Source: Streptomyces sp. V4I2 (GTDB taxonomy: Bacteria; Actinomycetota; Actinomycetes; Streptomycetales; Streptomycetaceae). From it: DNA of 64,000 nucleotides. Location: positions 4,030,001 to 4,094,000 of the forward strand of contig NZ_JAUSZM010000003.1 of the NCBI RefSeq assembly GCF_030817655.1, read 5' to 3'. Positions 1 to 64,000 of this stretch are shown here, one piece after another; the first letter of the stretch is position 1; the number at the start of each line of letters is the position of its first letter. The notes beneath the pieces were generated by a model. The model saw nothing but the letters and a program-made list of their open reading frames with translations, was not told the DNA's origin and made no database searches. The translations under genes and the position numbers were made by a program.

Positions 1-323
1 CCCACCGCGACGACGTTCGCGTTGTTGTGCTGGCGGCCGAGGGACGCCGTCTCCTCGCTCCAGGCGAGGGCCGAGCGCACGCCCTTCACCTTGTTCGCGG
101 CGATCTGCTCGCCGTTGCCGGAGCCGCCGATCACGACGCCGAGGGCCTCGGGGTCCGCGGCCGTCCGCTCGGCGGCGCGGAGGCAGAACGGCGGGTAGTC
201 GTCCTGGGCGTCGTAGATGTGGGGACCACAGTCGACCGGGTCGTGGCCCGCTGCCCTGAGCCACTCGACGAGGTGGTTCTTGAGTTCGAAGCCGGCATGG
301 TCGGAGCCGAGATACACGCGCAT
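1..323 (-). CDS. rpiB: Ribose-5-phosphate isomerase B, 3' end outside window
   Basis: Interconverts ribose 5-phosphate and ribulose 5-phosphate in the non-oxidative pentose phosphate pathway (cytoplasmic). The minus-strand reading frame begins MRVYLGSDHAGFELKNHLVE, which is the typical RpiB/LacAB N-terminus with the SDHAG phosphate-binding segment. Further on it has a GGSGNGEQIAANK loop and RSALAW, both family hallmarks. About 107 codons are visible of the usual 150-160, and the C-terminus lies beyond base 1. The start is the only ATG in the right place. The gene is divergent from the permease that follows. Family assignment is secure; RpiB rather than LacA/B is inferred from the actinobacterial context. 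Confidence 0.93.
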   Translation of the reverse strand, partial: MRVYLGSDHAGFELKNHLVEWLRAAGHDPVDCGPHIYDAQDDYPPFCLRAAERTAADPEALGVVIGGSGNGEQIAANKVKGVRSALAWSEETASLGRQHNNANVVAV

Positions 324-474
324 GGGACGAGTGTGACACGGGCGTTTCAGGGCAGCAGCTCGGGGGGCCAATCCAGAAAACTGTGGGCAACACTACAGAA
401 CCTCAGGAAAAGCTCAAGTAACGATCCGGAATCAAAGGTTCACCAATCCCTTTGCCTCCGATTCACTGGACCAA

Positions 475-519
475 CCCGTACGCCGCTCGTACGGGAACCC
501 GCACCTCCCCCCGTGCGGG
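475..519 (+). promoter_or_regulatory. Two adjacent hairpins in the leader of the amino-acid permease
   Basis: CCCGTAC/GTACGGG (475-481 and 489-495) and CCCGCAC/GTGCGGG (498-504 and 513-519) are two perfect 7-bp inverted repeats in the untranslated leader, ending about 18 bases before the ribosome-binding site. They could be an operator or an RNA control element. No known riboswitch class is recognised. Confidence 0.35.
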
Positions 520-552
520 ATGAGCTCACCCGGCGCAAAGGAACCCCCTCCT

Positions 553-2001
553 ATGACTTCGCAGCCGACCCTTCCCAAGGCCGGACAAGACCCCGGAGCC
601 TCAGGCCGACCCGGCGAACCCGGCAACGGCCTCCAGGCGGGACTCAAGAACCGTCATCTCTCGATGATCGCCATCGGCGGTGTCATCGGGGCCGGACTGT
701 TCGTCGGGTCCAGCTCCGGTATCGCCACCGCGGGCCCCGGCATCCTCCTGTCGTACGCGCTCGTCGGCACGCTCGTGGTGCTGGTGATGCGGATGCTCGG
801 CGAGATGTCCGCCGCCAACCCGACCTCGGGTTCGTTCTCCGCGCACGCCGACCGGGCGCTCGGGCCGTGGGCCGGATTCTCCATCGGCTGGCTGTACTGG
901 TTCTTCTGGGTCGTCGTCCTCGCGGTGGAGGCCACCGCCGGTGCCAAGATCCTCGAAGGGTGGATACCCGCCGTACCGCAGTGGGGGTGGGCCCTCATCG
1001 TGATGGTGGTCCTCACCGCCACCAACCTCGTCTCCGTCGGCTCCTACGGCGAGTTCGAGTTCTGGTTCGCCGGGATCAAGGTCGTGGCGATCGGTGCGTT
1101 CATCGTCATCGGCGGGCTTGCCGTCTTCGGCGTGCTACCCGGCGCCGACAGCGACCAGGCCGGGCTCGGCAACCTCACCGAGCACGGCGGCTTCCTGCCC
1201 AACGGGCCCGGCGCGATCCTCACCGGTGTGCTGCTCGTCGTCTTCTCCTTCATGGGCAGCGAGATCGCCACCCTCGCGGCCGGCGAGTCCGAGGACCCGC
1301 AGCGGGCCGTGACGAAGTCGACCAACAGCATCATCTGGCGTATCGGCGTCTTCTACCTCGGCTCGATCTTCGTCGTCGTGACGCTGCTGCCCTGGGACGC
1401 CCAGTCCATCCAGGACGACGGTTCCTACGTCGCCGCCCTCGACTCCCTGGGTATCGCGCACGCCGGTCAGATCATGAACTTCATCGTGCTGACCTCGGTG
1501 CTGTCCTGTCTCAACTCCGGGCTCTACACGGCCTCCCGCATGGCCTTCTCGCTCGGCCAGCGCGGTGACGCGCCGAAGGCGTTCGCGCGGACGACGAGCC
1601 GTGGTGTGCCGCTCGCGGCGATCGTGGCGTCCGTCGTGTTCGGGTTCGTCGCCGTGTTCTTCAACTACAAGTTCCCCGACTCCGTCTTCCTCTTCCTGGT
1701 CAACTCCAGTGGTGCCGTCGCCCTGTTCGTGTGGCTGGTGATCTGTTTCTCGCAGCTGCGGATGCGGAAGATCATCCAGGCCGAGGCGCCGGAGAAGCTC
1801 GTCGTGAAGATGTGGCTGTACCCGTACCTGACCTGGGCGACGGCCGCGCTGATCGTCTTCGTCCTCGGCTACATGCTGACCGACACCGAGCACGACGGCC
1901 GCGACACCGTGCTGCTGTCGCTGCTCGTCGCGGCGGGCGTGATCGTCATCGCCTTCGTGAAGGAGAAGGTCAAGGGCGGGCGCGCGGTCACGAAGGTCTG
2001 A
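553..2001 (+). CDS. Amino acid permease (AAT family, APC superfamily)
   Basis: Inner-membrane proton-coupled amino-acid transporter of 482 residues with about 12 hydrophobic segments. The AAT-family signature is at the start of TM1 (LKNRHLSMIAIGGVIGAGLF, residues 31-50), followed by SYALVGTLVVLVMRMLGEM. This places it near GabP, ProY and AroP, but the substrate cannot be read from sequence. I chose ATG 553 because AAAGGA lies 10 bases upstream; an in-frame ATG 33 bases earlier has no clear ribosome-binding site. The gene is monocistronic, divergent from rpiB and convergent with the kinase gene, from which it is separated by a perfect palindrome. It has a hydrophilic Pro/Gly-rich N-terminal tail of about 30 residues and a short basic C-terminus. 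Confidence 0.85.
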   Translation: MTSQPTLPKAGQDPGASGRPGEPGNGLQAGLKNRHLSMIAIGGVIGAGLFVGSSSGIATAGPGILLSYALVGTLVVLVMRMLGEMSAANPTSGSFSAHADRALGPWAGFSIGWLYWFFWVVVLAVEATAGAKILEGWIPAVPQWGWALIVMVVLTATNLVSVGSYGEFEFWFAGIKVVAIGAFIVIGGLAVFGVLPGADSDQAGLGNLTEHGGFLPNGPGAILTGVLLVVFSFMGSEIATLAAGESEDPQRAVTKSTNSIIWRIGVFYLGSIFVVVTLLPWDAQSIQDDGSYVAALDSLGIAHAGQIMNFIVLTSVLSCLNSGLYTASRMAFSLGQRGDAPKAFARTTSRGVPLAAIVASVVFGFVAVFFNYKFPDSVFLFLVNSSGAVALFVWLVICFSQLRMRKIIQAEAPEKLVVKMWLYPYLTWATAALIVFVLGYMLTDTEHDGRDTVLLSLLVAAGVIVIAFVKEKVKGGRAVTKV

Positions 2002-2018
2002 TCGCCACGCACGTGAGA

Positions 2019-2048
2019 GGGGGCGTACGGCACGTGCCGTACGCCCCC
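2019..2048. terminator. Bidirectional terminator palindrome
   Basis: A perfect 30-bp palindrome with 15-bp arms (GGGGGCGTACGGCAC and its complement) and no loop lies between two convergent genes. It has no T-tract, as is usual in Streptomyces. Confidence 0.8.
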
Positions 2049-2061
2049 TTCGGCGTCCCCC

Positions 2062-4260
2062 TCACAGCACCGTGAAGCTGTCCCTCACCTTGCCGTACGT
2101 CTCGAGGGCTTGCGCCTCGATGTCCGGCTGGTACCAGGTGTTGATCTGGTACGACTTCCCGTTCTCGTTGAAGCCCAGCAGCTGGGCGTGCCAGGGGACG
2201 CCCTCCAGGGTGAAGGTGTACTCCCAGACGACCGCGGGGTTGCCGCGGAACGTCGTCTCCTCCAGGCGGATCTTCTGGTAGTCCCTGCCCTTGCGGGCGT
2301 TCTGTTCGGATGTCCGCCAGCTCTCCATCAGGTCGCCGCGGGCGAGGGATGACTTGGCGGCCAGCTCCTGCTTGCCGTCCGGGGACGTGTAGTGCACCTC
2401 GGCGCCCGTCTTGATGTCCCGCCGCCAGCCGGCCGGCGTCGCCCACGCGAACCCGCCCGCCTCCCGGCGCACCCCCGGCGGCAGGCTCTGCGGCCTCGAC
2501 GTGCCCTCGACGGTGGGCGACGGGCTGTCGCTCGGGGTGGTGGACGGGGCCTGTGACGGGGCCGGTGAGGAGGAGGCCGACGGGGACCCTCCAGCCCGGT
2601 TGTCGTCCGGCGAGCCGCTCGTCGCCGCCAGGACGATCGCGACGACCGCACCGGCGGTGACCACGCCCACGGCGGCGACCAGGCCCGTACGACGTCCCGC
2701 GCGCCGCCTGCGCCGGGGGTCCGCCGGGATGGCGGGGCCGGGGAGTTCGCCCGGCGGCATGGGGAGCGGGGCGGGGGAGGCGGGTGCGGGGCGGCGTTCT
2801 GTCTGCGCCTGGGCGCGGAGGAGTGAGACGCCGGTGACGGTGGGGGCGGCCCCTCCGGCTGCTGCGGTGCCCACGGAGTTGCCGGACGGGGTCCGGGAGC
2901 GGGTCTCCGAACGCAGCTCGGACGCGGCTTCGGTGGAGGCGCTGGCCGGTCGGGGAGCGGGGACAGGGGTGGAATCGGGAGTGGATTCGGGTGTGGGCGC
3001 CGGTCCCGACCGCGATACGGGTGTGGCCTCCGGCATCGGTGCCGGTGTCCTGGGGTCGCGCAGCGTGCGCAGATGCCGGGTGTTCACGAACGGCGGCGTG
3101 GGCGACTCCTCGGGTGCCGAGGGGAGGGGTGGCGTCGCGTCCTGGATGTCCGGCGCCTCCGGTTCGGCCTCCGGTTCGGGTAGTGGTTCGAGTTCTGGTT
3201 CCGGCTCCTCGTCCCTGCCCTGGACCGGCCGGTCCTCAACCGGCCGTTCCTCGGCCAAGGCTTCTTCCGGAGGCGCCGGAGCTTCCGGGGGCGCCGGAGC
3301 CGCTGGAGCCGCCCCCTCCCGAGACGCGCCCCCCGCCTCTCCCCCGCCCACCGGCACGGTCGGCATCGTCGGCGCCGCCGGATACGCGAGCGACCGTAGG
3401 GACGCCTCCAGTTCCTCCAGCCCCGGCCGTACCGTCGGCTCCTTCTCCAGCAGGGCGGCCAGGATGTCCCGCAGCGGGCCTTGCGCGGCGGGGAGTTCGG
3501 GCTCCTCGTACAGGACGGCGTGCAGCGTCGCCAGTGTCGTGTCGCGGGAGAAGGGGGAGCGGCCGCCCATGGCCGCGCACAGGGTCGCGCCGAGGGACCA
3601 CACGTCGGACGGCGGGCCCTGCGGGCGGCCGGAGACCCGCTCGGGGGCCATGTAGTCGGGCGAGCCGACCAGCATGCCGACCATGGTGAGCGCCTTGGCG
3701 TCCTGGATCGCGGCGATGCCGAAGTCCGTGAGCACGATGCGCCCTGCGCGGTTCTCCACCAGGACGTTGCCGGGTTTGATGTCCCGGTGCAGGACGCCCC
3801 GGTCGTGCACCTGGCGCAGCGCCTCCACCAGGCCGAGTCCGAGCCGTGCCGTCTCGCGCGGGCCGAGCGGGCCGTCCTCGGCCATGATGCGTTCGAGGGA
3901 GCGGCCGGCGACCAACTCCATGACGATCCACAGGCGTTCGCCCTCGTCGACCACGTCATACACGCGAACGACGTTGGGGTGGTCGATCCTCGCGGTGGCC
4001 CGGGCCTCGCGCAGGGTCCGTTCTCGGCGGGTGCGGGCGTCCTCGGCGTCGAGACCGTCTATACGCATCTCCTTGACGGCGACCTGCCGGTCGAGTATTT
4101 CGTCGGCGGCTCGCCACACCCGCCCCATTCCCCCCTGGCCGATACTTTCGACCAGGCGATAGCGCCCTGTCACCAGAAGCCCTGGAACTCCACCGCTCCT
4201 CGTATTCCCCGTATTCCCCGTATTCCCCGTATTCCCCGTATTTCCCGTATTCCCCGGCAA
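2062..4260 (-). CDS. Membrane-anchored Ser/Thr protein kinase (PASTA-less)
   Basis: Hanks-type kinase of up to 732 residues. Visible are the glycine loop GQGGMG (41-46), Lys63 in AVKEM, HRDIKPGN (158-165), DFG (179-181) and APE (205-207), so it should be active. A long Pro/Glu/Ser-rich linker (about 300-520) leads to a basic stretch and one transmembrane segment (about 527-547). A Ser/Thr/Pro-rich stalk and an extracellular domain of about 135 residues follow; the latter lacks PASTA repeats and resembles no sensor I can name. The start is uncertain. TTG at 4260 has GAGGGGGG 9 bases upstream and makes the protein begin with NTG repeats; GTG at 4173 would begin VTGRYRL and skip them. It is transcribed alone, divergent from the LPNTG gene. 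Confidence 0.88.
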   Translation of the reverse strand: MPGNTGNTGNTGNTGNTGNTRSGGVPGLLVTGRYRLVESIGQGGMGRVWRAADEILDRQVAVKEMRIDGLDAEDARTRRERTLREARATARIDHPNVVRVYDVVDEGERLWIVMELVAGRSLERIMAEDGPLGPRETARLGLGLVEALRQVHDRGVLHRDIKPGNVLVENRAGRIVLTDFGIAAIQDAKALTMVGMLVGSPDYMAPERVSGRPQGPPSDVWSLGATLCAAMGGRSPFSRDTTLATLHAVLYEEPELPAAQGPLRDILAALLEKEPTVRPGLEELEASLRSLAYPAAPTMPTVPVGGGEAGGASREGAAPAAPAPPEAPAPPEEALAEERPVEDRPVQGRDEEPEPELEPLPEPEAEPEAPDIQDATPPLPSAPEESPTPPFVNTRHLRTLRDPRTPAPMPEATPVSRSGPAPTPESTPDSTPVPAPRPASASTEAASELRSETRSRTPSGNSVGTAAAGGAAPTVTGVSLLRAQAQTERRPAPASPAPLPMPPGELPGPAIPADPRRRRRAGRRTGLVAAVGVVTAGAVVAIVLAATSGSPDDNRAGGSPSASSSPAPSQAPSTTPSDSPSPTVEGTSRPQSLPPGVRREAGGFAWATPAGWRRDIKTGAEVHYTSPDGKQELAAKSSLARGDLMESWRTSEQNARKGRDYQKIRLEETTFRGNPAVVWEYTFTLEGVPWHAQLLGFNENGKSYQINTWYQPDIEAQALETYGKVRDSFTVL
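4204..4257. repeat. Six tandem copies of a 9-bp unit (ATTCCCCGT)
   Basis: Six in-frame 9-bp copies, one with a single T substitution and the last ending GG. Read on the minus strand they give (N-T-G)n at the N-terminus of the kinase if the TTG start is used. Copy-number change would keep frame. Confidence 0.85.
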
Positions 4261-4421
4261 TCCGCTGCACCCCCCTCACATGCCTTCGGACCTCACATGC
4301 CTTCGGACGTTCCCGACCGGAACACAATGGTCACACTTCGCGCCGTACCAGCATAGTGCGGAGAAATCTTGTGGTACCTCTTCAAGTACTGCGAATTCAG
4401 GCGCAGCCAAGGGGGACGAAC

Positions 4422-5144
4422 ATGAGTTCTCGTCGTGCGACGACCATCGCGGGATCGCTGGTCACGGCATCTTTCTCGGCCGTGTTGATCCTTTCCGGAA
4501 CCGCCGGTGCGGATGACCAGGGGCCCGGGAGCAGCAAGGGGGGAAAGGCCGTTGACGAGGCGCCGGCGGGCGTGCAGCTGACCACGCTGCTGCCAGAGAA
4601 GATCTCGGTCGACAACAGCTCGCAGGAAACGGACATCACCGCCACGGTGAAGAACGAGGGGACCAAGGACAGCGGCAAGATCAGGCTTTTGGTCGTCGGT
4701 TTCGACGGACTCACGGTCAAAAACGTTCAAGGCTGCTCTCCGATTGACGGAAAAGACCTTCCGGAAGGCTCGAGCAGCGGTTTCAGCTGCCCCATCGACA
4801 ATCTGGCGGCCGGTAAGTCGGAGTCGTACGCCGTCGACGCGACATTCGATCTCGGCAAGACCGGAAAGATCTGTCTGCCGGTGCAGACCAGCGACGGGAA
4901 GAAGACGTTCTGGCAGCAGGGCCCGGTTCCGTTCGGTACGACGAACCCGTCGCCGAACGCCCCGGCCACCCCGCTGCTGCTCGGCACCGACAACAAGCCG
5001 GTCGGGCCGGGCGGCGACGAGCTGCCGAACACCGGTTTCGAGCGTGCCGTCCTGCCGCTGGGGGCGGCGGGCACGGCGCTGCTGGCCGTTGGCGCGGCCG
5101 GGCTGTGGTGGTCGCAGCGGCGGCCGGAGCAACAGGAGAACTGA
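4422..5144 (+). CDS. Secreted LPNTG-type surface protein (sortase substrate)
   Basis: A 240-residue exported protein of unknown function. A Sec signal peptide (1-30, ending SGTAGA) precedes a mature domain of about 150 residues with a beta-rich look (repeated TATVKNEGT, KIRLLVVGFDG) and three cysteines near 105, 123 and 151. The C-terminus is a classic cell-wall sorting signal: LPNTG at 201-205, a hydrophobic segment at 209-231, then SQRRPEQQEN. It is probably cleaved by a sortase and attached to peptidoglycan. ATG 4422 has GGGGGA 5 bases upstream; a longer frame from 4356 lacks a ribosome site and would bury the signal peptide. Promoters lie in the 160-base region shared with the divergent kinase gene. 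The function of the exposed domain is not recognisable. Confidence 0.8.
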   Translation: MSSRRATTIAGSLVTASFSAVLILSGTAGADDQGPGSSKGGKAVDEAPAGVQLTTLLPEKISVDNSSQETDITATVKNEGTKDSGKIRLLVVGFDGLTVKNVQGCSPIDGKDLPEGSSSGFSCPIDNLAAGKSESYAVDATFDLGKTGKICLPVQTSDGKKTFWQQGPVPFGTTNPSPNAPATPLLLGTDNKPVGPGGDELPNTGFERAVLPLGAAGTALLAVGAAGLWWSQRRPEQQEN

Positions 5145-5165
5145 TCCCGCGGATTCTCGGGGACG

Positions 5166-5200
5166 AGGCATAACCTGACGGCACCTGTCAGGTTATGCCT
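5166..5200. promoter_or_regulatory. 14-bp inverted repeat just upstream of the FAD oxidase
   Basis: Perfect arms AGGCATAACCTGAC and GTCAGGTTATGCCT flank a 7-base spacer and end 14 bases before the next start codon. The nested TAACCTGAC/GTCAGGTTA core looks like a TetR-type operator. It may also act as terminator for the LPNTG gene. No regulator gene is adjacent. Confidence 0.55.
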
Positions 5201-5214
5201 CCACCATCGGCCGT

Positions 5215-6555
5215 ATGAATCACCTGACCTACACGACAGACCCGCACGCTCTGCCCGTCCTGCGCCCCGGCGACCCCGGCTACGACGCCGAACTCGCCGG
5301 CTTCCAGACCGGGTTCGTGCAACGCCCCGCCCTCGTGGTCGCCGCCCGCTCCCCCGGTGACGTGGTCGCCGCCGTCCGGTACGCGGCCGACCGGAAGCTG
5401 CCGGTCGGCGTCCAGGCCGCCGGGCACGGCATCCCGGGCCCCTCGGAGGGTGGCGTCCTCGTCACGACCGCACGCATGGACGCGGTTCGTATCGACCCCG
5501 AAGCGCGCACGGCCCGCCTCCAGGCCGGCGTCCGTTGGGGCCGGGTCGTCGAGGCCGCCGAGCCGTACAGACTCGCGCCGCTCAACGGCTCCGCGCCGTC
5601 CGTCGGTGCCGTCTCCTCCACGCTGGGCGGCGGACTGGGCATCCTGGCCCGCGAGTTCGGTTACGCGGCCGACCATGTGCGCGCGCTGGACGTCGTCACC
5701 GGCGACGGCGAGCTGCGGCACGTGACCCGCGCGTCCGACCCCGACCTGTACTGGGCGCTGCTCGGCGGCGGAGCCGCCCTCGGCATCGGCATCGTCACGG
5801 AGCTGGAGATCGGCCTCGTCCCCGTCCGCACGCTCTACGGCGGCTCGCTCGCCTTCGACGGCCGCGAGGTCGGTCCGGCGGTCGTGCTGCGGGCGTACGA
5901 GGAGTGGACGCGGACCGTGCCCGACGGGCTGACCTCGTCCTTCGCCGCCGTACCGTATCCGGACCTGCCGGCATTGCCGCCGCACCTGCGTGGGCGGTAC
6001 GTCGTCTCAGTACGGGTCGCCCACACCGGCAGTGACGGCGATCAACTCGTCGCCCCGCTGCGGAAGATCGGGCCGGTGCTCGCCGACTCGCTGCGCGAGA
6101 TGCCGTACGCCGAGAGCCACACCATCCACAGCGACCCGGACTTCCCGCACGCCTACTACGGGGACAGCGCGGTGCTGAGCAGGCTCGACGCCGACAGGGC
6201 CGCCGAGCTGCTCGCGCGCACCGGGCCGGACGCGGGCGCCATGTGCGTCGTCCAGGTCAATCACCTGGGCGGGGCACTCGCGCGGCCGGCGCCCAACTCG
6301 GTGCCGTATCGCGAAGGGCGTTTCCTGCTGCGGTTGTTGACCATGGGCGATCGGGAGGCGGCCCGCCGGATCCTGGACCCCGCCTTCGCGCTGCTCGCGC
6401 CCGTCACGCTCGGGCGGGCGGTCAACTTCACGTTCGGGGCGGGCGACCGGGCCGAGGGGCTGTACGAGGCGGAGACGCGGAAGAGGCTCGCCGGAGTGAA
6501 GTCGCAGTACGACCCGGCGAACCTCTTCCGGAACAGTTACCGGGTCAGCGCTTGA
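5215..6555 (+). CDS. FAD-linked oxidase (berberine-bridge-like, PCMH-type)
   Basis: A 446-residue cytoplasmic flavoprotein oxidase or dehydrogenase. The N-terminal FAD_binding_4 domain (about 38-175) contains QAAGHG with His71 at the position that carries 8-alpha-histidyl FAD in this family, then SVGAVSSTLGGGLGILAREFG and the GGGAALGI pyrophosphate loop. The second attachment residue (Cys) of bicovalent enzymes is not evident. The C-terminal BBE motif YDPANLFRNSYRV ends the protein. The substrate is unknown; relatives oxidise sugars and secondary metabolites. No ribosome site precedes the ATG, and an inverted repeat sits just upstream, so translation may start near the transcript end. The 3' end overlaps bioY by 11 bases, convergently. 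Confidence 0.85.
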   Translation: MNHLTYTTDPHALPVLRPGDPGYDAELAGFQTGFVQRPALVVAARSPGDVVAAVRYAADRKLPVGVQAAGHGIPGPSEGGVLVTTARMDAVRIDPEARTARLQAGVRWGRVVEAAEPYRLAPLNGSAPSVGAVSSTLGGGLGILAREFGYAADHVRALDVVTGDGELRHVTRASDPDLYWALLGGGAALGIGIVTELEIGLVPVRTLYGGSLAFDGREVGPAVVLRAYEEWTRTVPDGLTSSFAAVPYPDLPALPPHLRGRYVVSVRVAHTGSDGDQLVAPLRKIGPVLADSLREMPYAESHTIHSDPDFPHAYYGDSAVLSRLDADRAAELLARTGPDAGAMCVVQVNHLGGALARPAPNSVPYREGRFLLRLLTMGDREAARRILDPAFALLAPVTLGRAVNFTFGAGDRAEGLYEAETRKRLAGVKSQYDPANLFRNSYRVSA

Positions 6556-7123
6556 CGAGCTTCCAGGCGGAGGGCAGCAGGCCCATCGCCAAGGCCGCCT
6601 TCACGGCGTCGCCGATCAGGAACGGGGTGAGGCCGGCCGCGATCGCGGCGGACGCCGAGAGGCCGGCCGCGTAGGCGAGGTACGGGACGCCGACGGCGTA
6701 GATGATCGCCTCGCCCACCAGCATCGTGCCCGCCATGCGGAGCATCGAGCGGTCGGCGCCGCGGCGGGCCAGGGCGCCCACGGCGGCGGACGCGAGCAGC
6801 ATGCCGAGGATGTAGCCGAAGGAGACGGAGACTCCTGAAGTGCCGTTCGCGAACCACGGCACACCGGCGAGACCGGCCAGCGCGTAGACGACGAGCGCCA
6901 AGAGGCCGCGGCTCGCGCCGAGCGTCGTGCCGACCAGCAGCGCGGCGAAGGTCTGGCCGGTCACCGGCACCGGGGAGCCCGGCACGGGCACCGCGATCTG
7001 GGCGGCGAGGCCGGTGAGCGCGGCGCCGCCGACCACGAGGGCCACGTCCCGGACACGGGAGGCGGGGAGCAGGTCGGCGAGGACCTGCCCCGGGCGAGCG
7101 GGGGCGACGGCAGCGGTGCTCAT
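6545..7123 (-). CDS. bioY: Biotin transporter substrate-binding subunit BioY
   Basis: The 192-residue S-component of an ECF-type biotin importer, with about six hydrophobic segments. The conserved BioY features PVPGSPVPVTGQTFAALLVG (about 49-68) and LALVVYALAGLAGVPWFANG are plain. BioY can work alone or with an energy-coupling BioMN or EcfA/T module; none is in this window. The start has CGGAG five bases upstream. Longer in-frame extensions have no ribosome site and no family resemblance. It is transcribed towards and slightly overlaps the FAD oxidase end. Actinobacterial bioY genes are commonly biotin-regulated by BioQ; a convincing operator was not found, though direct repeats lie upstream. 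Confidence 0.92.
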   Translation of the reverse strand: MSTAAVAPARPGQVLADLLPASRVRDVALVVGGAALTGLAAQIAVPVPGSPVPVTGQTFAALLVGTTLGASRGLLALVVYALAGLAGVPWFANGTSGVSVSFGYILGMLLASAAVGALARRGADRSMLRMAGTMLVGEAIIYAVGVPYLAYAAGLSASAAIAAGLTPFLIGDAVKAALAMGLLPSAWKLVKR

Positions 7124-7202
7124 GGGGACTCCGCGGGGTGAAGGGCACGGGGGACACGGCGACGCTATCCCAGCGCCCTCGCGCCGATCACCGTCAGCGC
7201 TC

Positions 7203-7265
7203 GACAAAGGGTGGAGCGCGGGCTTGGTGGGCTCCGGACAAAGGGTGGGAGTTACACGGTGTTCG
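7203..7265. repeat. Direct repeats upstream of bioY
   Basis: GACAAAGGGTGG occurs at 7203-7214 and again at 7237-7248, 34 bp apart, in the region between divergent bioY and the sulfur operon. GTTACACGGTGTTCG (7251-7265) follows and loosely resembles the actinobacterial biotin-repressor half-sites GAAC/GTTAC. The rest of 7124-7436 shows nothing else clear. Confidence 0.3.
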
Positions 7266-7436
7266 GGGTGATGCTGGTCACTGAGGTGACGTGGCGTGGG
7301 ATACGGAGGGGCGGCGGGCTGGATCTGTCGGATCCCGCCAAGGGGCTCGCCGCGCGGATCGCCGCGTGGACACCCGCCGTCTCGCCCGTCGGTCGCCGTC
7401 TGGGCAGCGCGGGACCGTTTTGCTAGCTTCGGGCGC

Positions 7437-7520
7437 ATGGTTGCCCAGGCCCGGAACTTCTCCTCGCGTCGCCACGTCGATCTGCGACGCGTGGGCACGG
7501 CCGTCTGTCGCCTCCGGTAG
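7437..7520 (+). CDS. Leader peptide of the RRHVDLRRV...C type, upstream of sulfur genes
   Basis: A 27-codon frame starting MVAQARNFSSRRHVDLRRVG and ending AVCRLR. The (R)RHVDLxRV...C pattern is one I know from short putative leader peptides that precede sulfur-assimilation and sulfonate-transport operons in Streptomyces. The single Cys codon lies four codons before the stop. A TAGCTT -10-like box (7424-7429) ends 8 bases before the ATG, so the transcript may be leaderless. A bulged hairpin lies 24 bases after the stop and the ROK gene follows. I infer cysteine- or sulfur-responsive attenuation. The peptide itself probably has no other role. Confidence 0.7.
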   Translation: MVAQARNFSSRRHVDLRRVGTAVCRLR

Positions 7521-7544
7521 GTCGGGGCGGGCGGAGCGGATCCG

Positions 7545-7572
7545 GTGCGCCTCGACTCATGAGTCGGCGCAC
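7545..7572 (+). promoter_or_regulatory. Hairpin after the leader peptide (attenuator candidate)
   Basis: GTGCGC-CT-CGACTC (7545-7558) pairs with GAGTCG-GCGCAC (7561-7572), giving 12 base pairs with a 2-base bulge and a 2-base centre. It lies between the leader stop and the GAGG ribosome site of the ROK gene. Confidence 0.5.
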
Positions 7573-7601
7573 TGTCGGACCCGTTCCTGAGGATGATCTT
7601 C

Positions 7602-8825
7602 ATGCCCCGTACCGCGACAGCACACCCTCCTGCCTCCCCGTCTCCGCCTTCTTCCCTTCCGCGCGCCGCCGATCCCGACCGGCGCCGGACCAGCGCCAGC
7701 GTCGTGCTGCGTTCCGTGCTGGAGCACGGGCCGGTCGCGCGCAGCACCATCGCCCGGCTGACCGGGCTGTCCCCGGCCTCGGTGACCGACTACTGCGCGC
7801 GGTTCACGCGGGCCGGGCTGATCCGTGAGGCCGCCGCGCCCCGGCAGTCCAAGGGTGTGGGCCGACCCCATGTGCCCGTCGACCTGGACGACTCGCGGTT
7901 CGTGGTGGGCGGCCTCCATGTGGCCGTGCCCTACACCACGGTCGCGCTGCTGGATCTGCGCGGCCGGGTGGTCGCCGAGCGGCGTCTGAAGCACCCGGCC
8001 GGGGCTGTCGAGTCCCGGCAGGTGCTGGCGCGGGCCGCCGACGGGCTGGCCGCGCTGCTCGCGCGGGCTCCGGAGCGCCGGCCGCTGGGTGTCGGTGTGG
8101 CGGTCGGCGGCTGGGTGGACCGGGACTCCGGGACCGTGGTGGCGCACCCGCTGCTGGGCTGGCGGGATGTGCCGGTGCGGGATGTGGTCGCCGCACACAC
8201 CGGGCTGCCGGTCCATGTGGACGGACATGCGCGGGCCTTGGTCAACGCGGAGCGGCTGTTCGGGCGGGCCCGTGGCAGCGGGAGCATGCTGCACCTGTTC
8301 GTCGGCAACGTCGTCGACGCGGCGTTCGCCACCCACGACGAGGTGCACCACGGTCCGCGCAGCCAGGCGGGTGCCATCGCCCATCTGCCCGTGCCGGGCG
8401 GCACGGAGGCGTGCGCGTGCGGGCGTACCGGCTGCCTCCAGGCCGAGTTGAGTGAGCGCACCCTGTGCCGGCAGGCGCGGGAGGCAGGTGTCACCGACGG
8501 CGTGAACCCGATGCACGTGGTCGCCGCGGCGGCCGGCGGCGACCGGGCCGCCGTACGGCTGTTGGTGGACCGTGGGCATCGGGTCGGGCGGGCGGTCGGG
8601 CTGCTGCTCGACGTGCTCAACCCGGAGATCGTCGTCGTCACCGAGATCGGTGTCCTGCACCGGGAGGACTGCCTCTCCGCGCTGCGGGAGGCGGTCGGGG
8701 CGGAGCGGGCGGCGGCCGTGATGCCGACGAGTTTCGCGGATTCCGTGCTTGCCGTGGCGGGCGGATCGGTGGCTCTCGACGTGCTGTACCGGGATCCGTT
8801 GGGCGCCTCACCTGAGGCGAATTAA
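7602..8825 (+). CDS. ROK-family transcriptional regulator of the sulfonate operon
   Basis: A 407-residue protein. After a Pro-rich N-terminus comes a winged helix-turn-helix (about 30-85; VARSTIARLTGLSPASVTDY), followed by a ROK domain. The ROK zinc motif reads CACGRTGCLQ where the consensus is CxCGxxGCxE, so the last ligand-side Glu is Gln. The catalytic Asp region of sugar kinases is altered (VDGHARALVN), so sugar phosphorylation is unlikely and a regulatory role is inferred. The start at 7602 has GAGG nine bases upstream; the ATG at 7593 has none. It lies between a leader peptide and the Cys-rich leader of the transporter genes, an unusual place for a family better known in sugar control. 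The inducer is unknown. Confidence 0.8.
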   Translation: MPRTATAHPPASPSPPSSLPRAADPDRRRTSASVVLRSVLEHGPVARSTIARLTGLSPASVTDYCARFTRAGLIREAAAPRQSKGVGRPHVPVDLDDSRFVVGGLHVAVPYTTVALLDLRGRVVAERRLKHPAGAVESRQVLARAADGLAALLARAPERRPLGVGVAVGGWVDRDSGTVVAHPLLGWRDVPVRDVVAAHTGLPVHVDGHARALVNAERLFGRARGSGSMLHLFVGNVVDAAFATHDEVHHGPRSQAGAIAHLPVPGGTEACACGRTGCLQAELSERTLCRQAREAGVTDGVNPMHVVAAAAGGDRAAVRLLVDRGHRVGRAVGLLLDVLNPEIVVVTEIGVLHREDCLSALREAVGAERAAAVMPTSFADSVLAVAGGSVALDVLYRDPLGASPEAN

Positions 8826-8879
8826 TTCAGAAATGCGGAATATTGACAGGCCCGGCCCGAGGGAAGGAACATCCTGGTC

Positions 8880-8906
8880 ATGAGCTGTCGCACCCTCTGT
8901 TGCTGA
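8880..8906 (+). CDS. Cysteine-rich leader peptide MSCRTLCC
   Basis: An eight-codon frame, M-S-C-R-T-L-C-C, stop. GGAAGGAAC lies about 9-10 bases upstream. Three of eight codons are Cys, two of them consecutive before the stop. It precedes the sulfonate-binding protein gene by 141 bases containing two hairpins. The arrangement is that of a cysteine-tRNA-sensing attenuation leader. It is too short for ordinary gene finders. Confidence 0.65.
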   Translation: MSCRTLCC

Positions 8907-8914
8907 CGCGTTGC

Positions 8915-8989
8915 CGCGCTTGAAGCGCGCGCCCACCTCTCTTCCTGCGTGAATTCCCTTGTCGGGCTCCGGGCTTTCCTCTGCCCGGA
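8915..8989 (+). promoter_or_regulatory. Two hairpins between the Cys leader and the transporter gene
   Basis: CGCGC-TTGAA-GCGCG (8915-8929) begins 8 bases after the leader stop. TCCGGGC/GCCCGGA (8968-8974 and 8983-8989) has an 8-base loop. Ribosome position on the Cys codons could decide which forms. The GGAG of the downstream gene is at 9037-9040. Confidence 0.45.
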
Positions 8990-9047
8990 ATCGCGCGCGC
9001 GTTTCCCTTCACCTCTCGCTTCACTTCTCGGCTTACGGAGATCTCCC

Positions 9048-10112
9048 ATGCCTTCCCCACCCCTGCCCGGAATCGACCGACGGCTCTTCCTCACCTCCCT
9101 GCTCGGCGTCTCGGCCGCCGCGGCCGGGCTCAGCGGCTGCGCGGACAGCAGCGCCGCGGCCTCGAAGTCGTCCCTCTCCGAGCCGCTGGCGAAGACGGTC
9201 CCCGCCGGCACCAGCTTGAAGATCGCCTCGTACCAGAACGTCCAGCAACTCCAGTTCAGGCTCGCGAAGTTCGGCGAGCTGCCTTTCAAGGTGAGCAGCT
9301 GGGCGAACATCGGCGCCGGCCCCGACGTCATCAACGCATTCCGTTCGGGATCCCTGGACGTCGCCAACAACGCGGGCATTCCGCCGATCCAGGCGCAGTT
9401 CCAGGGCTACGACGCGAAGATCGTCGCCATCAACGTCACCCGCAAACCGAACTATCTCTTCGCCACCAAGCCCGGCAGCGACATCCGCTCGGTCGCGGAC
9501 TTCGCGGGGAAGAAGCTGGCCTTCTCGCAGGGCCAGGCGCAAGGCGTCGTACTCCTGCGGGCGTTGAAGAAGGCGGGGCTCGCGTACGACGACGTGAAGC
9601 TCGTGCCGCTGACCAGCAACCAGTTCCTCACGGCGCTGCAGTCGGGCCAGGTGGACATCGCGCCGCTCGCCAACCAGCAGGCGCCCGCCTATCTCCAGCA
9701 GTACGAGTCCAAGGGCGCCCACGCCATCACGACCGACGTCGTGGACCTGCTCAACCTGCTGTGGGCGCCGACGTCCGTGCTGTCCGACTCCGCGAAGGCC
9801 GCCGCGGTCGCCGCGTACATCCCGTACTGGGCGAAGGGCCAGGTCTGGCAGTACGAGCACCCGGACGTCTGGAACAGGGAGTTCTACGTCAAGACGCAGA
9901 ACCTGAGCCTCGCGCAGGCGCGGTCGATCACCGAGCTCGCCAACAAGCCCCTGTTCCCGCCCAGTTGGGACGAGGCCGTGCGGTGGGAGCAGGAAACCGC
10001 CGATCTGCTGGCGGAGGGCGGCTTCGTGAAGGGCTTCAAGGTCGACTCGCTCTTCGACCGGCGCTTCGAGGGCATCGCGGCGAAGTCCGTACCGGCGGAG
10101 TACCGGAGGTGA
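9048..10112 (+). CDS. Sulfonate/aliphatic sulfur ABC transporter, substrate-binding lipoprotein
   Basis: A 354-residue periplasm-side receptor that delivers an organosulfur compound to the permease. The N-terminus DRRLFLTSLLGVSAAAAGLS followed by GC combines a twin-arginine signal with a lipobox (LSGC), so it is a Tat-exported lipoprotein. The body has the SsuA/TauA (NMT1-like) fold signatures: FRSGSLDVANNAGIPPIQAQ, then DFAGKKLAFSQGQAQGVVLL and LLQSGQVDIAPL-like segments. ATG 9048 has GGAG eight bases upstream; the GTG at 8949 lacks one. It starts a tightly coupled set ssuA-ssuC-ssuB-monooxygenase-dioxygenase. The true substrate (sulfonate, sulfate ester or similar) cannot be told. Confidence 0.87.
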   Translation: MPSPPLPGIDRRLFLTSLLGVSAAAAGLSGCADSSAAASKSSLSEPLAKTVPAGTSLKIASYQNVQQLQFRLAKFGELPFKVSSWANIGAGPDVINAFRSGSLDVANNAGIPPIQAQFQGYDAKIVAINVTRKPNYLFATKPGSDIRSVADFAGKKLAFSQGQAQGVVLLRALKKAGLAYDDVKLVPLTSNQFLTALQSGQVDIAPLANQQAPAYLQQYESKGAHAITTDVVDLLNLLWAPTSVLSDSAKAAAVAAYIPYWAKGQVWQYEHPDVWNREFYVKTQNLSLAQARSITELANKPLFPPSWDEAVRWEQETADLLAEGGFVKGFKVDSLFDRRFEGIAAKSVPAEYRR

Positions 10113-10957
10113 GCGCCACCGTGACCACGACCGCCACCGCACCCGTCACGCCGACCGAGGCCAGTCCTCAGGTCCGCCGACGCCGCCGCCTCTCCCCCGG
10201 CCGCCGGCTGCCCGCCACCCGCCTGCTCGGCCCCGCCCTCATCCTCGCCCTGTGGGCTGCCGCCTCCGCCGCCGGACAGCTCGACCCGGGTGCGATCCCG
10301 GCGCCCTGGACGGTGCTGGAGACCGGCGTCCACCTGTGGACCGACGGCACCCTGCCCAACGACATCCTGACCTCGCTGCAACGCGCCGGATCGGGCTTCG
10401 CGATCGGCCTGACCGCGGGCATCGCCCTCGCCCTGGCCGCCGGGCTCAGCCGGACCGGCGAGGCGCTGATCGACGGGTCCGTGCAGCTCAACCGGGCGAT
10501 CCCGACGCTCGGTCTGATCCCGCTGTTCATCCTCTGGCTGGGCATCGGCGAGACCTTCAAGGTCGCGATCATCGCGATCGTCGTCTACATCCCGATCTAC
10601 CTGAACACGCACTCCGCGCTGTCCGGCATCGACCACCGGTTCGTCGAACTCGCCGAGGTCCAGGGCCTGTCGCGGTACGCCTTCATCCGGCGGATCGTCA
10701 TCCCCGGCGCCCTGCCCGGCTTCTTCGTCGGACTGCGGCTCGGCGTGACCGGATCCTGGCTGGGCCTGGTCGTGCTGGAGCAGATCAACGCCACCAGCGG
10801 ACTCGGCTACATGATGTTCCAGGCCCAGAACTACGGCCAGACGGACGTCATCCTCGTCGGCCTGGTCGTCTACGGCATCTTCGGCCTGATCTCCGACAGC
10901 GCGGTCCGTCTGATCGAACGGAGGGTGCTGTCATGGCGCCGCACGCTGAGCAGCTGA
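10109..10957 (+). CDS. ssuC: Sulfonate-type ABC transporter permease
   Basis: A 282-residue inner-membrane permease with about six transmembrane segments after a basic N-terminus. The BPD_transp_1 coupling motif is present: ELAEVQGLSRYAFIRRIVIP, followed by GALPGFFVGLRLG, as in SsuC and TauC. The GTG start overlaps the preceding TGA (GTGA) with GGCGGAG eight bases upstream; GTG at 10121 is an in-frame alternative. The 3' end runs 25 bases into the ATPase gene, so the three transporter genes are translationally coupled. Confidence 0.87.
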   Translation: MSATVTTTATAPVTPTEASPQVRRRRRLSPGRRLPATRLLGPALILALWAAASAAGQLDPGAIPAPWTVLETGVHLWTDGTLPNDILTSLQRAGSGFAIGLTAGIALALAAGLSRTGEALIDGSVQLNRAIPTLGLIPLFILWLGIGETFKVAIIAIVVYIPIYLNTHSALSGIDHRFVELAEVQGLSRYAFIRRIVIPGALPGFFVGLRLGVTGSWLGLVVLEQINATSGLGYMMFQAQNYGQTDVILVGLVVYGIFGLISDSAVRLIERRVLSWRRTLSS

Positions 10958-11667
10958 CCCGCCCTGCCGTCCAGCTCCGGGGCCTGACCAGGTCTTTCGA
11001 AGGCCGCACGGTCCTCGACGGCATCGACCTCGACCTCCCCGCCGGACAGTTCACCGCCCTGCTCGGGCACAGCGGCTCCGGCAAGAGCACCCTGCTGCGG
11101 GCGGTCGCCGGACTCGACCACGAGGTGGCGGGGAGTGGCCGCCTGACCGCACCGGAAAGGGTGTCGGTCGTCTTCCAGGACTCCCGGCTGCTGCCCTGGC
11201 AGCGCGTCCTCGACAACGTCCTCCTCGGCCTCGACGGCAAGGAGGCGGACCGCAAGGGCCGCGAGGCCCTCGCCGAGGTGGGCCTGAAGGGCCGCGAACG
11301 GGCCTGGCCGAACGAGCTGTCCGGCGGCGAGGCCCAGCGCGCCGCCCTGGCCCGCTCGCTCGTCCGCGAGCCGGAACTCCTGCTGGCCGACGAGCCGTTC
11401 GGCGCCCTCGACGCGCTCACCCGGATCCGGATGCACGTCCTGCTGAGGCAGCTGTGGGAACGCCACCGGCCCTCCGTCCTGCTCGTCACCCACGACGTGG
11501 ACGAGGCGATCGTGCTCGCCGACCGGGTCCTCGTCCTCGACCAGGGCCGTATCGGCCTCGACCTGACCATCGACCGCCCGCATCCGCGCTCGTACCGCGA
11601 TCCGCTGCTCGGCGAGTACCGGGAGCGGCTGCTGGCCGCACTCGGCGTAACGGAGGACCACAAGTGA
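10933..11667 (+). CDS. ssuB: Sulfonate-type ABC transporter ATP-binding protein
   Basis: A 244-residue ATPase that powers the importer. Walker A GHSGSGKST (about 44-52), Q-loop VVFQDSRLLPWQ (the RLLPW signature typical of SsuB/TauB), ABC signature LSGGEAQR, Walker B LLLADEP, D-loop GALDAL and switch THD are all intact. The ATG lies within the end of the permease gene, with GGAGGG eight bases upstream. The stop overlaps the GTG of the monooxygenase. The tail after the switch is short, with no extra domain. Confidence 0.9.
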   Translation: MAPHAEQLTRPAVQLRGLTRSFEGRTVLDGIDLDLPAGQFTALLGHSGSGKSTLLRAVAGLDHEVAGSGRLTAPERVSVVFQDSRLLPWQRVLDNVLLGLDGKEADRKGREALAEVGLKGRERAWPNELSGGEAQRAALARSLVREPELLLADEPFGALDALTRIRMHVLLRQLWERHRPSVLLVTHDVDEAIVLADRVLVLDQGRIGLDLTIDRPHPRSYRDPLLGEYRERLLAALGVTEDHK

Positions 11668-13007
11668 CCACGAGACAGCTGCACCTGAACGCGTTCCTGA
11701 TGACCACCGGCCACCACGAGGCGTCGTGGCGGCTGCCGGAGAGCGACCCGTACGCACATGTGGACCTCGCGCACTACGTCCGTCTCGCCCGGGCCGCCGA
11801 ACGCGGCACCTTCGACTCGCTGTTCCTCGCCGACGGCCCGCAGCTCTGGGGAAGCGTGGCCCAGCGCCCCGCCGGCGCCCTGGAGCCGCTCACCCTGCTG
11901 ACCGCGCTGGCCACGGCCACGGAGCACATCGGCCTGATCGCCACCGCCTCCACCTCCTACAACTCCCCCTACAACCTGGCCCGCAGGTTCGCCTCGCTCG
12001 ACATCGTCAGCGGCGGCCGGGCGGGCTGGAACATCGTCACCACGGCGGGTGCCGAGGCCGCCCGCAACTTCGGTCTCGCCGCGGAGCCCGCGCACGCCGA
12101 GCGGTACGCCCGCGCCGCCGAGTTCCTCGACGTGGCCCTCAAGCTCTGGGACAGCTGGGAGGACGACGCGATCGTCGCCGACAAGGCGTCCGGCGTCTGG
12201 GGCGACGACACGAAGATCCATCCGCCCCGGCACCAGGGGTCGTACTTCAGCGTCGAGGGCGCCCTCAACGTGCCGCGCACCCCGCAGGGTTACCCGTTGC
12301 TCGTGCAGGCGGGGTCGAGCGAGGACGGGAAGCGCTTCGCTGCGCGGTACGCGGAGGCGGTGTTCACCGCCCAGCAGACCATCGAGGACGCGCAGGCCTT
12401 CTACGCCGACCTCAAGTCCCGCACGGCGGCGGCCGGTCGCGACCCCGACCACCTCAAGGTGCTGCCCGGCATCGTCCCGGTGATCGGGTCGACGGAGGCC
12501 GAGGCCCGTGCCAAGGAGCGGCTCCTCGAAGACCACATCGTGTACACGCACGGCGTGGCCCGGCTGGAGGGCCTGCTGCAACTGGAGCCGGGGACACTGG
12601 AGTTGGACGCCCAACTCCCTGCCGACCTGCCGCCGGAGAGTGCCATCGAGGGCGCCAAGAGCCGCTACACGCTCATCGTCGAGCTCGGCCGACGCGAACG
12701 CCTCACCGTGCGGCAGCTGGTCGGGCGGCTCGGCGGCGGCCGCGGGCACCTCACCTTCGCGGGCACGCCCGAGCAGGTCGCCGACGCGATCGAGACGTGG
12801 TTCACGCACGGCGCCGCCGACGGCTTCAACATCATGCCCGCGGTCCTGCCCTCCGGCCTCGACACCTTCGTCGACCACGTCGTCCCGATCCTGCGCACCC
12901 GCGGCCTGCTCCGCACGGAATACGGCCCGCGCCGGACCCTGCGGGAGCGGTACGGCCTTCCGCGCCCCGCCAACCAGTACGTCACGCCCGCACTCGCCCG
13001 AGTCTGA
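11664..13007 (+). CDS. FMN-dependent LLM-class monooxygenase (NtaA/SnaA/DszA type)
   Basis: A 447-residue flavin-dependent oxygenase, probably releasing sulfite from the imported organosulfur compound. Characteristic segments are HLNAFLMTTGHHEASWRLPE at the N-terminus, FDSLFLADGPQLWG, LEPLTLLTALATATEHIGLI, STSYNSPYNLARRFASLDIV, GRAGWNIVTTAG and RYARAAEFLDVALKLWDSWE. These are typical of the NtaA/SnaA/DszA branch, which needs reduced FMN from a separate reductase; none is encoded nearby. The GTG start overlaps the ATPase stop (GTGA), with CGGAGG seven bases upstream. It is followed 15 bases later by the dioxygenase. The substrate is inferred only from context. Confidence 0.83.
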   Translation: MTTRQLHLNAFLMTTGHHEASWRLPESDPYAHVDLAHYVRLARAAERGTFDSLFLADGPQLWGSVAQRPAGALEPLTLLTALATATEHIGLIATASTSYNSPYNLARRFASLDIVSGGRAGWNIVTTAGAEAARNFGLAAEPAHAERYARAAEFLDVALKLWDSWEDDAIVADKASGVWGDDTKIHPPRHQGSYFSVEGALNVPRTPQGYPLLVQAGSSEDGKRFAARYAEAVFTAQQTIEDAQAFYADLKSRTAAAGRDPDHLKVLPGIVPVIGSTEAEARAKERLLEDHIVYTHGVARLEGLLQLEPGTLELDAQLPADLPPESAIEGAKSRYTLIVELGRRERLTVRQLVGRLGGGRGHLTFAGTPEQVADAIETWFTHGAADGFNIMPAVLPSGLDTFVDHVVPILRTRGLLRTEYGPRRTLRERYGLPRPANQYVTPALARV

Positions 13008-13022
13008 AAGGACCGACTCCCC

Positions 13023-13919
13023 ATGACCGACATCCACATCAGCAAGGTCACCGCCAACATCGGCGCCCGTATCTCCGGCGTCGACCTCGCCAAGCCCCTC
13101 GACGAGGAGACGGTCGTCACCCTCCGCGACGCGCTGAACACCCACAAGGCCCTGGTCTTCGACGACGTGAACCTCGACGACGAGGGCCAGCAGGCCTTCG
13201 TCCGGCACTTCGGGGACATCACCACCGCCCACCCGACCGTGCCGTCCGTCGAGGGCGTACCGAACGTCCTGCCCGTCGACAGCGAGCGGGGCCGCGCCGC
13301 CAACAACTGGCACACGGACGTCACCTTCGTCCTCAACCCGCCCCAGGCCAGCACCCTGCGCAGCATCACGATCCCGCCGTACGGCGGCGAGACCCTGATC
13401 GCCAGCTCCGCGGCCGCCTACCGCGACCTGCCGCAGCCGCTGCGACTGCTGGCCGACACCCTGTGGGCCGAGCACACCAACGACTACGACTACGCCGTAC
13501 CGGAGGAGACGGTCGACGAGGCACAGGCCGCCGCCCGCGCCCAGTTCACCTCGATCAAGTACCGCACGGCCCACCCGGTGGTCCGGGTCCACCCGCTGAC
13601 CGGCGAACGCGGCCTGTTCATCGGCGGGTTCGCGCAGCGTCTGGTGGGACTGTCGGTGGGCGAGTCCCGCAAGATCCTCGACCTGCTCCAGTCGTACGTC
13701 ACCCGGCCGGAGAACATCCTGCGCCACCGCTGGTCGGAGAACCAGCTGGTCCTCTTCGACAACCGCATCACCCAGCACTACGCCATCGACAACTACGACG
13801 GCCTGCCGCGCCGCCTGCACCGGGTGACCGTCGCCGGTGACGTGCCGGTGGGCGTGGAGGGCAAGGAGAGCTATGTGATCGAGGGAGACGCCTCGCACTA
13901 CACCTCCGTGGCGGCCTGA
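13023..13919 (+). CDS. TauD/TfdA-family Fe(II)/2-oxoglutarate dioxygenase
   Basis: A 298-residue non-haem iron oxygenase of the taurine dioxygenase and alkylsulfatase (AtsK) group, expected to hydroxylate the carbon next to sulfur so that sulfite or sulfate is lost. The iron triad is visible: His97 and Asp99 in WHTDVTF, distal His252 in ITQHYAIDNY, with the 2-oxoglutarate-binding Arg in RRLHRVTVAGD. ATG has AAAGGA ten bases upstream. It is the last gene of the operon, ahead of a strong terminator. Having both an LLM monooxygenase and a TauD enzyme suggests the operon handles more than one organosulfur substrate or step. Confidence 0.88.
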   Translation: MTDIHISKVTANIGARISGVDLAKPLDEETVVTLRDALNTHKALVFDDVNLDDEGQQAFVRHFGDITTAHPTVPSVEGVPNVLPVDSERGRAANNWHTDVTFVLNPPQASTLRSITIPPYGGETLIASSAAAYRDLPQPLRLLADTLWAEHTNDYDYAVPEETVDEAQAAARAQFTSIKYRTAHPVVRVHPLTGERGLFIGGFAQRLVGLSVGESRKILDLLQSYVTRPENILRHRWSENQLVLFDNRITQHYAIDNYDGLPRRLHRVTVAGDVPVGVEGKESYVIEGDASHYTSVAA

Positions 13920-13937
13920 CCGCCCCCGCGCCGGCAG

Positions 13938-13968
13938 AAGGCCCCCACGTGCGACACGTGGGGGCCTT
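13938..13968 (+). terminator. Strong hairpin ending the sulfur operon
   Basis: Perfect 14-bp arms (AAGGCCCCCACGTG and complement) with a CGA loop, followed by CTTCTTGTT, 19 bases after the dioxygenase stop. Confidence 0.9.
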
Positions 13969-13973
13969 CTTGT

Positions 13974-14084
13974 TGGTACCAGGGCATCGTCGAGGCGATG
14001 TGGCAGGTCGTCAACTGGCAGGACGTGGGCCGGCGTTACGAGGCCGCGAAGTCCCGCCCGGACGTGCTGCTGATGGCGCCCTGA
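13974..14084 (+). pseudogene. Possible C-terminal remnant of an unrecognised gene
   Basis: One frame with good Streptomyces codon bias reads [20 protein letters not shown], continues [16 protein letters not shown] and then stops. It begins inside the terminator tail with no start codon or ribosome site in the right place; the only internal ATG would leave 27 residues. It looks like the end of a deleted gene between two terminators. The parent family is not recognised. Confidence 0.3.
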
Positions 14085-14104
14085 CGCCCCGCGGCGGAAA
14101 GAAA

Positions 14105-14141
14105 GGAAGCCCCCGCGAGGACGTGACTCGCGAGGGCTTCC
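14105..14141 (-). terminator. Terminator of the methyltransferase gene
   Basis: GGAAGCCCCCGCGAG pairs with CTCGCGAGGGCTTCC (one mismatch) across a 7-base loop, 22 bases beyond the minus-strand stop. Confidence 0.75.
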
Positions 14142-14163
14142 TCAGCTCGACGGCGGATGCCGC

Positions 14164-14937
14164 TCAGGGCTTGCGGGCCAGGCCGCCGTGCTGGCCGATC
14201 GGGTCGGGGGCGGTTCCCTCGGGACGCCACAGGGGCACCGACACGACACCCGGGTCCACCAGATCCAGGCCCTCGAAGAAGGCGGCGATCTGGTCGACCG
14301 GGCGCAGGAAGTAGGGGACCGCACCGGTCTCGTTGTAGGCGTCCTGGGCCTGCTCGTAGTCGGGGTCGGTGCCGCGGGAGCCGTCGTTTACGGAGAGGTA
14401 GCTGCCGGAGGGGAGGCCCGCAAGGAGGCGGCGGACAATGTCGCGGGCCGCGTCGTAGTCGGCGACGTGGCCGAGGATGCCGCTGAGGATCAGCGCGGTG
14501 GGCCGGGTGGGGTCGAGGGTCTTCGCGGCGGCCCGCAGGATCTGCTCCGGCTCGAAGAGACTGATGTCCTCGTACGCCGTCGCGCCCTGCGGCGTGGACG
14601 TGAGCAGGGCGCGGGCGTGGGCGAGGACCAACGGGTCGTTGTCGACGTAGACGATCCTCGACTCGGGGGCGAGGCGCTGTGCGACCTCGTGGGTGTTGTC
14701 GACGGTGGGCAGGCCGGTGCCGACGTCGAGGAACTGGCGTACGCCCGCCTCCTGCACCAGGTACCGGATGCTGCGGCCGAGAAAGGCGCGGCTGCTGCGG
14801 GCGATGGTCACGATGCCGGGGAAGACAGCGGTGTACGCGTCGCCGGCCAACTCGTCGACGGGGTAGTTGTCCTTGCCGCCGAGCCAGTAATTCCAGATCC
14901 GGGCCGAATGCGGCACCGACGTGTCGATCTCCGTCAT
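14164..14937 (-). CDS. SAM-dependent methyltransferase, Methyltransf_19 (DUF574) family
   Basis: A 257-residue cytoplasmic protein of a large Streptomyces family often present in many copies. It opens with the family hallmark SARIWNYWLGGKDNYPVDE (about 11-29). A Rossmann SAM-binding stretch follows (FLDVGTGLPTVDNTHEVAQR), then IVYVDNDPLVLAHARALL with the acidic loop after strand 2, and GSYLSVNDGS. Most members lack a known substrate; several appear beside regulatory or secondary-metabolism genes. The start ATG is in the canonical position. It is transcribed alone with its own terminator. The DNA up to the next gene holds a strong hairpin. Confidence 0.85.
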   Translation of the reverse strand: MTEIDTSVPHSARIWNYWLGGKDNYPVDELAGDAYTAVFPGIVTIARSSRAFLGRSIRYLVQEAGVRQFLDVGTGLPTVDNTHEVAQRLAPESRIVYVDNDPLVLAHARALLTSTPQGATAYEDISLFEPEQILRAAAKTLDPTRPTALILSGILGHVADYDAARDIVRRLLAGLPSGSYLSVNDGSRGTDPDYEQAQDAYNETGAVPYFLRPVDQIAAFFEGLDLVDPGVVSVPLWRPEGTAPDPIGQHGGLARKP

Positions 14938-15013
14938 GCGCCCATGGTGCTACGGCGCGTCCGGGTTCGCACGGCTAATCGAGTGAGAGAAGTGCGGCAA
15001 AACCGTCGGACTT

Positions 15014-15050
15014 CGCTGCCCCCGTGAACACGCGGCTCACGGGGGCAGCG
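15014..15050. promoter_or_regulatory. Strong orphan hairpin ahead of the small Cys protein
   Basis: CGCTGCCCCCGTGA (15014-15027) and its exact complement (15037-15050) flank a 9-base loop. Genes on both sides point away from it, so it is not an obvious terminator. It would lie in the leader of the next gene. Confidence 0.5.
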
Positions 15051-15080
15051 GAATGCGAGGTTTCGCGCGATCGTGGCGGG

Positions 15081-15314
15081 ATGCCCAAGGAGAAGATGCT
15101 CGCCTGCCACACCTGCGGGACCTACCAGCCGCACCGGCAGCCGAAGGACGACCGGGAGCGGCAGGTCATCCGCACGCTGAGACAGCTGAAGCCCACCACG
15201 TACGTCGAGGACTACTGGATCTGCGTCAGCGACGAACGGGACTGCCGCAACATCCGCCACCGGTGGAACGTCAAACCGCTCGACCCTCCGGAGAAGATGC
15301 CCGAGCCGGAGTGA
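15081..15314 (+). CDS. Small cysteine-pair protein, function unknown
   Basis: A 77-residue hydrophilic protein beginning MPKEKMLACHTCGTYQPHRQ. It carries CxxC near residue 9 and a second pair (CVSDERDC) around residues 53-60, a spacing that could hold one zinc ion, like a zinc ribbon. The middle is rich in Lys, Arg and Asp, and the tail ends PPEKMPEPE. The start is uncertain. ATG 15081 gives the compact domain but only GGCGGG precedes it; a GTG at 15024 would lie inside the strong hairpin. I do not recognise the family. It converges on the DsbA-like gene with a 16-base gap. Confidence 0.55.
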   Translation: MPKEKMLACHTCGTYQPHRQPKDDRERQVIRTLRQLKPTTYVEDYWICVSDERDCRNIRHRWNVKPLDPPEKMPEPE

Positions 15315-15330
15315 GCCCCTGCGGGGCCGC

Positions 15331-15993
15331 TCACAGGTTGCTGAAGTCCGGGCCCTTGGTCCGGGTGCGCTTGATCTCGTAGAAACCGGGGATCGAGGCC
15401 ACGGCGAGCGTGCCGTCCCACAGCCTGGCGGCCTCCTCGCCCTTGGGTGCCGGGGTGACGACCGGGCCGAAGAAGGCGATCTGCTCGCCGTCGGGGCCGG
15501 GGACGGCGATGACCGGGGTACCGACTTCCTGGCCGACCTTGTCGATGCCCTCCTTGTGGGAGGCGCGCAGCTCGGCTTCGAACTCGAAGTCCTTCTGGTC
15601 GGCGTACTCGATCAGGTCGGCGGGCAGGCCCGCGTCCGCCAGGGCCGCCGCGATCGCCTCTTCGGTGGGGCCCTCGCCCTGGTTGTGGAAGCGGGTGCCG
15701 AGGGCGGTGTAGAGGGGGCCGAGGACATCGGCGCCGTGCTTCTGCCAGGCGGCGGTCGCCACCCGCACCGGCTTCCATGCCTTGGTCGCGAGCATCTCCC
15801 GGTACTCCTCGGGCAGTTCGTCGATCCTGTCCTCGTTCAGCACCGCGAGGCTCATGATGTGCCAGCGCACCTCGATGTCGCGGACCTTCTCCACTTCCAG
15901 GACCCACCGGGAGGTCATCCACGCCCAGGGGCACAGCGGGTCGAACCAGAAGTCGACGGGGGTCTTGCCGGAGGCGGTCGCGGTCTCGGACAT
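15331..15993 (-). CDS. DsbA-family thioredoxin-fold protein (Rv2466c-like)
   Basis: A 220-residue cytoplasmic thioredoxin-fold protein; there is no signal peptide. The motif VDFWFDPLCPWAWMTSRWV (about 13-31) matches the FrnE/mycothiol-dependent reductase branch, with Cys21 and the active site CPWA. The second Cys of a CxxC redox pair is replaced by Ala, so it can only use a one-cysteine mechanism with a low-molecular-weight thiol, or has another role. The conserved cis-Pro region VGTPVIAVPGPDGEQIAFFG is present. ATG 15993 has GAGGAG four bases upstream. It is divergent from pepN. Mycothiol dependence is inferred from the family, not seen. Confidence 0.82.
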   Translation of the reverse strand: MSETATASGKTPVDFWFDPLCPWAWMTSRWVLEVEKVRDIEVRWHIMSLAVLNEDRIDELPEEYREMLATKAWKPVRVATAAWQKHGADVLGPLYTALGTRFHNQGEGPTEEAIAAALADAGLPADLIEYADQKDFEFEAELRASHKEGIDKVGQEVGTPVIAVPGPDGEQIAFFGPVVTPAPKGEEAARLWDGTLAVASIPGFYEIKRTRTKGPDFSNL

Positions 15994-16129
15994 GAGTCTC
16001 CTCACAATGCGGGTCTTTCCCAACTGCAACAGTGACCGGCCCCCGCCCATTCCCTGCTGCCGGGCGCCGGGGGCCCATGGCAGGATCAGCCTGTCCGCAT
16101 ACTGAACACCAGCCCAGGGAGTACCGCCC

Positions 16130-18709
16130 GTGCCCGGTGAGAACCTGTCCCGCGACGAGGCCCGGGAGCGGGCCGCCCTCCTGTCCGTGGACGGCTACGA
16201 CGTGTCCCTCGACGTCCGCTCCGCCGTCGGCGACGACACCACGGACGGACCGAAGACCTTCCGCTCGGTCACCACGATCCGCTTCCGCTGCGCCGAGCCC
16301 GGCGCGTCGAGCTTCGCGGACCTGATCGCGCCGAGTGTGACCGCCGTCTCCCTCAACGGCCGGGACCTCGACCCGGGCGAGGTCTTCGACGGCTGCCGGA
16401 TCGCCCTCGACGACCTGGCCGCCGAGAACGAGCTGGTGGTCGACGCGCAGTGCGCGTACTCCCGTACCGGCGAGGGGCTGCACCGCTTCGTCGACCCGGA
16501 GGACGGCGAGGTCTACCTCTACACCCAGTACGAGCCGGCCGACTCCCGCCGCGTCTTCGCGAACTTCGAGCAGCCCGACCTCAAGGCCCCGTTCCGCTTC
16601 GAGGTACGGGCGCCCGAGGGGTGGACGGTGTGGAGCAACGGTGCCGGTGAACTGGCCGACGGCCGTTGGCGGTTCGCGGAGACGAAGCCGATCTCGACGT
16701 ACATCACGTGTGTGGTGGCGGGCCCGTACCACTACGTGACGGACTCCTACTCCCGCGTCCTGGCCGACGGCACGACGCTGGACATCCCCCTCGGCGCCAT
16801 GTGCCGCAAGGGCCTGGCCCCCCACTTCGACTCCGACGACGTCTTCCTCGTCACCAAGCAGGGCCTGGACTTCTTCCACGACCACTTCGACTACCCGTAT
16901 CCCTTCGGGAAGTACGACCAGGCCTTCGTCCCCGAGTACAACCTCGGCGCGATGGAGAACCCGGGCCTGGTGACCTTCCGCGAGGAGTTCATCTTCCGGG
17001 GCAAGGTCACGCAGGCGTCCTACGAGGGCCGGGCCAACGTGATCCTGCACGAGATGGCGCACATGTGGTTCGGCGACCTGGTCACCATGGAGTGGTGGGA
17101 CGACCTGTGGCTCAAGGAGTCCTTCGCCGACTTCATGGGCGCCTTCGCCCTGGTCGGCGCGACCCGCTTCAAGGACGGCTGGATCACCTTCGCCAACCGC
17201 CGCAAGGCATGGGCCTACCGCGCCGACCAGCTCCCCTCCACCCACCCGATCACCGCCGACATCCGCGACCTCCAGGACGCGAAGCTGAACTTCGACGGCA
17301 TCACGTACGCCAAGGGGGCTTCCGTACTGAAGCAACTGGTGGCGTACGTCGGCCAGGACGCGTTCCTGGAGGGCGCACGGCGCTACTTCAAGCGGAACGC
17401 GTACGGCAACACGCGCCTCGGTGACCTGCTGTCCGTGCTGGAGGAGACCAGCGGGCGGGACATGGCCACCTGGTCGCGGGCGTGGCTGCAGACGGCCGGG
17501 GTCAACTCGCTGACCCCGCAGGTGCTGCTGGCGGCGGACGGCCGGGTCGACGAGCTGGCGGTCGTACAGGAGGCGGCCGAGTCCCATCCCGAACTGCGGC
17601 CGCACCGGGTGGCGGTGGGCCTGTACCGGCGTTCTGCGGACGGTTCCCTGGTCCGGTACGCCCGCGCCGACGTGGACGTGGACGGCCCGCGTACGGTCGT
17701 GGCGGAGCTGGCCGGTGCCGAGGCACCCGAGCTGGTGCTGGTCAACGACGACGACCTGACGTACTGCAAGATCCGCTTCGACGAGACGTCACTGGAGACG
17801 CTGCGGGGCGGGCTGGGTGACCTCACCGACCCGCTGGCCCGGGCCCTGTGCTGGTCCGCGCTGTGGAACATGACCCGGGACGCGCTGCTGCCGGCGCGGG
17901 ACTTCGTGGACCTGGTGCTGCGGTTCGCGGGGCGCGAGTCCGGCATCGGCGTCCTGCAGATGCTGCACGCGTGGGCCAACTCGGCGCTGGTCAACTACGT
18001 GGCGCCCGAGTGGCGGCCGGTCGGTGAGCGCCTGCTGGCCGAGGGTGCGCTGCGCGAGCTGCGGTCCGCCGAGCCGGGCAGCGAGCGCCAGCTGGCGTGG
18101 GCGCGGTTCCTCGCGACCGTGGCGTCCGGTGCGGAGGAGCTGGGGTTGCTGCGGGGCCTGCTGGACGGCACGGCGAAGATCGACGGGCTGGACGTGGACC
18201 AGGAGCTGCGCTGGGCGTTCCTCCAGCCGCTGACGGCCCACGGGGTCGCGGACGAGGGGATGCTGGCCGCCGAACTGGCCCGCGACAACACCGCGTCCGG
18301 CAAGCGTCACCAGGTCCGCTGCCTCGCCGCCCGCCCGTCGGCGGCGGTCAAGGCGCAGGCGTGGGCGCAGCTCGTGGAGTCCGACGCGCTGTCCAACGCC
18401 CTGGTCGAGGCCACCCTCGCGGGTTTCGCCCAGCCCTCCCAGCGGGAGCTGCTCGCGCCGTACGCGGAGAAGTACTTCGCGGCGATCGAGCGGGTGTGGC
18501 GGGAGCGGTCGATCCAGATCGCGATGCACGTGGTCGAGGGCCTGTTCCCGTCCCTCCAGCACTCGCGGGCGACGCTGGACGCGACGGACGCGTGGCTGGC
18601 GGCCCACGAGGACGCGGCTCCGGCGCTGCGGAGGCTGGTGCTGGAGGCGCGGGACGACCTGGCGCGGGGGCTGCGCGGACAGGCGTGCGACGCGGGGACG
18701 GCCGGCTGA
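16130..18709 (+). CDS. pepN: Aminopeptidase N (M1 metallopeptidase), first copy
   Basis: A 859-residue zinc aminopeptidase that removes N-terminal residues from peptides, probably cytoplasmic (no signal peptide). The exopeptidase motif GAMEN is at 273-277, and the zinc motif HEMAHMWFGDL (His307, Glu308, His311) is completed by Glu330 in WLKESFADF. Most relatives, and the second copy in this window, read WLNE here. The ERAP1-like C-terminal helical domain is complete. The GTG start has AGGGAG seven bases upstream; the protein begins (M)PGENLSRDEARERAALL, closely parallel to the second copy. It is preceded by the divergent DsbA-like gene and followed by a strong terminator. Whether the two copies are redundant is unknown. 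Confidence 0.93.
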   Translation: MPGENLSRDEARERAALLSVDGYDVSLDVRSAVGDDTTDGPKTFRSVTTIRFRCAEPGASSFADLIAPSVTAVSLNGRDLDPGEVFDGCRIALDDLAAENELVVDAQCAYSRTGEGLHRFVDPEDGEVYLYTQYEPADSRRVFANFEQPDLKAPFRFEVRAPEGWTVWSNGAGELADGRWRFAETKPISTYITCVVAGPYHYVTDSYSRVLADGTTLDIPLGAMCRKGLAPHFDSDDVFLVTKQGLDFFHDHFDYPYPFGKYDQAFVPEYNLGAMENPGLVTFREEFIFRGKVTQASYEGRANVILHEMAHMWFGDLVTMEWWDDLWLKESFADFMGAFALVGATRFKDGWITFANRRKAWAYRADQLPSTHPITADIRDLQDAKLNFDGITYAKGASVLKQLVAYVGQDAFLEGARRYFKRNAYGNTRLGDLLSVLEETSGRDMATWSRAWLQTAGVNSLTPQVLLAADGRVDELAVVQEAAESHPELRPHRVAVGLYRRSADGSLVRYARADVDVDGPRTVVAELAGAEAPELVLVNDDDLTYCKIRFDETSLETLRGGLGDLTDPLARALCWSALWNMTRDALLPARDFVDLVLRFAGRESGIGVLQMLHAWANSALVNYVAPEWRPVGERLLAEGALRELRSAEPGSERQLAWARFLATVASGAEELGLLRGLLDGTAKIDGLDVDQELRWAFLQPLTAHGVADEGMLAAELARDNTASGKRHQVRCLAARPSAAVKAQAWAQLVESDALSNALVEATLAGFAQPSQRELLAPYAEKYFAAIERVWRERSIQIAMHVVEGLFPSLQHSRATLDATDAWLAAHEDAAPALRRLVLEARDDLARGLRGQACDAGTAG

Positions 18710-18771
18710 CGATCTTTGGCCTGCGATCGGGCGGTCCGTGACCGTTACGGAATTCAGGCAAGAGGAGCCGT

Positions 18772-18806
18772 AACCCCTGGTCCCACCCGAACGGACCAGG
18801 GGTTTT
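18772..18806 (+). terminator. Terminator after the first pepN
   Basis: AACCCCTGGTCC (18772-18783) and its complement (18793-18804), 9-base loop, then TT. Hairpin with a short U-run. Confidence 0.85.
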
Positions 18807-18918
18807 CGGTACCTCCTCGGCATCCGAACACCTGTCCTTTAGTTCTGCCTTGTCGGGATTTGTCGACGGGTGTGTAACAGCGGTTAGAAGGCCGGCGGAC
18901 CGCGGCAATCTCCACGCC

Positions 18919-19977
18919 ATGAACCACAACACCCCGGTCCCGCCGCTCTCCCCCCGCCCCCTGCACCACCTCGCCGAGGTGCACCGCCGCGTCGTGACGG
19001 CCGCGGCCCTCCGCTCGCACGGCGTCACCCCGGCCGAGACGAACGAGCAGTGCCGCCCCGGCGGCCCCTGGCAGCAACTGCTCCCCGGCGTCTTCCTGCT
19101 CCACCCCGGCCCGCCGACCAGCGAGGAGCGGCTGCACGCGGTGCTGATGTACGCGGCGAAGGAGCGGACGGCAGGCGTCCCCGCCCAGCCGGGCGCGGAG
19201 GAACCGCACCGCCCCAGGTACGCGGAGGCGATGATCACGGGCCTTGCGGCCCTCACCCTCCACGGCTTCTCCGCCACACCCCCGCTGACGGCCCTGGACC
19301 GCATCGACGTCCTGGTCCCCCGCCTGCGCCGGCTCCGCTCGACGGGCTGCGCCCGCATCGTCCGTACGGCATCCATGCCCACCCCGCAGCAGGTCACCGG
19401 CGTCCCGGTCGCCCCCGTCCCGCGCGCCCTCGCCGACGCGGTGACCGAACTGACGGACGGGGGCGCCGTATGCCGGCTGCTGACCGAGGCGGTACGCGCC
19501 GGACACTGCGAACCCGCCGCGGTGGTACGGGAGTTGAGCAACGCGAAGCTGCTGAGAAGCCCGCACGTGGTCGACGCGGTGGACTCGCTGTTGGCGGAGA
19601 GCCGGGCGATCGCGGAGTACCGCCTGTACAGGATGGTGAGTGCGTACGACCTCCCGGACCCGGTCTGGAACGTGGACCTGCGCCTCCCCGGCGGCCCGCA
19701 CCTCGGCGGCCTCGACGCGTACTGGCCCGAGCAGGCGGTCGCGGTGGAACTCGACACCCGCGCCCCCCGCCAAGGCCATCGGCAGGACGACGACGCCCTC
19801 TCGTCCGAATACGCCCGCAAGCGCGAGCACCTGGAGCGCCTCGGCATCACGGTCGTCCACATCACCCCGAAGAAGCTCAGGGACGCGCTGGAGCAGCAGG
19901 CGACAGTGGTCCGCACGGCACTCATGGCGTCCGGCGACCGCGAGCCGGCCGCGTATGTCGTGGTGCTGCCCCGTTAG
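18919..19977 (+). CDS. AbiEi-like winged-helix protein with nuclease-like C-terminus
   Basis: A 352-residue protein. The N-terminus (about 18-65) resembles the winged helix of AbiEi-type antitoxins: VVTAAALRSHGVTPAETNEQ, then PGGPWQQLLPGVFLLHPGPP. The middle matches the usual helical/beta region of these proteins, with ITGLAALTLHGF and the VPVAPVPRALADAV segment. The C-terminus (about 250-340) looks like a DUF559/Vsr-type PD-(D/E)xK nuclease fold, with LGGLDAYWPEQAVAVELD providing a possible D...ExD metal site, then a basic helix and ERLGITVVHITPKKLRD. No partner toxin gene is adjacent. Many such stand-alone genes exist in actinobacteria without known function. No ribosome site is obvious upstream of the ATG. 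Confidence 0.6.
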   Translation: MNHNTPVPPLSPRPLHHLAEVHRRVVTAAALRSHGVTPAETNEQCRPGGPWQQLLPGVFLLHPGPPTSEERLHAVLMYAAKERTAGVPAQPGAEEPHRPRYAEAMITGLAALTLHGFSATPPLTALDRIDVLVPRLRRLRSTGCARIVRTASMPTPQQVTGVPVAPVPRALADAVTELTDGGAVCRLLTEAVRAGHCEPAAVVRELSNAKLLRSPHVVDAVDSLLAESRAIAEYRLYRMVSAYDLPDPVWNVDLRLPGGPHLGGLDAYWPEQAVAVELDTRAPRQGHRQDDDALSSEYARKREHLERLGITVVHITPKKLRDALEQQATVVRTALMASGDREPAAYVVVLPR

Positions 19978-20086
19978 TGGCGAACCGGGGCGGGACCAGG
20001 AGGGGAGAGGAGGGACCGCGGGGTTCGCACCCGGCGGCCTCTCCTCGTCGCGTGCCGCAGTACTCCGCTGCCGCCGCGGGCCGGTC

Positions 20087-21886
20087 TCAGCCCTTCTTCA
20101 GCAGCAGTTCCGTGTTCCGGTCCTTGGCCTCCCCGCCCAGGTCCGTGCGGGCGCCCGGCGCGTTGTAGGAGAGCTCGCGGTAGAGGGCGGCCAGGCCGGT
20201 CTGGGAGAGGTCGCTGAAGTCGGTGCGGTGGGGGGCCGAGGACTCGATGCAGGTGGTGAAGATCGAGACGGTGCCGTCCTTGTTGTCGGCCAGCTCGATG
20301 ACGCGGGCGAGCTGGGGATAGTCGACGTGGGAGGCGGTGGAGATCTCCCAGAAGGAGCGGCCGTTCGGGGCGGAGTGCGGGGTGATGGCGTTGCGGTGGA
20401 TGTGGCCGTTCACCCAGGCCAGGACGTTGGCGTGACTGCCGAGGAGGGCGACGACCTCCTGGCCGTTGTGCCGCTTCTCGCCCGGACGGGCCGGGTCGGG
20501 GCGGGTGTTGGTCATCGACGTGCTGGTGTGGTGGCTGAAGACGACCGCGTACGAGTCCTTGTTGTCGCGCAGGGTCTTGTCCAGCCACTTCAACTGGGCC
20601 GCCCCGATGGAGCCGTTGTAGTGGCCGCCGGGGTCGGTGGTGTCGAGGCTGATGCCGATGACGTCGTCGGCGATGCGGAAGCTGTAGTACTGGGTGCCCG
20701 CGTCGACGTTGGCGGAGGAGTAGCCGTGGCCGACGGGGCCCACACCGCGGTAGGCCGGGTCGAGGTGGGCCTTGAGGTAGTCGGCGGCGGTGTACGGGGC
20801 GCGCTTCTCGTCCGGCGTGACCGAGCGCATGTCACGGACGTGCGCCTTGAGGAGGTCGCGGAAGGCGGTCCCCATGGGGTCCTTGCCGTTCCTGAGGGAG
20901 TCCTGGAGCTTCTTCGCCTCGGACGCGGACAGGCTCATCAGCTTCTTGCCGCCGATGGCGTACTCGGCGAGCCAGGAGTCGCCCAGGCCGAAGCAGCCGA
21001 GCGGCATGGCGTCGTGGTTGCCGACGGTGGAGTACCAGGGCAGGTTGAGGCCGGGGCTGTTCAACTCCCGTACGGCGGCGGCCAGGAAGCCCTCCAGCTG
21101 CGGGAAGCCGAACTGCTTGTCGGTGTCGCGTGAGGTCGTGTCGGGCTGCCAGTACTGCTTGAGGCCGCTGTTCTGGACGCCCTCGTAGCGGCGCGGGTCA
21201 CCGGAGTCGGGAGTGATCCGGCCGCCGCTCATCACGGTCAGGTACCACTCCAGCTCGTTCCTCGCGTTGTTGTCCGTGTTGTCGCCGGTCGTCATCGCGA
21301 AGTGCAGCGGGGCGCCGGTGACGGGGGCGCCCCGCAGCGCGTTCACCCGCTCGACGAGCGAGACCGCGCCGTGCACGGTCAGCGCCTCCTGCGGCCGCCA
21401 GGCGTGGATGTCCGTGGAGCGCAAGAACTCCAGGCGCATCGGATGCTGGGCGTCGGTCAGGTGCAGATCGGTGAGCTGCACGAACGCGGCGAGCGTGGTC
21501 CGGCGTCCGGCTCGGCCGGTCTTGGCGGCGGCGAGCTCGCTGCGGACCCCCCGTCGCCAGCCGGGGCCGTTGCCGAGGCGCCGGAAGCCGGAGCTCGTCC
21601 GCGGGGCCGCGACGGTGGCGAGGGTGGTGCCACGGGTGTACGGCGCGAGGGGCGCGGCCGGCGCGATGGGGGTCCCCCCGGTCGAGCGAAGTCGAGACTG
21701 GGGGAGGGACTGGGCCACGGGCGCCCCCGCGGCTTCGGCGCCCGAGGCGGAGGTGGCTGCCCGGCTGTCGGTGGGCCGCAGGGCGTAGCCGACGCCCGCG
21801 GAGACGGACACGGCCGCGGTGGCGGCGAGGACGGTACGGCGGTTGACCCCCAGCGCGGAGCTGGCGACAGAGCGTGTGCGCGGCAT
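20087..21886 (-). CDS. Tat-exported metallophosphoesterase
   Basis: A 599-residue secreted phosphoesterase. The twin-arginine signal is NRRTVLAATAAVSVSAGVGY (Arg16-Arg17). The calcineurin-like dimetal site is complete: QLTDLHLTD (Asp140, His142), TTGDNTDNN, GNHD, SHH and GHIHRN, in order. The family resembles a set of large actinobacterial phosphoesterases with a long N-terminal extension; the substrate is unknown. GGGGAG precedes the ATG. Residues 59-74 (including SLPQSRLRSTGGTP) are encoded by a short palindromic repeat that appears inserted in frame. Transcribed alone, it converges on the AbiEi-like gene and lies downstream of the Nudix gene on the same strand. Confidence 0.87.
   Translation of the reverse strand: MPRTRSVASSALGVNRRTVLAATAAVSVSAGVGYALRPTDSRAATSASGAEAAGAPVAQSLPQSRLRSTGGTPIAPAAPLAPYTRGTTLATVAAPRTSSGFRRLGNGPGWRRGVRSELAAAKTGRAGRRTTLAAFVQLTDLHLTDAQHPMRLEFLRSTDIHAWRPQEALTVHGAVSLVERVNALRGAPVTGAPLHFAMTTGDNTDNNARNELEWYLTVMSGGRITPDSGDPRRYEGVQNSGLKQYWQPDTTSRDTDKQFGFPQLEGFLAAAVRELNSPGLNLPWYSTVGNHDAMPLGCFGLGDSWLAEYAIGGKKLMSLSASEAKKLQDSLRNGKDPMGTAFRDLLKAHVRDMRSVTPDEKRAPYTAADYLKAHLDPAYRGVGPVGHGYSSANVDAGTQYYSFRIADDVIGISLDTTDPGGHYNGSIGAAQLKWLDKTLRDNKDSYAVVFSHHTSTSMTNTRPDPARPGEKRHNGQEVVALLGSHANVLAWVNGHIHRNAITPHSAPNGRSFWEISTASHVDYPQLARVIELADNKDGTVSIFTTCIESSAPHRTDFSDLSQTGLAALYRELSYNAPGARTDLGGEAKDRNTELLLKKG
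21667..21708. repeat. Short palindromic repeat inserted in the phosphoesterase coding region
   Basis: Element of about 42 bp with outer arms TCCCCC/GGGGGA and an inner TCGA-gcgaag-TCGA pair. I recognise it as a type of dispersed intergenic palindrome common in Streptomyces genomes. Here it is read through in frame. Confidence 0.5.
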
Positions 21887-22096
21887 GGCGCGATCTCCCC
21901 GAGTGCGAACTGCGTCGGCAGTGGTCGCGGGCGATCGCCGGCCGTGACTGCCGCGAACTTCCCGCTCTCACTGGATCGTTGGCACCGGGGATGACCTGCG
22001 CGTGAACGAGGCGGCAACGCGCAACGCCGATCACCGTACGTGGATCTTGGACTACCCTGCGCGTCCGCGAGCGCTCTCCGGACGGCCCGGAGGCGG

Positions 22097-22579
22097 TTAC
22101 TCCGTGTTCATCTTTCCGGGTAGGGGAGGTGTTCCCGGGGGCGTTTGCGCGACCGTTTCGGCCAGCAGCCGCAGCCCGATGTCGACCAGCCCCACCCGGT
22201 TCAGTTCCGGTACGGCGTCGAGGTCATGCCAGGCGGCCATGTCCGTGGAGCCGCCGATCTCGTAGCGCAGCTCGCCGCCGGTGACCCGGGCCTCGTACAG
22301 GAGCCGCACGCCGTGGTGGTCGACGGTCCGGCCGAAGCGGCGCCGGAGGGTACGGCGGGACGAGTGCACGCCGAGCAGGCCGGTGACCTCGATGCGGTAC
22401 CCGGTCTCCTCGGTCACCTCCCGCAGGACGGTGTCGTGCGGATCCTCGCCGTGCTCCATACCGCCGCCGGGCAGGACCCACTCGGGCGGGCCGCCGTCCG
22501 GTGCCGGGGAGCGGGAGAGCAGGAGTTGTCCGTCCCGGACGCACAGGGCGTAGGCCGCCACCCTCAACTTCCGTCGCAT
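22097..22579 (-). CDS. Nudix hydrolase
   Basis: A 160-residue cytoplasmic hydrolase of nucleoside diphosphates linked to another moiety. The Nudix box is complete (Gx5Ex7REUxEExGU): GGMEHGEDPHDTVLREVTEE followed by TGYRI, around residues 38-63. The rest has the standard beta-sandwich segments (RVAAYALCVRDGQLLLSRSP; VLPGGG). The C-terminal ELNRVGLVDIGLRLLAE tail is seen in several actinobacterial Nudix proteins. The substrate cannot be assigned. No good ribosome site precedes the ATG. The gene is divergent from the large subtilase, whose promoter lies in the 260-base gap; no other feature stands out there. Confidence 0.88.
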   Translation of the reverse strand: MRRKLRVAAYALCVRDGQLLLSRSPAPDGGPPEWVLPGGGMEHGEDPHDTVLREVTEETGYRIEVTGLLGVHSSRRTLRRRFGRTVDHHGVRLLYEARVTGGELRYEIGGSTDMAAWHDLDAVPELNRVGLVDIGLRLLAETVAQTPPGTPPLPGKMNTE

Positions 22580-22840
22580 CGAAGGACGTTAACCCGGGTC
22601 GGGAACCGCTTGCGCCCTGAAGTGCACCCCTGGGCGACTTGCCCTGTTTGCGGCTCATCTCCCCAAAGGGCACCGGGGGTTTTCCCCATCCGCCCATATC
22701 GATTCGGTCAACTCTCCCTAAACATCCTTCCCATGCGTAAAGCTGTGCGATCGTCCGGGATCGCATTCCGGACCCACCGCGACCAGGACCGATCGGTCCC
22801 GGCCGCCACCCGCTCGTTCCTTTACCTACAAGGGATGCCG

Positions 22841-25800
22841 ATGACCCTCACCCCCCAGCGTGAACCGATACCCGGCGCGAGACGCGTGGCCCGGATTGCC
22901 GTGGCCGCCGGTCTGGTGGCCGCGCTCTCCGCGGCGGGGCCGATACCCATGGCCCTCGCCGACGCCGAGGCCCCCGTCGCGGCCGACCCGGGCGTGAAGT
23001 CCGCCCACGACAAGCTCGGCTCCGACGACGCCGACCTGCTCGCCGAGGCCAAGGCCGACGGCGACAAGACCGTCACGATGATGGTCGCGACCGCTCCCGG
23101 GCAGACCGAGAAGGTCGCCGAGCAGCTGGACGCGGTCCAGGGCGGCCTGGTCGGCCGTACCTACGACAAGCTCGGCTACGTCCGCGCGACGGTCCCCACC
23201 GGCAAGGCGGACTCGGCCATCGCCGCCGCCGCGAAGCTGACCTCCGTGCACGGCATCGACCTGCGGCAGGACATCCCGCTCGACGACCCGACGCCGGCCG
23301 CGGACGCCGCGAAGGGCGCTGCGAGCACGGGCGGCACGGCCGCCTACCCCGCGCCGAACAAGGGGACCCCCGCCGAGAACCCGTACAACCCGTCCTTCGA
23401 GACGGGCGCCGTCGACTTCGTGGAGGACCACCCGAAGGCGGACGGCCGCGGCGTCACCATCGGCATCCTCGACTCGGGTGTGGACCTCGCCCACCCGGCG
23501 ATGCAGAAGACCACCACCGGAGAGCGGAAGATCGTCGACTGGGTGACGTCGACCGACCCGGTCTCCGACGGCGACCTCTCGTGGCGCCGGATGCTCACCT
23601 CGGTGGCCGGCCCGGCGTTCTCCGCGGCCCCCGCCGGCGGCGCCGCCGAGGCGTTCACGGCGCCGGCCGGCTCGTACAAGTTCAACTACTTCTACGAGTC
23701 CGCGACCGCCGGCGGCGACCAGCTCGGTGACGTCAACCGCGACGGCGACACCACCGACGCCTGGGGCGTGCTGTACGACGCCGCGGCCGGCACGGTGCGC
23801 GTCGACCTCGACGACGACCACGACTTCGGTGACGAAGAGCCGATGAAGCCGTACAAGGACGGCTACCAGATCGGCTACTTCGGCACGGACAACCCGGCGA
23901 CCGAGGTCGCCGAGCGCATCCCGTTCGTCGTCGAGATCCGCAAGGACGTCGTCTACAACGCCGCCGGCGCCAAGGCCGACTACGTCAACATGGGCATGAT
24001 CTCCAGCGAGCACGGCACGCACGTGGCGGGTATCACCGCCGCGAACGGCCTGTTCGGCGGCAAGATGAACGGTGCCGCGCCGGGCGCGAAGATCGTCTCC
24101 TCGCGTGCCTGCGAGTTCGGTCCCGGATGCACCAACGTCGCGCTCACCGAGGGCATGATCGACCTGGTCGTCAACCGCGGTGTCGACATCGTCAACATGT
24201 CGATCGGCGGTCTGCCGGCGCTGAACGACGGCAACAACGCGCGCGCCGAGCTGTACACGCGCCTCATCGACACCTACGGCGTCCAGCTGGTCATCTCGGC
24301 CGGCAACTCCGGCCCCGGTGCCAACACGATCGGCGACCCCGGCCTGGCCGACAAGGTCATCTCGGTCGGTGCGTCCATCTCCAAGCAGACCTGGGCCGCC
24401 AACTACGGCTCGGTCGTGGAGAAGAAGTACGCGATGATGCCGTTCTCCTCGCGCGGTCCGCGTGAGGACGGCGGGTTCACGCCCACCCTGGTCGCCCCGG
24501 GTGCCGCGATCAACACCATCCAGACCTGGCTGCCGGGCGCCCCGGTCGCCGAGGCGGGCTACACCCTGCCGGCCGGTTACGGCATGCTCCAGGGCACCTC
24601 GATGGCGTCCCCGCAGGCCGCGGGCGCGTCCGCGCTGCTGCTGAGCGCCGCCAAGGCGAAGAAGATCGACCTCACCCCGGCCACCCTGCGCACCGCGCTC
24701 ACCTCGACCGCCGACCACATCAGTGGTGTGCAGGCGTACGTGGAGGGGGCAGGCCTCATCAACATCCCGGACGCCTGGGACTCGATCCTCGACGGCGCCA
24801 CCGCGCACGACTACACAGTGAAGGCCCCGGTCGACACCGCGATCGACCAGTTCCTGAAGACCCCGGGCTTCGGCACGGGTCTGTACGACCGTGAGGGCGG
24901 CCTCAAGGCCGGTCAGAAGAAGACGTACGACGTCACGATCACCCGTACGTCCGGCGCCGACAAGGCGATCCGCCACGAGCTGCACTTCGAGAACAACGCG
25001 GCGAGCACCTTCAGGATCGTCGGCTCCGACGAGGTGAAGCTGCCGCTGAACCAGCCGGTGACCGTCAAGGTCCAGGCCGCGCCGCAGTCCGCGGGTCTCA
25101 AGAGCGCGATCCTCGAGGTCGACGACCCGAAGACCGAAGGCATCGACAAGCAGGTCATGACGGCGGCCGTGGTCTCCGCGCCGCTCAAGTACACCTACTC
25201 GGCGTCGAGCACGGTCCAGCGCAACAGCACCCAGTCCTACTTCGTGACCGTGCCTGAGGGCGCCAAGTCCCTCGAGGTCGCCATCGGCGGGCTGAAGGAC
25301 AAGAGCCAGACCCGGTTCATCGCCATCCACCCGTACGGCGTTCCGGTCGACACCACCAGCACCCCGAACTGCTACAACAACTACCTCGACGGCAACGGCT
25401 GCAGGCCCGACGTGCGTTCGTACGCCGACCCGGTTCCGGGCGTCTGGGAGATCGAGGTCGAGTCGCGCCGTACGTCGCCGCTGCTCGACAACCCGTACAA
25501 GCTCGACGTCGCCGTCCTCGGCGCGGTCTTCGACCCGGAGACCGTGACCGTGCCCGAGGCCAAGGTCGGCACCCCGGCCACCGCCTCCTGGAAGGTGACG
25601 AACAACCTCGCCGCCGTCGACGGCAAGCTGGCCGGCGGTCCGCTCGGATCGGCCAAGTCGGCCCGCCCGACGATCGCCGAGGGCGAGACGCACACCACCA
25701 CGGTCACGGTGCCCGCGGGCGCCAAGTCCCTGGACGTCGCCATCGGCAACGTCTCCGACGCCGCCGCCGATCTGGACCTCGTCGTGTACGACGCGGCGGG

Positions 25801-26149
25801 CGAGGAGGCGGGCAGCTCGGCCGACGGTGACTCGGAGGAGTCCGTGTCCGTGGCCTCCCCGGCCGCCGGCACGTACACCATCGAGGTCATCGGCTACGCG
25901 GTCCCGGCCGGTTCCACGGCGTACGACTACCAGGACGTGTTCTTCTCCGCCGCCCTCGGCAGCGTCACCGTCGACGACTCGACGCCGGTGAAGCTCGCCA
26001 CGGGCGCCTCCACCACGGTCTCCGGCAGCGTCACCGCCGCCGCGGCCGCCCCGGAGGGCCGGGAGTTCTTCGGCCAGGTCCAGCTGCTCAACGCGCGCGG
26101 CACGGTCGCGGGCACCGGCAGTGTGAAGATCGAGAAGGTGACGCCGTAG
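22841..26149 (+). CDS. Large secreted subtilisin-family (S8) serine protease
   Basis: A 1102-residue exported protease. The signal peptide (about 1-40) ends PIPMALADA; a proregion follows to about 170. The catalytic triad is Asp211 (ILDSGVDLAHP), His391 (EHGTHVAG) and Ser587 (QGTSMASPQAAG), with oxyanion Asn489 (SAGNSGP). The 180 residues between Asp and His are much longer than in subtilisin and include acidic, possibly Ca-binding stretches (DVNRDGDTTDAW; DLDDDHDFGDEEP). After the catalytic domain come about 480 residues of beta-rich modules, including two PPC-like domains. AAGGG six bases before ATG 22841 supports this start over the ATG at 22835. Probably involved in extracellular protein breakdown. 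It ends at a terminator. Confidence 0.92.
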   Translation: MTLTPQREPIPGARRVARIAVAAGLVAALSAAGPIPMALADAEAPVAADPGVKSAHDKLGSDDADLLAEAKADGDKTVTMMVATAPGQTEKVAEQLDAVQGGLVGRTYDKLGYVRATVPTGKADSAIAAAAKLTSVHGIDLRQDIPLDDPTPAADAAKGAASTGGTAAYPAPNKGTPAENPYNPSFETGAVDFVEDHPKADGRGVTIGILDSGVDLAHPAMQKTTTGERKIVDWVTSTDPVSDGDLSWRRMLTSVAGPAFSAAPAGGAAEAFTAPAGSYKFNYFYESATAGGDQLGDVNRDGDTTDAWGVLYDAAAGTVRVDLDDDHDFGDEEPMKPYKDGYQIGYFGTDNPATEVAERIPFVVEIRKDVVYNAAGAKADYVNMGMISSEHGTHVAGITAANGLFGGKMNGAAPGAKIVSSRACEFGPGCTNVALTEGMIDLVVNRGVDIVNMSIGGLPALNDGNNARAELYTRLIDTYGVQLVISAGNSGPGANTIGDPGLADKVISVGASISKQTWAANYGSVVEKKYAMMPFSSRGPREDGGFTPTLVAPGAAINTIQTWLPGAPVAEAGYTLPAGYGMLQGTSMASPQAAGASALLLSAAKAKKIDLTPATLRTALTSTADHISGVQAYVEGAGLINIPDAWDSILDGATAHDYTVKAPVDTAIDQFLKTPGFGTGLYDREGGLKAGQKKTYDVTITRTSGADKAIRHELHFENNAASTFRIVGSDEVKLPLNQPVTVKVQAAPQSAGLKSAILEVDDPKTEGIDKQVMTAAVVSAPLKYTYSASSTVQRNSTQSYFVTVPEGAKSLEVAIGGLKDKSQTRFIAIHPYGVPVDTTSTPNCYNNYLDGNGCRPDVRSYADPVPGVWEIEVESRRTSPLLDNPYKLDVAVLGAVFDPETVTVPEAKVGTPATASWKVTNNLAAVDGKLAGGPLGSAKSARPTIAEGETHTTTVTVPAGAKSLDVAIGNVSDAAADLDLVVYDAAGEEAGSSADGDSEESVSVASPAAGTYTIEVIGYAVPAGSTAYDYQDVFFSAALGSVTVDDSTPVKLATGASTTVSGSVTAAAAAPEGREFFGQVQLLNARGTVAGTGSVKIEKVTP

Positions 26150-26185
26150 TCGGTGCGGCTCACGCCGTAGTCGTTTCGGCTGTCG

Positions 26186-26223
26186 GGGCGGGCGTTCGTC
26201 GGAGTACCGACGGGCGCCCGCCC
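26186..26223. terminator. Long bidirectional hairpin
   Basis: 17-bp stem (26186-26202 with 26207-26223; two G-U pairs in the plus-strand RNA) and an AGTA loop, between the convergent protease and anti-sigma genes, almost touching the anti-sigma stop. Confidence 0.85.
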
Positions 26224-26227
26224 TTCG

Positions 26228-26977
26228 TCATGCGCAGGGCAGCCCGCGCGACTCGGCCGCCGAGACGGTGAGCCGGGCCCGGTCGCGGGCGATCTGCTTC
26301 TCGCCGACGAGCCAGTACTCGGGTTGGCGCTCGCCGTTCGGGACGGCGAAGAGCACCTGGTCGCCCTCGCGGAGACCGGGGACGACGTTCCCGTCGATCA
26401 CGTAGGTGAGCTCCTTCTTGTCGTCCGCGCCCGGCTTCTCCGGCTTGTAGTAGCGCGTCACGTCGATGGTGACGCGGAAGAACTCGGTACCGGGGAGCCG
26501 CTCCACGCTCGTGGCCCTGCCCTCGGCGATCAGGCGGGAGCAGGCGAAGTAGTGCGGGCCGCCGAAGACGGAGCCGGCGTCGGAATCCTCCTTGGAGGCC
26601 GCGCTGTCGCTGCTCGCCCCGGCGTCCATGCCATCCCCGGGCTGCGCCAGCAGCCACGCCATGCCCGACAGCAGAGCCGCGGCGCACGCCACCGCGAGGC
26701 CGCCGAAAGCGAGGTTGAGCGTCGTACGGCGCCGGGGGCGGGACCGTCGTACGGGAACGGGCTCGGGAGCCTCGGCGGGCGTGGGGGGGTCGGCGAGTGT
26801 CCGTCCGATGATGCCCAACTGCTCGCGCAGCAGTGCGAGATCGGCCTCGGCGGAACGGTGTTCGGCCATGAAGGCGGCATCCGCGCGGACGGCGTCCGAC
26901 AGGGGTTCGTCGGTGATGGCGGCCATCAGCGCGTCCATGCCGGCGTGTTCGGCGCGTCCGTCGTGTTCGGCGGTCAT
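26228..26977 (-). CDS. Single-pass membrane protein, probable anti-sigma factor
   Basis: 249 residues: a cytoplasmic N-terminal helical part of about 85 residues, one transmembrane segment (about 88-111) after a run of arginines, and an extracytoplasmic domain of about 135 residues. It follows an ECF-type sigma gene with only one base between the sigma stop and this ATG, the standard arrangement for a membrane anti-sigma factor. The zinc anti-sigma motif HxxxCxxC is absent. The N-terminal MDALMAAITDEPLSDAVRAD resembles the start of anti-sigma domains. The outer domain (FFRVTIDVTRYYKPEKPG; VIDGNVVPGLREGDQVLFAV) is not recognised but may be the sensor. The role is inferred mainly from gene order. 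Confidence 0.7.
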   Translation of the reverse strand: MTAEHDGRAEHAGMDALMAAITDEPLSDAVRADAAFMAEHRSAEADLALLREQLGIIGRTLADPPTPAEAPEPVPVRRSRPRRRTTLNLAFGGLAVACAAALLSGMAWLLAQPGDGMDAGASSDSAASKEDSDAGSVFGGPHYFACSRLIAEGRATSVERLPGTEFFRVTIDVTRYYKPEKPGADDKKELTYVIDGNVVPGLREGDQVLFAVPNGERQPEYWLVGEKQIARDRARLTVSAAESRGLPCA

Positions 26978-26978
26978 G

Positions 26979-27506
26979 TCACACCACCTCGTCCTCGTGC
27001 AGGCGGGCGCGCAGGGCCCGTACCGCCGTGTGCAGCCGGCTCTTCACCGTGCCCTCGGGGATGCCGAGCTCCTCGGCGATCCCGCGCACCGGAAGGTCGG
27101 CGTAGAACCGCAGGACGAGGACCTGACGCTGGGCGTCGGGCAGCTCGTCCAGTCCCTGGGCGACGGCGAGGGAGAGCAGGCTGGTGTCCTCGCCGGAGGT
27201 CTGGTCGGCCTGGCGCAGGGAGGCCAGGCGTTCCCCGACGCGCTCCTGGCGGCGCTTGGCCCGGTGCCAGTCCATCGCCAGGTTGGAGGCGACGACCGCC
27301 GCCCACGCGGACACGTCGCGCGGCGCCTCGTCCCCCCGCGCCGCGCGCTCCAGCAACCGCAGGCGGACCTGCTGCACCCCGTCCGGCAGGTCCGCCTGCG
27401 GTACCCCGCCCAGGGCGAGCACGGCTCGCACCCGGCGTTCCTGGGCCGCGTCCAGCGGATCGTCGAGTACGTCCCCCTGGCCGCGGCGGGCCTTTCTGCG
27501 CAGCAC
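26979..27506 (-). CDS. ECF-type RNA polymerase sigma factor
   Basis: 175 residues with the start chosen at the second GTG of GTGTCTGTG, placing GAGGGGAGGGG at ribosome-site distance. Region 2 is present but divergent (LPDGVQQVRLRLLERAAR, then SAWAAVVASNLAMDWHRAKR). Region 4 is clear: LDELPDAQRQVLVLRFYADL, then PVRGIAEELGIPEGTVKSRL. It would direct RNA polymerase to a small regulon under control of the anti-sigma partner encoded next. A CGAAC/CGTC promoter lies 33 bases upstream, suggesting autoregulation. It is divergent from asd. Confidence 0.85.
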   Translation of the reverse strand: MLRRKARRGQGDVLDDPLDAAQERRVRAVLALGGVPQADLPDGVQQVRLRLLERAARGDEAPRDVSAWAAVVASNLAMDWHRAKRRQERVGERLASLRQADQTSGEDTSLLSLAVAQGLDELPDAQRQVLVLRFYADLPVRGIAEELGIPEGTVKSRLHTAVRALRARLHEDEVV

Positions 27507-27538
27507 AGACACCCCTCCCCTCACCGCGTCACCTCTAC

Positions 27539-27563
27539 GACGCCGCAGCGGGCGGAAACGTTC
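27539..27563 (-). promoter_or_regulatory. ECF-type promoter of the sigma operon
   Basis: On the minus strand, GAAC (27563-27560) and CGTC (27542-27539) are separated by 17 bases, fitting the usual ECF GGAAC-N16/17-CGTC pattern with one mismatch outside the core (CGAAC). The predicted start is about 24 bases before the sigma GTG. The rest of 27564-27827 holds the asd promoter region; nothing else is clear. Confidence 0.55.
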
Positions 27564-27806
27564 GGCGGAAGGGTGGGAAGTTCTTCGGAGGCGTACGTCA
27601 CACCGGCGCGGCAGGCCGCACAGCTTGCGGCGCGGAACGGTCACCGGGCGAATTCCTGCGGCTCAGGCGAGGTGTGGGCAGGAGTTCCGCAGGTGTCGGC
27701 CGCCCTGGTGTGTCCCAGTCCGCGGGCATGGTGACCAAAGAATTGGACAGGTAGGCCCATGTCGGCCGCATCATGGAAAAGTCTCGGCCAGGCAACACGC
27801 ACGTAA

Positions 27807-28841
<1,035 letters not shown>

Positions 28842-28902
28842 GCGGCGCCCGGCTCGGGAGTCCCGCCGGCGGGCGGGCGGTGCGGGAAACGGCGCGCCCG
28901 AG

Positions 28903-28922
28903 CCGATCAGGCACCTGATCGG
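28903..28922. terminator. Palindrome between asd and the lipoprotein gene
   Basis: CCGATCAGG and its complement CCTGATCGG with a 2-base centre, between convergent genes. Confidence 0.6.
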
Positions 28923-28931
28923 TCAGGTGGA

Positions 28932-29801
28932 TCAGGCGGCACCCGGGGACTTCGTGGCCTGGGCGACCTTGCCCGTCACGTCCACGGTGTCCTCGGCGGC
29001 CGGCGCCTCGACGTCGGCCTCGGTACCGAAATCGCTGAACTTCAGCGTGGTGGTGCTGGTGACCGTCCGGCTCTGCTTCGGCGCGTCCCCGGAATCGGGG
29101 CGCAGGCTCAGCCGGACGGTCTGCTGCCGCAGGCGGCCCTGGTCGTCGAGCCACATGTCGAGCGGGAGCGACGACGTGCCCAGCTGCTCGCGCAGCGCCT
29201 TCGCCCTGGCCGGATCACCCTCGGCCAGGGCCTCCACGTCGGCCTTGACCCGGTAGTGCGTGGTGCGCGCCCCGTCGATCGTGTCCGTCCCGACCCTGGT
29301 GACGTCGCGGTCGGTCACGCCCCTGGCGTACCCGAACGACTCGGCCGGGTCGCTGACCTGCCCGTCCGCGCCGCCGGAGCCGGAGCTGTCCAGCCGGGCC
29401 AGGTCGATCTTCATCCAGGTCTTGTCGGGCGGCAGCCGGAGCTGGCTCCGCTGCTCGGCGGGCGCCTTCTGGTAGACGACACCGTCGAGGGCCCGCTGCT
29501 CGATCTTCTGGCCCTGGGCGGTCAGCGTCATGCGGCTGTCGCCCTCTTCGAGGTCCATCACACCGTCGCCGCGCGCCGTCACGGACTCCCCGGCCGCGGC
29601 GGCCTGGGTGGTCAGGGTCATCCTCGCGGTGTCGGCCTCGGCCGTCCTGCGGTACGCGGCTCGCACGGTCTGGGACTCGGACGCCTTGTCACGCCCGTCC
29701 TTCGGCTGTCCCTCCTTCTTGTCGTCGCCGTCGGAACAGCCGGCCAGTCCCACGGTGAGCACGAGCGCTGTGGCGGCTCCTAAGACACTTTTACCCGTCA
29801 T
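28932..29801 (-). CDS. LppX/LprG-like lipoprotein with a TTA codon
   Basis: A 289-residue exported lipoprotein. The signal and lipobox are LVLTVGLAGC (about 18-27), followed by an acidic/Lys-rich linker. The mature part resembles LppX/LprAFG lipid-binding lipoproteins: repeated beta-strands such as ARMTLTTQAAAAGESVTARG, with DGARTTHYRVKADVEAL. The role is probably binding or carrying a hydrophobic molecule at the outer face of the membrane. Codon 7 is TTA, needing the bldA tRNA, so expression may be confined to late or differentiating growth. GGAGG lies nine bases before ATG 29801; an upstream in-frame start would disturb the signal peptide. It lies downstream of the DUF1203 gene on the same strand. 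Confidence 0.75.
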   Translation of the reverse strand: MTGKSVLGAATALVLTVGLAGCSDGDDKKEGQPKDGRDKASESQTVRAAYRRTAEADTARMTLTTQAAAAGESVTARGDGVMDLEEGDSRMTLTAQGQKIEQRALDGVVYQKAPAEQRSQLRLPPDKTWMKIDLARLDSSGSGGADGQVSDPAESFGYARGVTDRDVTRVGTDTIDGARTTHYRVKADVEALAEGDPARAKALREQLGTSSLPLDMWLDDQGRLRQQTVRLSLRPDSGDAPKQSRTVTSTTTLKFSDFGTEADVEAPAAEDTVDVTGKVAQATKSPGAA

Positions 29802-29911
29802 AGGAACTTTCCTCCCCAACTCGGTTCATAGATGGGTGACTTGACCCGAACCGGGTTCCCCGTCCTCTTCGTGCCACTCCCCGGCCTTCCGCGCTGGTCG
29901 GCGGGCGAAGG

Positions 29912-30412
29912 TCAGGGGCGGCGTACCTCGTAGAGGAAACAGCCGTACTCGACGGCCCTGACATGCACCAACGCCACCTCGGGATCGGCGAAGGCCTCCG
30001 CGAGGGCCGCGTCCAGCGCCTCACTGGCCGTCTCCGCCCCCGGGATCTCCAGAAGGCGCCCGCCGAGGATGTGTCCGTCGGCGGAGTAGCGGCGGACGAC
30101 ACGCAGGACTCCCGGCCGGACGAAGGGGTGGTCGGCGAGGTCCGGCCCCGCGCACTCCTCCGTGTGGACGAAGACCGGGCCCTGCTCGTCGTACGCCCCC
30201 GGATCGGCCCCCGTCTGAGCCGCCCAGCGGCGCAGCGGGGCGTACGAGACGAGGGCGATTCGCTCCCCCCGCTCGCTGCGGCGCAGGCAGCAGCGGAGCG
30301 GGGCGCCGCCCTCCTCGTCGGTCACGGGAACCATCTCGCGTCCCGAGTCGTCAGCAGAGCGCAGCTCCTTCAGGACCGTCGGAAGAACAGGGCGTGCGAT
30401 GTACGTCGTCAT
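29912..30412 (-). CDS. DUF1203-family protein
   Basis: A 166-residue soluble protein of unknown function. Family features are plain: GGAPLRCCLRRSERGERIAL (paired cysteines), YDEQGPVFVHTEECAGPDLA, GGRLLEIPGAE and ALAEAFADPEVALVHVRAVE followed by YGCFLYEV. The conserved Cys and His residues (CC, HTEEC, YGC) could bind a metal, but this is not established. GAGGAC precedes ATG 30412 at about 4 bases; the longer upstream frame has no ribosome site and overlaps the pepN promoter region. It is divergent from the second pepN and 110 bases ahead of the lipoprotein gene. Confidence 0.8.
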   Translation of the reverse strand: MTTYIARPVLPTVLKELRSADDSGREMVPVTDEEGGAPLRCCLRRSERGERIALVSYAPLRRWAAQTGADPGAYDEQGPVFVHTEECAGPDLADHPFVRPGVLRVVRRYSADGHILGGRLLEIPGAETASEALDAALAEAFADPEVALVHVRAVEYGCFLYEVRRP

Positions 30413-30523
30413 GTCCTCAGACTCGCGCGCATCCGCCCTGCCCACCGGCGGGAAACGGACATCGCGTTCCGTGCAGGCCCGTGGAAGGATGGCCAAACCC
30501 ACACATCACGAGGAGATGACCGC

Positions 30524-33103
30524 GTGCCTGGCACAAACCTGACTCGCGAAGAGGCGCAGCAGCGGGCGAAGCTGCTCACCGTTGACTCGTACGAGATCGA
30601 TCTCGACCTCTCCGGCGCGCAGGAGGGCGGCACCTACAGGTCCGTGACCACGGTGCGCTTCGATGTCGCCGAGGGCGGCACGGAGTCCTTCATCGACCTG
30701 GTCGCCCCGACCGTCCACGAGGTCACCCTCAACGGCGACCAACTCGACCCCGACGAGCTCTTCGCGGACTCCCGGATCGCGCTGCCCGGGCTGCTGGAGG
30801 GCCGCAACGTCCTCCGGGTCGCGGCCGACTGCGCGTACACCAACACCGGTGAGGGGCTGCACCGGTTCGTCGACCCCGTCGACAACCAGGCCTACCTCTA
30901 CACCCAGTTCGAGGTGCCGGACGCCCGCAGGGTGTTCGCGTCCTTCGAGCAGCCCGACCTCAAGGCCACCTTCCAGTTCACCGTGCGGGCGCCGGAGGGC
31001 TGGACGGTCATCTCCAACTCGCCCACCCCGGAGCCGAAGGACAGCGTCTGGATCTTCGAGCCGACGCCGCGCATCTCGACGTACATCACCGCACTGATCG
31101 TCGGCCCGTACCACTCGGTGCACAGCGTGTACGAGAAGGACGGCCAGACCGTCCCGCTCGGCATCTACTGCCGCCCCTCGCTCGCCGAGCACCTCGACTC
31201 GGACGCCATCTTCGAGGTGACCCGGCAGGGCTTCGACTGGTTCCAGGAGAAGTTCGACTACCAGTACCCGTTCAAGAAGTACGACCAGCTGTTCGTGCCG
31301 GAGTTCAACGCGGGCGCGATGGAGAACGCGGGCGCGGTGACCATCCGCGACCAGTACGTGTTCCGGTCGAAGGTGACGGACGCCGCGTACGAGACGCGCG
31401 CCGAGACGATCCTGCACGAGCTGGCCCACATGTGGTTCGGCGACCTGGTCACCATGGAGTGGTGGAACGACCTGTGGCTGAACGAGTCGTTCGCCACCTA
31501 CACCTCCATCGCCTGCCAGGCGCACGCGCCGGACAGCCGCTGGCCGCACTCCTGGACCACCTTCGCCAACTCCATGAAGACGTGGGCGTACCGGCAGGAC
31601 CAGCTGCCCTCCACGCACCCGATCATGGCCGAGATCCGCGACCTGGACGACGTGCTCGTCAACTTCGACGGCATCACGTACGCCAAGGGTGCCTCCGTAC
31701 TGAAACAGCTCGTCGCGTACGTCGGCATGGACGAGTTCTTCGCGGGTGTGCAGGCGTACTTCAAGGCGCACGCGTTCGGCAACACGCGCCTGTCCGACCT
31801 GCTCGGCGCGCTGGAGGAGACCTCCGGCCGTGACCTGGGGACCTGGTCGGAGAAGTGGCTCCAGACCGCCGGCATCAACATCCTGCGCCCGCAGATCGAG
31901 ACGGACGCGAACGGTGTCATCACGTCCTTCGCGATCCGCCAGGAGGCCCCCGCGCTGCCCGCCGGCGCGAAGGGCGAGCCGACCCTGCGCCCGCACCGCA
32001 TCGCGGTCGGCCTGTACGACCTCGACGACGACAGCGGCAAGCTGGTGCGCGACGAGCGCATCGAGCTGGACGTCGACGGCGAACTGACCGCCGTACCGCA
32101 GCTGGTGGGCAGGCGCCGCCCCGCGGTGGTCCTCCTGAACGACGACGACCTGTCGTACGCGAAGGTCCGCCTCGACGAGCAGTCCCTCGCCTTCGTCACC
32201 GAGCACCTCGGCGACTTCGAGTCGTCCCTCCCCCGCGCCCTGTGCTGGGCGTCGGCGTGGGACATGACCCGGGACGCCGAGCTCGCGACCCGCGACTACC
32301 TGTCCCTGGTCCTGTCGGGCATCGGCAAGGAGTCCGACATCGGCCTGGTGCAGTCGCTGCAGCGCCAGGTGAAGCTGGCGATCGAGCTGTACGCCGACCC
32401 GACCGCCCGCGAGGCCCTGCTGACCCGCTGGACGGACGCCACGCTCGCGCACCTGCGGGCGGCTGCGCCGGGCAGCGACCACCAGCTGGCGTGGGCGCGC
32501 GCGTTCGCGGCGACGGCCCGTACACCGGAGCAGCTGGACCTGCTCGACGCCCTGCTGGAGGGCACGCAGACGATCGAGGGCCTGGCCGTCGACACGGAGC
32601 TGCGCTGGGCGCTGGTGCAGCGGCTGGCCGCGGTGGGCCGCTTCGACGAGGCGGAGATCGCGGGCGAGTACGAGCGCGACAAGACGGCGGCCGGCGAGCG
32701 CCACGCGGCCACCGCCCGGGCCGCCCGCCCGACGCCGGAGGCCAAGGCGGAGGCCTGGGCGTCGGTCATCGAGTCCGACAAGCTCCCGAACGCCGTCCAG
32801 GAGGCCGTCATCGGCGGCTTCGTCCAGACGGGGCAGCGCGAGCTCCTGGCCCCGTACACGGACAAGTACTTCGAGGTCCTGAAGGACATCTGGGAGTCCC
32901 GCTCCCACGAGATGGCCCAGCAGATCGCGGTCGGCCTCTACCCGACGATCCAGGTCTCCGAGGCCACGCTGAGCAAGACGGACGAGTGGCTGGCCTCGGC
33001 GGAGCCCAACGCGGCCCTGCGCCGACTCGTCTCCGAGTCCCGTGCGGGCGTGGAGCGAGCGCTGAAGGCGCAGGCGGCGGACGCGGCGGCCGCGCAGCAG
33101 TAG
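30524..33103 (+). CDS. pepN: Aminopeptidase N (M1 metallopeptidase), second copy
   Basis: 859 residues, the same length as the first copy 14 kb away and co-linear with it. Motifs: GAMEN at 264-268, HELAHMWFGDLVTMEWWNDL with His298, Glu299, His302, and Glu321 in the canonical WLNESFATY. The ERAP1-like C-terminal domain is complete and ends in an Ala/Gln-rich tail. GTG start with GAGGAGAT about seven bases upstream; an ATG eight bases earlier is out of frame. Probably the housekeeping broad-specificity aminopeptidase, since its active-site residues are the more canonical. A strong terminator follows. Confidence 0.94.
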   Translation: MPGTNLTREEAQQRAKLLTVDSYEIDLDLSGAQEGGTYRSVTTVRFDVAEGGTESFIDLVAPTVHEVTLNGDQLDPDELFADSRIALPGLLEGRNVLRVAADCAYTNTGEGLHRFVDPVDNQAYLYTQFEVPDARRVFASFEQPDLKATFQFTVRAPEGWTVISNSPTPEPKDSVWIFEPTPRISTYITALIVGPYHSVHSVYEKDGQTVPLGIYCRPSLAEHLDSDAIFEVTRQGFDWFQEKFDYQYPFKKYDQLFVPEFNAGAMENAGAVTIRDQYVFRSKVTDAAYETRAETILHELAHMWFGDLVTMEWWNDLWLNESFATYTSIACQAHAPDSRWPHSWTTFANSMKTWAYRQDQLPSTHPIMAEIRDLDDVLVNFDGITYAKGASVLKQLVAYVGMDEFFAGVQAYFKAHAFGNTRLSDLLGALEETSGRDLGTWSEKWLQTAGINILRPQIETDANGVITSFAIRQEAPALPAGAKGEPTLRPHRIAVGLYDLDDDSGKLVRDERIELDVDGELTAVPQLVGRRRPAVVLLNDDDLSYAKVRLDEQSLAFVTEHLGDFESSLPRALCWASAWDMTRDAELATRDYLSLVLSGIGKESDIGLVQSLQRQVKLAIELYADPTAREALLTRWTDATLAHLRAAAPGSDHQLAWARAFAATARTPEQLDLLDALLEGTQTIEGLAVDTELRWALVQRLAAVGRFDEAEIAGEYERDKTAAGERHAATARAARPTPEAKAEAWASVIESDKLPNAVQEAVIGGFVQTGQRELLAPYTDKYFEVLKDIWESRSHEMAQQIAVGLYPTIQVSEATLSKTDEWLASAEPNAALRRLVSESRAGVERALKAQAADAAAAQQ

Positions 33104-33121
33104 GCGCCGTTCGTACGACGA

Positions 33122-33155
33122 CGGGGGCGCCCGGTGGGGAAACCGGGCGCCCCCG
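33122..33155. terminator. Strong terminator after the second pepN
   Basis: Perfect 14-bp arms (CGGGGGCGCCCGGT and complement) around a 6-base GGGGAA loop; it serves both pepN and the convergent transporter gene. Confidence 0.9.
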
Positions 33156-33172
33156 TTCGCGTGCGACCGCCG

Positions 33173-34102
33173 TCAGGCTGCGGGCACGCGTGCCGCCGGG
33201 GAATCTTCCCGAGCGTTCCTTTCAGGAGAACTGATCGTTCGGGCGGGCGTACGGACCGGCTGCAGCTGGCCCGCCACCGTCGCCCCGAACGCCAGCCCCA
33301 TCCCCACCAGTTGCACCGGCGCGAGTGCCTGCCCGAGCGCCGCCCAGCCGACCACCGCGGCGGTCAGCGGCGAGAGCGGGCCGAGGAAGGTGACCTGGGT
33401 GGCGGTGAGGCGGCCGATGCCGCGGAACCACAGCCAGTACGCGACCGCCGTGTTGGCCAGCGCCAGGTAGACGTAGCCGCCGACCGCCCGGCCGTCCAGC
33501 GCGGGCGGGGCGCCCTCGACGAGGAGGGCGAGGGGGGCGATGAGCAGGCCGCCCGCGGTCAGCTGCCAGGCGGTGAGCGCGAGGGGGCCCACACCGTCCG
33601 GGCGGCCCCAGCGCTTGGTCAGTACGGTGCCGGCGGACATCGAGGCGGTCGAGGCGAGGGCCGCGAGGACGCCCACGGTGTCGAGCGCCCCGGCCGCCTT
33701 CAGGACGACCAGGCTCACCCCGGACGCGGCGACGAACCCGGTGATCACACTGCGGGCCGTCGGCCGCTGCCCCAGCAGCAGCGCCGACAGACCCACGACG
33801 AACAGCGGCCCGATCGAGCCGACGACCGCCGCCATCCCGCCAGGCATCCGGTACGCCGACAGGAACAGCAGCGGGAAGAAGGCGCCGATGTTCAGCGCCC
33901 CGAGCACCGCCGCCTTCCCCCACCAGGCGCCGCGCGGCAGCACCCGGGCCAGGGCCAGCAGGACGAGGCCGGCGGGCAGGGCGCGCATGAGGCCGGTGAA
34001 CAGGGGGCGGTCGGCCGGCAGGAACTCGGTGGTGACGGCGTACGTGGTGCCCCAGGAGACGGGGGCGAGGGCGGTGAGCAGGACGGTCGCTGGCCGTTTC
34101 AT
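33173..34102 (-). CDS. EamA/DMT-family transporter
   Basis: A 309-residue drug/metabolite-type exporter with ten transmembrane segments in two EamA repeats. Typical segments are ALAPVSWGTTYAVTTEFLPA, RALPAGLVLLALARVLP, YRMPGGMAAVVGSIGPLFV and, in the second repeat, YVYLALANTAVAYWLWFRGI and FLGPLSPLTAAVVGWAALGQ. The substrate is unknown; members export amino acids, purines or small toxic compounds. ATG 34102 has GGAGAAGGG about nine bases upstream; the extended frame reaching into the operator is not credible. It is divergent from a MarR regulator with a perfect palindrome in between, so it is probably repressed by that regulator. Confidence 0.87.
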   Translation of the reverse strand: MKRPATVLLTALAPVSWGTTYAVTTEFLPADRPLFTGLMRALPAGLVLLALARVLPRGAWWGKAAVLGALNIGAFFPLLFLSAYRMPGGMAAVVGSIGPLFVVGLSALLLGQRPTARSVITGFVAASGVSLVVLKAAGALDTVGVLAALASTASMSAGTVLTKRWGRPDGVGPLALTAWQLTAGGLLIAPLALLVEGAPPALDGRAVGGYVYLALANTAVAYWLWFRGIGRLTATQVTFLGPLSPLTAAVVGWAALGQALAPVQLVGMGLAFGATVAGQLQPVRTPARTISSPERNAREDSPAARVPAA

Positions 34103-34123
34103 GACCGGCACCCTTCTCCGAAG

Positions 34124-34160
34124 GTAGCTTGATGAAAAGTAGCTTAGCTTTAAGCTACTT
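34124..34160. promoter_or_regulatory. MarR operator between transporter and regulator
   Basis: AAGTAGCTTA (34137-34146) and TAAGCTACTT (34151-34160) form a perfect 10-bp inverted repeat with a 4-base spacer. An extra half-site GTAGCTTGATG begins at 34124. The position and AT-rich content (unusual in this genome) suit a MarR-type operator. Confidence 0.7.
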
Positions 34161-34212
34161 GCAGTCAAGCCACTTTCTTGCAGGTGATCGGAACCGGGCG
34201 GATACTCGCCCC

Positions 34213-34719
34213 ATGAGTGCAGAGCGCAAGGACGCCGTCGACGCGATCATCGAGCAGTGGGCCGACGTGCGGCCCGACCTCGACACGGCCGCCATGGAGG
34301 TCTTCGGCCGGATCTACCGGCTCTCGCGCGCGATGGGCGACCGCATGGAGAAGGCGTACGCGAACCTCGGGATCTCCCGCGGCGAGTTCGACGTCCTGGC
34401 GACCCTGCGCCGGTCCGGAGAGCCGTACACCCTCTCCCCCCGCCAGCTCTCCGGGACGCTGATGCTCACCACCGGCGGCATGACCGGCCGCCTCGACAAA
34501 CTGGAGCGGGCGGGCCTGCTGCGCCGCTCCCCCGACCCGCACGACCGCCGGGGCCTGCAGGTGACGCTGACGGAGAAGGGGCTGGCGCTCGTCGACGAGG
34601 CGGTGGGCGCGGGCCTCGCGGTCCAGACGGACGCCCTGAAGGGCGCCCTGGACGAGGAACAGGCCGGCCGATTGGCCGACCTGTTGCGAGAGTTGCTCAT
34701 CGGGACCGAGGGGTCCTAG
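34213..34719 (+). CDS. MarR-family transcriptional regulator
   Basis: A 168-residue dimeric winged-helix regulator. The MarR core is recognisable: GISRGEFDVLATLRRSGEPY, then LSPRQLSGTLMLTTGGMTGR, LDKLERAGLLRRSPDPHDRR and GLQVTLTEKGLALVDEA, the DxRD-type wing being DPHDRRG. It probably represses the divergent EamA transporter and itself from the operator just upstream, with a small-molecule inducer. The ribosome site is weak. In-frame extension upstream runs through the operator and is rejected. Confidence 0.87.
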   Translation: MSAERKDAVDAIIEQWADVRPDLDTAAMEVFGRIYRLSRAMGDRMEKAYANLGISRGEFDVLATLRRSGEPYTLSPRQLSGTLMLTTGGMTGRLDKLERAGLLRRSPDPHDRRGLQVTLTEKGLALVDEAVGAGLAVQTDALKGALDEEQAGRLADLLRELLIGTEGS

Positions 34720-34756
34720 CAGCGAGCCGGTCCGGGCTCGGGGGAAACCGCCCCGG

Positions 34757-35041
34757 TCAGGCCTTCGAGCCGGCCTCGGCCTTGGGCCTGGTCTTGATGT
34801 TGCGGGTCGTCACCCGGTGCGCCTCGTGCGACTTGTCCAGGACCATCACCAGGCCCGCGATGACCGCGAACAGGGCGATGGGGGCCACGACGAAGAGACC
34901 CAGCGTCTCGATGACCCTCAGGCCGGTGCCGGGGTCGTCACCGTCGTCGCGGGTCAGCGCGAGCGCGGGGGACGACATGAGCAGCATCATCAGCGTCGTA
35001 CCGGCAGCCAGGGCGCCGGCGCGCAGGGCGTTCTTCTTCAC
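34757..35041 (-). CDS. Small two-segment membrane protein, unknown function
   Basis: 94 residues starting at GTG (VKKNALRAG). A hydrophobic stretch (about 7-29, ending SSPALALT) may be a cleaved signal or a first membrane span. A second span (IETLGLFVVAPIALFAVIAG, about 44-66) is followed by a basic tail (HRVTTRNIKTRPKAEAGSKA). No ribosome site precedes the start, and a TACGTT -10-like box lies about 10 bases upstream, so the mRNA may be leaderless. It follows malQ on the same strand with a 65-base gap. Family not recognised. Confidence 0.65.
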   Translation of the reverse strand: MKKNALRAGALAAGTTLMMLLMSSPALALTRDDGDDPGTGLRVIETLGLFVVAPIALFAVIAGLVMVLDKSHEAHRVTTRNIKTRPKAEAGSKA

Positions 35042-35106
35042 AGGGCCAACGTAGCGAACGGCCGGAAGGGACGCGCGTCCGGGGTGCCGTATGAGGCGGG
35101 CGGCGC

Positions 35107-37200
35107 TCACGAAGCGCCACCCGTGGTGTGCCGGAAAACGTCCAGCAGCGCATGCAGCCGCGGCGACCCCGCCAGCTCCTCCAGCGTCACCGGCCGCCCC
35201 TCCGTGTCCGCGATCGGGAGCCGCCAGTTCGGGTACTGGTCCCAGGTGCCCGGCAGGTTCTGGGGGCGGCGGTCGCCGACGGTGTCGGGGAGCCAGATGC
35301 CGACCATGCGGGCGGGGGTGTGCAGGAGGTAACGGTGGACGGCCTGGATCTCGGCCTCCTCCGAGGACGGGTCGATGCCGCCGCCGGTGCCCTGCAGGAG
35401 GCCGAGGCGGGCGAGCAGGGCCAGCCACTCCGCGGTGTCGGCCGACGCCTCCGCCCGTTCCTCGTCCAGGGGGCGGGTCAACAGGCCGAGGTGGTCGCGG
35501 AGTTCGACGTGTTCGCCGGTGAGACGGGACGCGGTGGGCGGGAGGTCGTGGGTGGTGGCGGTGGCCAGGCAGTCGGCGCGCCAGTGGTCGGGGGGCAGGG
35601 GGCGGCCGTCGCCGTCCCAGTCGCGCTCGAACCACAGCACCGACGTGCCGAGCACTCCCCGCTCGCGCAGCGTCTCGCGCACACCCGGCTCCACGGTGCC
35701 CAGGTCCTCGCCGATCACCACGACCCCGGCGCGCGAGGCCTCCAGGAGCAGTACGGCGAGCATGGCCTCGGCGTCGTAGCGGACGTACGTGCCCTCGGTG
35801 GGCGGTTCGCCGAGCGGCACCCACCACAGCCGGAACAGGCCCATGACGTGGTCGATGCGCAGGGCGCCGGCGTAGCGGAACAAGGCCTGCAGCAGGGACC
35901 GGAAGGGCTCGTAGCCCGACTCGGCCAGGCGGTCCGGCCGCCAGGGCGGCAGGCCCCAGTCCTGGCCGCGCGCGTTGAAGGCGTCCGGGGGTGCGCCCAC
36001 CGACATGCCCGCCGCGAAGTACTCCTGCTGCGCCCAGGTGTCGGCGCCCTCGGGATGGACCCCGACCGCGAGGTCGTGGACCACGCCCACCGGCATGCCC
36101 GCCTCGTGGGCCGCGCGCTGGGCGGCGGTGAGCTGGGTGTCGGTGAGCCAGGCGAGGTAGGTGTGGAAGTCGACGCGGTCCATCAACTCGCCGCGGGCGC
36201 GGGCGGTTTCGGCCGAGCGGGGGTCGCGCAGGCTGGCCGGCCAGCCGTGCCAGTCGGAGCCGTGCACCTCGGCGAGGGCGCACCAGGTGGCGTGGTCCTC
36301 CAGGGCCTCGCCCTGCTCGGCGAGGTAGTCGACGTAGGCGGCGCGCCGGCCCGGCCCGAGCGGCACCTCCCGGACCAGCTCCAGCGCCTCCAGCTTGAGC
36401 TCCCACACGGCGTCCCGGTCGATCAACGCGCCCTTCTCCAGCACCGACGCGCGCAGCCGCTCCGCCCGCTCCAGCAGGCCGCTCAGCCGCTCGCGGTCCG
36501 TGACCTGGGCGTACTCGGGAATGTCCGCGACCCGCAGATGCACCGGGTCGGGGAAGCGGCGTGAGGAGGGGCGGTAGGGGGACGGGTCGGTGGGGGCGCC
36601 GGGCACGGCCGCGTGCAGGGGGTTGACCTGAACGAAGCCGGCGCCGAGCGCGCGGCCGGCCCAGGCGGTGAGTTCGGCGAGGTCGCCGAGGTCGCCCATG
36701 CCCCAGGAGCGTCGGGAGAGCAGGGAGTAGAGCTGCACGAGGAGGCCGTACGAGCGTCCCGGCGGCGCGGGCAGCCGGGGCGGGGCCACGATCAGGTGGG
36801 CGCGGGCGGTGCGGCCGTCGGTCGCGGTGGCGGTCACCCGGTGGACGCCGGGCGGGAGTTGGTCGGCGGCGGCGCGGGTCTCGCCCTGCTCGGTCTCGAT
36901 GCGCAGGCGGGTGCCGGCCGGGAGGGCGTCGAGGGCGGCGCAGGTGCCGCCGCTCCAGCACACCACCGTCGGCGGCAGCAGCCGCTCGCGCAGTTCCCGT
37001 TCACGGGCGGCGAGTGCGCCCCGCACCGCCGCGGGGGTGCCCGCGTCGACGCCGAGGGCGGCCAGGACCCGGGTGACGGCGGCGGCCGAGGCCGCGACCG
37101 TACGGTCCGGGGAGGGGCTGTACGAGGTCGCGACGCCGTGCAGCGCCGCGAGCCGGGACAGGTCCTCGGTGGGCGGCTCGACCGACCGGGGTGCTGTCAT
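35107..37200 (-). CDS. malQ: 4-alpha-glucanotransferase (amylomaltase, GH77)
   Basis: 697 residues. Transfers alpha-1,4-glucan segments between maltodextrins, releasing glucose, in glycogen/maltodextrin turnover. An N-terminal beta-sandwich extension of about 150 residues (common in actinobacterial MalQ) precedes the GH77 barrel. Visible motifs: YGLLVQLYSLLSRRSWGMGD, VQVNPLHAAVPG, RIDHVMGLFRLWW (catalytic Asp), GEDLGTV (acid/base Glu) and TTHDLPP (third Asp). ATG 37200 follows the TAG of the upstream small gene with no gap, with GGAG six bases before it inside that gene's end. The two are therefore probably co-translated. Confidence 0.93.
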   Translation of the reverse strand: MTAPRSVEPPTEDLSRLAALHGVATSYSPSPDRTVAASAAAVTRVLAALGVDAGTPAAVRGALAARERELRERLLPPTVVCWSGGTCAALDALPAGTRLRIETEQGETRAAADQLPPGVHRVTATATDGRTARAHLIVAPPRLPAPPGRSYGLLVQLYSLLSRRSWGMGDLGDLAELTAWAGRALGAGFVQVNPLHAAVPGAPTDPSPYRPSSRRFPDPVHLRVADIPEYAQVTDRERLSGLLERAERLRASVLEKGALIDRDAVWELKLEALELVREVPLGPGRRAAYVDYLAEQGEALEDHATWCALAEVHGSDWHGWPASLRDPRSAETARARGELMDRVDFHTYLAWLTDTQLTAAQRAAHEAGMPVGVVHDLAVGVHPEGADTWAQQEYFAAGMSVGAPPDAFNARGQDWGLPPWRPDRLAESGYEPFRSLLQALFRYAGALRIDHVMGLFRLWWVPLGEPPTEGTYVRYDAEAMLAVLLLEASRAGVVVIGEDLGTVEPGVRETLRERGVLGTSVLWFERDWDGDGRPLPPDHWRADCLATATTHDLPPTASRLTGEHVELRDHLGLLTRPLDEERAEASADTAEWLALLARLGLLQGTGGGIDPSSEEAEIQAVHRYLLHTPARMVGIWLPDTVGDRRPQNLPGTWDQYPNWRLPIADTEGRPVTLEELAGSPRLHALLDVFRHTTGGAS

Positions 37201-37446
37201 CTAGGGCTCCGCGTGCACGTCGGACTCGCTGGTCAGGGGGGCGGCGTCGGCGAGCGGCGGCTCGCTGGTGAGGGGTTCGGCGTCCGGCAGGGGCGGTTCG
37301 CTGGTGAGGGGGGTCTCGGCGCAGGCTCCCTCCGCGCTGAACACGCAGAAGTGCCCCTCGGACAGGGCGGACAGGGCGGACAGGGCGGACGGCTCCGCCT
37401 CGGGTTTGGAGGGGGCGGGGAGCAGAAGGTATGCCGATGCGGCCAC
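37201..37446 (-). CDS. 81-residue repeat-rich protein coupled to malQ
   Basis: A small protein from GTG with an excellent AAGGAGG ribosome site five bases upstream. It begins MAASAYLLLPAPSKPEAEPS, then has ALSALSALSE, HFCVFSAEGACAE, and three similar units PLTSEPPLPDAE, PLTSEPPLADAA, PLTSES. No transmembrane segment or recognised domain; net acidic; two cysteines. Its TAG is immediately followed by the malQ ATG, so it is the first gene of that transcript. The function is unknown. The tandem 9-bp repeats in the DNA and the Pro/Glu/Ser/Thr composition suggest a disordered protein. It is divergent from the PadR gene. I do not recognise homologues. Confidence 0.65.
   Translation of the reverse strand: MAASAYLLLPAPSKPEAEPSALSALSALSEGHFCVFSAEGACAETPLTSEPPLPDAEPLTSEPPLADAAPLTSESDVHAEP
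37361..37387. repeat. Three tandem 9-bp units (GACAGGGCG)
   Basis: Three perfect in-frame copies encoding the (A-L-S) repeats of the 81-residue protein; a fourth partial copy (GACGG) follows. Confidence 0.8.
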
Positions 37447-37571
37447 GGGGGCCTCCTTGTCGAGGGCGACGATCGGTCATCGCAGCTCTACCCAGTGGCC
37501 GCGGCGGCAGACGTACAAGAGGGAACAACGTGCCTCTCATCACAACCTTCCAAGCTCCCCTCCCCACACTA

Positions 37572-37599
37572 TTCACTCAGTACATATATCCAGTACATA
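37572..37599 (+). promoter_or_regulatory. Promoter and AGTACATA direct repeats of the PadR gene
   Basis: TTCACT (37572-37577) and TACATA (37594-37599) make a -35/-10 pair with a 16-base spacer, placing the transcript start close to the ATG. AGTACATA occurs twice 14 bp apart within it, a likely PadR site. The AT-rich block contrasts with its surroundings. Confidence 0.5.
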
Positions 37600-37608
37600 A
37601 TGCTGCCC

Positions 37609-38142
37609 ATGAGCACCCGCCACATCCTGCTGGGGCTGCTCGCCGGAGGGCCGAGCCATGGCTACGACCTCAAGCGACGCCACGACGAACGTTTCCCCCA
37701 GGCCCGCCCGCTGGCCTACGGGCAGGTCTACACGACCCTGCAACGCCTGGTCCGGGACGGCCTCGCGGAGGTCGAGGGCACCGACTCGGACGGCGGTCCG
37801 GAACGGACGACGTACCACTCCACGGAGGAGGGAGCGCGTGAACTGGCCGAGTGGGCCGGGCGCATCGCCCCGCCCGCGCCCTTCGTGACGAATGAGATCT
37901 TCGCCAAGGTCGTCGTCTCGATCCTGGCCGGCGGCGACCCGGCCGCCTACCTCCGGGAGCAGCGCGCCGCCCACATGGAGCGGATGCGGGAGCTCACGGC
38001 GGTCAAGACCGCCACGGGGGCCGACCTCGCGACCGTGCTCTCGGCCGACTACGCCCTCAACCACCTCGACGCCGAGCTCCGCTGGATGACCACCACGGCG
38101 GCCCGGCTCACCACCCTGACCGCGGAGGTCGACTCAGCATGA
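37609..38142 (+). CDS. PadR-family transcriptional regulator
   Basis: 177 residues. The N-terminal PadR winged helix starts MSTRHILLGLLAGGPSHGYD and continues YGQVYTTLQRLVRDGLAEVE. The C-terminal helical dimerisation part matches the Vir_act_alpha_C type (FVTNEIFAKVVVSILAGGDP). It is the first gene of a three-gene unit with an ABC exporter, overlapping the ATPase start (ATGA). No ribosome site is visible, and the promoter position suggests a leaderless message starting at ATG 37609; an in-frame ATG at 37600 would lie inside the -10 region. It probably represses the exporter until its substrate or another signal appears. Confidence 0.88.
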   Translation: MSTRHILLGLLAGGPSHGYDLKRRHDERFPQARPLAYGQVYTTLQRLVRDGLAEVEGTDSDGGPERTTYHSTEEGARELAEWAGRIAPPAPFVTNEIFAKVVVSILAGGDPAAYLREQRAAHMERMRELTAVKTATGADLATVLSADYALNHLDAELRWMTTTAARLTTLTAEVDSA

Positions 38143-38825
38143 GCAACCCAGTGCCGCTCCTGGCGGCCCGTGACCTCGTCAAGGCGCACGGCAGCACCGA
38201 GGCCCTGCGCGGCGCCTCGGTCGAACTGCGCGCCGGCGAGATCCTCGCCGTCACCGGTGCCAGCGGCAGCGGGAAGTCGACGCTGCTGCACTGCCTGGCC
38301 GGGATCGTCCGCCCGGACGCCGGCTCGGTGACGTACGGCGGGGAGCGGCTCGACCGGCTCCCCGAGAAGCGGCTGAGCGAACTGCGCCGTACCGAGTTCG
38401 GCGTGGTCTTCCAGTTCGGGCAGCTGATCCCCGAGCTGACCGCCCTGGACAACGTGGCGCTGCCGCTGCTGCTGGCCGGCACCTCCCGCGAGGACGCCCA
38501 CGGGCGGGCCGGCGAGTGGCTGGAGCGGCTGGGGGTGCGGGGGCAGGCGGAACTGCGGCCCGGCGGGATGAGCGGCGGCCAGGCCCAGCGGACCTCGCTG
38601 GCCCGGGCGCTGGTGACCGGGCCGAAGGTCGTCTTCGCGGACGAGCCGACGGGCGCGCTGGACTCCCTGGCGAGCGAACAGGTGATGACGGCCCTGGTGC
38701 ACACGGCCCGCGAGTCCGGCACGGCGGTCCTGCTGATCACGCACGACGCCCAGGTGGCGGCGTACGCGGACCGCGAGGTGCGGCTGAGCGACGGGACCGT
38801 GTCGGCGCTGGAGGTGACCGCGTGA
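38139..38825 (+). CDS. ABC exporter ATPase (LolD/MacB-type)
   Basis: A 228-residue ATP-binding subunit paired with the FtsX-type permease downstream. Walker A GASGSGKST, Q-loop VVFQFGQLIPELTALDNVAL (typical of this family), signature MSGGQAQR, Walker B VVFADEP, GALD and switch THD are all intact. It overlaps the PadR stop (ATGA) and the permease start (GTGA), so all three are translationally coupled. Systems of this layout often confer resistance to, or remove, membrane-active antibiotics or peptides. The substrate here is not known. Confidence 0.9.
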   Translation: MSNPVPLLAARDLVKAHGSTEALRGASVELRAGEILAVTGASGSGKSTLLHCLAGIVRPDAGSVTYGGERLDRLPEKRLSELRRTEFGVVFQFGQLIPELTALDNVALPLLLAGTSREDAHGRAGEWLERLGVRGQAELRPGGMSGGQAQRTSLARALVTGPKVVFADEPTGALDSLASEQVMTALVHTARESGTAVLLITHDAQVAAYADREVRLSDGTVSALEVTA

Positions 38826-40234
38826 GCTCCATAGGCTCCGTGAGCTCCACGGGCATGCTGCGCTCCCTACGGACCGACCTGCGCATGGCCTGGCGGCTCA
38901 CCCGGGGTTCCGACCGGCAGGAGTGGTGGCGCATGACGCTCACGGCGCTGGGCGCCGCGCTCGCGACCGGCATCGCCCTCGCGGCCGTCACGCTGGGCTC
39001 GCTCCGGGGCAGTCACCGGGTGCCTGTCGGGAACGAACTGCTGGACGAGCCCGGTACGCGCGCCGGAGTGATCCTCGCCCTGCTGCTCCTGCTGATACCC
39101 GTGCTCGGCTTCCTCGGGCAGTGCGCCCGTATCGGCGCCGTGCACCGCGACCGGCGGCTGGCCGCGCTGCGGCTGGCCGGGGCCACTCCCTGGCAGGTGC
39201 GCCGGATCGCCGCGCTGGAGACCGGGCCGGCCTGTCTGCTCGGCTCGGTGTCCGCAACCGTCGTCTCGGTGGTGGCCCTGCTGCGGCTGTGGGACGAGCC
39301 GACCGCCCTCGCCTGGACCGGCGTGGCGCTGGTCGCCGTCGGTGTCCCGGTGCTGGGCGCTGCGGCGAGCGCCGTGGCGCTGCGCCGCGTGGTGGCCTCG
39401 CCGCTGGGCTGGGTACGCCGGCTGCGGCCGCGCACGGGCCGGGGTCCGGGCCTGCTGTTCCTGGGGGCGTTCCTCCTGACGGGGGCGGTGGCTCTCGCCA
39501 CGGTCACCCACACCTCCACGGGCACGACCGGCCGGGGGTACGGGAAGACGCCGCTGATGGTGTCAGGCCTCGTCGTCGCGGTCGGCGCGGGCGCGGTGTG
39601 GCTCGCGGGTGCCACGGCCAGGGGCGTCGGGCGGCTGCTCGCGCGCCGGGCCCGGACGGCGTCGACGCTGATCGCGGCGGAACGGCTGCGCGACGACCCG
39701 TGGGCGGCGGCCCGCACCCACGCGGCCGTCCTGCTGGTGACGGTCGTGGGCACGGGCTTCGTGGGCGTACGGCAGGTGATGCTCGCCGATCTGCACGGCA
39801 TGCGCCGCGATGGCCATCTCGGCATGGACATGGGCTACTACACGACGGGGCTCGATCTGACGGCCGCCGCGATCCTCGTGGCCCTCGCGATCGTCCTGTC
39901 CGCTCTCGCCGTCGGCACCGCCGAGGCCCTGGCCACCCGGCGCCGAGGCCTGGCCGCGCTGACCGCGGCCGGGGTCCCGCGCACGGTGCTGGGCCGGGCG
40001 CTGCTGCTGGAGACCGCGCTGCCGCTGCTCCCCGCGGTCGCGCTGGCCGGCACCGGCGGTATGGCGATCGGCGTCTGGTACGCCGCGATCACCACGGAGT
40101 ACACCACCCCGTCCGTGCCGTACGCGGCTCTCCTGGTCCCGCTCGCCGTGTACGCGGCCTGTCTGCTGGCCGCGGCCACGTCACTGCCCCTGCTGCGCCG
40201 CTCGCTGCACCCGGCGGAGCTGCGCTACGCGTGA
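38822..40234 (+). CDS. FtsX-like ABC permease
   Basis: A 470-residue integral membrane protein with about eight to ten hydrophobic segments. It has two FtsX-type cores: one after residue about 75 (GVILALLLLLIPVLGFLGQC, then RRLAALRLAGATPWQVRRIA) and one near the C-terminus (RRRGLAALTAAGVPRTVLGR). The RxxxxALRxxGAxxxxVxR motif marks the ATPase-coupling helix. GTG overlaps the ATPase stop, with GGAGGTG upstream. It ends ahead of a large double palindrome. Forms an exporter with the ATPase; no separate membrane fusion protein is encoded. Confidence 0.87.
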   Translation: MSSIGSVSSTGMLRSLRTDLRMAWRLTRGSDRQEWWRMTLTALGAALATGIALAAVTLGSLRGSHRVPVGNELLDEPGTRAGVILALLLLLIPVLGFLGQCARIGAVHRDRRLAALRLAGATPWQVRRIAALETGPACLLGSVSATVVSVVALLRLWDEPTALAWTGVALVAVGVPVLGAAASAVALRRVVASPLGWVRRLRPRTGRGPGLLFLGAFLLTGAVALATVTHTSTGTTGRGYGKTPLMVSGLVVAVGAGAVWLAGATARGVGRLLARRARTASTLIAAERLRDDPWAAARTHAAVLLVTVVGTGFVGVRQVMLADLHGMRRDGHLGMDMGYYTTGLDLTAAAILVALAIVLSALAVGTAEALATRRRGLAALTAAGVPRTVLGRALLLETALPLLPAVALAGTGGMAIGVWYAAITTEYTTPSVPYAALLVPLAVYAACLLAAATSLPLLRRSLHPAELRYA

Positions 40235-40245
40235 CCCCATGACCG

Positions 40246-40324
40246 CCGGCCCCGGGGGTACGGGGGACCCCCGGGGCCGGCCACGGCCTGTCCGGCGCCG
40301 CGGCGCCGGACAGGCCGTGGCCGG
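40246..40324. terminator. Double palindromic terminator with a 48-bp perfect palindrome
   Basis: The first hairpin has 14-bp arms (40246-40259 and 40267-40280). The second is a perfect 48-bp palindrome with 24-bp arms and no loop (40277-40300 and 40301-40324). They share CCGG and are mutually exclusive in part. Located between convergent genes. Confidence 0.85.
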
Positions 40325-40344
40325 CAACAGAAAAGCCCGGATCC

Positions 40345-40881
40345 TCAGGCTGAAATGCCCTCGATCCGGGCCAGGGCGTCGTCCGCGCCGTACGGCTGCA
40401 AGTACGGCATCCAGCGCGGGTCCCTGTGGCCGGTCCCGATGATGCGCCAGGCCAGGCCGGTGGGCGGGGCGGGTTTGTGGCGCAACCGCCAGCCGATCTC
40501 GACGAGATGGCGGTCGGCCTTGGTGTGATTGCAGCGGCGGCAGGACGCCACCACGTTGTCCCAGGCGTGCTTGCCCCCGCGGCTGCGCGGGATGACGTGG
40601 TCGACGCTGGTTGCGACGCCACCGCAGTACATGCACCGGCCCCCGTCACGGGCGAACAGCGCCCGGCGGGTCAGAGGAACGGGCCCCCGATAGGGAACCC
40701 GGACGAATCGCTTGAGCCGGACCACGCTGGGTGCGGGGACTGTGACGGTCGCGCTGTGCATGAAGGCGCCGGACTCCTCGAGGCACACGGCCTTGTTCTC
40801 GAGGACGAGGATGAGCGCGCGGCGGAGCGGTACGACGCCGAGCGGCTCGTACGACGCGTTCAGGACCAGGACATGCGGCAC
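40345..40881 (-). CDS. HNH endonuclease-family protein
   Basis: 178 residues. The HNH nuclease fold with zinc knuckles is complete: RDGGRCMYCGGVATSVDHVI, PRSRGGKHAWDNVVASCRRC and NHTKADR, giving CxxC...DH...N...CxxC-N. The N-terminus HVLVLNASYEPLGVVPLRRA is typical of the widespread stand-alone actinobacterial HNH proteins of unknown cellular role. GTG start with an AAGGAGG site seven bases upstream. It is divergent from the mscS gene. Target DNA is unknown; no restriction methylase is nearby. Confidence 0.88.
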   Translation of the reverse strand: MPHVLVLNASYEPLGVVPLRRALILVLENKAVCLEESGAFMHSATVTVPAPSVVRLKRFVRVPYRGPVPLTRRALFARDGGRCMYCGGVATSVDHVIPRSRGGKHAWDNVVASCRRCNHTKADRHLVEIGWRLRHKPAPPTGLAWRIIGTGHRDPRWMPYLQPYGADDALARIEGISA

Positions 40882-41033
40882 GGATGGCCTCCTTGGACGC
40901 CGGCGGCGCGTGGCTCGCGCCGGGACGATTCGTAGTCAGTGTCTCCTCATGCCTGGTGGAAACGCCACCATGTGCCGGTAACGGGCTGAGAGTGTTTTCG
41001 ACCACATCGGGAGCATTCCCAGGACCGCGCGCT

Positions 41034-41070
41034 GTTCATCCCACCTGTTCATCCCCAGGTTCATCCCCAG
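41034..41070. repeat. Three tandem GTTCATCCC-type units
   Basis: GTTCATCCCACCT, GTTCATCCCCAG, GTTCATCCCCAG in tandem between the divergent HNH and mscS genes. No protein function is implied. The rest of 40882-41232 holds only promoter-sized sequence with no clear signal. Confidence 0.6.
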
Positions 41071-41232
41071 GTGAGCGTTGTCTCTCCCTCGAACATTGCG
41101 CCGATCCATACACGTTGCCCCGATAGTGTGGTGGACCTGCCCCACCGGTGACCTTTTCGTGACCTTGAAACACGACAGATGACCTTGACCACTGCCGGAG
41201 GGGCGGACCGCTGCACCGTGGAGGTACCTGCC

Positions 41233-42330
41233 GTGTCCTTGTCCGCCGTCCTACTCGCCGCCGGTTCGTCGCCGTCGCCGTCTCCCTCCGAGACGCCGAC
41301 CACTCCGGCGGTGCCGTCGCTCGAGGATGCCCAGGAGAGCGCGACGAGCGCCGCCGGCTGGATCGAGCAGAACTGGTCCACCTGGCTGGCGATCGGCCTG
41401 AGGGTCCTGCTGATCGTCGTGATCGCGGCGGTGCTGAGAGTCGCGGTGCGGCGGGCGATCACCAAGCTGATAGACCGCATGAACCGCTCGGTGCAGGCGG
41501 TCGACGGCACGGCGCTCGGCGGCCTGCTGGTGAACGTGGAGCGCCGCCGCCAGCGCTCCCAGGCGATCGGCTCGGTGCTCCGTTCGGTCGCGAGCTTCCT
41601 GATCCTCGGCACCGCGGCCCTGATGATCCTCGGCACCTTCGAGATCAACCTCGCCCCGCTGCTGGCGTCCGCCGGTGTCGCGGGTGTGGCGATCGGTTTC
41701 GGTGCGCGCAACCTCGTGACGGACTTCCTCTCCGGCGTCTTCATGATCCTGGAGGACCAGTACGGCGTCGGCGACACCATCGACGCGGGCGTGGCCTCGG
41801 GCGAGGTCATCGAGGTGGGCCTGCGCGTCACGAAGCTCCGCGGCGACAACGGCGAGATCTGGTACGCCCGCAACGGCGAGGTCAAGCGCATCGGCAACCT
41901 CTCCCAGGGCTGGGCCACGGCCGGCGTCGACGTCACCGTCCGCTCGGACGAGAACCTCGACAAGGTGAAGCGGACCCTGAACGAGGTCGGCGAGAAGATG
42001 AGCAAGGAAGAGCCCTGGAACGAGCTCCTGTGGGGCCCGGTCGAAGTCCTGGGCCTCGACAGTGTCCTCCTGGACTCGATGGTCGTCCGCGTCTCGGCGA
42101 AGACCGCGCCCGGCAAGGCCCTCACCGTCGAACGCGAACTGCGCTGGCGCGTCAAGCACGCCTTCGACGCGGCGGACATCCCGATCGTCGGCGGCCCCGC
42201 CCTCCCCGCGGACGCCGAGCCGGACGCGGACCCGACGGCCGGCATGGCGCCCCCGTCGGCGTACAGCAACACGGGGTCCCCGCAGGCGCAGGCGGCCACG
42301 CCGCTGACGCCGCCGAGTGTGGCCAAGTAA
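41233..42330 (+). CDS. mscS: Small-conductance mechanosensitive channel, MscS family
   Basis: 365 residues. Opens under membrane tension to release solutes on osmotic downshock. A first span follows a Ser/Pro/Thr-rich outer segment; the conserved pore helix reads LAPLLASAGVAGVAIGFGAR, then NLVTDFLSGVFMILEDQYGV, which are the TM3 and beta-domain hallmarks. The cytoplasmic beta and alpha/beta vestibule continues to about 320, and the Pro/Ala-rich tail is extra. GTG 41233 has GGAGG eight bases upstream and is preferred over ATG 41179, which has none. Transcribed alone and ended by a hairpin. Confidence 0.88.
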   Translation: MSLSAVLLAAGSSPSPSPSETPTTPAVPSLEDAQESATSAAGWIEQNWSTWLAIGLRVLLIVVIAAVLRVAVRRAITKLIDRMNRSVQAVDGTALGGLLVNVERRRQRSQAIGSVLRSVASFLILGTAALMILGTFEINLAPLLASAGVAGVAIGFGARNLVTDFLSGVFMILEDQYGVGDTIDAGVASGEVIEVGLRVTKLRGDNGEIWYARNGEVKRIGNLSQGWATAGVDVTVRSDENLDKVKRTLNEVGEKMSKEEPWNELLWGPVEVLGLDSVLLDSMVVRVSAKTAPGKALTVERELRWRVKHAFDAADIPIVGGPALPADAEPDADPTAGMAPPSAYSNTGSPQAQAATPLTPPSVAK

Positions 42331-42349
42331 CGACACCGCGAGCCCTCGA

Positions 42350-42388
42350 CCGCCCCCGCAGGTAACGACTGTGTTGCCTCGGGGGCGG
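42350..42388 (+). terminator. Terminator after mscS
   Basis: CCGCCCCCG...AAC (42350-42366) pairs with GTT...CGGGGGCGG (42373-42388) with two small mismatches and a 6-base loop. Confidence 0.7.
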
Positions 42389-42392
42389 CCTA

Positions 42393-42449
42393 TTGACGAC
42401 GCCTTCACACCGGTCCTATGGTCCAGACCACCAGACAGGAAACCTTCCT
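42393..42449 (+). promoter_or_regulatory. csn operon promoter with DasR-like and CsnR-like sites
   Basis: TTGACG (42393-42398) and TATGGT (42417-42422) form a promoter with an 18-base spacer. TGGTCCAGACCA (42419-42430) matches 11 of 12 core bases of the DasR box TGGTCTAGACCA and overlaps the -10. AGGAAACCTTCCT (42437-42449) is a near-perfect palindrome resembling the CsnR operator as I remember it, just downstream of the expected start. Both positions suit repression. Confidence 0.65.
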
Positions 42450-42536
42450 AACAGTCGCGGGCTCCGGTCACCGCCGGATGGACTCCCCGCCCTGATCACT
42501 GGGAACCTGGACAGCCGAGAGGCAGGTGTCGACCCC

Positions 42537-43748
42537 ATGGCAGGAACCGCCGGTACGCCGGGCACCCCGAGCGTCCTGCGCGCCATGAACGACCGCGCCG
42601 CCCTGGACCTCCTCCTGGAGCACGGGCCGCTGTCCCGTACGCGGATCGGCAAGCTCACCGGCCTCTCGAAGCCGACCGCGTCCCAGCTGCTGGCCCGCCT
42701 GGAGGCATCGGGGCTGGTCCTCGCGACCGGCACCAGCGAGGGCCGCCCGGGGCCCAACGCCCAGTTGTACGAGGTCAACCCGGCCGCCGCGTACGCCGCC
42801 GGGCTCGACGTCACCCCCGAGCGGGTCCGTGCCGCCGTCGCCGACATCACCGGCCGCACGGTGGGCTCGTACGAGCTGCCCACCCCTGGCAGACGCCCCG
42901 CCCACCCCGTCGTCCGACAGGTCACCGACGCCCTGGACGGCGCGGTCAAGGCGGCCGGGCTCGCCCGTGACGAGGTCCACCGGCTCGTCATCGGCACCCC
43001 GGGCGCCTTCGACCCCAACACCGGCCGACTGCGCTACGCCTCCCACCTGCCCGGCTGGCACTCCCCGACCCTCCTGGACGAACTCGCCGCCGCCCTGCCG
43101 ATGCCGGTCGAGTACGAGAACGACGTCAACCTCGTCGCCGTGGCCGAGCAGCGGCTCGGCGCGGCCCGCGGGCACGGCGACTTCGTTCTGCTGTGGAACG
43201 AGGGCGGCCTCGGTGCCGCCCTGGTCCTCGGCGGCCGGCTGCACCGCGGCTGGACCGGCGGCGCCGGCGAGGTCGGCTTCCTGCCGGTGCCGGGCACCCC
43301 CCTGGTCCGGCAGGTCAGCAAGGCGGGCAGCGGCGGCTACCAGGAGCTGGCCGGCTCGCAGGCGATTCCCAAGCTGGCCCGGGACCTCGGCGTCGAGGAC
43401 ATCCCGTCGGGCCCGTACGCCGAGGTCGCCGCCGCCCTCGTCGCGCGTGCCGCGGAGGCCGACGACGGCCCCCACCGGCGCCTGCTGGAGGCGTACGCGA
43501 CCCACCTCGCCACCGGTCTCGCCTCCCTCGTCTCCGTCCTCGACCCCGAACTCGTGGTCCTCAGCGGCGCCTCGCTCACCTGTGGCGGGGAACCGCTGCG
43601 CGCCCTCGTCCAGGCCGAACTGGAGGAGCTGGCCGCACCCCGGCCGCGGCTCGTCGTCGGCGACGTCCGTGACCACCCGGTGCTGCGCGGCGCGCTGGAG
43701 AGCGCGCTCGCGGCCACCCGCGACGAGGTCTTCGACACCTCGCGCTGA
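42537..43748 (+). CDS. csnR: ROK-family repressor of the chitosan-oligosaccharide operon
   Basis: 403 residues. N-terminal winged helix (about 20-75: ALDLLLEHGPLSRTRIGKLT, GLSKPTASQLLARLEASGLV), then a ROK domain with DVTPERVRAAVADITG and ENDVNLVAVAEQRLGAARGH. The ROK zinc motif CxCGxxGCxE is missing, which fits a pure regulator. Gene order with the five following genes is that of the csnR-K operon of S. coelicolor/S. lividans, where CsnR represses chitosanase and its own operon and is released by glucosamine oligomers (from memory of the literature). ATG 42537 is preferred; frames reaching further upstream cross the promoter. The ribosome site is a modest GAGAGG about 15 bases upstream. Confidence 0.82.
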   Translation: MAGTAGTPGTPSVLRAMNDRAALDLLLEHGPLSRTRIGKLTGLSKPTASQLLARLEASGLVLATGTSEGRPGPNAQLYEVNPAAAYAAGLDVTPERVRAAVADITGRTVGSYELPTPGRRPAHPVVRQVTDALDGAVKAAGLARDEVHRLVIGTPGAFDPNTGRLRYASHLPGWHSPTLLDELAAALPMPVEYENDVNLVAVAEQRLGAARGHGDFVLLWNEGGLGAALVLGGRLHRGWTGGAGEVGFLPVPGTPLVRQVSKAGSGGYQELAGSQAIPKLARDLGVEDIPSGPYAEVAAALVARAAEADDGPHRRLLEAYATHLATGLASLVSVLDPELVVLSGASLTCGGEPLRALVQAELEELAAPRPRLVVGDVRDHPVLRGALESALAATRDEVFDTSR

Positions 43749-43841
43749 CCCCTCCAGTCCCCTCTCACCGACACACCCGACACACCCCCCTCGCGCACAC
43801 CCATCACCCTCAGCCCCGCCCTGCCCTTGGGAGACCTCGTC

Positions 43842-45173
43842 ATGCCCGGAATATCCAGGAAAGTCGCGCTCGCTGCCGCCGCCTCCGTCGCCCTCCTCGC
43901 CACCGCCTGCACCGGCCAGTCCGGCTCCGGCGCGAGCGACGACCCCTCCGAGGACACGACCCTCAACTTCTGGCACGCCTGGAGCGCGCCCGCCGAGGTG
44001 AAGGCCGTGAAGTCGCTGGTCGCCGGTTTCGAGAAGGCGCACCCCACCATCCACGTCAACGTCGTCGGCAACATGACCGACGACAAGATGAACCAGGCGC
44101 TCAGGACGGGCGGTGACAAGGCGCCGGACGTGATCTCGTCGTTCACCACGAACAACGTGGGCAAGTTCTGTTCGTCGGGCGCGCTGGTCGACCTCAATCC
44201 CCTCTTCGAGAAGTCGGGGATCGACCCGGCCAAGACCTTCCCGAAGGCGATGAGCGAGTACACCGAGTTCGACGGGAACCGGTGCAGTGTCCCGCTGCTG
44301 GGCGACGCCTACGGCCTCTACTACAACAAGACCGCCTTCGAGAAGGCCGACATCACGACCCCGCCGAAGACCTGGTCCGAGTTCGAGGCCGACGCCAAGA
44401 AGCTGACGATCTCCGACGGGGACAGCTACAAGCAACTCGGCTTCATGCCGAACTACCACGGCTGGGAGACCACGACCGAGCACTACCTCGGGCAGTTCTC
44501 CCCCACGTACTTCGACTCCAGCGGCAAGTCGACCATCGCCACGGACCCGGCCGTCGAGGCCGGTTTCACCCTCCAGAAGAAGCTCGTCGACGAACTCGGC
44601 GGCTACCAGCGGCTGGAGAAGTACCGCTCCACACTCGGCGACGAGTGGGGTCCCAAGCACCCCTTCCAGACCGGCCAGGTCGCCATGCAGCTCGACGGCG
44701 AGTGGCGCCTGGGCATGGCCCTGGACGCCAAGCCGGACTTCGAGATCGGCGTGGCCCCCCTGCCCGTCCCCGACGACCAGGCCGACCAGTACGGCAAGGG
44801 CTACATCACCGGCACCATCGCCGGCATCGCCGCGACCAGCAAGAAGCAGAACGCGGCCTGGGAGCTGGTGAAGTACATGACGACCGACACGGCCGCGGTC
44901 GTCGCCTTCTCCAACGCCATCCACAACGTGCCGTCCACGCTGGCCGCCCTCAAGTCGCCGGACCTGAAGTACGACCCGCGCTTCAAGACCTTCCTGGACA
45001 TCGCCGCGAACCCGAACTCCACGACGTCTCCGGCCTCCGTCAACGGCGGTGTGTACCTCGCGACGATCCAGAACTTCGGGTACGAGTACGAGAGCGGCAA
45101 GGCCAAGGACCTGAAGGCGGGCCTCGCGAGGACCGCCAAGCAGATCGACACGGACATCGCACAGGCCAAGTAA
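43842..45173 (+). CDS. csnE: Sugar ABC transporter substrate-binding lipoprotein
   Basis: A 443-residue extracellular receptor, SBP_bac_1 family. The signal and lipobox are ALAAAASVALLATAC (lipid on Cys about 22). The mature domain has LNFWHAWSAPAEVKAVKSLV, ISSFTTNNVGKFCSSGALVD, LGDAYGLYYNKTAFEKADI and VAMQLDGEWRLGM, typical of oligosaccharide-binding proteins. Expected to bind glucosamine oligomers released from chitosan, inferred from the operon. ATG has GGGAG eight bases upstream. The stop TAA overlaps the next ATG by one base (TAATG). Confidence 0.85.
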   Translation: MPGISRKVALAAAASVALLATACTGQSGSGASDDPSEDTTLNFWHAWSAPAEVKAVKSLVAGFEKAHPTIHVNVVGNMTDDKMNQALRTGGDKAPDVISSFTTNNVGKFCSSGALVDLNPLFEKSGIDPAKTFPKAMSEYTEFDGNRCSVPLLGDAYGLYYNKTAFEKADITTPPKTWSEFEADAKKLTISDGDSYKQLGFMPNYHGWETTTEHYLGQFSPTYFDSSGKSTIATDPAVEAGFTLQKKLVDELGGYQRLEKYRSTLGDEWGPKHPFQTGQVAMQLDGEWRLGMALDAKPDFEIGVAPLPVPDDQADQYGKGYITGTIAGIAATSKKQNAAWELVKYMTTDTAAVVAFSNAIHNVPSTLAALKSPDLKYDPRFKTFLDIAANPNSTTSPASVNGGVYLATIQNFGYEYESGKAKDLKAGLARTAKQIDTDIAQAK

Positions 45174-46114
45174 TGAGCACGATCACTCTCGCGTCGAAGC
45201 GCCGCCGGTCGGCGCTTCGAACCGCCGCCTTCATGTCGCCCTGGCTGATCGGTTTCGCGGTCTTCTTCGCGTACCCGATGATCTCGACGGTCTACTTCTC
45301 GTTCATGCAGTACGACGGCTTCAAGCCGCCGACGTGGAGCGGAACGAAGAACTGGACGTACGTCTTCGAGCACTACCCCTACTTCTGGCCCGCCCTGCGC
45401 AACACCCTGTGGCTGGTCCTGATCACGGTCACGCTCCGGGTCGCCTTCGGACTCGGCGTCGGCCTGCTCATCACGAAGATCAGGACGGGCACGGGTGTCT
45501 TCCGCACCCTGTTCTACCTGCCCTACCTGGCCCCGCCGGTGGCGGCCACCATGGCCTTCGCCTTCCTGCTCAACCCCGGTACCGGACCGGTCAACTCGAT
45601 CCTCGAAGGCATCGGCATCCCGGCCCCCGGCTGGTTCAACGACCCCTCCTGGTCCAAGCCGGCCCTCACCCTGCTCGCCCTGTGGGGCATCGGCGACCTG
45701 ATGGTCATCTTCATGGCCGCGCTGCTCGACGTACCCCGGGAGCAGTACGAGGCGGCCGAGCTGGACGGCGCCTCGGCCTGGCAGCGCTTCCGGTTCGTCA
45801 CCCTGCCGAACATCTCGCCGATCGTGATGTTCGCCGTGGTCACCGGCGTGATCCAGACCATGCAGTACTACGCCCAGCCACTGATCGCCGGGAAGGTCGC
45901 CTCGGGCGTGATCCAGGGCGCGGGCACCCAGTTCGAGCCCGGCTATCCCGACAAGTCGACCCTCACCCTCCCCCAGCTCGTCTACAACCTCGGCTTCCAG
46001 CGCTTCGACTACGGCTCCGCGTGTGTCGTCGCCCTCGTCCTCTTCGCCCTGTCGATGGCGTTCACCGCGTTGCTGATGCGGCGCCGGGGCGGTCTCATCC
46101 AGGCAGGTGACTGA
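45173..46114 (+). CDS. csnF: Sugar ABC transporter permease (MalF-type)
   Basis: A 313-residue inner-membrane permease with six transmembrane segments. Features: AAFMSPWLIGFAVFFAYPMI at the first span, the PYLAPPVAATMAFAFL region, and the coupling motif EQYEAAELDGASAWQRFRFV followed by TLPNISP. Overlaps the stop of csnE by one base. The operon has no ATPase gene; such sugar importers in Streptomyces commonly share the multitask ATPase MsiK encoded elsewhere, an inference from the family. Confidence 0.87.
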   Translation: MSTITLASKRRRSALRTAAFMSPWLIGFAVFFAYPMISTVYFSFMQYDGFKPPTWSGTKNWTYVFEHYPYFWPALRNTLWLVLITVTLRVAFGLGVGLLITKIRTGTGVFRTLFYLPYLAPPVAATMAFAFLLNPGTGPVNSILEGIGIPAPGWFNDPSWSKPALTLLALWGIGDLMVIFMAALLDVPREQYEAAELDGASAWQRFRFVTLPNISPIVMFAVVTGVIQTMQYYAQPLIAGKVASGVIQGAGTQFEPGYPDKSTLTLPQLVYNLGFQRFDYGSACVVALVLFALSMAFTALLMRRRGGLIQAGD

Positions 46115-46116
46115 CC

Positions 46117-47010
46117 ATGACCCAAGTACTGGACAGGCCGGTGGAGTTGCCGGCGCCCGTCTCCCCGGCCGAACGCACGGCCCGCCGCAGGGCGTTCCTC
46201 GAATGGATCGCCATCCACTCCCTCGGGGTCGCGGTGGCCCTCTTCTTCACCCTCCCGTTCGTGTTCGTCTTCCTGACGTCCCTCATGAGCGACTCCCAGG
46301 CCCTCAGCCGCGATCTGATCCCGCACACCTGGGAGTGGGGCAACTACGCCAAGGTCTTCGACACGCCCGGCTTCCTGACCTGGTGGAAGAACACGCTCCT
46401 CTACGCCGGTGCAGGCACCGTCCTCACCGTCGTGTCCTCGATCCCCGTGGCGTACGCGCTCGCCAAGTTCCGCTTCCGGGGCCGCAATCTGTCCCTGATG
46501 CTGGTGATCTCGATGATGATGCTGCCGCCGCAGGTGGTCGTCATCCCGATGTACCTGTTCTGGGCGAAGCAGCTGGACCTGTCCGGCACGCTGTGGCCGC
46601 TGATCATCCCGATGGCGTTCGGCGACGCGTTCTCCATCTTCCTGCTGCGGCAGTTCCTGACGACGATCCCGAACGAGTACCTCGACGCGGCGCGGGTGGA
46701 CGGCTGCGGCGAGCTGCGCACCCTGCTGAGGGTCGTCCTGCCGATGGCCAAGCCGGGCATCGCAGCGGTCGCCCTCTTCCAGTTCTTCTACGCGTGGAAC
46801 GACTACTTCGGCCCCCAGATCTACGCCTCCGAGAACCCCGGCGCCTGGACACTGAGTTACGGACTGGAGTCGTTCAAGGGAGCGCACCACACCGACTGGA
46901 ACCTCACCATGGCCGCGACCGTACTGGTCATGGCCCCCGTGATCCTCGTGTTCTTCTTCGCCCAGAAGGCGTTCGTCGAGGGCGTCACGCTCACCGGAGT
47001 AAAGGGTTGA
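46117..47010 (+). CDS. csnG: Sugar ABC transporter permease (MalG-type)
   Basis: A 297-residue partner permease with six membrane spans. Features: ALFFTLPFVFVFLTSLMSDS, IPVAYALAKFRFRGRNLSLM, MMMLPPQVVVIPMYLFW and the coupling loop NEYLDAARVDGCGELRTLLR followed by VVLPMAKPG. Starts two bases after the csnF stop with AGGCAGG as ribosome site. It is followed seven bases later by the GH4 gene. Confidence 0.87.
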   Translation: MTQVLDRPVELPAPVSPAERTARRRAFLEWIAIHSLGVAVALFFTLPFVFVFLTSLMSDSQALSRDLIPHTWEWGNYAKVFDTPGFLTWWKNTLLYAGAGTVLTVVSSIPVAYALAKFRFRGRNLSLMLVISMMMLPPQVVVIPMYLFWAKQLDLSGTLWPLIIPMAFGDAFSIFLLRQFLTTIPNEYLDAARVDGCGELRTLLRVVLPMAKPGIAAVALFQFFYAWNDYFGPQIYASENPGAWTLSYGLESFKGAHHTDWNLTMAATVLVMAPVILVFFFAQKAFVEGVTLTGVKG

Positions 47011-47017
47011 ACCACCT

Positions 47018-48283
47018 ATGAAACTCACCGTGGTCGGCGGAGGATCGACCTACACACCCGAACTCGTCGACGGCTTCGCCCGTCTGCGGGACACTCTGCC
47101 CGTCGAGGAACTGGTCCTCGTGGACCCGGCGGCGGACCGCCTGGACCTGGTGGGCGGCCTGGCCCGCCGTATCTTCGCCCGGCAGGACCACCCGGGCCGG
47201 ATCGTGACCACGTCTGTGCTGGAGGAGGGCATCGAGGGCGCCGACGCGGTCCTGCTGCAACTCCGCGTCGGCGGCCAGGCCGCTCGCGAGCAGGACGAGA
47301 CCTGGCCCCTGGACTGCGGCTGCGTAGGCCAGGAGACGACCGGCGCGGGCGGCCTCGCCAAGGCGCTGCGCACGGTCCCGGTGGTCCTCGACATCGCGGA
47401 ACGGGTCCGTCGTACGAACCCCGACGCCTGGATCATCGACTTCACCAACCCGGTCGGCATCGTCACCCGCGCCCTGCTTGAGGCCGGCCACAAGGCGGTC
47501 GGCCTGTGCAACGTGGCGATCGGCTTCCAGCGGAAGTTCGCGGGAATGCTCGGCGTCACACCCGGCGAGGTCCACCTGGATCACGTCGGCCTCAACCACC
47601 TCACCTGGGAGACGGCCGTACGCCTCGGCGGCCCGGAGGGCGAGGACGTCCTGCCCGAGCTCCTGTCGCAGTACGGCGACACGATCGCCGCCGACCTGCA
47701 CCTGCCCCGCCCGCTCTTGGACCGCCTCGGCGTGGTCCCGTCGTACTACCTGCGCTACTACTACGCGCACGACGAGGTCGTACGGGAACTGAGAACGAAG
47801 CCGTCCAGGGCGGCCGAAGTAGCGGCCATGGAACGACAACTGCTGGAGATGTACGCCGACCCGGCCCTGGACGAGAAGCCGGAACTCCTCGCCAAGCGGG
47901 GCGGCGCCTACTACTCGGAGGCGGCGGTCGACCTGGCGGCCGGGCTGCTCGGCGGAGGCGGCAGCCCCTACCAGGTGGTCAACACCCACAACCGCGGCAC
48001 CCTGCCCTTCCTCCCTCCCGACGCGGTGATCGAGGTGCAGGCGGCCGTGGGGCAGAAGGGGGCGACGCCGCTGTCCGTGCCGACCGTGGACCCGCTGTAC
48101 GCGGGCCTGATGGCGCAGGTGACGGCGTACGAGGAGCTGGCGCTGGACGCCGCGCTGCGGGGCGGCCGCGACCGGGTGTTCCGGACGCTGCTCGCCCACC
48201 CGCTCATCGGCCAGTTCGAGTACGCCGACACCCTCACCGACCAGCTGATCGCACACAACCGGGAGCATCTCGCGTGGGCCTGA
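47018..48283 (+). CDS. csnH: GH4-family glycosidase (6-phospho-beta-glucosidase-like)
   Basis: A 421-residue NAD- and Mn-dependent glycosidase, cytoplasmic. The Rossmann start is KLTVVGGGSTYTPELVDGF. The family's substrate and metal residues are GLCNVAIGFQRK (Cys) and GLNHLTW (His). FTNPVGIVTRALLEAGHKAV and RYYYAHDEVV also match. In this operon it should split internalised glucosamine oligomers, phosphorylated or not; GH4 enzymes use an oxidation-elimination mechanism that fits amino-sugar glycosides. The ten bases at its 3' end overlap the kinase gene start. Confidence 0.88.
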   Translation: MKLTVVGGGSTYTPELVDGFARLRDTLPVEELVLVDPAADRLDLVGGLARRIFARQDHPGRIVTTSVLEEGIEGADAVLLQLRVGGQAAREQDETWPLDCGCVGQETTGAGGLAKALRTVPVVLDIAERVRRTNPDAWIIDFTNPVGIVTRALLEAGHKAVGLCNVAIGFQRKFAGMLGVTPGEVHLDHVGLNHLTWETAVRLGGPEGEDVLPELLSQYGDTIAADLHLPRPLLDRLGVVPSYYLRYYYAHDEVVRELRTKPSRAAEVAAMERQLLEMYADPALDEKPELLAKRGGAYYSEAAVDLAAGLLGGGGSPYQVVNTHNRGTLPFLPPDAVIEVQAAVGQKGATPLSVPTVDPLYAGLMAQVTAYEELALDAALRGGRDRVFRTLLAHPLIGQFEYADTLTDQLIAHNREHLAWA

Positions 48284-49245
48284 CCGCAAGTGTCCTCGCC
48301 GTCGACGCGGGCAACAGCAAGACCGACGTCGCGGTCGTGGCTGCCGACGGAACCGTCCTCGCCACGGCCCGCGGCGGCGGGTTCCGACCGCCCGTGGTGG
48401 GCGTGGAGGCGGCGGTGGACAAGGTGGCGCAGGCCGTGGAACAGGCCTTCGCCGCGGCCGGGGTCGAGTCGGTCGACCACGTCTCCGCCTGCCTCGCCAA
48501 CGCCGACTTCCCCGTCGAGGAGGAACAGTTGGCGGCCGCGCTGCACGCGCGCGCGTGGGGGGCGAGTACGCAGGTCCGCAACGACACGTTCGCGGTACTG
48601 CGGGCCGGCGTCACCGAGCCGCGCGGGGTCGCCGTCGTCTGCGGCGCCGGCATCAACTGCGTCGGCATGCGTCCCGACGGCCGCACCGCCCGCTTCCCCG
48701 CGCTGGGCCGTATCTCCGGCGACTGGGGCGGCGGCTGGGGCCTCGCCGAGGAGGCCCTGTGGCACGCGTCGCGCGCGGAGGACGGCCGCGGACCTGCTAC
48801 GGCCCTTGCGCGCACCCTCCCGGCCCACTTCGGGCTGCCCTCCATGTACGCCCTCGTCGAAGCCCTGCATCTGGAGCACATCGGCACGGCCCGCCGCCAC
48901 GAGCTGACGCCGGTGCTCTTCGCGACGGCCGTCGCCGGTGACGCGGTGGCCAGCGGCCTCGTCGACCGCCTGGCCGACGAGGTGGTGACCATGGCGACGG
49001 TGGCGCTGACGCGGCTGGATCTGTTGGAGGAGGAGACGCCGGTGCTGTTGGGAGGCGGGGTGCTGGCGGCCCGGCATCCCCGACTGGACGACGGTGTACG
49101 TGACTTGCTGGCGTCCCGGGCTCCCAAGGCCGTACCGCAGGTGGTGACCGCGAGTCCAGTACTCGGCGCGGCGCTGCTGGGGCTGGACCGGGTGGGCGCG
49201 TCCGGAGAGGTACAGGAGAGGGTGCGGGCGTACTTCGAGCACTGA
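48274..49245 (+). CDS. csnK: BadF/BadG-type amino-sugar kinase
   Basis: 323 residues of the N-acetylglucosamine-kinase-like BcrAD_BadFG family. The ATP-binding start is VLAVDAGNSKTDVAVVAADG, then NADFPVEEEQL, RNDTFAVLRAG and AVVCGAGINCVGMRPDG, then FPALGRISGDWGGGWGLAEE. Probably phosphorylates glucosamine released by the GH4 enzyme, feeding amino-sugar metabolism. GTG 48274 lies inside the end of csnH (10-base overlap) with GGGAG eight bases upstream. Last gene of the operon; a hairpin follows 41 bases later. Confidence 0.85.
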   Translation: MGLTASVLAVDAGNSKTDVAVVAADGTVLATARGGGFRPPVVGVEAAVDKVAQAVEQAFAAAGVESVDHVSACLANADFPVEEEQLAAALHARAWGASTQVRNDTFAVLRAGVTEPRGVAVVCGAGINCVGMRPDGRTARFPALGRISGDWGGGWGLAEEALWHASRAEDGRGPATALARTLPAHFGLPSMYALVEALHLEHIGTARRHELTPVLFATAVAGDAVASGLVDRLADEVVTMATVALTRLDLLEEETPVLLGGGVLAARHPRLDDGVRDLLASRAPKAVPQVVTASPVLGAALLGLDRVGASGEVQERVRAYFEH

Positions 49246-49286
49246 GCCGGGTTTCGTCATGGCACCCGGCGCTGGTGCGGACGCCC

Positions 49287-49305
49287 CTGGGGGCTCCGCC
49301 CCCAG
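49287..49305 (+). terminator. Hairpin after the csn operon
   Basis: CTGGGGGC-TCC-GCCCCCAG, followed by ACCCCC; a GC-rich element type common after Streptomyces genes. The remaining 49306-49556 must hold the promoter of the next operon; no convincing -10/-35 pair was found. Confidence 0.65.
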
Positions 49306-49556
49306 ACCCCCGGCCTATGCCCACCCACCACCCGACTCGGTCGCTCAAGAAGTGACCGTCGCCCTGGAGGCCCCGCGGCCCCCGGATGGAACCGAACCGA
49401 TTCCACCGGCGTATGAATGGGCAGGGGGTGGTGCGGGGCCGCGGCCGTACCACCGCAAGAGCACACTGCGATCCGATCAAGATCCAGCCAAGGCCGGTGC
49501 GGATGTCAGTCCCGGCAGCGATACTTGCGGCGACGGATGACCATGGGGGAGGTCAA

Positions 49557-51050
49557 GTGACACACCCGCCGAAAAGCAGCGCGGCACCACCACCAGGCTC
49601 CGGTGTGCCCACGATGCCCGCGGTACCACCACAGCCGCAACCACAGCCACACCCGAGCGGCCCAGTGCCGCCGGTGCAGCACAACAACCCCACTCCCCGC
49701 ACGTCCCCTGCTCCCCCCACCCCGCCCGAGCCGCACCGCCGCACCGCCTTCGCCGAGGGCGTCGACCGACTGCGCACCGCCGCCACCACCGAGCCCGGCC
49801 GGCTGCGCATCATCGGCGCCGTCCTCGCCCTGCTCGTCGTCGCGTTCGGTACCGTCACCGCCTGGCAGATGGCCGACCGGTCGACCGCCGCCGACGACGT
49901 GCTGAACAACAGCCAGCCGCTGAGCTCCGCCGCGGCCGACATCTACCGCTCGCTCGCCGACGCCAACACCGCCGCCTCCAGCGGCTTCCTGGCCGGCGGC
50001 CAGGAGACGGCCGCCTCCCGCGACCGGTACGAGAAGGACATCGACGCCGCCGCCGAGGGCCTGGTCCAGGCGGCGGCCAACTCCGACCCGGACTCGCCGG
50101 CCGCGGAAACCGTGGCCAGGCTGAACAAGCTGCTGCCGGAGTACAAGGGCCTGGTCGAGCGGGCACGGACGTACAACCGCCAGGGCTTCCCGGTCGGCGG
50201 CGCCTATCTGCGGTACGCCAACGAGAAGATGCAGAAGGAGATGCTCCCGGCGGCCGAGGATCTCTACAAGAAGGAGAACCAGCGCCTGCGCGCCGACTAC
50301 GGCGACGCCACGCCCTACCCGTGGGCGGCGATCGGCCTCGGCGTCCTCGCGCTGGCCGCGCTCGCCTGGGCCCAGCACCGCAACTACCGGCGTACGAACC
50401 GCGTCCTGAACCACGGCCTGGTCGCGGCCACCGCGACCGCCACGGTGGTGCTGCTCTGGCTGGTCGTCGGCCACAGCGTGGCGCGCGCGGCCCTCGACGA
50501 CTCCTACGACCACGGCGTCCGCTCACTGAACGTCCTGCACGACGCCCGCATCGCCTCCCTGAAGGCGCGCGGCAGCGAGAACCTGACCCTGGTGGCCCGC
50601 GGCGCCGAGACCGTAGAGGTGAACGGCACGACGTACGACGCCTACGACCACGACTTCGGCGAGGAGATGGACACCCTCGGCAAGGGCCTGGCCGAGGCGG
50701 AGAAGCTCGCCGACGACAAGACGGGCGAGCAGCCGGTCACCGCGGCCGTCGGCAACATGGCCGAGTGGAAGAAGCGTCACGCCGCGGCCCGCGACCAGGA
50801 CGAGAACGGCAACTACCAGGCGGCGCTGGACAGGGTGATCGGCCCCAAGGGCGCGACCGGCGAGTGCTTCGACAGCGTCGACGCGAACCTCGCCACAGCG
50901 ATCACGCACGAGAACGCCGAGTTCGAGCAGGCGGCCGGCAACGGCCTGGACGCGATGACGGGGCTCACGGTGGGCGCGGCCGTCCTCGCGGTCCTGGGCG
51001 CGGCCGGCGCCGTCCTGGGTATCGGCCGCAGGCTGTCGGAGTACCGGTGA
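49557..51050 (+). CDS. GlnX-like four-segment membrane sensor protein
   Basis: 497 residues. A Pro/Gln-rich cytoplasmic tail (1-65), TM1 (about 84-104), a helical outer domain of about 150 residues, TM2 (about 254-273), TM3 (about 286-307), a second helical outer domain of about 150 residues, and TM4 (about 463-488) ending GIGRRLSEYR. The topology and its place before a solute-binding protein and a PknG-type kinase match GlnX (Rv0412c) of mycobacteria, which passes amino-acid sensing by GlnH to PknG. GTG 49557 has GGGGAGG four bases upstream. Alternative view: a generic four-helix sensor. Assignment rests on topology and synteny rather than on strong motifs. Confidence 0.72.
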   Translation: MTHPPKSSAAPPPGSGVPTMPAVPPQPQPQPHPSGPVPPVQHNNPTPRTSPAPPTPPEPHRRTAFAEGVDRLRTAATTEPGRLRIIGAVLALLVVAFGTVTAWQMADRSTAADDVLNNSQPLSSAAADIYRSLADANTAASSGFLAGGQETAASRDRYEKDIDAAAEGLVQAAANSDPDSPAAETVARLNKLLPEYKGLVERARTYNRQGFPVGGAYLRYANEKMQKEMLPAAEDLYKKENQRLRADYGDATPYPWAAIGLGVLALAALAWAQHRNYRRTNRVLNHGLVAATATATVVLLWLVVGHSVARAALDDSYDHGVRSLNVLHDARIASLKARGSENLTLVARGAETVEVNGTTYDAYDHDFGEEMDTLGKGLAEAEKLADDKTGEQPVTAAVGNMAEWKKRHAAARDQDENGNYQAALDRVIGPKGATGECFDSVDANLATAITHENAEFEQAAGNGLDAMTGLTVGAAVLAVLGAAGAVLGIGRRLSEYR

Positions 51051-51064
51051 GAGGGGGCGTGACG

Positions 51065-52138
51065 ATGCGGCGGTGGATGCGAGGGCGAGGTCTGCGGGCC
51101 GGGCTGAAGGGCTGGGGCGGTGTGGGCGCGATGGCGGTCGTCTGCGCCCTGGCGTTGACGTTCGCGCTGCTGCTGCCGCTGATCCCGTCGGGCGGCGACG
51201 GCAGCACGGGCACGAGCGGCCCGGGCCTCGCGTACGGCAGCCGGGCCCGTGCCGAAGGGGGCTGCACGGACGAGATGGCGAAGGCACCCGAGAAGCAGAC
51301 GCTGTCCCCGTCCGGCGCGGACGGCCCGACCATCGAGGCGATCAAGAACCGCGAGGGCGAGAAGCGCAAGCTGATCGTCGGCGTCGACCAGAACAGCTAC
51401 CGCTGGGGCTACCGCGATCCGAACAGCGGCCAGGACGCGGCGCTCGAAGGCTTCGACATCGACCTGGTCCACCGCATCGCCGAGGACATACTCGGCGACC
51501 CGAACGCGGTCCAGTTCAAGGCGATCCCCACCGACCAGCGCATCCCGGCGATCAAGGACGGCCGGGTCGACATGGTCGTCCGTACGATGACGATCAACTG
51601 CACGCGCCTGGGCGATGTCGCCTTCTCCGCGCCCTACTTCAAGACCGGCCAGCAGGTCCTGGCGCCCAAGTCGTCGGCGATCACGGGGTACGACGGCTCG
51701 CTCGCGAAGCAACGGATCTGTACGGCGAAGGGCTCCACCGCCAACACCACGCTGGTCGAGGGCCAGAAGTCGGGCAAGCTCGTCTCGTCCGCCGACCTGA
51801 GCACCACCGTCCCCAACCAGCTCGACTGCCTGGTGCGCCTCCAACTCGGCGAGGTGGACGCCGTGGTGACCGACGGCGCGCTCGCCGCGAGCCAGGCCGC
51901 CCAGGACCCGACGGTCGAGCTGAAGGGCGAACCCTTCACCGCCGAGTACTACGGCGTGGCGATGAAGAAGGACGCCGACGATCTGGTACGCCGGGTCAAC
52001 CAGGTTCTGGTGGACTACCGCCAGGACACGGCGAACGGCTGGCAGGCGTCGTACGGCAGGTGGCTTTCGGCGACACTGGGCAAGGATCCGAAGACATCGG
52101 AACCGCCCACGCCGGCGGAGTACTCGCGCAAGAGCTGA
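51065..52138 (+). CDS. GlnH-like solute-binding protein
   Basis: 357 residues. An N-terminal membrane anchor or signal (about 18-41) lacks a lipobox cysteine, unlike the lipoprotein GlnH of mycobacteria. The outer domain is SBP_bac_3 type (about 102-345): LEGFDIDLVHRIAEDIL, IPAIKDGRVDMVVRTMTINC, VAFSAPYFKTGQQVLA. Several cysteines (GGCTDE, INCTRL, RICTAKG, QLDCLVR) probably form disulfides. Expected to sense an extracellular amino acid and signal through the GlnX-like protein. ATG 51065 is chosen because GAGGGGG lies about 8 bases upstream; GTG 51059 is too close to it. No ABC permease or ATPase accompanies it, so it is not a transporter component here. Confidence 0.78.
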   Translation: MRRWMRGRGLRAGLKGWGGVGAMAVVCALALTFALLLPLIPSGGDGSTGTSGPGLAYGSRARAEGGCTDEMAKAPEKQTLSPSGADGPTIEAIKNREGEKRKLIVGVDQNSYRWGYRDPNSGQDAALEGFDIDLVHRIAEDILGDPNAVQFKAIPTDQRIPAIKDGRVDMVVRTMTINCTRLGDVAFSAPYFKTGQQVLAPKSSAITGYDGSLAKQRICTAKGSTANTTLVEGQKSGKLVSSADLSTTVPNQLDCLVRLQLGEVDAVVTDGALAASQAAQDPTVELKGEPFTAEYYGVAMKKDADDLVRRVNQVLVDYRQDTANGWQASYGRWLSATLGKDPKTSEPPTPAEYSRKS

Positions 52139-52205
52139 CAGACCATCAACCCATGAACCCATCAACACACACCCCATCAACACACAACGCAGCGAGAGGT
52201 GATCG

Positions 52206-53540
52206 ATGGGCGTCACGGACCCCGCCGGGCCGGTGATGGACCGGGACGAGGTGGACCGTGCGCTGGCGCGGCTCGGCGCGGAGCACGAGGCCATCGAGAC
52301 CTCGCTGTTCGCCCTCCAGGACCACGCGGGCCGCAGACTCCTCGAAGGCGCCGAGCTCACCGGCGTCACCAAGGAGCGCTGGCAGGCGGCGGAGGCGTCG
52401 ATCAGCCTGCTGTGGGCGTACTTCGACGCCTACGCCGGCGCGCTGCGCTCCGCCCGTGGCATCCGCGCCCGCCGCCGCTGGTCCAGCCGCGAGGACCTGG
52501 TGGAGCTGACGGAGCTGCTGCGCGGCGAGTCCGTCACGGTCGCCGGATCCGCCTCGGCGACGGCCAACGCGCCGACGCTGCACGGTGGTTCGGGCAAGCT
52601 CAGCGAGCGGTTCTCGCTGGTCACGCTCGTGGACCGGATGAACGAGCTGTACGCGAGCTCACTGGACATGGTCGTCGCCGCCGACGCCGTGTGGTCGGCG
52701 CTGCCCGCCCGTATCGATTTACTGGCCGCGGAGCTCCAGCGCACCCGCCGGCTGGCGCACTCCGTCGGCGTACGCCCCGGGGAGCACCCGGCGGGCGACG
52801 ACCTGGAGCGCATCACGCGCACCCTGACGAACCTGCGCGAGCAGGTGGTGTCCGACCCGCTGGCGTTCTGGGTCCCGACGCCGGGGAGTTCGGCACCCGG
52901 CGGCGGCAAGCCCGACACCACGGTGTACGACCGTGAGGCGCGCGCCCTGGAGGACGTGCGCCGGGAGATCGACGCCGTGCTGACGGTCCGGCAGGACGCG
53001 GAGGCCCGGCTGGTGAAGCTGCGGGACGTGCTGTCCCGCGCGGACCGCACCCTCGCCGAGGCACGCATCGCGCGCGGCGAGGTCCTCGCGAAGATCGCGG
53101 CCACGGAGGTGCCGGTGGTCAGCGGCCCGCCGACCGTGCTGCAGGAGCAGCTGGCGACGGCCGCCGAGTACCGCAGACACGCCCAGTGGCACCGCCTCTC
53201 CCCGCTCCTGGAGTCCCTGGAGCAGAAGGCGGAGGACGAACTGCTGCGCGCCCGCGAGTCGTTGACCGCGGTCACCCAGCCCCTGGCGGTCCGCGCGGAG
53301 CTGCGCGGCCGCCTCGACGCGTACAAGGCGAAGGTCTCCCGGCACGGCCTCGCGGAGGACCCGTTCCTGGTGGAGCGTTACGACGCGGCGCGGCGGATGC
53401 TGTGGAGCGCACCCTGCGACCTGCGCGTCGCCGAACAGGCCGTGCTGCGCTACCAGCACGCGGCCGCCGAACTGCTCGCCGCCCCTCGGGTGCCGGAGCA
53501 GCAGGGCGGGCCCGAGGACCGTAGGGGGCCCGGAGCATGA
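52206..53540 (+). CDS. Long helical (coiled-coil) protein with a TTA codon
   Basis: 444 residues, soluble, mostly predicted helical from its heptad-like Leu/Ala/Glu/Arg pattern (for example EARALEDVRREIDAVLTVRQ, DAEARLVKLRDVLSRADRTL). No signal peptide, transmembrane segment or enzymatic motif is visible. It lies between the GlnH-like gene and the PknG-type kinase gene, so it is probably an adaptor or scaffold in that pathway. Codon 172 is TTA (in ARID-L-LAAE), a bldA-dependent leucine codon and the only one in the locus. AGAGGTG is the ribosome site. The 67 bases upstream carry short CATCAACAC-type repeats. Family not recognised. Confidence 0.72.
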   Translation: MGVTDPAGPVMDRDEVDRALARLGAEHEAIETSLFALQDHAGRRLLEGAELTGVTKERWQAAEASISLLWAYFDAYAGALRSARGIRARRRWSSREDLVELTELLRGESVTVAGSASATANAPTLHGGSGKLSERFSLVTLVDRMNELYASSLDMVVAADAVWSALPARIDLLAAELQRTRRLAHSVGVRPGEHPAGDDLERITRTLTNLREQVVSDPLAFWVPTPGSSAPGGGKPDTTVYDREARALEDVRREIDAVLTVRQDAEARLVKLRDVLSRADRTLAEARIARGEVLAKIAATEVPVVSGPPTVLQEQLATAAEYRRHAQWHRLSPLLESLEQKAEDELLRARESLTAVTQPLAVRAELRGRLDAYKAKVSRHGLAEDPFLVERYDAARRMLWSAPCDLRVAEQAVLRYQHAAAELLAAPRVPEQQGGPEDRRGPGA

Positions 53541-53565
53541 GCGACAGAAGGGGGACTGCGTCGTC

Positions 53566-56142
53566 ATGAGTCAGGCACAACAGCCCTGCCAGCGGCCCGG
53601 CTGCGAGGGGGCGTACGAGGACGTGGGCGGCGGCGAGCTGTACTGCGACACGTGCGGTCTCGCCCCGGTCGTCTCCACGACCGGCATGGTCGGCTCACCG
53701 CCCACCGGGATCACGGCCGGCGGCCGCGGCTCCCGGAGTTCGTCCGGCAGCGCCGGTTCGCGCGCCAGCAGCCGCAGCAGTTCGCGTACGTCGTCGCAGT
53801 CGTCGAAGTCGCGGCGCTCGGTGTCGGGACGGCTGTCGCGCTCGGTGTCGGGCCGGTCCACGGGCCGCTCGCTCTCGGTGCGCAGCTCCGGCGCGGGCGC
53901 CGGGTCGTCCTCCCGGGGCCGGCTGGGCGCGGGCCTGGTCGAGGTGCCGGGCGTGCCGCGTCCGGACCCGCGCGCGATGGTCCTGGAGAACCCGGAGGTG
54001 CCGGAGCGCAAGCGGTTCTGCTCGCGCTCCGACTGCGGGGCGCCGGTGGGGCGTTCGCGCGGCGAGCTGCCGGGGCGCACGGAGGGGTTCTGCACGAAGT
54101 GCGGCCACCCGTACTCCTTCGTCCCGAAGCTGAAGTCCGGCGACGTCGTGCACGGCCAGTACGAGGTCGCGGGCTGTCTGGCGCACGGCGGCCTGGGCTG
54201 GGTCTATCTCGCCGTGGACCGCGCGGTGTCGGACCGCTGGGTGGTGCTCAAGGGCCTGCTCGACACCGGCGACCAGGACGCGATGGAGGCCGCGATCTCC
54301 GAGCGGCGGTTCCTCGCGGAGATCGAGCACGCCAACATCGTGCGGATCTACAACTTCGTCGAGCACCTCGACCAGCGGACGGGTTCGCTGGACGGGTACA
54401 TCGTCATGGAGTACGTCGGCGGCAAGTCCCTCAAGGAGATCGCCAACGGCCGCCGCGGCCCGCAGGGCAAGCGGGACCCGCTGCCGGTGGAGCAGGCGTG
54501 CGCGTACGGCATCGAGGCGCTCGAGGCCCTCGGGCATCTGCACAGCCGCAACCTGCTGTACTGCGACTTCAAGGTCGACAACGCGATCCAGACCGAGGAC
54601 CAGCTCAAGCTGATCGACATGGGCGCGGTGCGCAGGATGGACGACGACGAGTCGGCCATCTACGGCACGGTGGGCTACCAGGCGCCCGAGGTCGCCGAGG
54701 TCGGCCCGTCGGTCGCCTCCGACCTGTACACGGTCGCCCGCACCCTCGCCGTCCTCGCCTTCGACTTCCAGGGCTACACGAACGTCTTCGTGGACTCCCT
54801 GCCCGACCCCGACAACATCGAGGTCTTCCGCCAGTACGAGTCGTTCTACCGGCTGCTGGTCCGCGCCACCGACCCGGACCCGGCCCGCCGGTTCGCGTCC
54901 GCCCAGGAGATGGCGGAGCAGCTGACGGGCGTGCTGCGGGAGGTCGTGTCGCTCCAGTCGGGGCGTGCCCGCCCTGCGCTGTCGACGCTGTTCGGGCCCG
55001 AAGTGCGGGTCACCGACACGGTGTTGTTCCCGAAGCTGGACGGAGAGGTGTCGAGGCTGGGGGCGCGGACGGTGCCCGTCCGGCGGCGTTCCCCGGCCGG
55101 TTCCCTCCTGCCCGCCGCGGCCCCTGCTCTTCCGGCCGGCGACGGAGCCGTCACCAACGCGGTCGGCACCAACGCGGCCGCCACCGCTCCCGGCCTGGTC
55201 AAGCCCGCCGACGCCGCCGTCGCCGCGCTCGCCCTGCCGGTGCCGCACGTGGACGCGTCCGATCCCAACGCCGGGTTCCTCGCCGGTCTGATGGCCACCG
55301 CGTCCGCCGAGCTGCTGGGGGCGATCGCCGCCGCGCCGACCCCGTCGACCGAGACGCGGCTGCGGCAGATCCGGGCCTGGCTGGAGAACGGCGACACGGA
55401 CACCGCCCACCAGGCCCTGCTGAAGCTGGAGGAGGAGCGGCCCGACGACTGGCGGGTCGTCTGGTACCGGGGTGTCGCGGCGCTCGTCACCGGCGACCAC
55501 GAGGCCGCCGCGCTCGGCTTCGACGCGATCTACGACGCCTTCCCCGGCGAGATCGCCCCCAAGCTGGCCCTCGGCCTGTGCGCGGAGGTTCTCGGGCAGC
55601 TCGACAACGCCGCCGAGTACTACCGCCTCGTCTGGTCGACCGACCCCAGCTATGTCAGCGCCGCGTTCGGCCTGGCCCGCGTCCAGCTCGCCACCGGCGA
55701 CCGGCGGGGCGCCGTACGGACGCTGGAGTCGGTGCCGGAGTCGTCCATCCACTACACGGCCGCGCGCGTGGCGGCCGTCCGGGCGCGGCTGCGGCAGCGC
55801 ACGGCGGTGGCCGGCGACGTACCCTTCCTGGACGATCTGACGGCGGCCGCCGGCCAGGTCGAGGCCCTGGAGGCGTACGGTCTGGACCCGGCCCGGCGTG
55901 AGCAGTTGTCCGCGGAAGTCCTCGGCAGCGCGCTGGACTGGATACTCTCCGGTGGCCAGGGTTCCGCGCCTCCGTCGGCCGCCGGGGGGCGGGTGCTGCT
56001 CGGCAGCGGCCTGGACGAGCGGGGCCTGCGCTTCGGACTGGAGCGTTCGTACCGCACGCTGGCCCGGCTGGCGTCGGGCGGCGAAGAGAGGATCGACCTG
56101 GTGGAACGTGCCAACCGTTACCGCCCCCGGACATGGGTGTAG
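53566..56142 (+). CDS. pknG: PknG-type Ser/Thr protein kinase with extra zinc ribbon
   Basis: 858 residues, soluble. Domain order: N-terminal zinc ribbon (Cys8, Cys13, Cys27, Cys30), a Ser/Arg-rich linker (55-120), the PknG rubredoxin-like metal site (Cys152, Cys157, Cys176, Cys179), kinase domain (about 197-470) and a TPR domain to the end. Kinase residues: Gly-rich AHGGLGWVY, Lys229 in VVLKG, catalytic YCDFKVDN (Asp334, Lys336, Asn339) and DMG at 351, all as in PknG, which has no Arg before Asp. In mycobacteria PknG phosphorylates the FHA protein GarA to control glutamate metabolism. This one is about 100 residues longer, with the extra ribbon and linker. AAGGGGGA precedes the ATG. Confidence 0.9.
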   Translation: MSQAQQPCQRPGCEGAYEDVGGGELYCDTCGLAPVVSTTGMVGSPPTGITAGGRGSRSSSGSAGSRASSRSSSRTSSQSSKSRRSVSGRLSRSVSGRSTGRSLSVRSSGAGAGSSSRGRLGAGLVEVPGVPRPDPRAMVLENPEVPERKRFCSRSDCGAPVGRSRGELPGRTEGFCTKCGHPYSFVPKLKSGDVVHGQYEVAGCLAHGGLGWVYLAVDRAVSDRWVVLKGLLDTGDQDAMEAAISERRFLAEIEHANIVRIYNFVEHLDQRTGSLDGYIVMEYVGGKSLKEIANGRRGPQGKRDPLPVEQACAYGIEALEALGHLHSRNLLYCDFKVDNAIQTEDQLKLIDMGAVRRMDDDESAIYGTVGYQAPEVAEVGPSVASDLYTVARTLAVLAFDFQGYTNVFVDSLPDPDNIEVFRQYESFYRLLVRATDPDPARRFASAQEMAEQLTGVLREVVSLQSGRARPALSTLFGPEVRVTDTVLFPKLDGEVSRLGARTVPVRRRSPAGSLLPAAAPALPAGDGAVTNAVGTNAAATAPGLVKPADAAVAALALPVPHVDASDPNAGFLAGLMATASAELLGAIAAAPTPSTETRLRQIRAWLENGDTDTAHQALLKLEEERPDDWRVVWYRGVAALVTGDHEAAALGFDAIYDAFPGEIAPKLALGLCAEVLGQLDNAAEYYRLVWSTDPSYVSAAFGLARVQLATGDRRGAVRTLESVPESSIHYTAARVAAVRARLRQRTAVAGDVPFLDDLTAAAGQVEALEAYGLDPARREQLSAEVLGSALDWILSGGQGSAPPSAAGGRVLLGSGLDERGLRFGLERSYRTLARLASGGEERIDLVERANRYRPRTWV

Positions 56143-56145
56143 TTG

Positions 56146-57444
56146 ATGTCGCAGATGCCCCAGCAGACCGCCCTGTCGAGGTGTCCGAGCTGCGAGGAAC
56201 CCCTCGAGTCGGGTGACCGTTTCTGCGGTGCGTGCGGATACGACCTGTCCGCCGTACCCGCGCCGCCGGGCGACCACCCGACGATCGCCATGAACGGCGG
56301 CGTGCCGCTCCCGCCGGACGGCACGCCCGGCATGCCACCGGCCGCACCGCAGCAGCCCCAGCCGCAGCCCCAGCCGCCGTACGCGGGCTCACCGCAGCCG
56401 CCGTTCACGGGCTCACCGGTGTCCCCCGCCTCGGGCGTACGGTTCGACCGGTCGCCGGAGCCCGACGAGTACCCCCTCCAGGCCCCCGATCCGCGCGTGG
56501 CCACCGACGTCCCGACCCCGCCCGACGGCATCAAGGTGTGCGTGGCCTGCCGGGCCGGCCGGGTCGACAGCGACGGCTACTGCGAGAACTGCGGGCACGC
56601 CCAGCCACGGGAGCGCGACCACATGGAGCAGGACATCGGCCCGGTGGCCGCCGTGAGTGACCGCGGTCTGCGGCACCACCGCAACGAGGACGCGTTCGGC
56701 CTCGGCTGCGCCGCGCTGCCCGACGGCTCGGCCGCGGTCGTGGCGATCGTCTGCGACGGCGTGTCCTCGGCGACCCGCCCCGACGACGCCTCGCTGGCCG
56801 CCTCCCGCGCGGCGAGCGAGTCGCTGCTCGCCGCGCTCCCCCACGGCACGCACCCGCAGCAGGCGATGCACGAGGCGATCGTCGCCGCCTCGCACGCGGT
56901 CAACGCGCTGGCCGAGGAGCCCGCCACGGCCCGCGAGCACGCCCCGCACCAGAACGCCCCCGCCTGCACCCTCGTCGGCGCGGTGGTGACGTCCGGGCTG
57001 CTGGTCGTCGGCTGGGTCGGCGACAGCCGCGCCTACTGGGTCCCGGTGGACCGCAGCACTCCCCCGGCCCGGCTCACCGAGGACGACTCGTGGGCCGCGC
57101 AGATGGTCGCCGCGGGCCTGATGAACGAGGCGGAGGCGTACGCCGACGAGCGGGCCCACGCGATCACCGGCTGGCTCGGCGCGGACGCCTACGAACTGGA
57201 GCCGCACACCGCTTCCTTCAAGCCGGACCGGCCTGGTGTGGTGGTGGTGTGCACCGACGGCCTGTGGAACTACGCGGAGGCGGCCGAGGAGATGGCCGAG
57301 GTCCTGCCGCCGGACGCCTCGGTGCGCCCCCTGCACAGCGCCCGCGTCCTGGTCGGTCACGCCCTGGACGGCGGGGGCCACGACAACGTAACAGTGGCGG
57401 TCGTGCCGTTCCCGGCCCCGCCGCAGGGGGCAGGATCGGCCTGA
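56146..57444 (+). CDS. PP2C-type protein phosphatase with two zinc ribbons
   Basis: 432 residues, soluble. Two zinc ribbons: Cys13, Cys16, Cys27, Cys30, and after a Pro/Gln-rich linker Cys132, Cys135, Cys146, Cys149. A PP2C domain follows (about 165-425) with DRGLRHHRNEDAFG, IVCDGVSS (Asp204), GWVGDSRAYW, LTEDDSW, VVVCTDGLWNY and GGHDNVTVAVV, covering the metal-binding Asp residues. It begins three bases after the PknG stop and is probably co-translated; no separate ribosome site is clear. Likely reverses the kinase's phosphorylation. Confidence 0.9.
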   Translation: MSQMPQQTALSRCPSCEEPLESGDRFCGACGYDLSAVPAPPGDHPTIAMNGGVPLPPDGTPGMPPAAPQQPQPQPQPPYAGSPQPPFTGSPVSPASGVRFDRSPEPDEYPLQAPDPRVATDVPTPPDGIKVCVACRAGRVDSDGYCENCGHAQPRERDHMEQDIGPVAAVSDRGLRHHRNEDAFGLGCAALPDGSAAVVAIVCDGVSSATRPDDASLAASRAASESLLAALPHGTHPQQAMHEAIVAASHAVNALAEEPATAREHAPHQNAPACTLVGAVVTSGLLVVGWVGDSRAYWVPVDRSTPPARLTEDDSWAAQMVAAGLMNEAEAYADERAHAITGWLGADAYELEPHTASFKPDRPGVVVVCTDGLWNYAEAAEEMAEVLPPDASVRPLHSARVLVGHALDGGGHDNVTVAVVPFPAPPQGAGSA

Positions 57445-57466
57445 GGGGCGCACACGGGGAAGTCTC

Positions 57467-57520
57467 GACGGACCGGAGGGGACCGGTCCGTCCACAGTCG
57501 CCGCCCCGCCCGAGGCGGGG
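57467..57520 (+). promoter_or_regulatory. Tandem hairpins between phosphatase and VWA genes
   Basis: GACGGACCGG/CCGGTCCGTC (57467-57476 and 57483-57492) and CCCCGCC-CGA-GGCGGGG (57504-57520). They could be a partial terminator separating the locus into two expression levels. Confidence 0.5.
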
Positions 57521-57544
57521 AGTTCGAGGGGGATTTGAGTAGGT

Positions 57545-58894
57545 ATGGCCAATTTCTCGAAGTCCAGCGTGCCGCAGTTCTCGGTGGACGTGTACCAGAA
57601 CGAGTTCCTGCCGGAGGGCGGCCGCGAGGTCAACGCGATCGTCACGGTGACCGCGACCGGCGGCGGCACGATCGGAAGCGCGGTCGCGTCGCCCCACCTC
57701 TACTCGGCCGGTCAGGGCCCGTCCGCAGCCGTGGCGATCATGGTCGACTGTTCGGGCTCGATGGACTACCCGCCGACCAAGATGCGCAACGCGCGGGACG
57801 CCACGGCCGCCGCCATCGACACCCTGCGCGACGGCGTGCACTTCGCGGTGATCGGCGGCACGCACGTGGCCAAGGAGGTCTACCCGGGAAACGGCCGGCT
57901 CGCGGTCGCCGACGCCACCACCCGTGACCAGGCCAAACAGGCCCTGCGCAAGCTCAGCGCGGGCGGCGGTACGGCCATCGGCACCTGGCTGCGGCTCGCC
58001 GACCGGCTGCTGTCCTCCGCGGACGTGGCCATCCGCCACGGCATCCTGCTCACCGACGGCCGCAACGAACACGAGTCGCACGAGGACCTGAAGGCCTCCC
58101 TGGACGCCTGCGCCGGGCGCTTCACCTGTGACGCGCGCGGCGTGGGCACCGACTGGGAAGTGAAAGAAGTCACAGGAATCGCCTCCGCACTGCTCGGCAC
58201 CGCCGACATCGTCGCCGACCCGGCGGGCCTGGCCGCCGACTTCACGCAGATGATGGAGACGGCGATGGGCAAGGAGGTCGCGGACGTCGCCCTGCGGCTG
58301 TGGACGCCGGTGGGCACCACGGTGAAGTTCGTCAAGCAGGTCGCGCCCACCGTCGAGCAACTGACCGACCGCCGCACCGAGTCCGGCCCGCGAGCGGGGG
58401 ACTACCCCACCGGCTCCTGGGGAGACGAGTCCCGTGACTACCACGTCTGCGTCGAGGTCCCGGTCGCGAACATCGGCCAGGAGATGCTGGCCGCCCGGAT
58501 CTCCCTGGTCGTCCCGCAGCCCGACGGCAGCACGCAGGCACTGGCCGGCGCGCAGGGTCTCGTACGGGCCGTGTGGACCGACGACATGGTCGCCTCCACG
58601 TCGATCAACCCTCAGGTCGCCCACTACACGGGCCAGGCAGAACTGGCACAAGCCATCCAACAAGGGCTCGATCTGCGCAAATCGGGAGACTTCGACGGAG
58701 CAACGGCCAAACTGGGCAGGGCCGTTCAGCTCGCGAGTGCCTCCGGGAACGCGGATACTGCGAAACTGCTTGCGAAGGTGGTCGACGTCGTCGATGCGGC
58801 GACAGGTACTGTGCGACTGAAGGCGAAGGTCGCGGAGGCCGACGAGATGACTCTCGAGACCCGGTCGACAAAGACTGTTCGTGTAAAGAAGTGA
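57545..58894 (+). CDS. von Willebrand factor A domain protein
   Basis: 449 residues, soluble. The VWA domain (about 60-240) has a complete metal-ion-dependent adhesion site: DCSGSM (Asp68, Ser70, Ser72), Thr143 in GGGTAIG and Asp171 in LLTDGRN. A beta-rich segment before it (QFSVDVYQNEFLPEGGREVN) and after it precedes a helical C-terminus. Such proteins bind protein partners through a Mg ion. Together with a PP2C phosphatase and a kinase it recalls the TerY-P type triad described for tellurite-resistance-linked systems, though it is longer than TerY. GAGGGGGA lies 12 bases before the ATG. Confidence 0.87.
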   Translation: MANFSKSSVPQFSVDVYQNEFLPEGGREVNAIVTVTATGGGTIGSAVASPHLYSAGQGPSAAVAIMVDCSGSMDYPPTKMRNARDATAAAIDTLRDGVHFAVIGGTHVAKEVYPGNGRLAVADATTRDQAKQALRKLSAGGGTAIGTWLRLADRLLSSADVAIRHGILLTDGRNEHESHEDLKASLDACAGRFTCDARGVGTDWEVKEVTGIASALLGTADIVADPAGLAADFTQMMETAMGKEVADVALRLWTPVGTTVKFVKQVAPTVEQLTDRRTESGPRAGDYPTGSWGDESRDYHVCVEVPVANIGQEMLAARISLVVPQPDGSTQALAGAQGLVRAVWTDDMVASTSINPQVAHYTGQAELAQAIQQGLDLRKSGDFDGATAKLGRAVQLASASGNADTAKLLAKVVDVVDAATGTVRLKAKVAEADEMTLETRSTKTVRVKK

Positions 58895-58954
58895 CCTAGC
58901 AGGACCCTAGTAGGACCCTAGACAGGACACAGAAGGAGAGGGGGACGCGCCGAC

Positions 58955-60559
58955 ATGCCGACCTGCCCGAACGGACACCAGTCGGGTTCCGACGACTGGT
59001 GCGAGGTCTGCGGTCACCGCATGGCGGGTGCCGTGCCTCCGCCCCCTCCGCCGCCGCCCCCGGGCGGAGGCTACGGCTTCCCGCCACCGCAGGGCCCGGG
59101 CACGCAGCCCGGCCCGCCCGGCGGCCGTGCGCCCGAGCCGGAACTGTGCCCGCAGTGCCGTACGCCCCGTGAGGGCGGTGCGCCGTTCTGCGAGGAGTGC
59201 CGGTGGAACTTCCTGACCAACACGGCCACGTCGTACACCCCGGCCGCACCGCCGCAGGCGCCCGGCCCCAACCCGGCCGCGCGCTTCCAGCAGCAGCCTC
59301 CGGGGCCGTCGTACGGCGGCGGTGACGGCTACGACTACCAGGGCTCGCGCCCCTCGCAGATGAACCGCCCGGCCGAACCGATCCCGCCAGGCCCGCCGTT
59401 CGGCAACGGGCCGTCGGGGCCGGGTGGTCCCCGCCCCGGTCAGGGTCCGGGTCCGGGCCAGGGCCAGGGCCCCGGCGGTCCGGGTGCTCCCGGCGGCTAC
59501 GGCGGTCCCGGTGGTCCGGGTGCTCCCGGCGGCTACGGCGGTCCCGGTGGTCCGAACGGTCCCGGTCAGGGCCCCGGCGGTCCGGGTGGACAAGGGGGTC
59601 CCGGTGGTCCGGGCGCTCCCGGTGGCTACGGCTATCCGCAACCCGGCGGACCTGGTGGCCCGAGCGGTCCTGGTGGTCCCGGCGGTCCGGGTGCTCCCGG
59701 TGGCTACGGCTATCCGCAGCCCGGCGGTCCCGGTGGCCCGGGCGGTCCTCAGGGTCCCGGCGGTCCCGGTGGCCCCGGCGGTCCCGGGCCTTTCGGTGGC
59801 GACCCGTCGCGGCCGGTTCCGCCGCCGCCCGGCCCGACCCCGCACGGCGGTCCTGGCGGCCCCGGCGGTCCCGGTCAGGGCCCCGGCGCACCCCAGGCTC
59901 CCCAGGCGTTCCAGCAGCCCGGTCCCGGCGGCCCGCCCGGCTACCCGCAGGACCCGAACCGGCAGCAGCAGGGCGGTCCGTCCTTCGGCGGCGGTGGCGG
60001 CGACTGGGAACTCCCCCCGCCGTCCTCCACGGCACCCGGCGGCCCCGGCCAGGGCCCCGGCGGTCAGGGCCCCGGCGGCGGGTACGGCTATCCGCAGCCC
60101 GGCGCGACCCAGGCCCCGCCCGCCCCTCCCGGCCCCGGCTACCCGCAGCAGCCGTCGACCTGGTCGGCGACCATCGGCCCGGACCGTGACTACTTCATGG
60201 CGATGATGCAGCGCTCGGGGCCCGAGGCCGCGGGTCTCAACCTGCCCGCGTACTCGCCCGAGCAGCAGCGCGCCCTCACCGGCAACCAGATCACCATCGG
60301 CCGTCGCCGGCACTCCACCGGCGACACCCCCGACATCGACCTGGCGGTGCCGCCGGAGGACCCGGGCGTCTCGCACCAGCACGCGGTGCTGGTCCAGCAG
60401 CCGGACGGCTCCTGGGCGGTCGTCGACCAGAACTCGACGAACGGCACGACGGTCAACGGCTCGGAGGAGCCGATCCAGCCCTTCGTGCCGGTGCCGCTGC
60501 AGGACGGGGACCGGGTGCACGTGGGCGCCTGGACGACGATCACCATCCACCGCGGCTGA
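58955..60559 (+). CDS. FHA-domain protein with zinc ribbons and a Gly/Pro-rich linker
   Basis: 534 residues. Two N-terminal zinc ribbons (Cys4, Cys16, Cys19 with a nearby His; then Cys65, Cys68, Cys79, Cys82). A very long Gly/Pro/Gln-rich linker (about 100-400) contains GGPGAPGGYG-type units. The FHA domain is C-terminal (about 445-534): ITIGRRRHS, VSHQHAVLV and NSTNGTTVNG carry the phosphothreonine-binding Arg, Ser-His and Asn-Gly. Compared with GarA/OdhI it lacks an obvious N-terminal ETTS phosphorylation motif, so it may read out phosphorylation on partners such as the kinase or VWA protein. GAGAGGGGGA precedes the ATG. Two AGGACCCTAG direct repeats lie just upstream (58901-58920). Confidence 0.88.
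   Translation: MPTCPNGHQSGSDDWCEVCGHRMAGAVPPPPPPPPPGGGYGFPPPQGPGTQPGPPGGRAPEPELCPQCRTPREGGAPFCEECRWNFLTNTATSYTPAAPPQAPGPNPAARFQQQPPGPSYGGGDGYDYQGSRPSQMNRPAEPIPPGPPFGNGPSGPGGPRPGQGPGPGQGQGPGGPGAPGGYGGPGGPGAPGGYGGPGGPNGPGQGPGGPGGQGGPGGPGAPGGYGYPQPGGPGGPSGPGGPGGPGAPGGYGYPQPGGPGGPGGPQGPGGPGGPGGPGPFGGDPSRPVPPPPGPTPHGGPGGPGGPGQGPGAPQAPQAFQQPGPGGPPGYPQDPNRQQQGGPSFGGGGGDWELPPPSSTAPGGPGQGPGGQGPGGGYGYPQPGATQAPPAPPGPGYPQQPSTWSATIGPDRDYFMAMMQRSGPEAAGLNLPAYSPEQQRALTGNQITIGRRRHSTGDTPDIDLAVPPEDPGVSHQHAVLVQQPDGSWAVVDQNSTNGTTVNGSEEPIQPFVPVPLQDGDRVHVGAWTTITIHRG
59484..59790. repeat. Degenerate tandem repeats encoding Gly/Pro linker
   Basis: Units of GGTCCGGGTGCTCCCGGCGG-type sequence repeat imperfectly, with near-identical blocks at about 59484-59540 and two GGCTACGGCTATCCGCA blocks at about 59624 and 59702. 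Likely prone to length variation in frame. Confidence 0.75.
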
Positions 60560-61549
60560 TCAACGGAGGGGCCATGCATACGGCCCCTCCGGGTCGTCCA
60601 GCCACGCCCACTCGCGTTCGCCGCTGACCGTCAGGCCGTAGCGCTCGCGCTGCGGCTGCCCCTCGCGCTCCCACAGTGCGTACGCCTCCTGCGGGTCCAG
60701 GCTGCCGCGGGTCAGGGCGAGCAGGAAGCGGAACAGCTCGTGGTCCCTGGCCCGGCGCGGCACGCCGCCCAGCGGGGCCTGCTCCGGCTCCGGCCCGCCG
60801 CCGCGCAGCGGCACGAAGTAGGCGGGCGTGTGCAGGAAATGTCCCTCGGCCTGCCCGGCGTCCGTCACCGTCAGCGCGACCAGGCCGGTGGCGAGCGGGG
60901 TCAGGATGCGGGCGCCGGGGCGGCACTGGAAGAGCCAGGCGGGCGGGATCGACGGCAGTGTGCAGGTCGCGATGATCCGGTCGAAGGGGGCTCGTTCGGG
61001 TACCCCGCGCGCTCCGTCGCCGGTGACGACGACCGGGTGGTACCCGGCGGCCGCCAGATGCTGCCGGGCAGCCTCGGTGATCTCGGGTTCCAGGTCGACG
61101 GTGGTGACGAGGCCGTCGTCGCCGAGCCGGTGGGCGAGCAGCGCCGCGTTGTACCCCGTACCCGCGCCGATCTCCAGGACCCGGTCGCCGTCCCGCACCC
61201 GCAGTTCGGCCAGCATCATCGCCATCAGTGAGGGCTGGCTGCTGGAGGAGACCAGCTCGCCGTCGCGCAGCCGGGTGGCCAGCGGGGCGTCGGCGTAGGC
61301 GCCACGCAGCCAGCGCTCGCGGTTGCGCGGGTCGGGGCTCTCGCCCCAGCGCCGCTCGTAGCCGCCCACGACGCCGACGTAGTAGTACGGCACGAACAGG
61401 TGCCGCGGCACCGCCAGGAACACCTCCCGCCACACCGGGTCGGCGGCCCACGCCCCGCTCGCGTCGATCGCCCGTACCAGCGCGGCCCGCGCGGCGGCTG
61501 CGAGGTCGGTGAGGTGTTTGTGGTCCCGGTCGAGATCGTGCGCGCCCAT
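60560..61549 (-). CDS. Protein-L-isoaspartate O-methyltransferase-like protein
   Basis: 329 residues. A PCMT-type SAM methyltransferase. Residues PRHLFVPYYYVGVVGGYERR and LVSSSSQPSLMAMMLAELRV match the region before the SAM loop; VLEIGAGTGYNAALLAHRLG is the SAM-binding motif, followed by VTTVDLEPEI. Members repair isoaspartyl residues or modify peptides. The C-terminal extension (about 230-329) is beyond the classic enzyme and common in Streptomyces paralogues, so the substrate is uncertain. ATG 61549 is preferred because the family alignment begins there; the ribosome site is weak. Its stop lies next to the FHA gene stop, and a hairpin covers its last codons. Divergent from the haemoglobin gene. 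Confidence 0.8.
   Translation of the reverse strand: MGAHDLDRDHKHLTDLAAAARAALVRAIDASGAWAADPVWREVFLAVPRHLFVPYYYVGVVGGYERRWGESPDPRNRERWLRGAYADAPLATRLRDGELVSSSSQPSLMAMMLAELRVRDGDRVLEIGAGTGYNAALLAHRLGDDGLVTTVDLEPEITEAARQHLAAAGYHPVVVTGDGARGVPERAPFDRIIATCTLPSIPPAWLFQCRPGARILTPLATGLVALTVTDAGQAEGHFLHTPAYFVPLRGGGPEPEQAPLGGVPRRARDHELFRFLLALTRGSLDPQEAYALWEREGQPQRERYGLTVSGEREWAWLDDPEGPYAWPLR
60565..60590. terminator. Bidirectional hairpin at the FHA/methyltransferase ends
   Basis: GGAGGGGCC (60565-60573) and GGCCCCTCC (60582-60590) around an 8-base loop, six bases after the FHA stop and inside the last codons of the opposite gene. Confidence 0.7.
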
Positions 61550-61596
61550 GGGTCCACTGTCCTGCGGCAGCCGCCCGGAAGCGAGCCGTTGCGTCG

Positions 61597-61617
61597 GTCC
61601 TAGGCCAGTCCTAGGCC
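61597..61617. repeat. Direct repeat GTCCTAGGCC in the divergent promoter region
   Basis: Two copies of GTCCTAGGCC separated by one base (61597-61606 and 61608-61617), between the divergent methyltransferase and haemoglobin genes. Could be a regulator-binding site. Confidence 0.4.
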
Positions 61618-61646
61618 TTGAGTCCTGGGTCTCCCCGTCTGAGACC

Positions 61647-62060
61647 ATGGGTGACGTGACAGAGATTCGGCGCGGCACGCTTCAGGAGCAGACCTTCTAC
61701 GAGCAGGTCGGCGGGGAGGAGACCTTCCGCCGCCTCGTCCACCGTTTCTACGAGGGAGTCGCCGAGGACCCGATCCTGCGGCCCATGTACCCGGAGGAGG
61801 ACCTCGGCCCGGCCGAGGAGCGCCTCGTGCTGTTCCTGATCCAGTACTGGGGCGGCCCGACGACGTACAGCGACAACCGCGGCCACCCGCGCCTGCGGAT
61901 GCGCCACGCCCCCTTCACCGTCGACCGGGCGGCGCACGACGCCTGGCTGAAGCACATGCGGGACGCCGTCGACGAGCTCGGCCTGTCCGAGGAGCACGAG
62001 CACACGCTGTGGAACTACCTGACGTACGCGGCGGCCTCGATGGTGAACACTCCCGACTGA
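61647..62060 (+). CDS. glbO: Truncated haemoglobin, group II (GlbO-type)
   Basis: 137 residues. Oxygen- or NO-binding haem protein of the 2/2 globin fold. Recognisable residues: FYEQVGGEETFRRLVHRFYE (with Tyr B10), PMYPEEDLGPAEERLVLFLI, QYWGGPTTYSDNRGHPRLRM, then RHAPF with the proximal His, and Trp in HDAWLKHM (G8), which together mark group II. May protect respiration from NO or deliver oxygen at membranes. ATG 61647 is the likely start, with an in-frame GTG at 61656 as alternative; the ribosome site is weak. The 192 bases downstream hold only a few short repeats (GACCGACTGAGC-like) before the next gene. Confidence 0.92.
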   Translation: MGDVTEIRRGTLQEQTFYEQVGGEETFRRLVHRFYEGVAEDPILRPMYPEEDLGPAEERLVLFLIQYWGGPTTYSDNRGHPRLRMRHAPFTVDRAAHDAWLKHMRDAVDELGLSEEHEHTLWNYLTYAAASMVNTPD

Positions 62061-62252
62061 GCACGACCGACTGAGCGATACCGACTGAGCACGACCGTCG
62101 AGGCTCGGATTCCGGTCGCGCGACCCCGGATTCCGGTCACGATCCGGTCAAGCCCGGCCCTGAAGCGCTTACCCCCGGCCCGTCCCCTCTGACAACATCG
62201 CCCGGAGATCCGGACAACGGCGGGGGAACGACGGAGCACGGCGGGGGGCCGG

Positions 62253-64000
62253 GTGACGGGGTGGGGTGGGGCCGCGAGGTTCGTCCTCCTGCGTGCCCGG
62301 GCGCACCGGCTGCTGCTCGCCGCCGCCCTGCTGACCGTCCTGCTCACCACGGCCGTCCTGGCGACCCTCGCCGCCTACTCGGGCGCGATCGGCGACGCGG
62401 CCCTGCGCCATTCCTTACGGGACCCCCGCAACGCCGTCGACACCGCGCTGATCGTCAAGGCCGACGTGCCGGCCGGTCGGCGCACGGCCGCCGACGCCGC
62501 CGTACGGGACGCGGCCCGCAAGACCTTCGACGGGCTGCCGGTGACCGTGCGGACCATGCACCGGTCGGGCCCGTACGCCCTGCCCCGCTCCCTGCAGCCG
62601 CCCGCCGAGCGGTCCGGGGACCCGGATCTGACCTTCTTCGCGGCCCTGGACCGCACGCAGGTGCGGCTCGTCGCCGGACGGCTGCCCGGCCGGAGCGACG
62701 ACGGCGTCGAGGTGGCCCTTCCGCAGACCGCCGCCCGGCTCCTCGGCCTCGAGCCCGGTGACCGCCTCACCGTCACCGACCGGCTCGGCGGCCCGAAGGT
62801 ACGCGTCACGGTCACCGGCCTCTACCGGCCGGCCCGGGCGGACGCGCCGTACTGGACGCTGGACGACCTGGGCGGCCGCGGGGTCAAGCAGGTCGACTTC
62901 ACGACGTACGGTCCGCTGCTCGCCGATCCGGGTGTGGCGGCCGGCGACGCGGTGAGCGCCGGGCCGTCGGCCTGGCTGGCCTCGGCTGACTTCTCGACGC
63001 TGACGACCGGGCGGATCGACGACCTGCGGGCGGCGGCCCGCGCCGGGAACTCGGCCCTGCGGGGGCAGCCGGTGCTCAGCGGCAGTACCGCCGCCGCCAC
63101 CGACCTGCCCGACGTCCTCGACCGTGTCGACCGCTCGCTGCTCGTCTCCCGCTCCACGCTCCTGATCGTCGCTCTCCAACTGGTGCTGCTGGCGGCCTGT
63201 GCCCTGCTGCTGGTCGCGCGGCTGCTGAGTACCGAACGCACCGGCGAGACCCGGCTGTTGCTGGCCCGCGGCGCCTCCCGCCGCCGGATCGCGGGCCTCG
63301 CCGCCCTGGAGTCGCTGCTGCTGGCCGTCCCCTCGGTGGTCTGCGCGCCGCTGCTCGCGGGGCCGCTGACCCGGCTGCTGGCCGGGCGGGGGCCGCTGGC
63401 CCGGATCGGGCTGCACCTGGACGTGTCGGCGGGCGGGCGCGCGGGGGTGTGGCTGGTGGCGGCCGGGGTGGCGCTGGGCTGTGCGCTCGCGGTGACGCTG
63501 CCCGCGCTGACCTCGTCCTTCGGCTCCGGGCGGGCGCGTGCGCTGCCCTCCGCGATCCGCGCGGGTGCGGACCTCGGGCTGCTGGCGATGGCCTCGGTCG
63601 CGTACTGGCAGCTGAGCCGCCAGACCTCCGGCGCCGTGACCGGCGACACCACCGGCGCCCTCGGCGTCGATCCGCTGCTGGTGGCGGCGCCCGCGCTCGC
63701 GCTGCTGGCCGGAACCGTCCTGACGCTGCGGCTGCTGCCGCCGGTGGCGCGGCTCGCCGAACGCCGGGCGGCCGGCGGGCGCGGACTGACCGCGGCGCTG
63801 GCGGGCTGGCAGATCGCGCGGCGCCCGATGCGCGGGGCGGGCCCGGTGCTGCTGCTGGTCCTCGCCGTCGCGCTGGGCATGCTGGCGATCGGCCAGGGCG
63901 CCTCCTGGGACCGCTCGCAGGACGACCAGGCCGACTTCCGGGCCGGGGTGCCGGTTCGGGTCCTGGCCGCCGGGGACGGCGGGCTCGGCCGCACCGACGA
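62253..64000 (+). CDS. FtsX-like ABC transporter permease, 3' end outside window
   Basis: At least 582 residues in an open plus-strand frame from GTG. It begins (M)TGWGGAARFVLLRARAHRLL, then a hydrophobic span (LLTVLLTTAVLATLAAYSGA). A long outer domain of about 240 residues follows, then spans such as LLIVALQLVLLAACALLLVA and the FtsX coupling motif RTGETRLLLARGASRRRIAG. Further spans include GVWLVAAGVALGCALAVTLP. A second FtsX unit appears to start near the window end. The ATPase partner is probably beyond the window. Codon 55 is TTA, making it a bldA target candidate. GGAG lies some 16 bases before the GTG and GGCGGGGGGCC is closer. Confidence 0.78.
   Translation, partial: MTGWGGAARFVLLRARAHRLLLAAALLTVLLTTAVLATLAAYSGAIGDAALRHSLRDPRNAVDTALIVKADVPAGRRTAADAAVRDAARKTFDGLPVTVRTMHRSGPYALPRSLQPPAERSGDPDLTFFAALDRTQVRLVAGRLPGRSDDGVEVALPQTAARLLGLEPGDRLTVTDRLGGPKVRVTVTGLYRPARADAPYWTLDDLGGRGVKQVDFTTYGPLLADPGVAAGDAVSAGPSAWLASADFSTLTTGRIDDLRAAARAGNSALRGQPVLSGSTAAATDLPDVLDRVDRSLLVSRSTLLIVALQLVLLAACALLLVARLLSTERTGETRLLLARGASRRRIAGLAALESLLLAVPSVVCAPLLAGPLTRLLAGRGPLARIGLHLDVSAGGRAGVWLVAAGVALGCALAVTLPALTSSFGSGRARALPSAIRAGADLGLLAMASVAYWQLSRQTSGAVTGDTTGALGVDPLLVAAPALALLAGTVLTLRLLPPVARLAERRAAGGRGLTAALAGWQIARRPMRGAGPVLLLVLAVALGMLAIGQGASWDRSQDDQADFRAGVPVRVLAAGDGGLGRTD

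Follow-up and report, generated by a model that had tools for sequence, protein, structure and literature searches.

How the signal passes from GlnX to the kinase PknG is still described as elusive in the available part of one source (PMC9769921). Current models of this pathway are built on mycobacteria and corynebacteria, which, on the evidence presented here, have the shortest form of the locus. In the TerY-P triad, a VWA protein, a PP2C phosphatase and a kinase occur together. Kinase-PP2C-vWA triads are also found in actinobacterial GAP1-N2 systems, as far as the accessible text of PMC7159879 goes. Among the matches listed from the open-licence literature, the portions of text available held no description of a PP2C, VWA or FHA protein, or of the helical protein called HEL below, beside PknG, which is a weak negative.

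We analysed a stretch of 64,000 nucleotides from Streptomyces sp. V4I2, referred to as the window. Seven genes on the + strand, between positions 49557 and 60559, encode GlnX, GlnH, HEL, PknG, PP2C, VWA and FHA proteins in this order (Table 1), exactly as a first-pass annotation of the window had listed them. HEL is our label for the unnamed helical protein encoded between the GlnH and PknG genes. The starts used were GTG 49557 for GlnX, where the open frame extends back to ATG 49386, and ATG 51065 for GlnH. The PP2C gene starts with TTG (433 aa) and has ATG as its second codon.

Table 1. Genes of the seven-gene locus, with their positions in the window and the basis of each assignment.
Product	Position	Strand	Basis
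GlnX-family membrane sensor, 497 aa	49557..51050	+	NF058618 514 bits; C-tail pattern
GlnH-type solute-binding protein, 357 aa	51065..52138	+	SBP_bac_3; best PDB match M. tuberculosis GlnH 6h1u
HEL, all-helical, 444 aa	52206..53540	+	AlphaFold2 model; linkage to PknG
PknG, 858 aa	53566..56142	+	PknG_TPR, PknG_rubred, Pkinase; 2pzi
PP2C phosphatase, N-terminal zinc ribbon, 433 aa	56143..57444	+	PP2C_2, Zn_Ribbon_1; ordered motifs
VWA protein, VWA_3_C domain, 449 aa	57545..58894	+	VWA_3, VWA_3_C; DCSGSM; PDB 4fx5
FHA protein, 534 aa	58955..60559	+	FHA 60.8 bits; DZR 16.6 bits, under cut-off

GlnX scored 514 bits with the NCBIfam model of the GlnX family, NF058618 (cut-off 250), and 191.6 with the narrower equivalog model NF041460, whose cut-off of 780 was not reached. 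It has four probable membrane helices, as judged by eye from the sequence, and two extracellular domains. Its cytosolic C-tail ends in RRLSEYR, and the pattern R-[LIV]-x-E-Y-R is kept in 121 of 132 GlnX. Among solved structures, GlnH is closest to its M. tuberculosis namesake (6h1u, E 1.6e-39). Compared with the pocket of that protein, R147, T162, R169 and D250 are kept, while S164 is replaced by T, K161 by R and W232 by Q; the change at Trp232 suggests that the ligand of the window GlnH may differ from aspartate. The window GlnH has an N-terminal hydrophobic segment that does not match the lipobox pattern. The pattern was matched in 10/19 same-genus GlnH loci, so GlnH as a non-lipoprotein was not upheld as a general rule across the genus, although the Cys lies within a longer hydrophobic stretch.

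The closest solved relative of the kinase is M. tuberculosis PknG (2pzi, E 6.6e-166). Together with the GlnX and GlnH matches, this bears out the link to the mycobacterial GlnX-GlnH-PknG arrangement drawn in the first-pass annotation, and the similarity to the mycobacterial namesakes is clear for both sensor proteins. PknG consists of an N-terminal zinc ribbon, a Ser/Arg-rich linker, rubredoxin, kinase and TPR parts, with the Pfam domains PF16919, PF00069 and PF16918 (collectively PknG_TPR, PknG_rubred and Pkinase), and at E 0.001 the genome has no other PknG_TPR match. The N-terminal ribbon, sought as a pattern, was present in 20/20 loci of family f1, 12/13 of f17 and 5/5 of f26, and in 68/73 of the named loci; it failed in 8/12 loci and 3/6 second loci of family f18. 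It was found in 0/8 loci of family f4, which holds the M. tuberculosis-type PknG and whose loci show no PP2C, VWA, FHA or HEL.

HEL is the newest part of the locus. It gave no Pfam match over the cut-off and no NCBIfam family. The AlphaFold2 model has long helices and a mean pLDDT of 90.2; 65 of 80 HEL matches were chosen for the structure alignment, with stops in none of them. With this model, no Foldseek match reached E < 0.001, and the highest-ranked hits were unrelated membrane receptors. EzrA ranked first in VIA-align, with Z 11.3 (rmsd 4.3, 165 residues) and Z 10.5 (rmsd 10.6, 360 residues), scores that fall under the program's meaningful level for helical proteins; we take the match as likeness of shape only and do not name HEL after it. 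HEL was present in 52 of 246 genomes of the class, 51 of which also have PknG, and at 52 of its 58 places PknG is no more than 12 kb away. At one locus (L117), a HEL/PP2C/VWA/FHA cluster had no kinase in the four stretches scanned, and one adjoining stretch was masked.

The remaining three proteins keep the motifs of their families. The PP2C protein has NED, DGV, GDSR, TDG and DNVT in order, and among its relatives, with patterns sought anywhere in the frame, N[EQ]D was found in 106/106, GD[SC]R in 102/106 and DN[VIAT][TS] in 104/106. The VWA protein carries the metal-site motif DCSGSM and has a full-length PDB relative, 4fx5 (E 2.2e-138); D.SGSM, likewise sought anywhere in the frame, occurs in 104/110 of its family. 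The FHA protein is built of zinc ribbons (the double zinc ribbon model DZR gave 16.6 bits, below its cut-off), a long Gly/Pro linker, a W..DR.YF extension and a C-terminal FHA domain. In the window and 50 relatives, the binding residues by aligned column are Arg in 49/51, Ser in 51/51 and Asn in 51/51. ETT[ST] was found in 0/114 frames of this family, the window included, and the NCBIfam OdhI model NF041660 gave only 20.6 bits (cut-off 200). The protein was thus rejected as GarA, in agreement with the first-pass view that it is not a simple GarA on account of its zinc ribbons, Gly/Pro linker and missing ETTS. Alignment of the window with its relatives gave no threonine upstream of the FHA domain conserved across families, which leaves the FHA protein as a PknG substrate a guess.

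All seven genes were held by 20/20 undecayed same-genus loci, with the window counted, so they stay together in these relatives. This sample omits the decayed locus L050 and that of G199, cut by a contig end, and includes L040 and L048, in which HEL and PknG, respectively, are split over frames. The full set was also found in 52 of the 80 named loci, and 21 of the other 28 are short stretches. The phosphatase, VWA and FHA proteins are therefore conserved company of GlnX-GlnH-PknG, as had been proposed, and these counts rule out a chance neighbourhood. The set occurs in several other families as well, which rules out a Streptomyces-only arrangement and leaves unsupported the earlier suggestion that the locus may be a Streptomyces version of amino-acid sensing. 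Two layouts were observed, [GlnX-GlnH][HEL-PknG-PP2C-VWA-FHA] and the same two blocks swapped. The five cytosolic genes stay together with the GlnX-GlnH pair on either flank, and parts of the five-gene block were also found without GlnX.

Across the 246 genomes, VWA_3_C was present in 51, PknG in 76 and both in 49 (Fisher p 2e-29, a value that ignores relatedness). VWA_3_C lies within 12 kb of PknG at 46 of 59 places; some of the 13 exceptions are on a contig that is short or separate. Strong GlnX hits show the same proximity to PknG at 67 of 70 places. The cut-offs for these counts were at least 250 bits for GlnX and E values of 1e-20 for PknG, 1e-6 for VWA_3_C and 1e-5 for HEL, or better; for the three HEL that are split (G018, G233, G122), only the first fragment was counted. 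VWA and/or HEL adjoin PknG in 52 of the 57 PknG genomes outside family f4, compared with 0/21 PknG places within it. From this difference, and with a weak PknG tree that used 16 of the 80 named loci, the textbook three-gene form looks reduced from a longer locus. A bolder version, which we consider doubtful, is that PknG arose in a seven-part membrane complex, of which Mycobacterium and Corynebacterium keep a three-gene remnant, specialised on GarA, that has lost the rod, phosphatase, VWA protein and dedicated FHA reader; in this version the complete complex would also have another output, independent of GarA.

Collectively, homology, the kept active-site motifs, the conserved gene company and the presence of GarA lead us to favour, tentatively and from sequence, the reading that the locus encodes one membrane-tethered PknG complex, which signals the presence of amino acids outside the cell and has a rod, a phosphatase, a VWA protein and a phosphothreonine reader of its own. 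By analogy with the mycobacterial and corynebacterial system, GlnH would bind its ligand outside the cell, most likely an acidic amino acid, and act on the extracellular domains of GlnX, whose short cytosolic parts would relay the signal onwards. The PknG TPR domain probably docks on the conserved C-tail of GlnX. The long, helical HEL and the VWA protein with its metal site may act as a scaffold for PknG, PP2C and the FHA protein, whose zinc ribbons are putative contact points. Once active, PknG would phosphorylate threonines in the complex itself; in Streptomyces it would also phosphorylate GarA and so free 2-oxoglutarate dehydrogenase from inhibition. A phosphothreonine generated in the complex would be read by the FHA protein, with PP2C resetting the state.

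Two other readings turn on GarA. PknG may act through GarA on 2-oxoglutarate dehydrogenase just as in Corynebacterium and Mycobacterium, with HEL, VWA, PP2C and FHA merely tuning or localising the kinase and having no output of their own; we regard this as unlikely, even though the genome fits it. GarA with ETTS (SETTSTISIS) is encoded elsewhere, beside ftsR, and scores 186.8 bits with NF041660, just under the cut-off; a 1308-codon open frame matches the 2-oxoglutarate dehydrogenase E1 model. These findings leave unsupported, for Streptomyces, the earlier suggestion of an output other than 2-oxoglutarate dehydrogenase control. ETTS was present in 11/11 same-genus GarA read, and the available text of PMC12321487 describes phosphorylation of Saccharopolyspora erythraea GarA at its motif. 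Against this reading, a second FHA protein accompanies intact loci, and GarA, found in 30/30 long-locus genomes searched, is near-universal with or without PknG (233 of 246 class genomes), so its presence is no proof of a PknG-GarA link. Among 99 GarA loci examined (G146 gave no read), the first threonine of the motif is kept in 16/34 PknG genomes outside family f4 and replaced by V, S, Q or H in 18/34. Nor does this threonine track the presence of PknG: it is kept in 3/10 family f17 genomes with PknG and in 8/8 without, the opposite of a simple link, and in f18 the position is Gln in 13/13 with no difference between the two groups. GarA without the PknG threonine in several other families leaves room for another output. 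In a separate-output reading, in line with the first-pass suggestion of a VWA-organised complex rather than 2-oxoglutarate dehydrogenase control, the FHA/VWA complex would be the main PknG effector on another process, with PknB-type kinases controlling GarA via the second threonine. The second threonine, kept in 34/34 GarA read in PknG genomes outside f4, the cohesion of the five-gene block, parts of which occur without GlnX, and the kept FHA binding residues are consistent with such a separate output. However, every GarA read from the genus of the window retains ETTS, and no target gene was recognised adjoining the locus, which makes a separate output of this kind rather improbable.

We consider it very improbable that the locus is a module for stress or conflict, akin to TerY-P or GAP1-N2, to which an amino-acid sensor was joined by chance. 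The kinase, PP2C and VWA genes do recall these triads, and for TerY-P the first-pass comparison holds in gene content; the linkage to ter genes it would bring does not, since none of the 15 terD matches of the genome lies in the window and the nearest is ~55 kb upstream of it. No GTPase family was found among nine proteins scanned (the seven and one neighbour on each side). A defence system was rejected as well: in PADLOC, PknG matched kinase-type models (25 of the 31 listed), PP2C one weak model and the other five proteins none. Gene content is also conserved rather than patchy. The preferred reading of a single PknG complex makes the four extra conserved genes candidate partners of a well-studied kinase whose site in GarA is not conserved everywhere the kinase occurs. 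The long form offers named candidates for the missing parts of the pathway: a phosphatase of its own, a phosphothreonine reader, a VWA protein, and a helical rod-like protein encoded next to the kinase. The genera that carry it are antibiotic producers open to genetic manipulation.

The locus resembles the TerY-P triad in gene content, the grouping of VWA, PP2C and kinase, and differs in having no terD-type gene in the window. Like the GAP1-N2 triads, as set out in the accessible text of PMC7159879, it has the three kinds of protein side by side and a zinc ribbon on the kinase; unlike them, it has a sensor pair, a TPR kinase, HEL and an FHA protein in place of a GTPase. With the GlnX-GlnH-PknG(-GarA/OdhI) system of Mycobacterium and Corynebacterium, as far as the available parts of PMC6069109, PMC9769921 and PMC8546545 describe it, the locus shares the sensor pair, the kinase architecture and the gene order GlnX-GlnH-PknG, as well as the GlnX C-tail, several GlnH pocket residues and a GarA in the genome. 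It differs from the system so described in its four additional genes, the extra N-terminal zinc ribbon on PknG and a GlnH with Gln for Trp232 and an unmatched lipobox pattern. Its FHA protein is unlike GarA/OdhI in having no ETTS, a long Gly/Pro linker and the W..DR.YF extension, and in scoring 20.6 bits with NF041660, where the GarA encoded in this genome reaches 186.8. The two do share the FHA domain as well as a zinc ribbon at the N-terminus, the latter present by pattern in 27/30 long-locus GarA.

The seven genes of the locus share one strand, are separated by small gaps and run in the order GlnX, GlnH, HEL (our label for a helical protein), PknG, PP2C, VWA and FHA, as the first-pass annotation had claimed from the window sequence. 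The genome spans 11.1 Mb and, judging by named relatives of its HEL protein, probably belongs to Streptomyces or a close neighbour. Functions are assigned throughout by homology or inference. The similarity of the sensor proteins to their mycobacterial namesakes, proposed in the same annotation, also held: GlnX reached 514 bits against NCBI's model of the GlnX family, which requires 250, and 191.6 against a narrower equivalog model, short of the 780 required, and GlnH is an SBP_bac_3 protein whose nearest solved relative is M. tuberculosis GlnH. PknG combines kinase, rubredoxin and TPR domains, and no other PknG_TPR match occurs in the genome. Matched at any position in frame, the PP2C motifs N[EQ]D, GD[SC]R and DN[VIAT][TS] were kept in 106/106, 102/106 and 104/106 relatives, and the VWA metal-site motif D.SGSM in 104/110. 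The FHA binding residues were kept in an alignment of the window protein and 50 relatives (Arg 49/51, Ser 51/51, Asn 51/51).

Coordinates of the locus, its neighbours and related loci (window positions unless a locus or contig is named)
Feature	Coordinates	Strand	Remark
Window	G000:C3:4030001-4094000
BadF/BadG-type ATPase gene	ends 49245		upstream neighbour
Seven-gene locus	49557-60559	+
GlnH	51065-52138	+
HEL	52206-53540	+	between GlnH and PknG
PCMT-like methyltransferase	60560-61678	opposite	downstream, convergent with the FHA gene, stops adjoining; top NCBIfam match TIGR04188, 262.5 bits, below cut-off 380
GarA of the same genome	L200 8023-8928; G000:C3 about 1930000		adjoins ftsR
Decaying same-genus locus	L050 (G153:C25:40000-59000)
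HEL split over two frames	L040 6131-10174, 6921-7469
HEL, PP2C, VWA and FHA homologues	L117 8382-14091

The expectation that the genes stay together in relatives was borne out within the genus: all seven were present in 20/20 loci (the window and 19 others), a count in which one gene is split over frames in two loci and from which the decayed L050 and the locus of G199, split by a contig end, are excluded. In L040, the first part of the split HEL runs in frame into PknG, reflecting either a frameshift or an assembly error. In L050, GlnX, GlnH and PknG are fragmentary and VWA is split; the HEL, PP2C and FHA frames are open, and the genome still has GarA. Among the best 80 of 470 loci from a HEL scan of named genomes, all seven genes were matched in 52. 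Twenty-one of the 28 incomplete loci come from stretches of less than 21 kb, including L133 and L194, in which VWA is the sole missing match; the seven on longer stretches lack a match to PP2C (L123, L124), VWA (L140, L144, L161) or GlnH (L175, L195).

We then counted neighbours across a class sample of 246 genomes using four search models (raw counts, relatedness ignored), with families denoted by f-numbers. Family f4 is of the Mycobacterium type, PknG from one of its loci matching the M. tuberculosis kinase at 1405 bits and that from another at 689. Outside f4, PknG was found in 57 genomes, near which lay HEL in 49, VWA in 45, strong GlnX in 47 and HEL and/or VWA in 52; part of the missing neighbours are due to contig breaks (e.g. 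G199, G037). At the 21 PknG places in 19 f4 genomes, GlnX was within 12 kb at 19/21 and VWA or HEL at 0/21. In a FastTree phylogeny of 93 PknG sequences over 663 columns, displayed with the two groups of second PknG genes at its base, f4 is a single clade (support 1.0) amid the long-locus families, its placement being weak (0.416; 0.755 at the base). The simplest reading of this weak tree is that f4 may have lost the four extra genes. The N-terminal zinc ribbon pattern of PknG was found in 0/8 f4 sequences, whereas it was present in f1 (20/20), f17 (12/13) and f26 (5/5), and in 68/73 named loci from the best 80 of 470. In f18 it was matched in 4/12 loci and 3/6 second loci, several having a degenerate ribbon. 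Loss of the PknG ribbon along with its ribbon-bearing PP2C and FHA partners suggests a role for the ribbons as contact points.

The GlnX-GlnH sensor pair opens the fully read loci of Streptomyces, Kitasatospora, Actinacidiphila and Actinophytocola; it closes those of Actinomadura, Nonomuraea, Nocardiopsis, Streptosporangium and Microtetraspora, with the cytosolic gene order kept. The exception is L194, a short metagenome-assembled Nocardiopsis contig, and seeming swaps within blocks are an artefact of sorting open frames by start. Given these two positions and the constant cytosolic order, the locus divides into a cytosolic block of five genes and a sensor pair that can change sides. Pieces of the block are also found elsewhere. 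Some same-genus genomes carry a distant second PknG; in eight such loci (L108-L115), a VWA relative lies beside PknG in four (L112-L115) and the C-terminal part of HEL is present in three (L113-L115). L117 has four of the genes together, with no GlnX or PknG matches, and adjoins a masked stretch.

Passages of one study list R147, T162, R169, D250, S164, K161 and W232 among the aspartate-contacting residues of M. tuberculosis GlnH (PMC6069109). The window GlnH keeps the first four and has Thr, Arg and Gln at S164, K161 and W232, respectively. The W232 position is Trp in 6/6 f4 loci and in 3/68 named loci (from the best 80 of 470), Gln in the window and 18/19 same-genus loci, and Tyr in 12/12 f17 loci; f18 and f26 have still other residues there. 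The window GlnH has no lipobox pattern match; the pattern was matched by 10/19 same-genus GlnH, their Cys sitting within a longer hydrophobic stretch, versus 10/12 in f17. GlnX has only short cytosolic parts, and the very end of the protein follows the pattern R-[LIV]-x-[ED]-[YF]-[RL] in 121/132 sequences, and in 6/6 of f4. Passages of two papers propose GlnX as a binding partner of the PknG TPR domain (PMC6069109, PMC8546545). Conservation of the tail both with and without HEL supports this proposed interaction, and says that HEL would not be a mere substitute for the tail. HEL itself gave no Pfam match above cut-off and no NCBIfam match. Its model, built from 66 sequences, is predicted to be nearly all helical (mean pLDDT 90.2; helices of 49, 58 and 52 residues). 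The best structural match was EzrA (Z 11.3 and 10.5, both under the threshold advised for helical proteins); a Foldseek search with the model gave no significant match. From its shape alone, HEL is read as a putative rod or scaffold.

The locus FHA protein is not GarA/OdhI, the FHA-domain regulator of 2-oxoglutarate dehydrogenase, because its OdhI score was 20.6 and ETT[ST], covering the ETTS phosphorylation motif, was found in 0/114 frames of its family; the earlier reading that it differs from GarA and has no ETTS was correct. A separate GarA in the same genome has a zinc ribbon and SETTSTISIS and adjoins ftsR, as does Corynebacterium odhI. The genome also has a 2-oxoglutarate dehydrogenase E1 match (1178 bits, 1308-codon frame). 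GarA is near-universal, being present in 233/246 class-sample genomes and in 30/30 genomes searched that have a long locus or PknG (decayed-locus genome included). An N-terminal zinc ribbon was matched by pattern in 27/30 GarA of long-locus genomes (two of the rest were not read); none was seen in the 19 f4 GarA stretches viewed. We take the two threonines of the GarA motif to be Thr14 and Thr15 of OdhI. Passages of one report state that PknG phosphorylates Thr14 and that both sites are in use in vivo (PMC2784874). Among the GarA read in non-f4 genomes with PknG, the first threonine was kept in 16/34 and the second in 34/34. By family, the first was kept in f1 10/10, f17 3/10, f18 0/8, f26 1/3, f42 1/1, f11 1/1 and f27 0/1; it was kept in 8/8 PknG-less f17 genomes, and ETTS in all 19 f4 GarA. 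In Streptomyces this makes the classical output via GarA plausible, whereas for several of the other long-locus families it is doubtful.

None of the titles, abstract starts and passages seen in searches of open-licence literature mentions the four additional genes beside pknG. The core of three genes is known, its conservation in Streptomyces being already stated in passages of PMC6069109, and kinase-PP2C-vWA triads are described in passages on another actinobacterial setting (PMC7159879). We therefore regard the GlnX-GlnH-PknG core as already known and the four added genes beside pknG as the probably new part of this variant.
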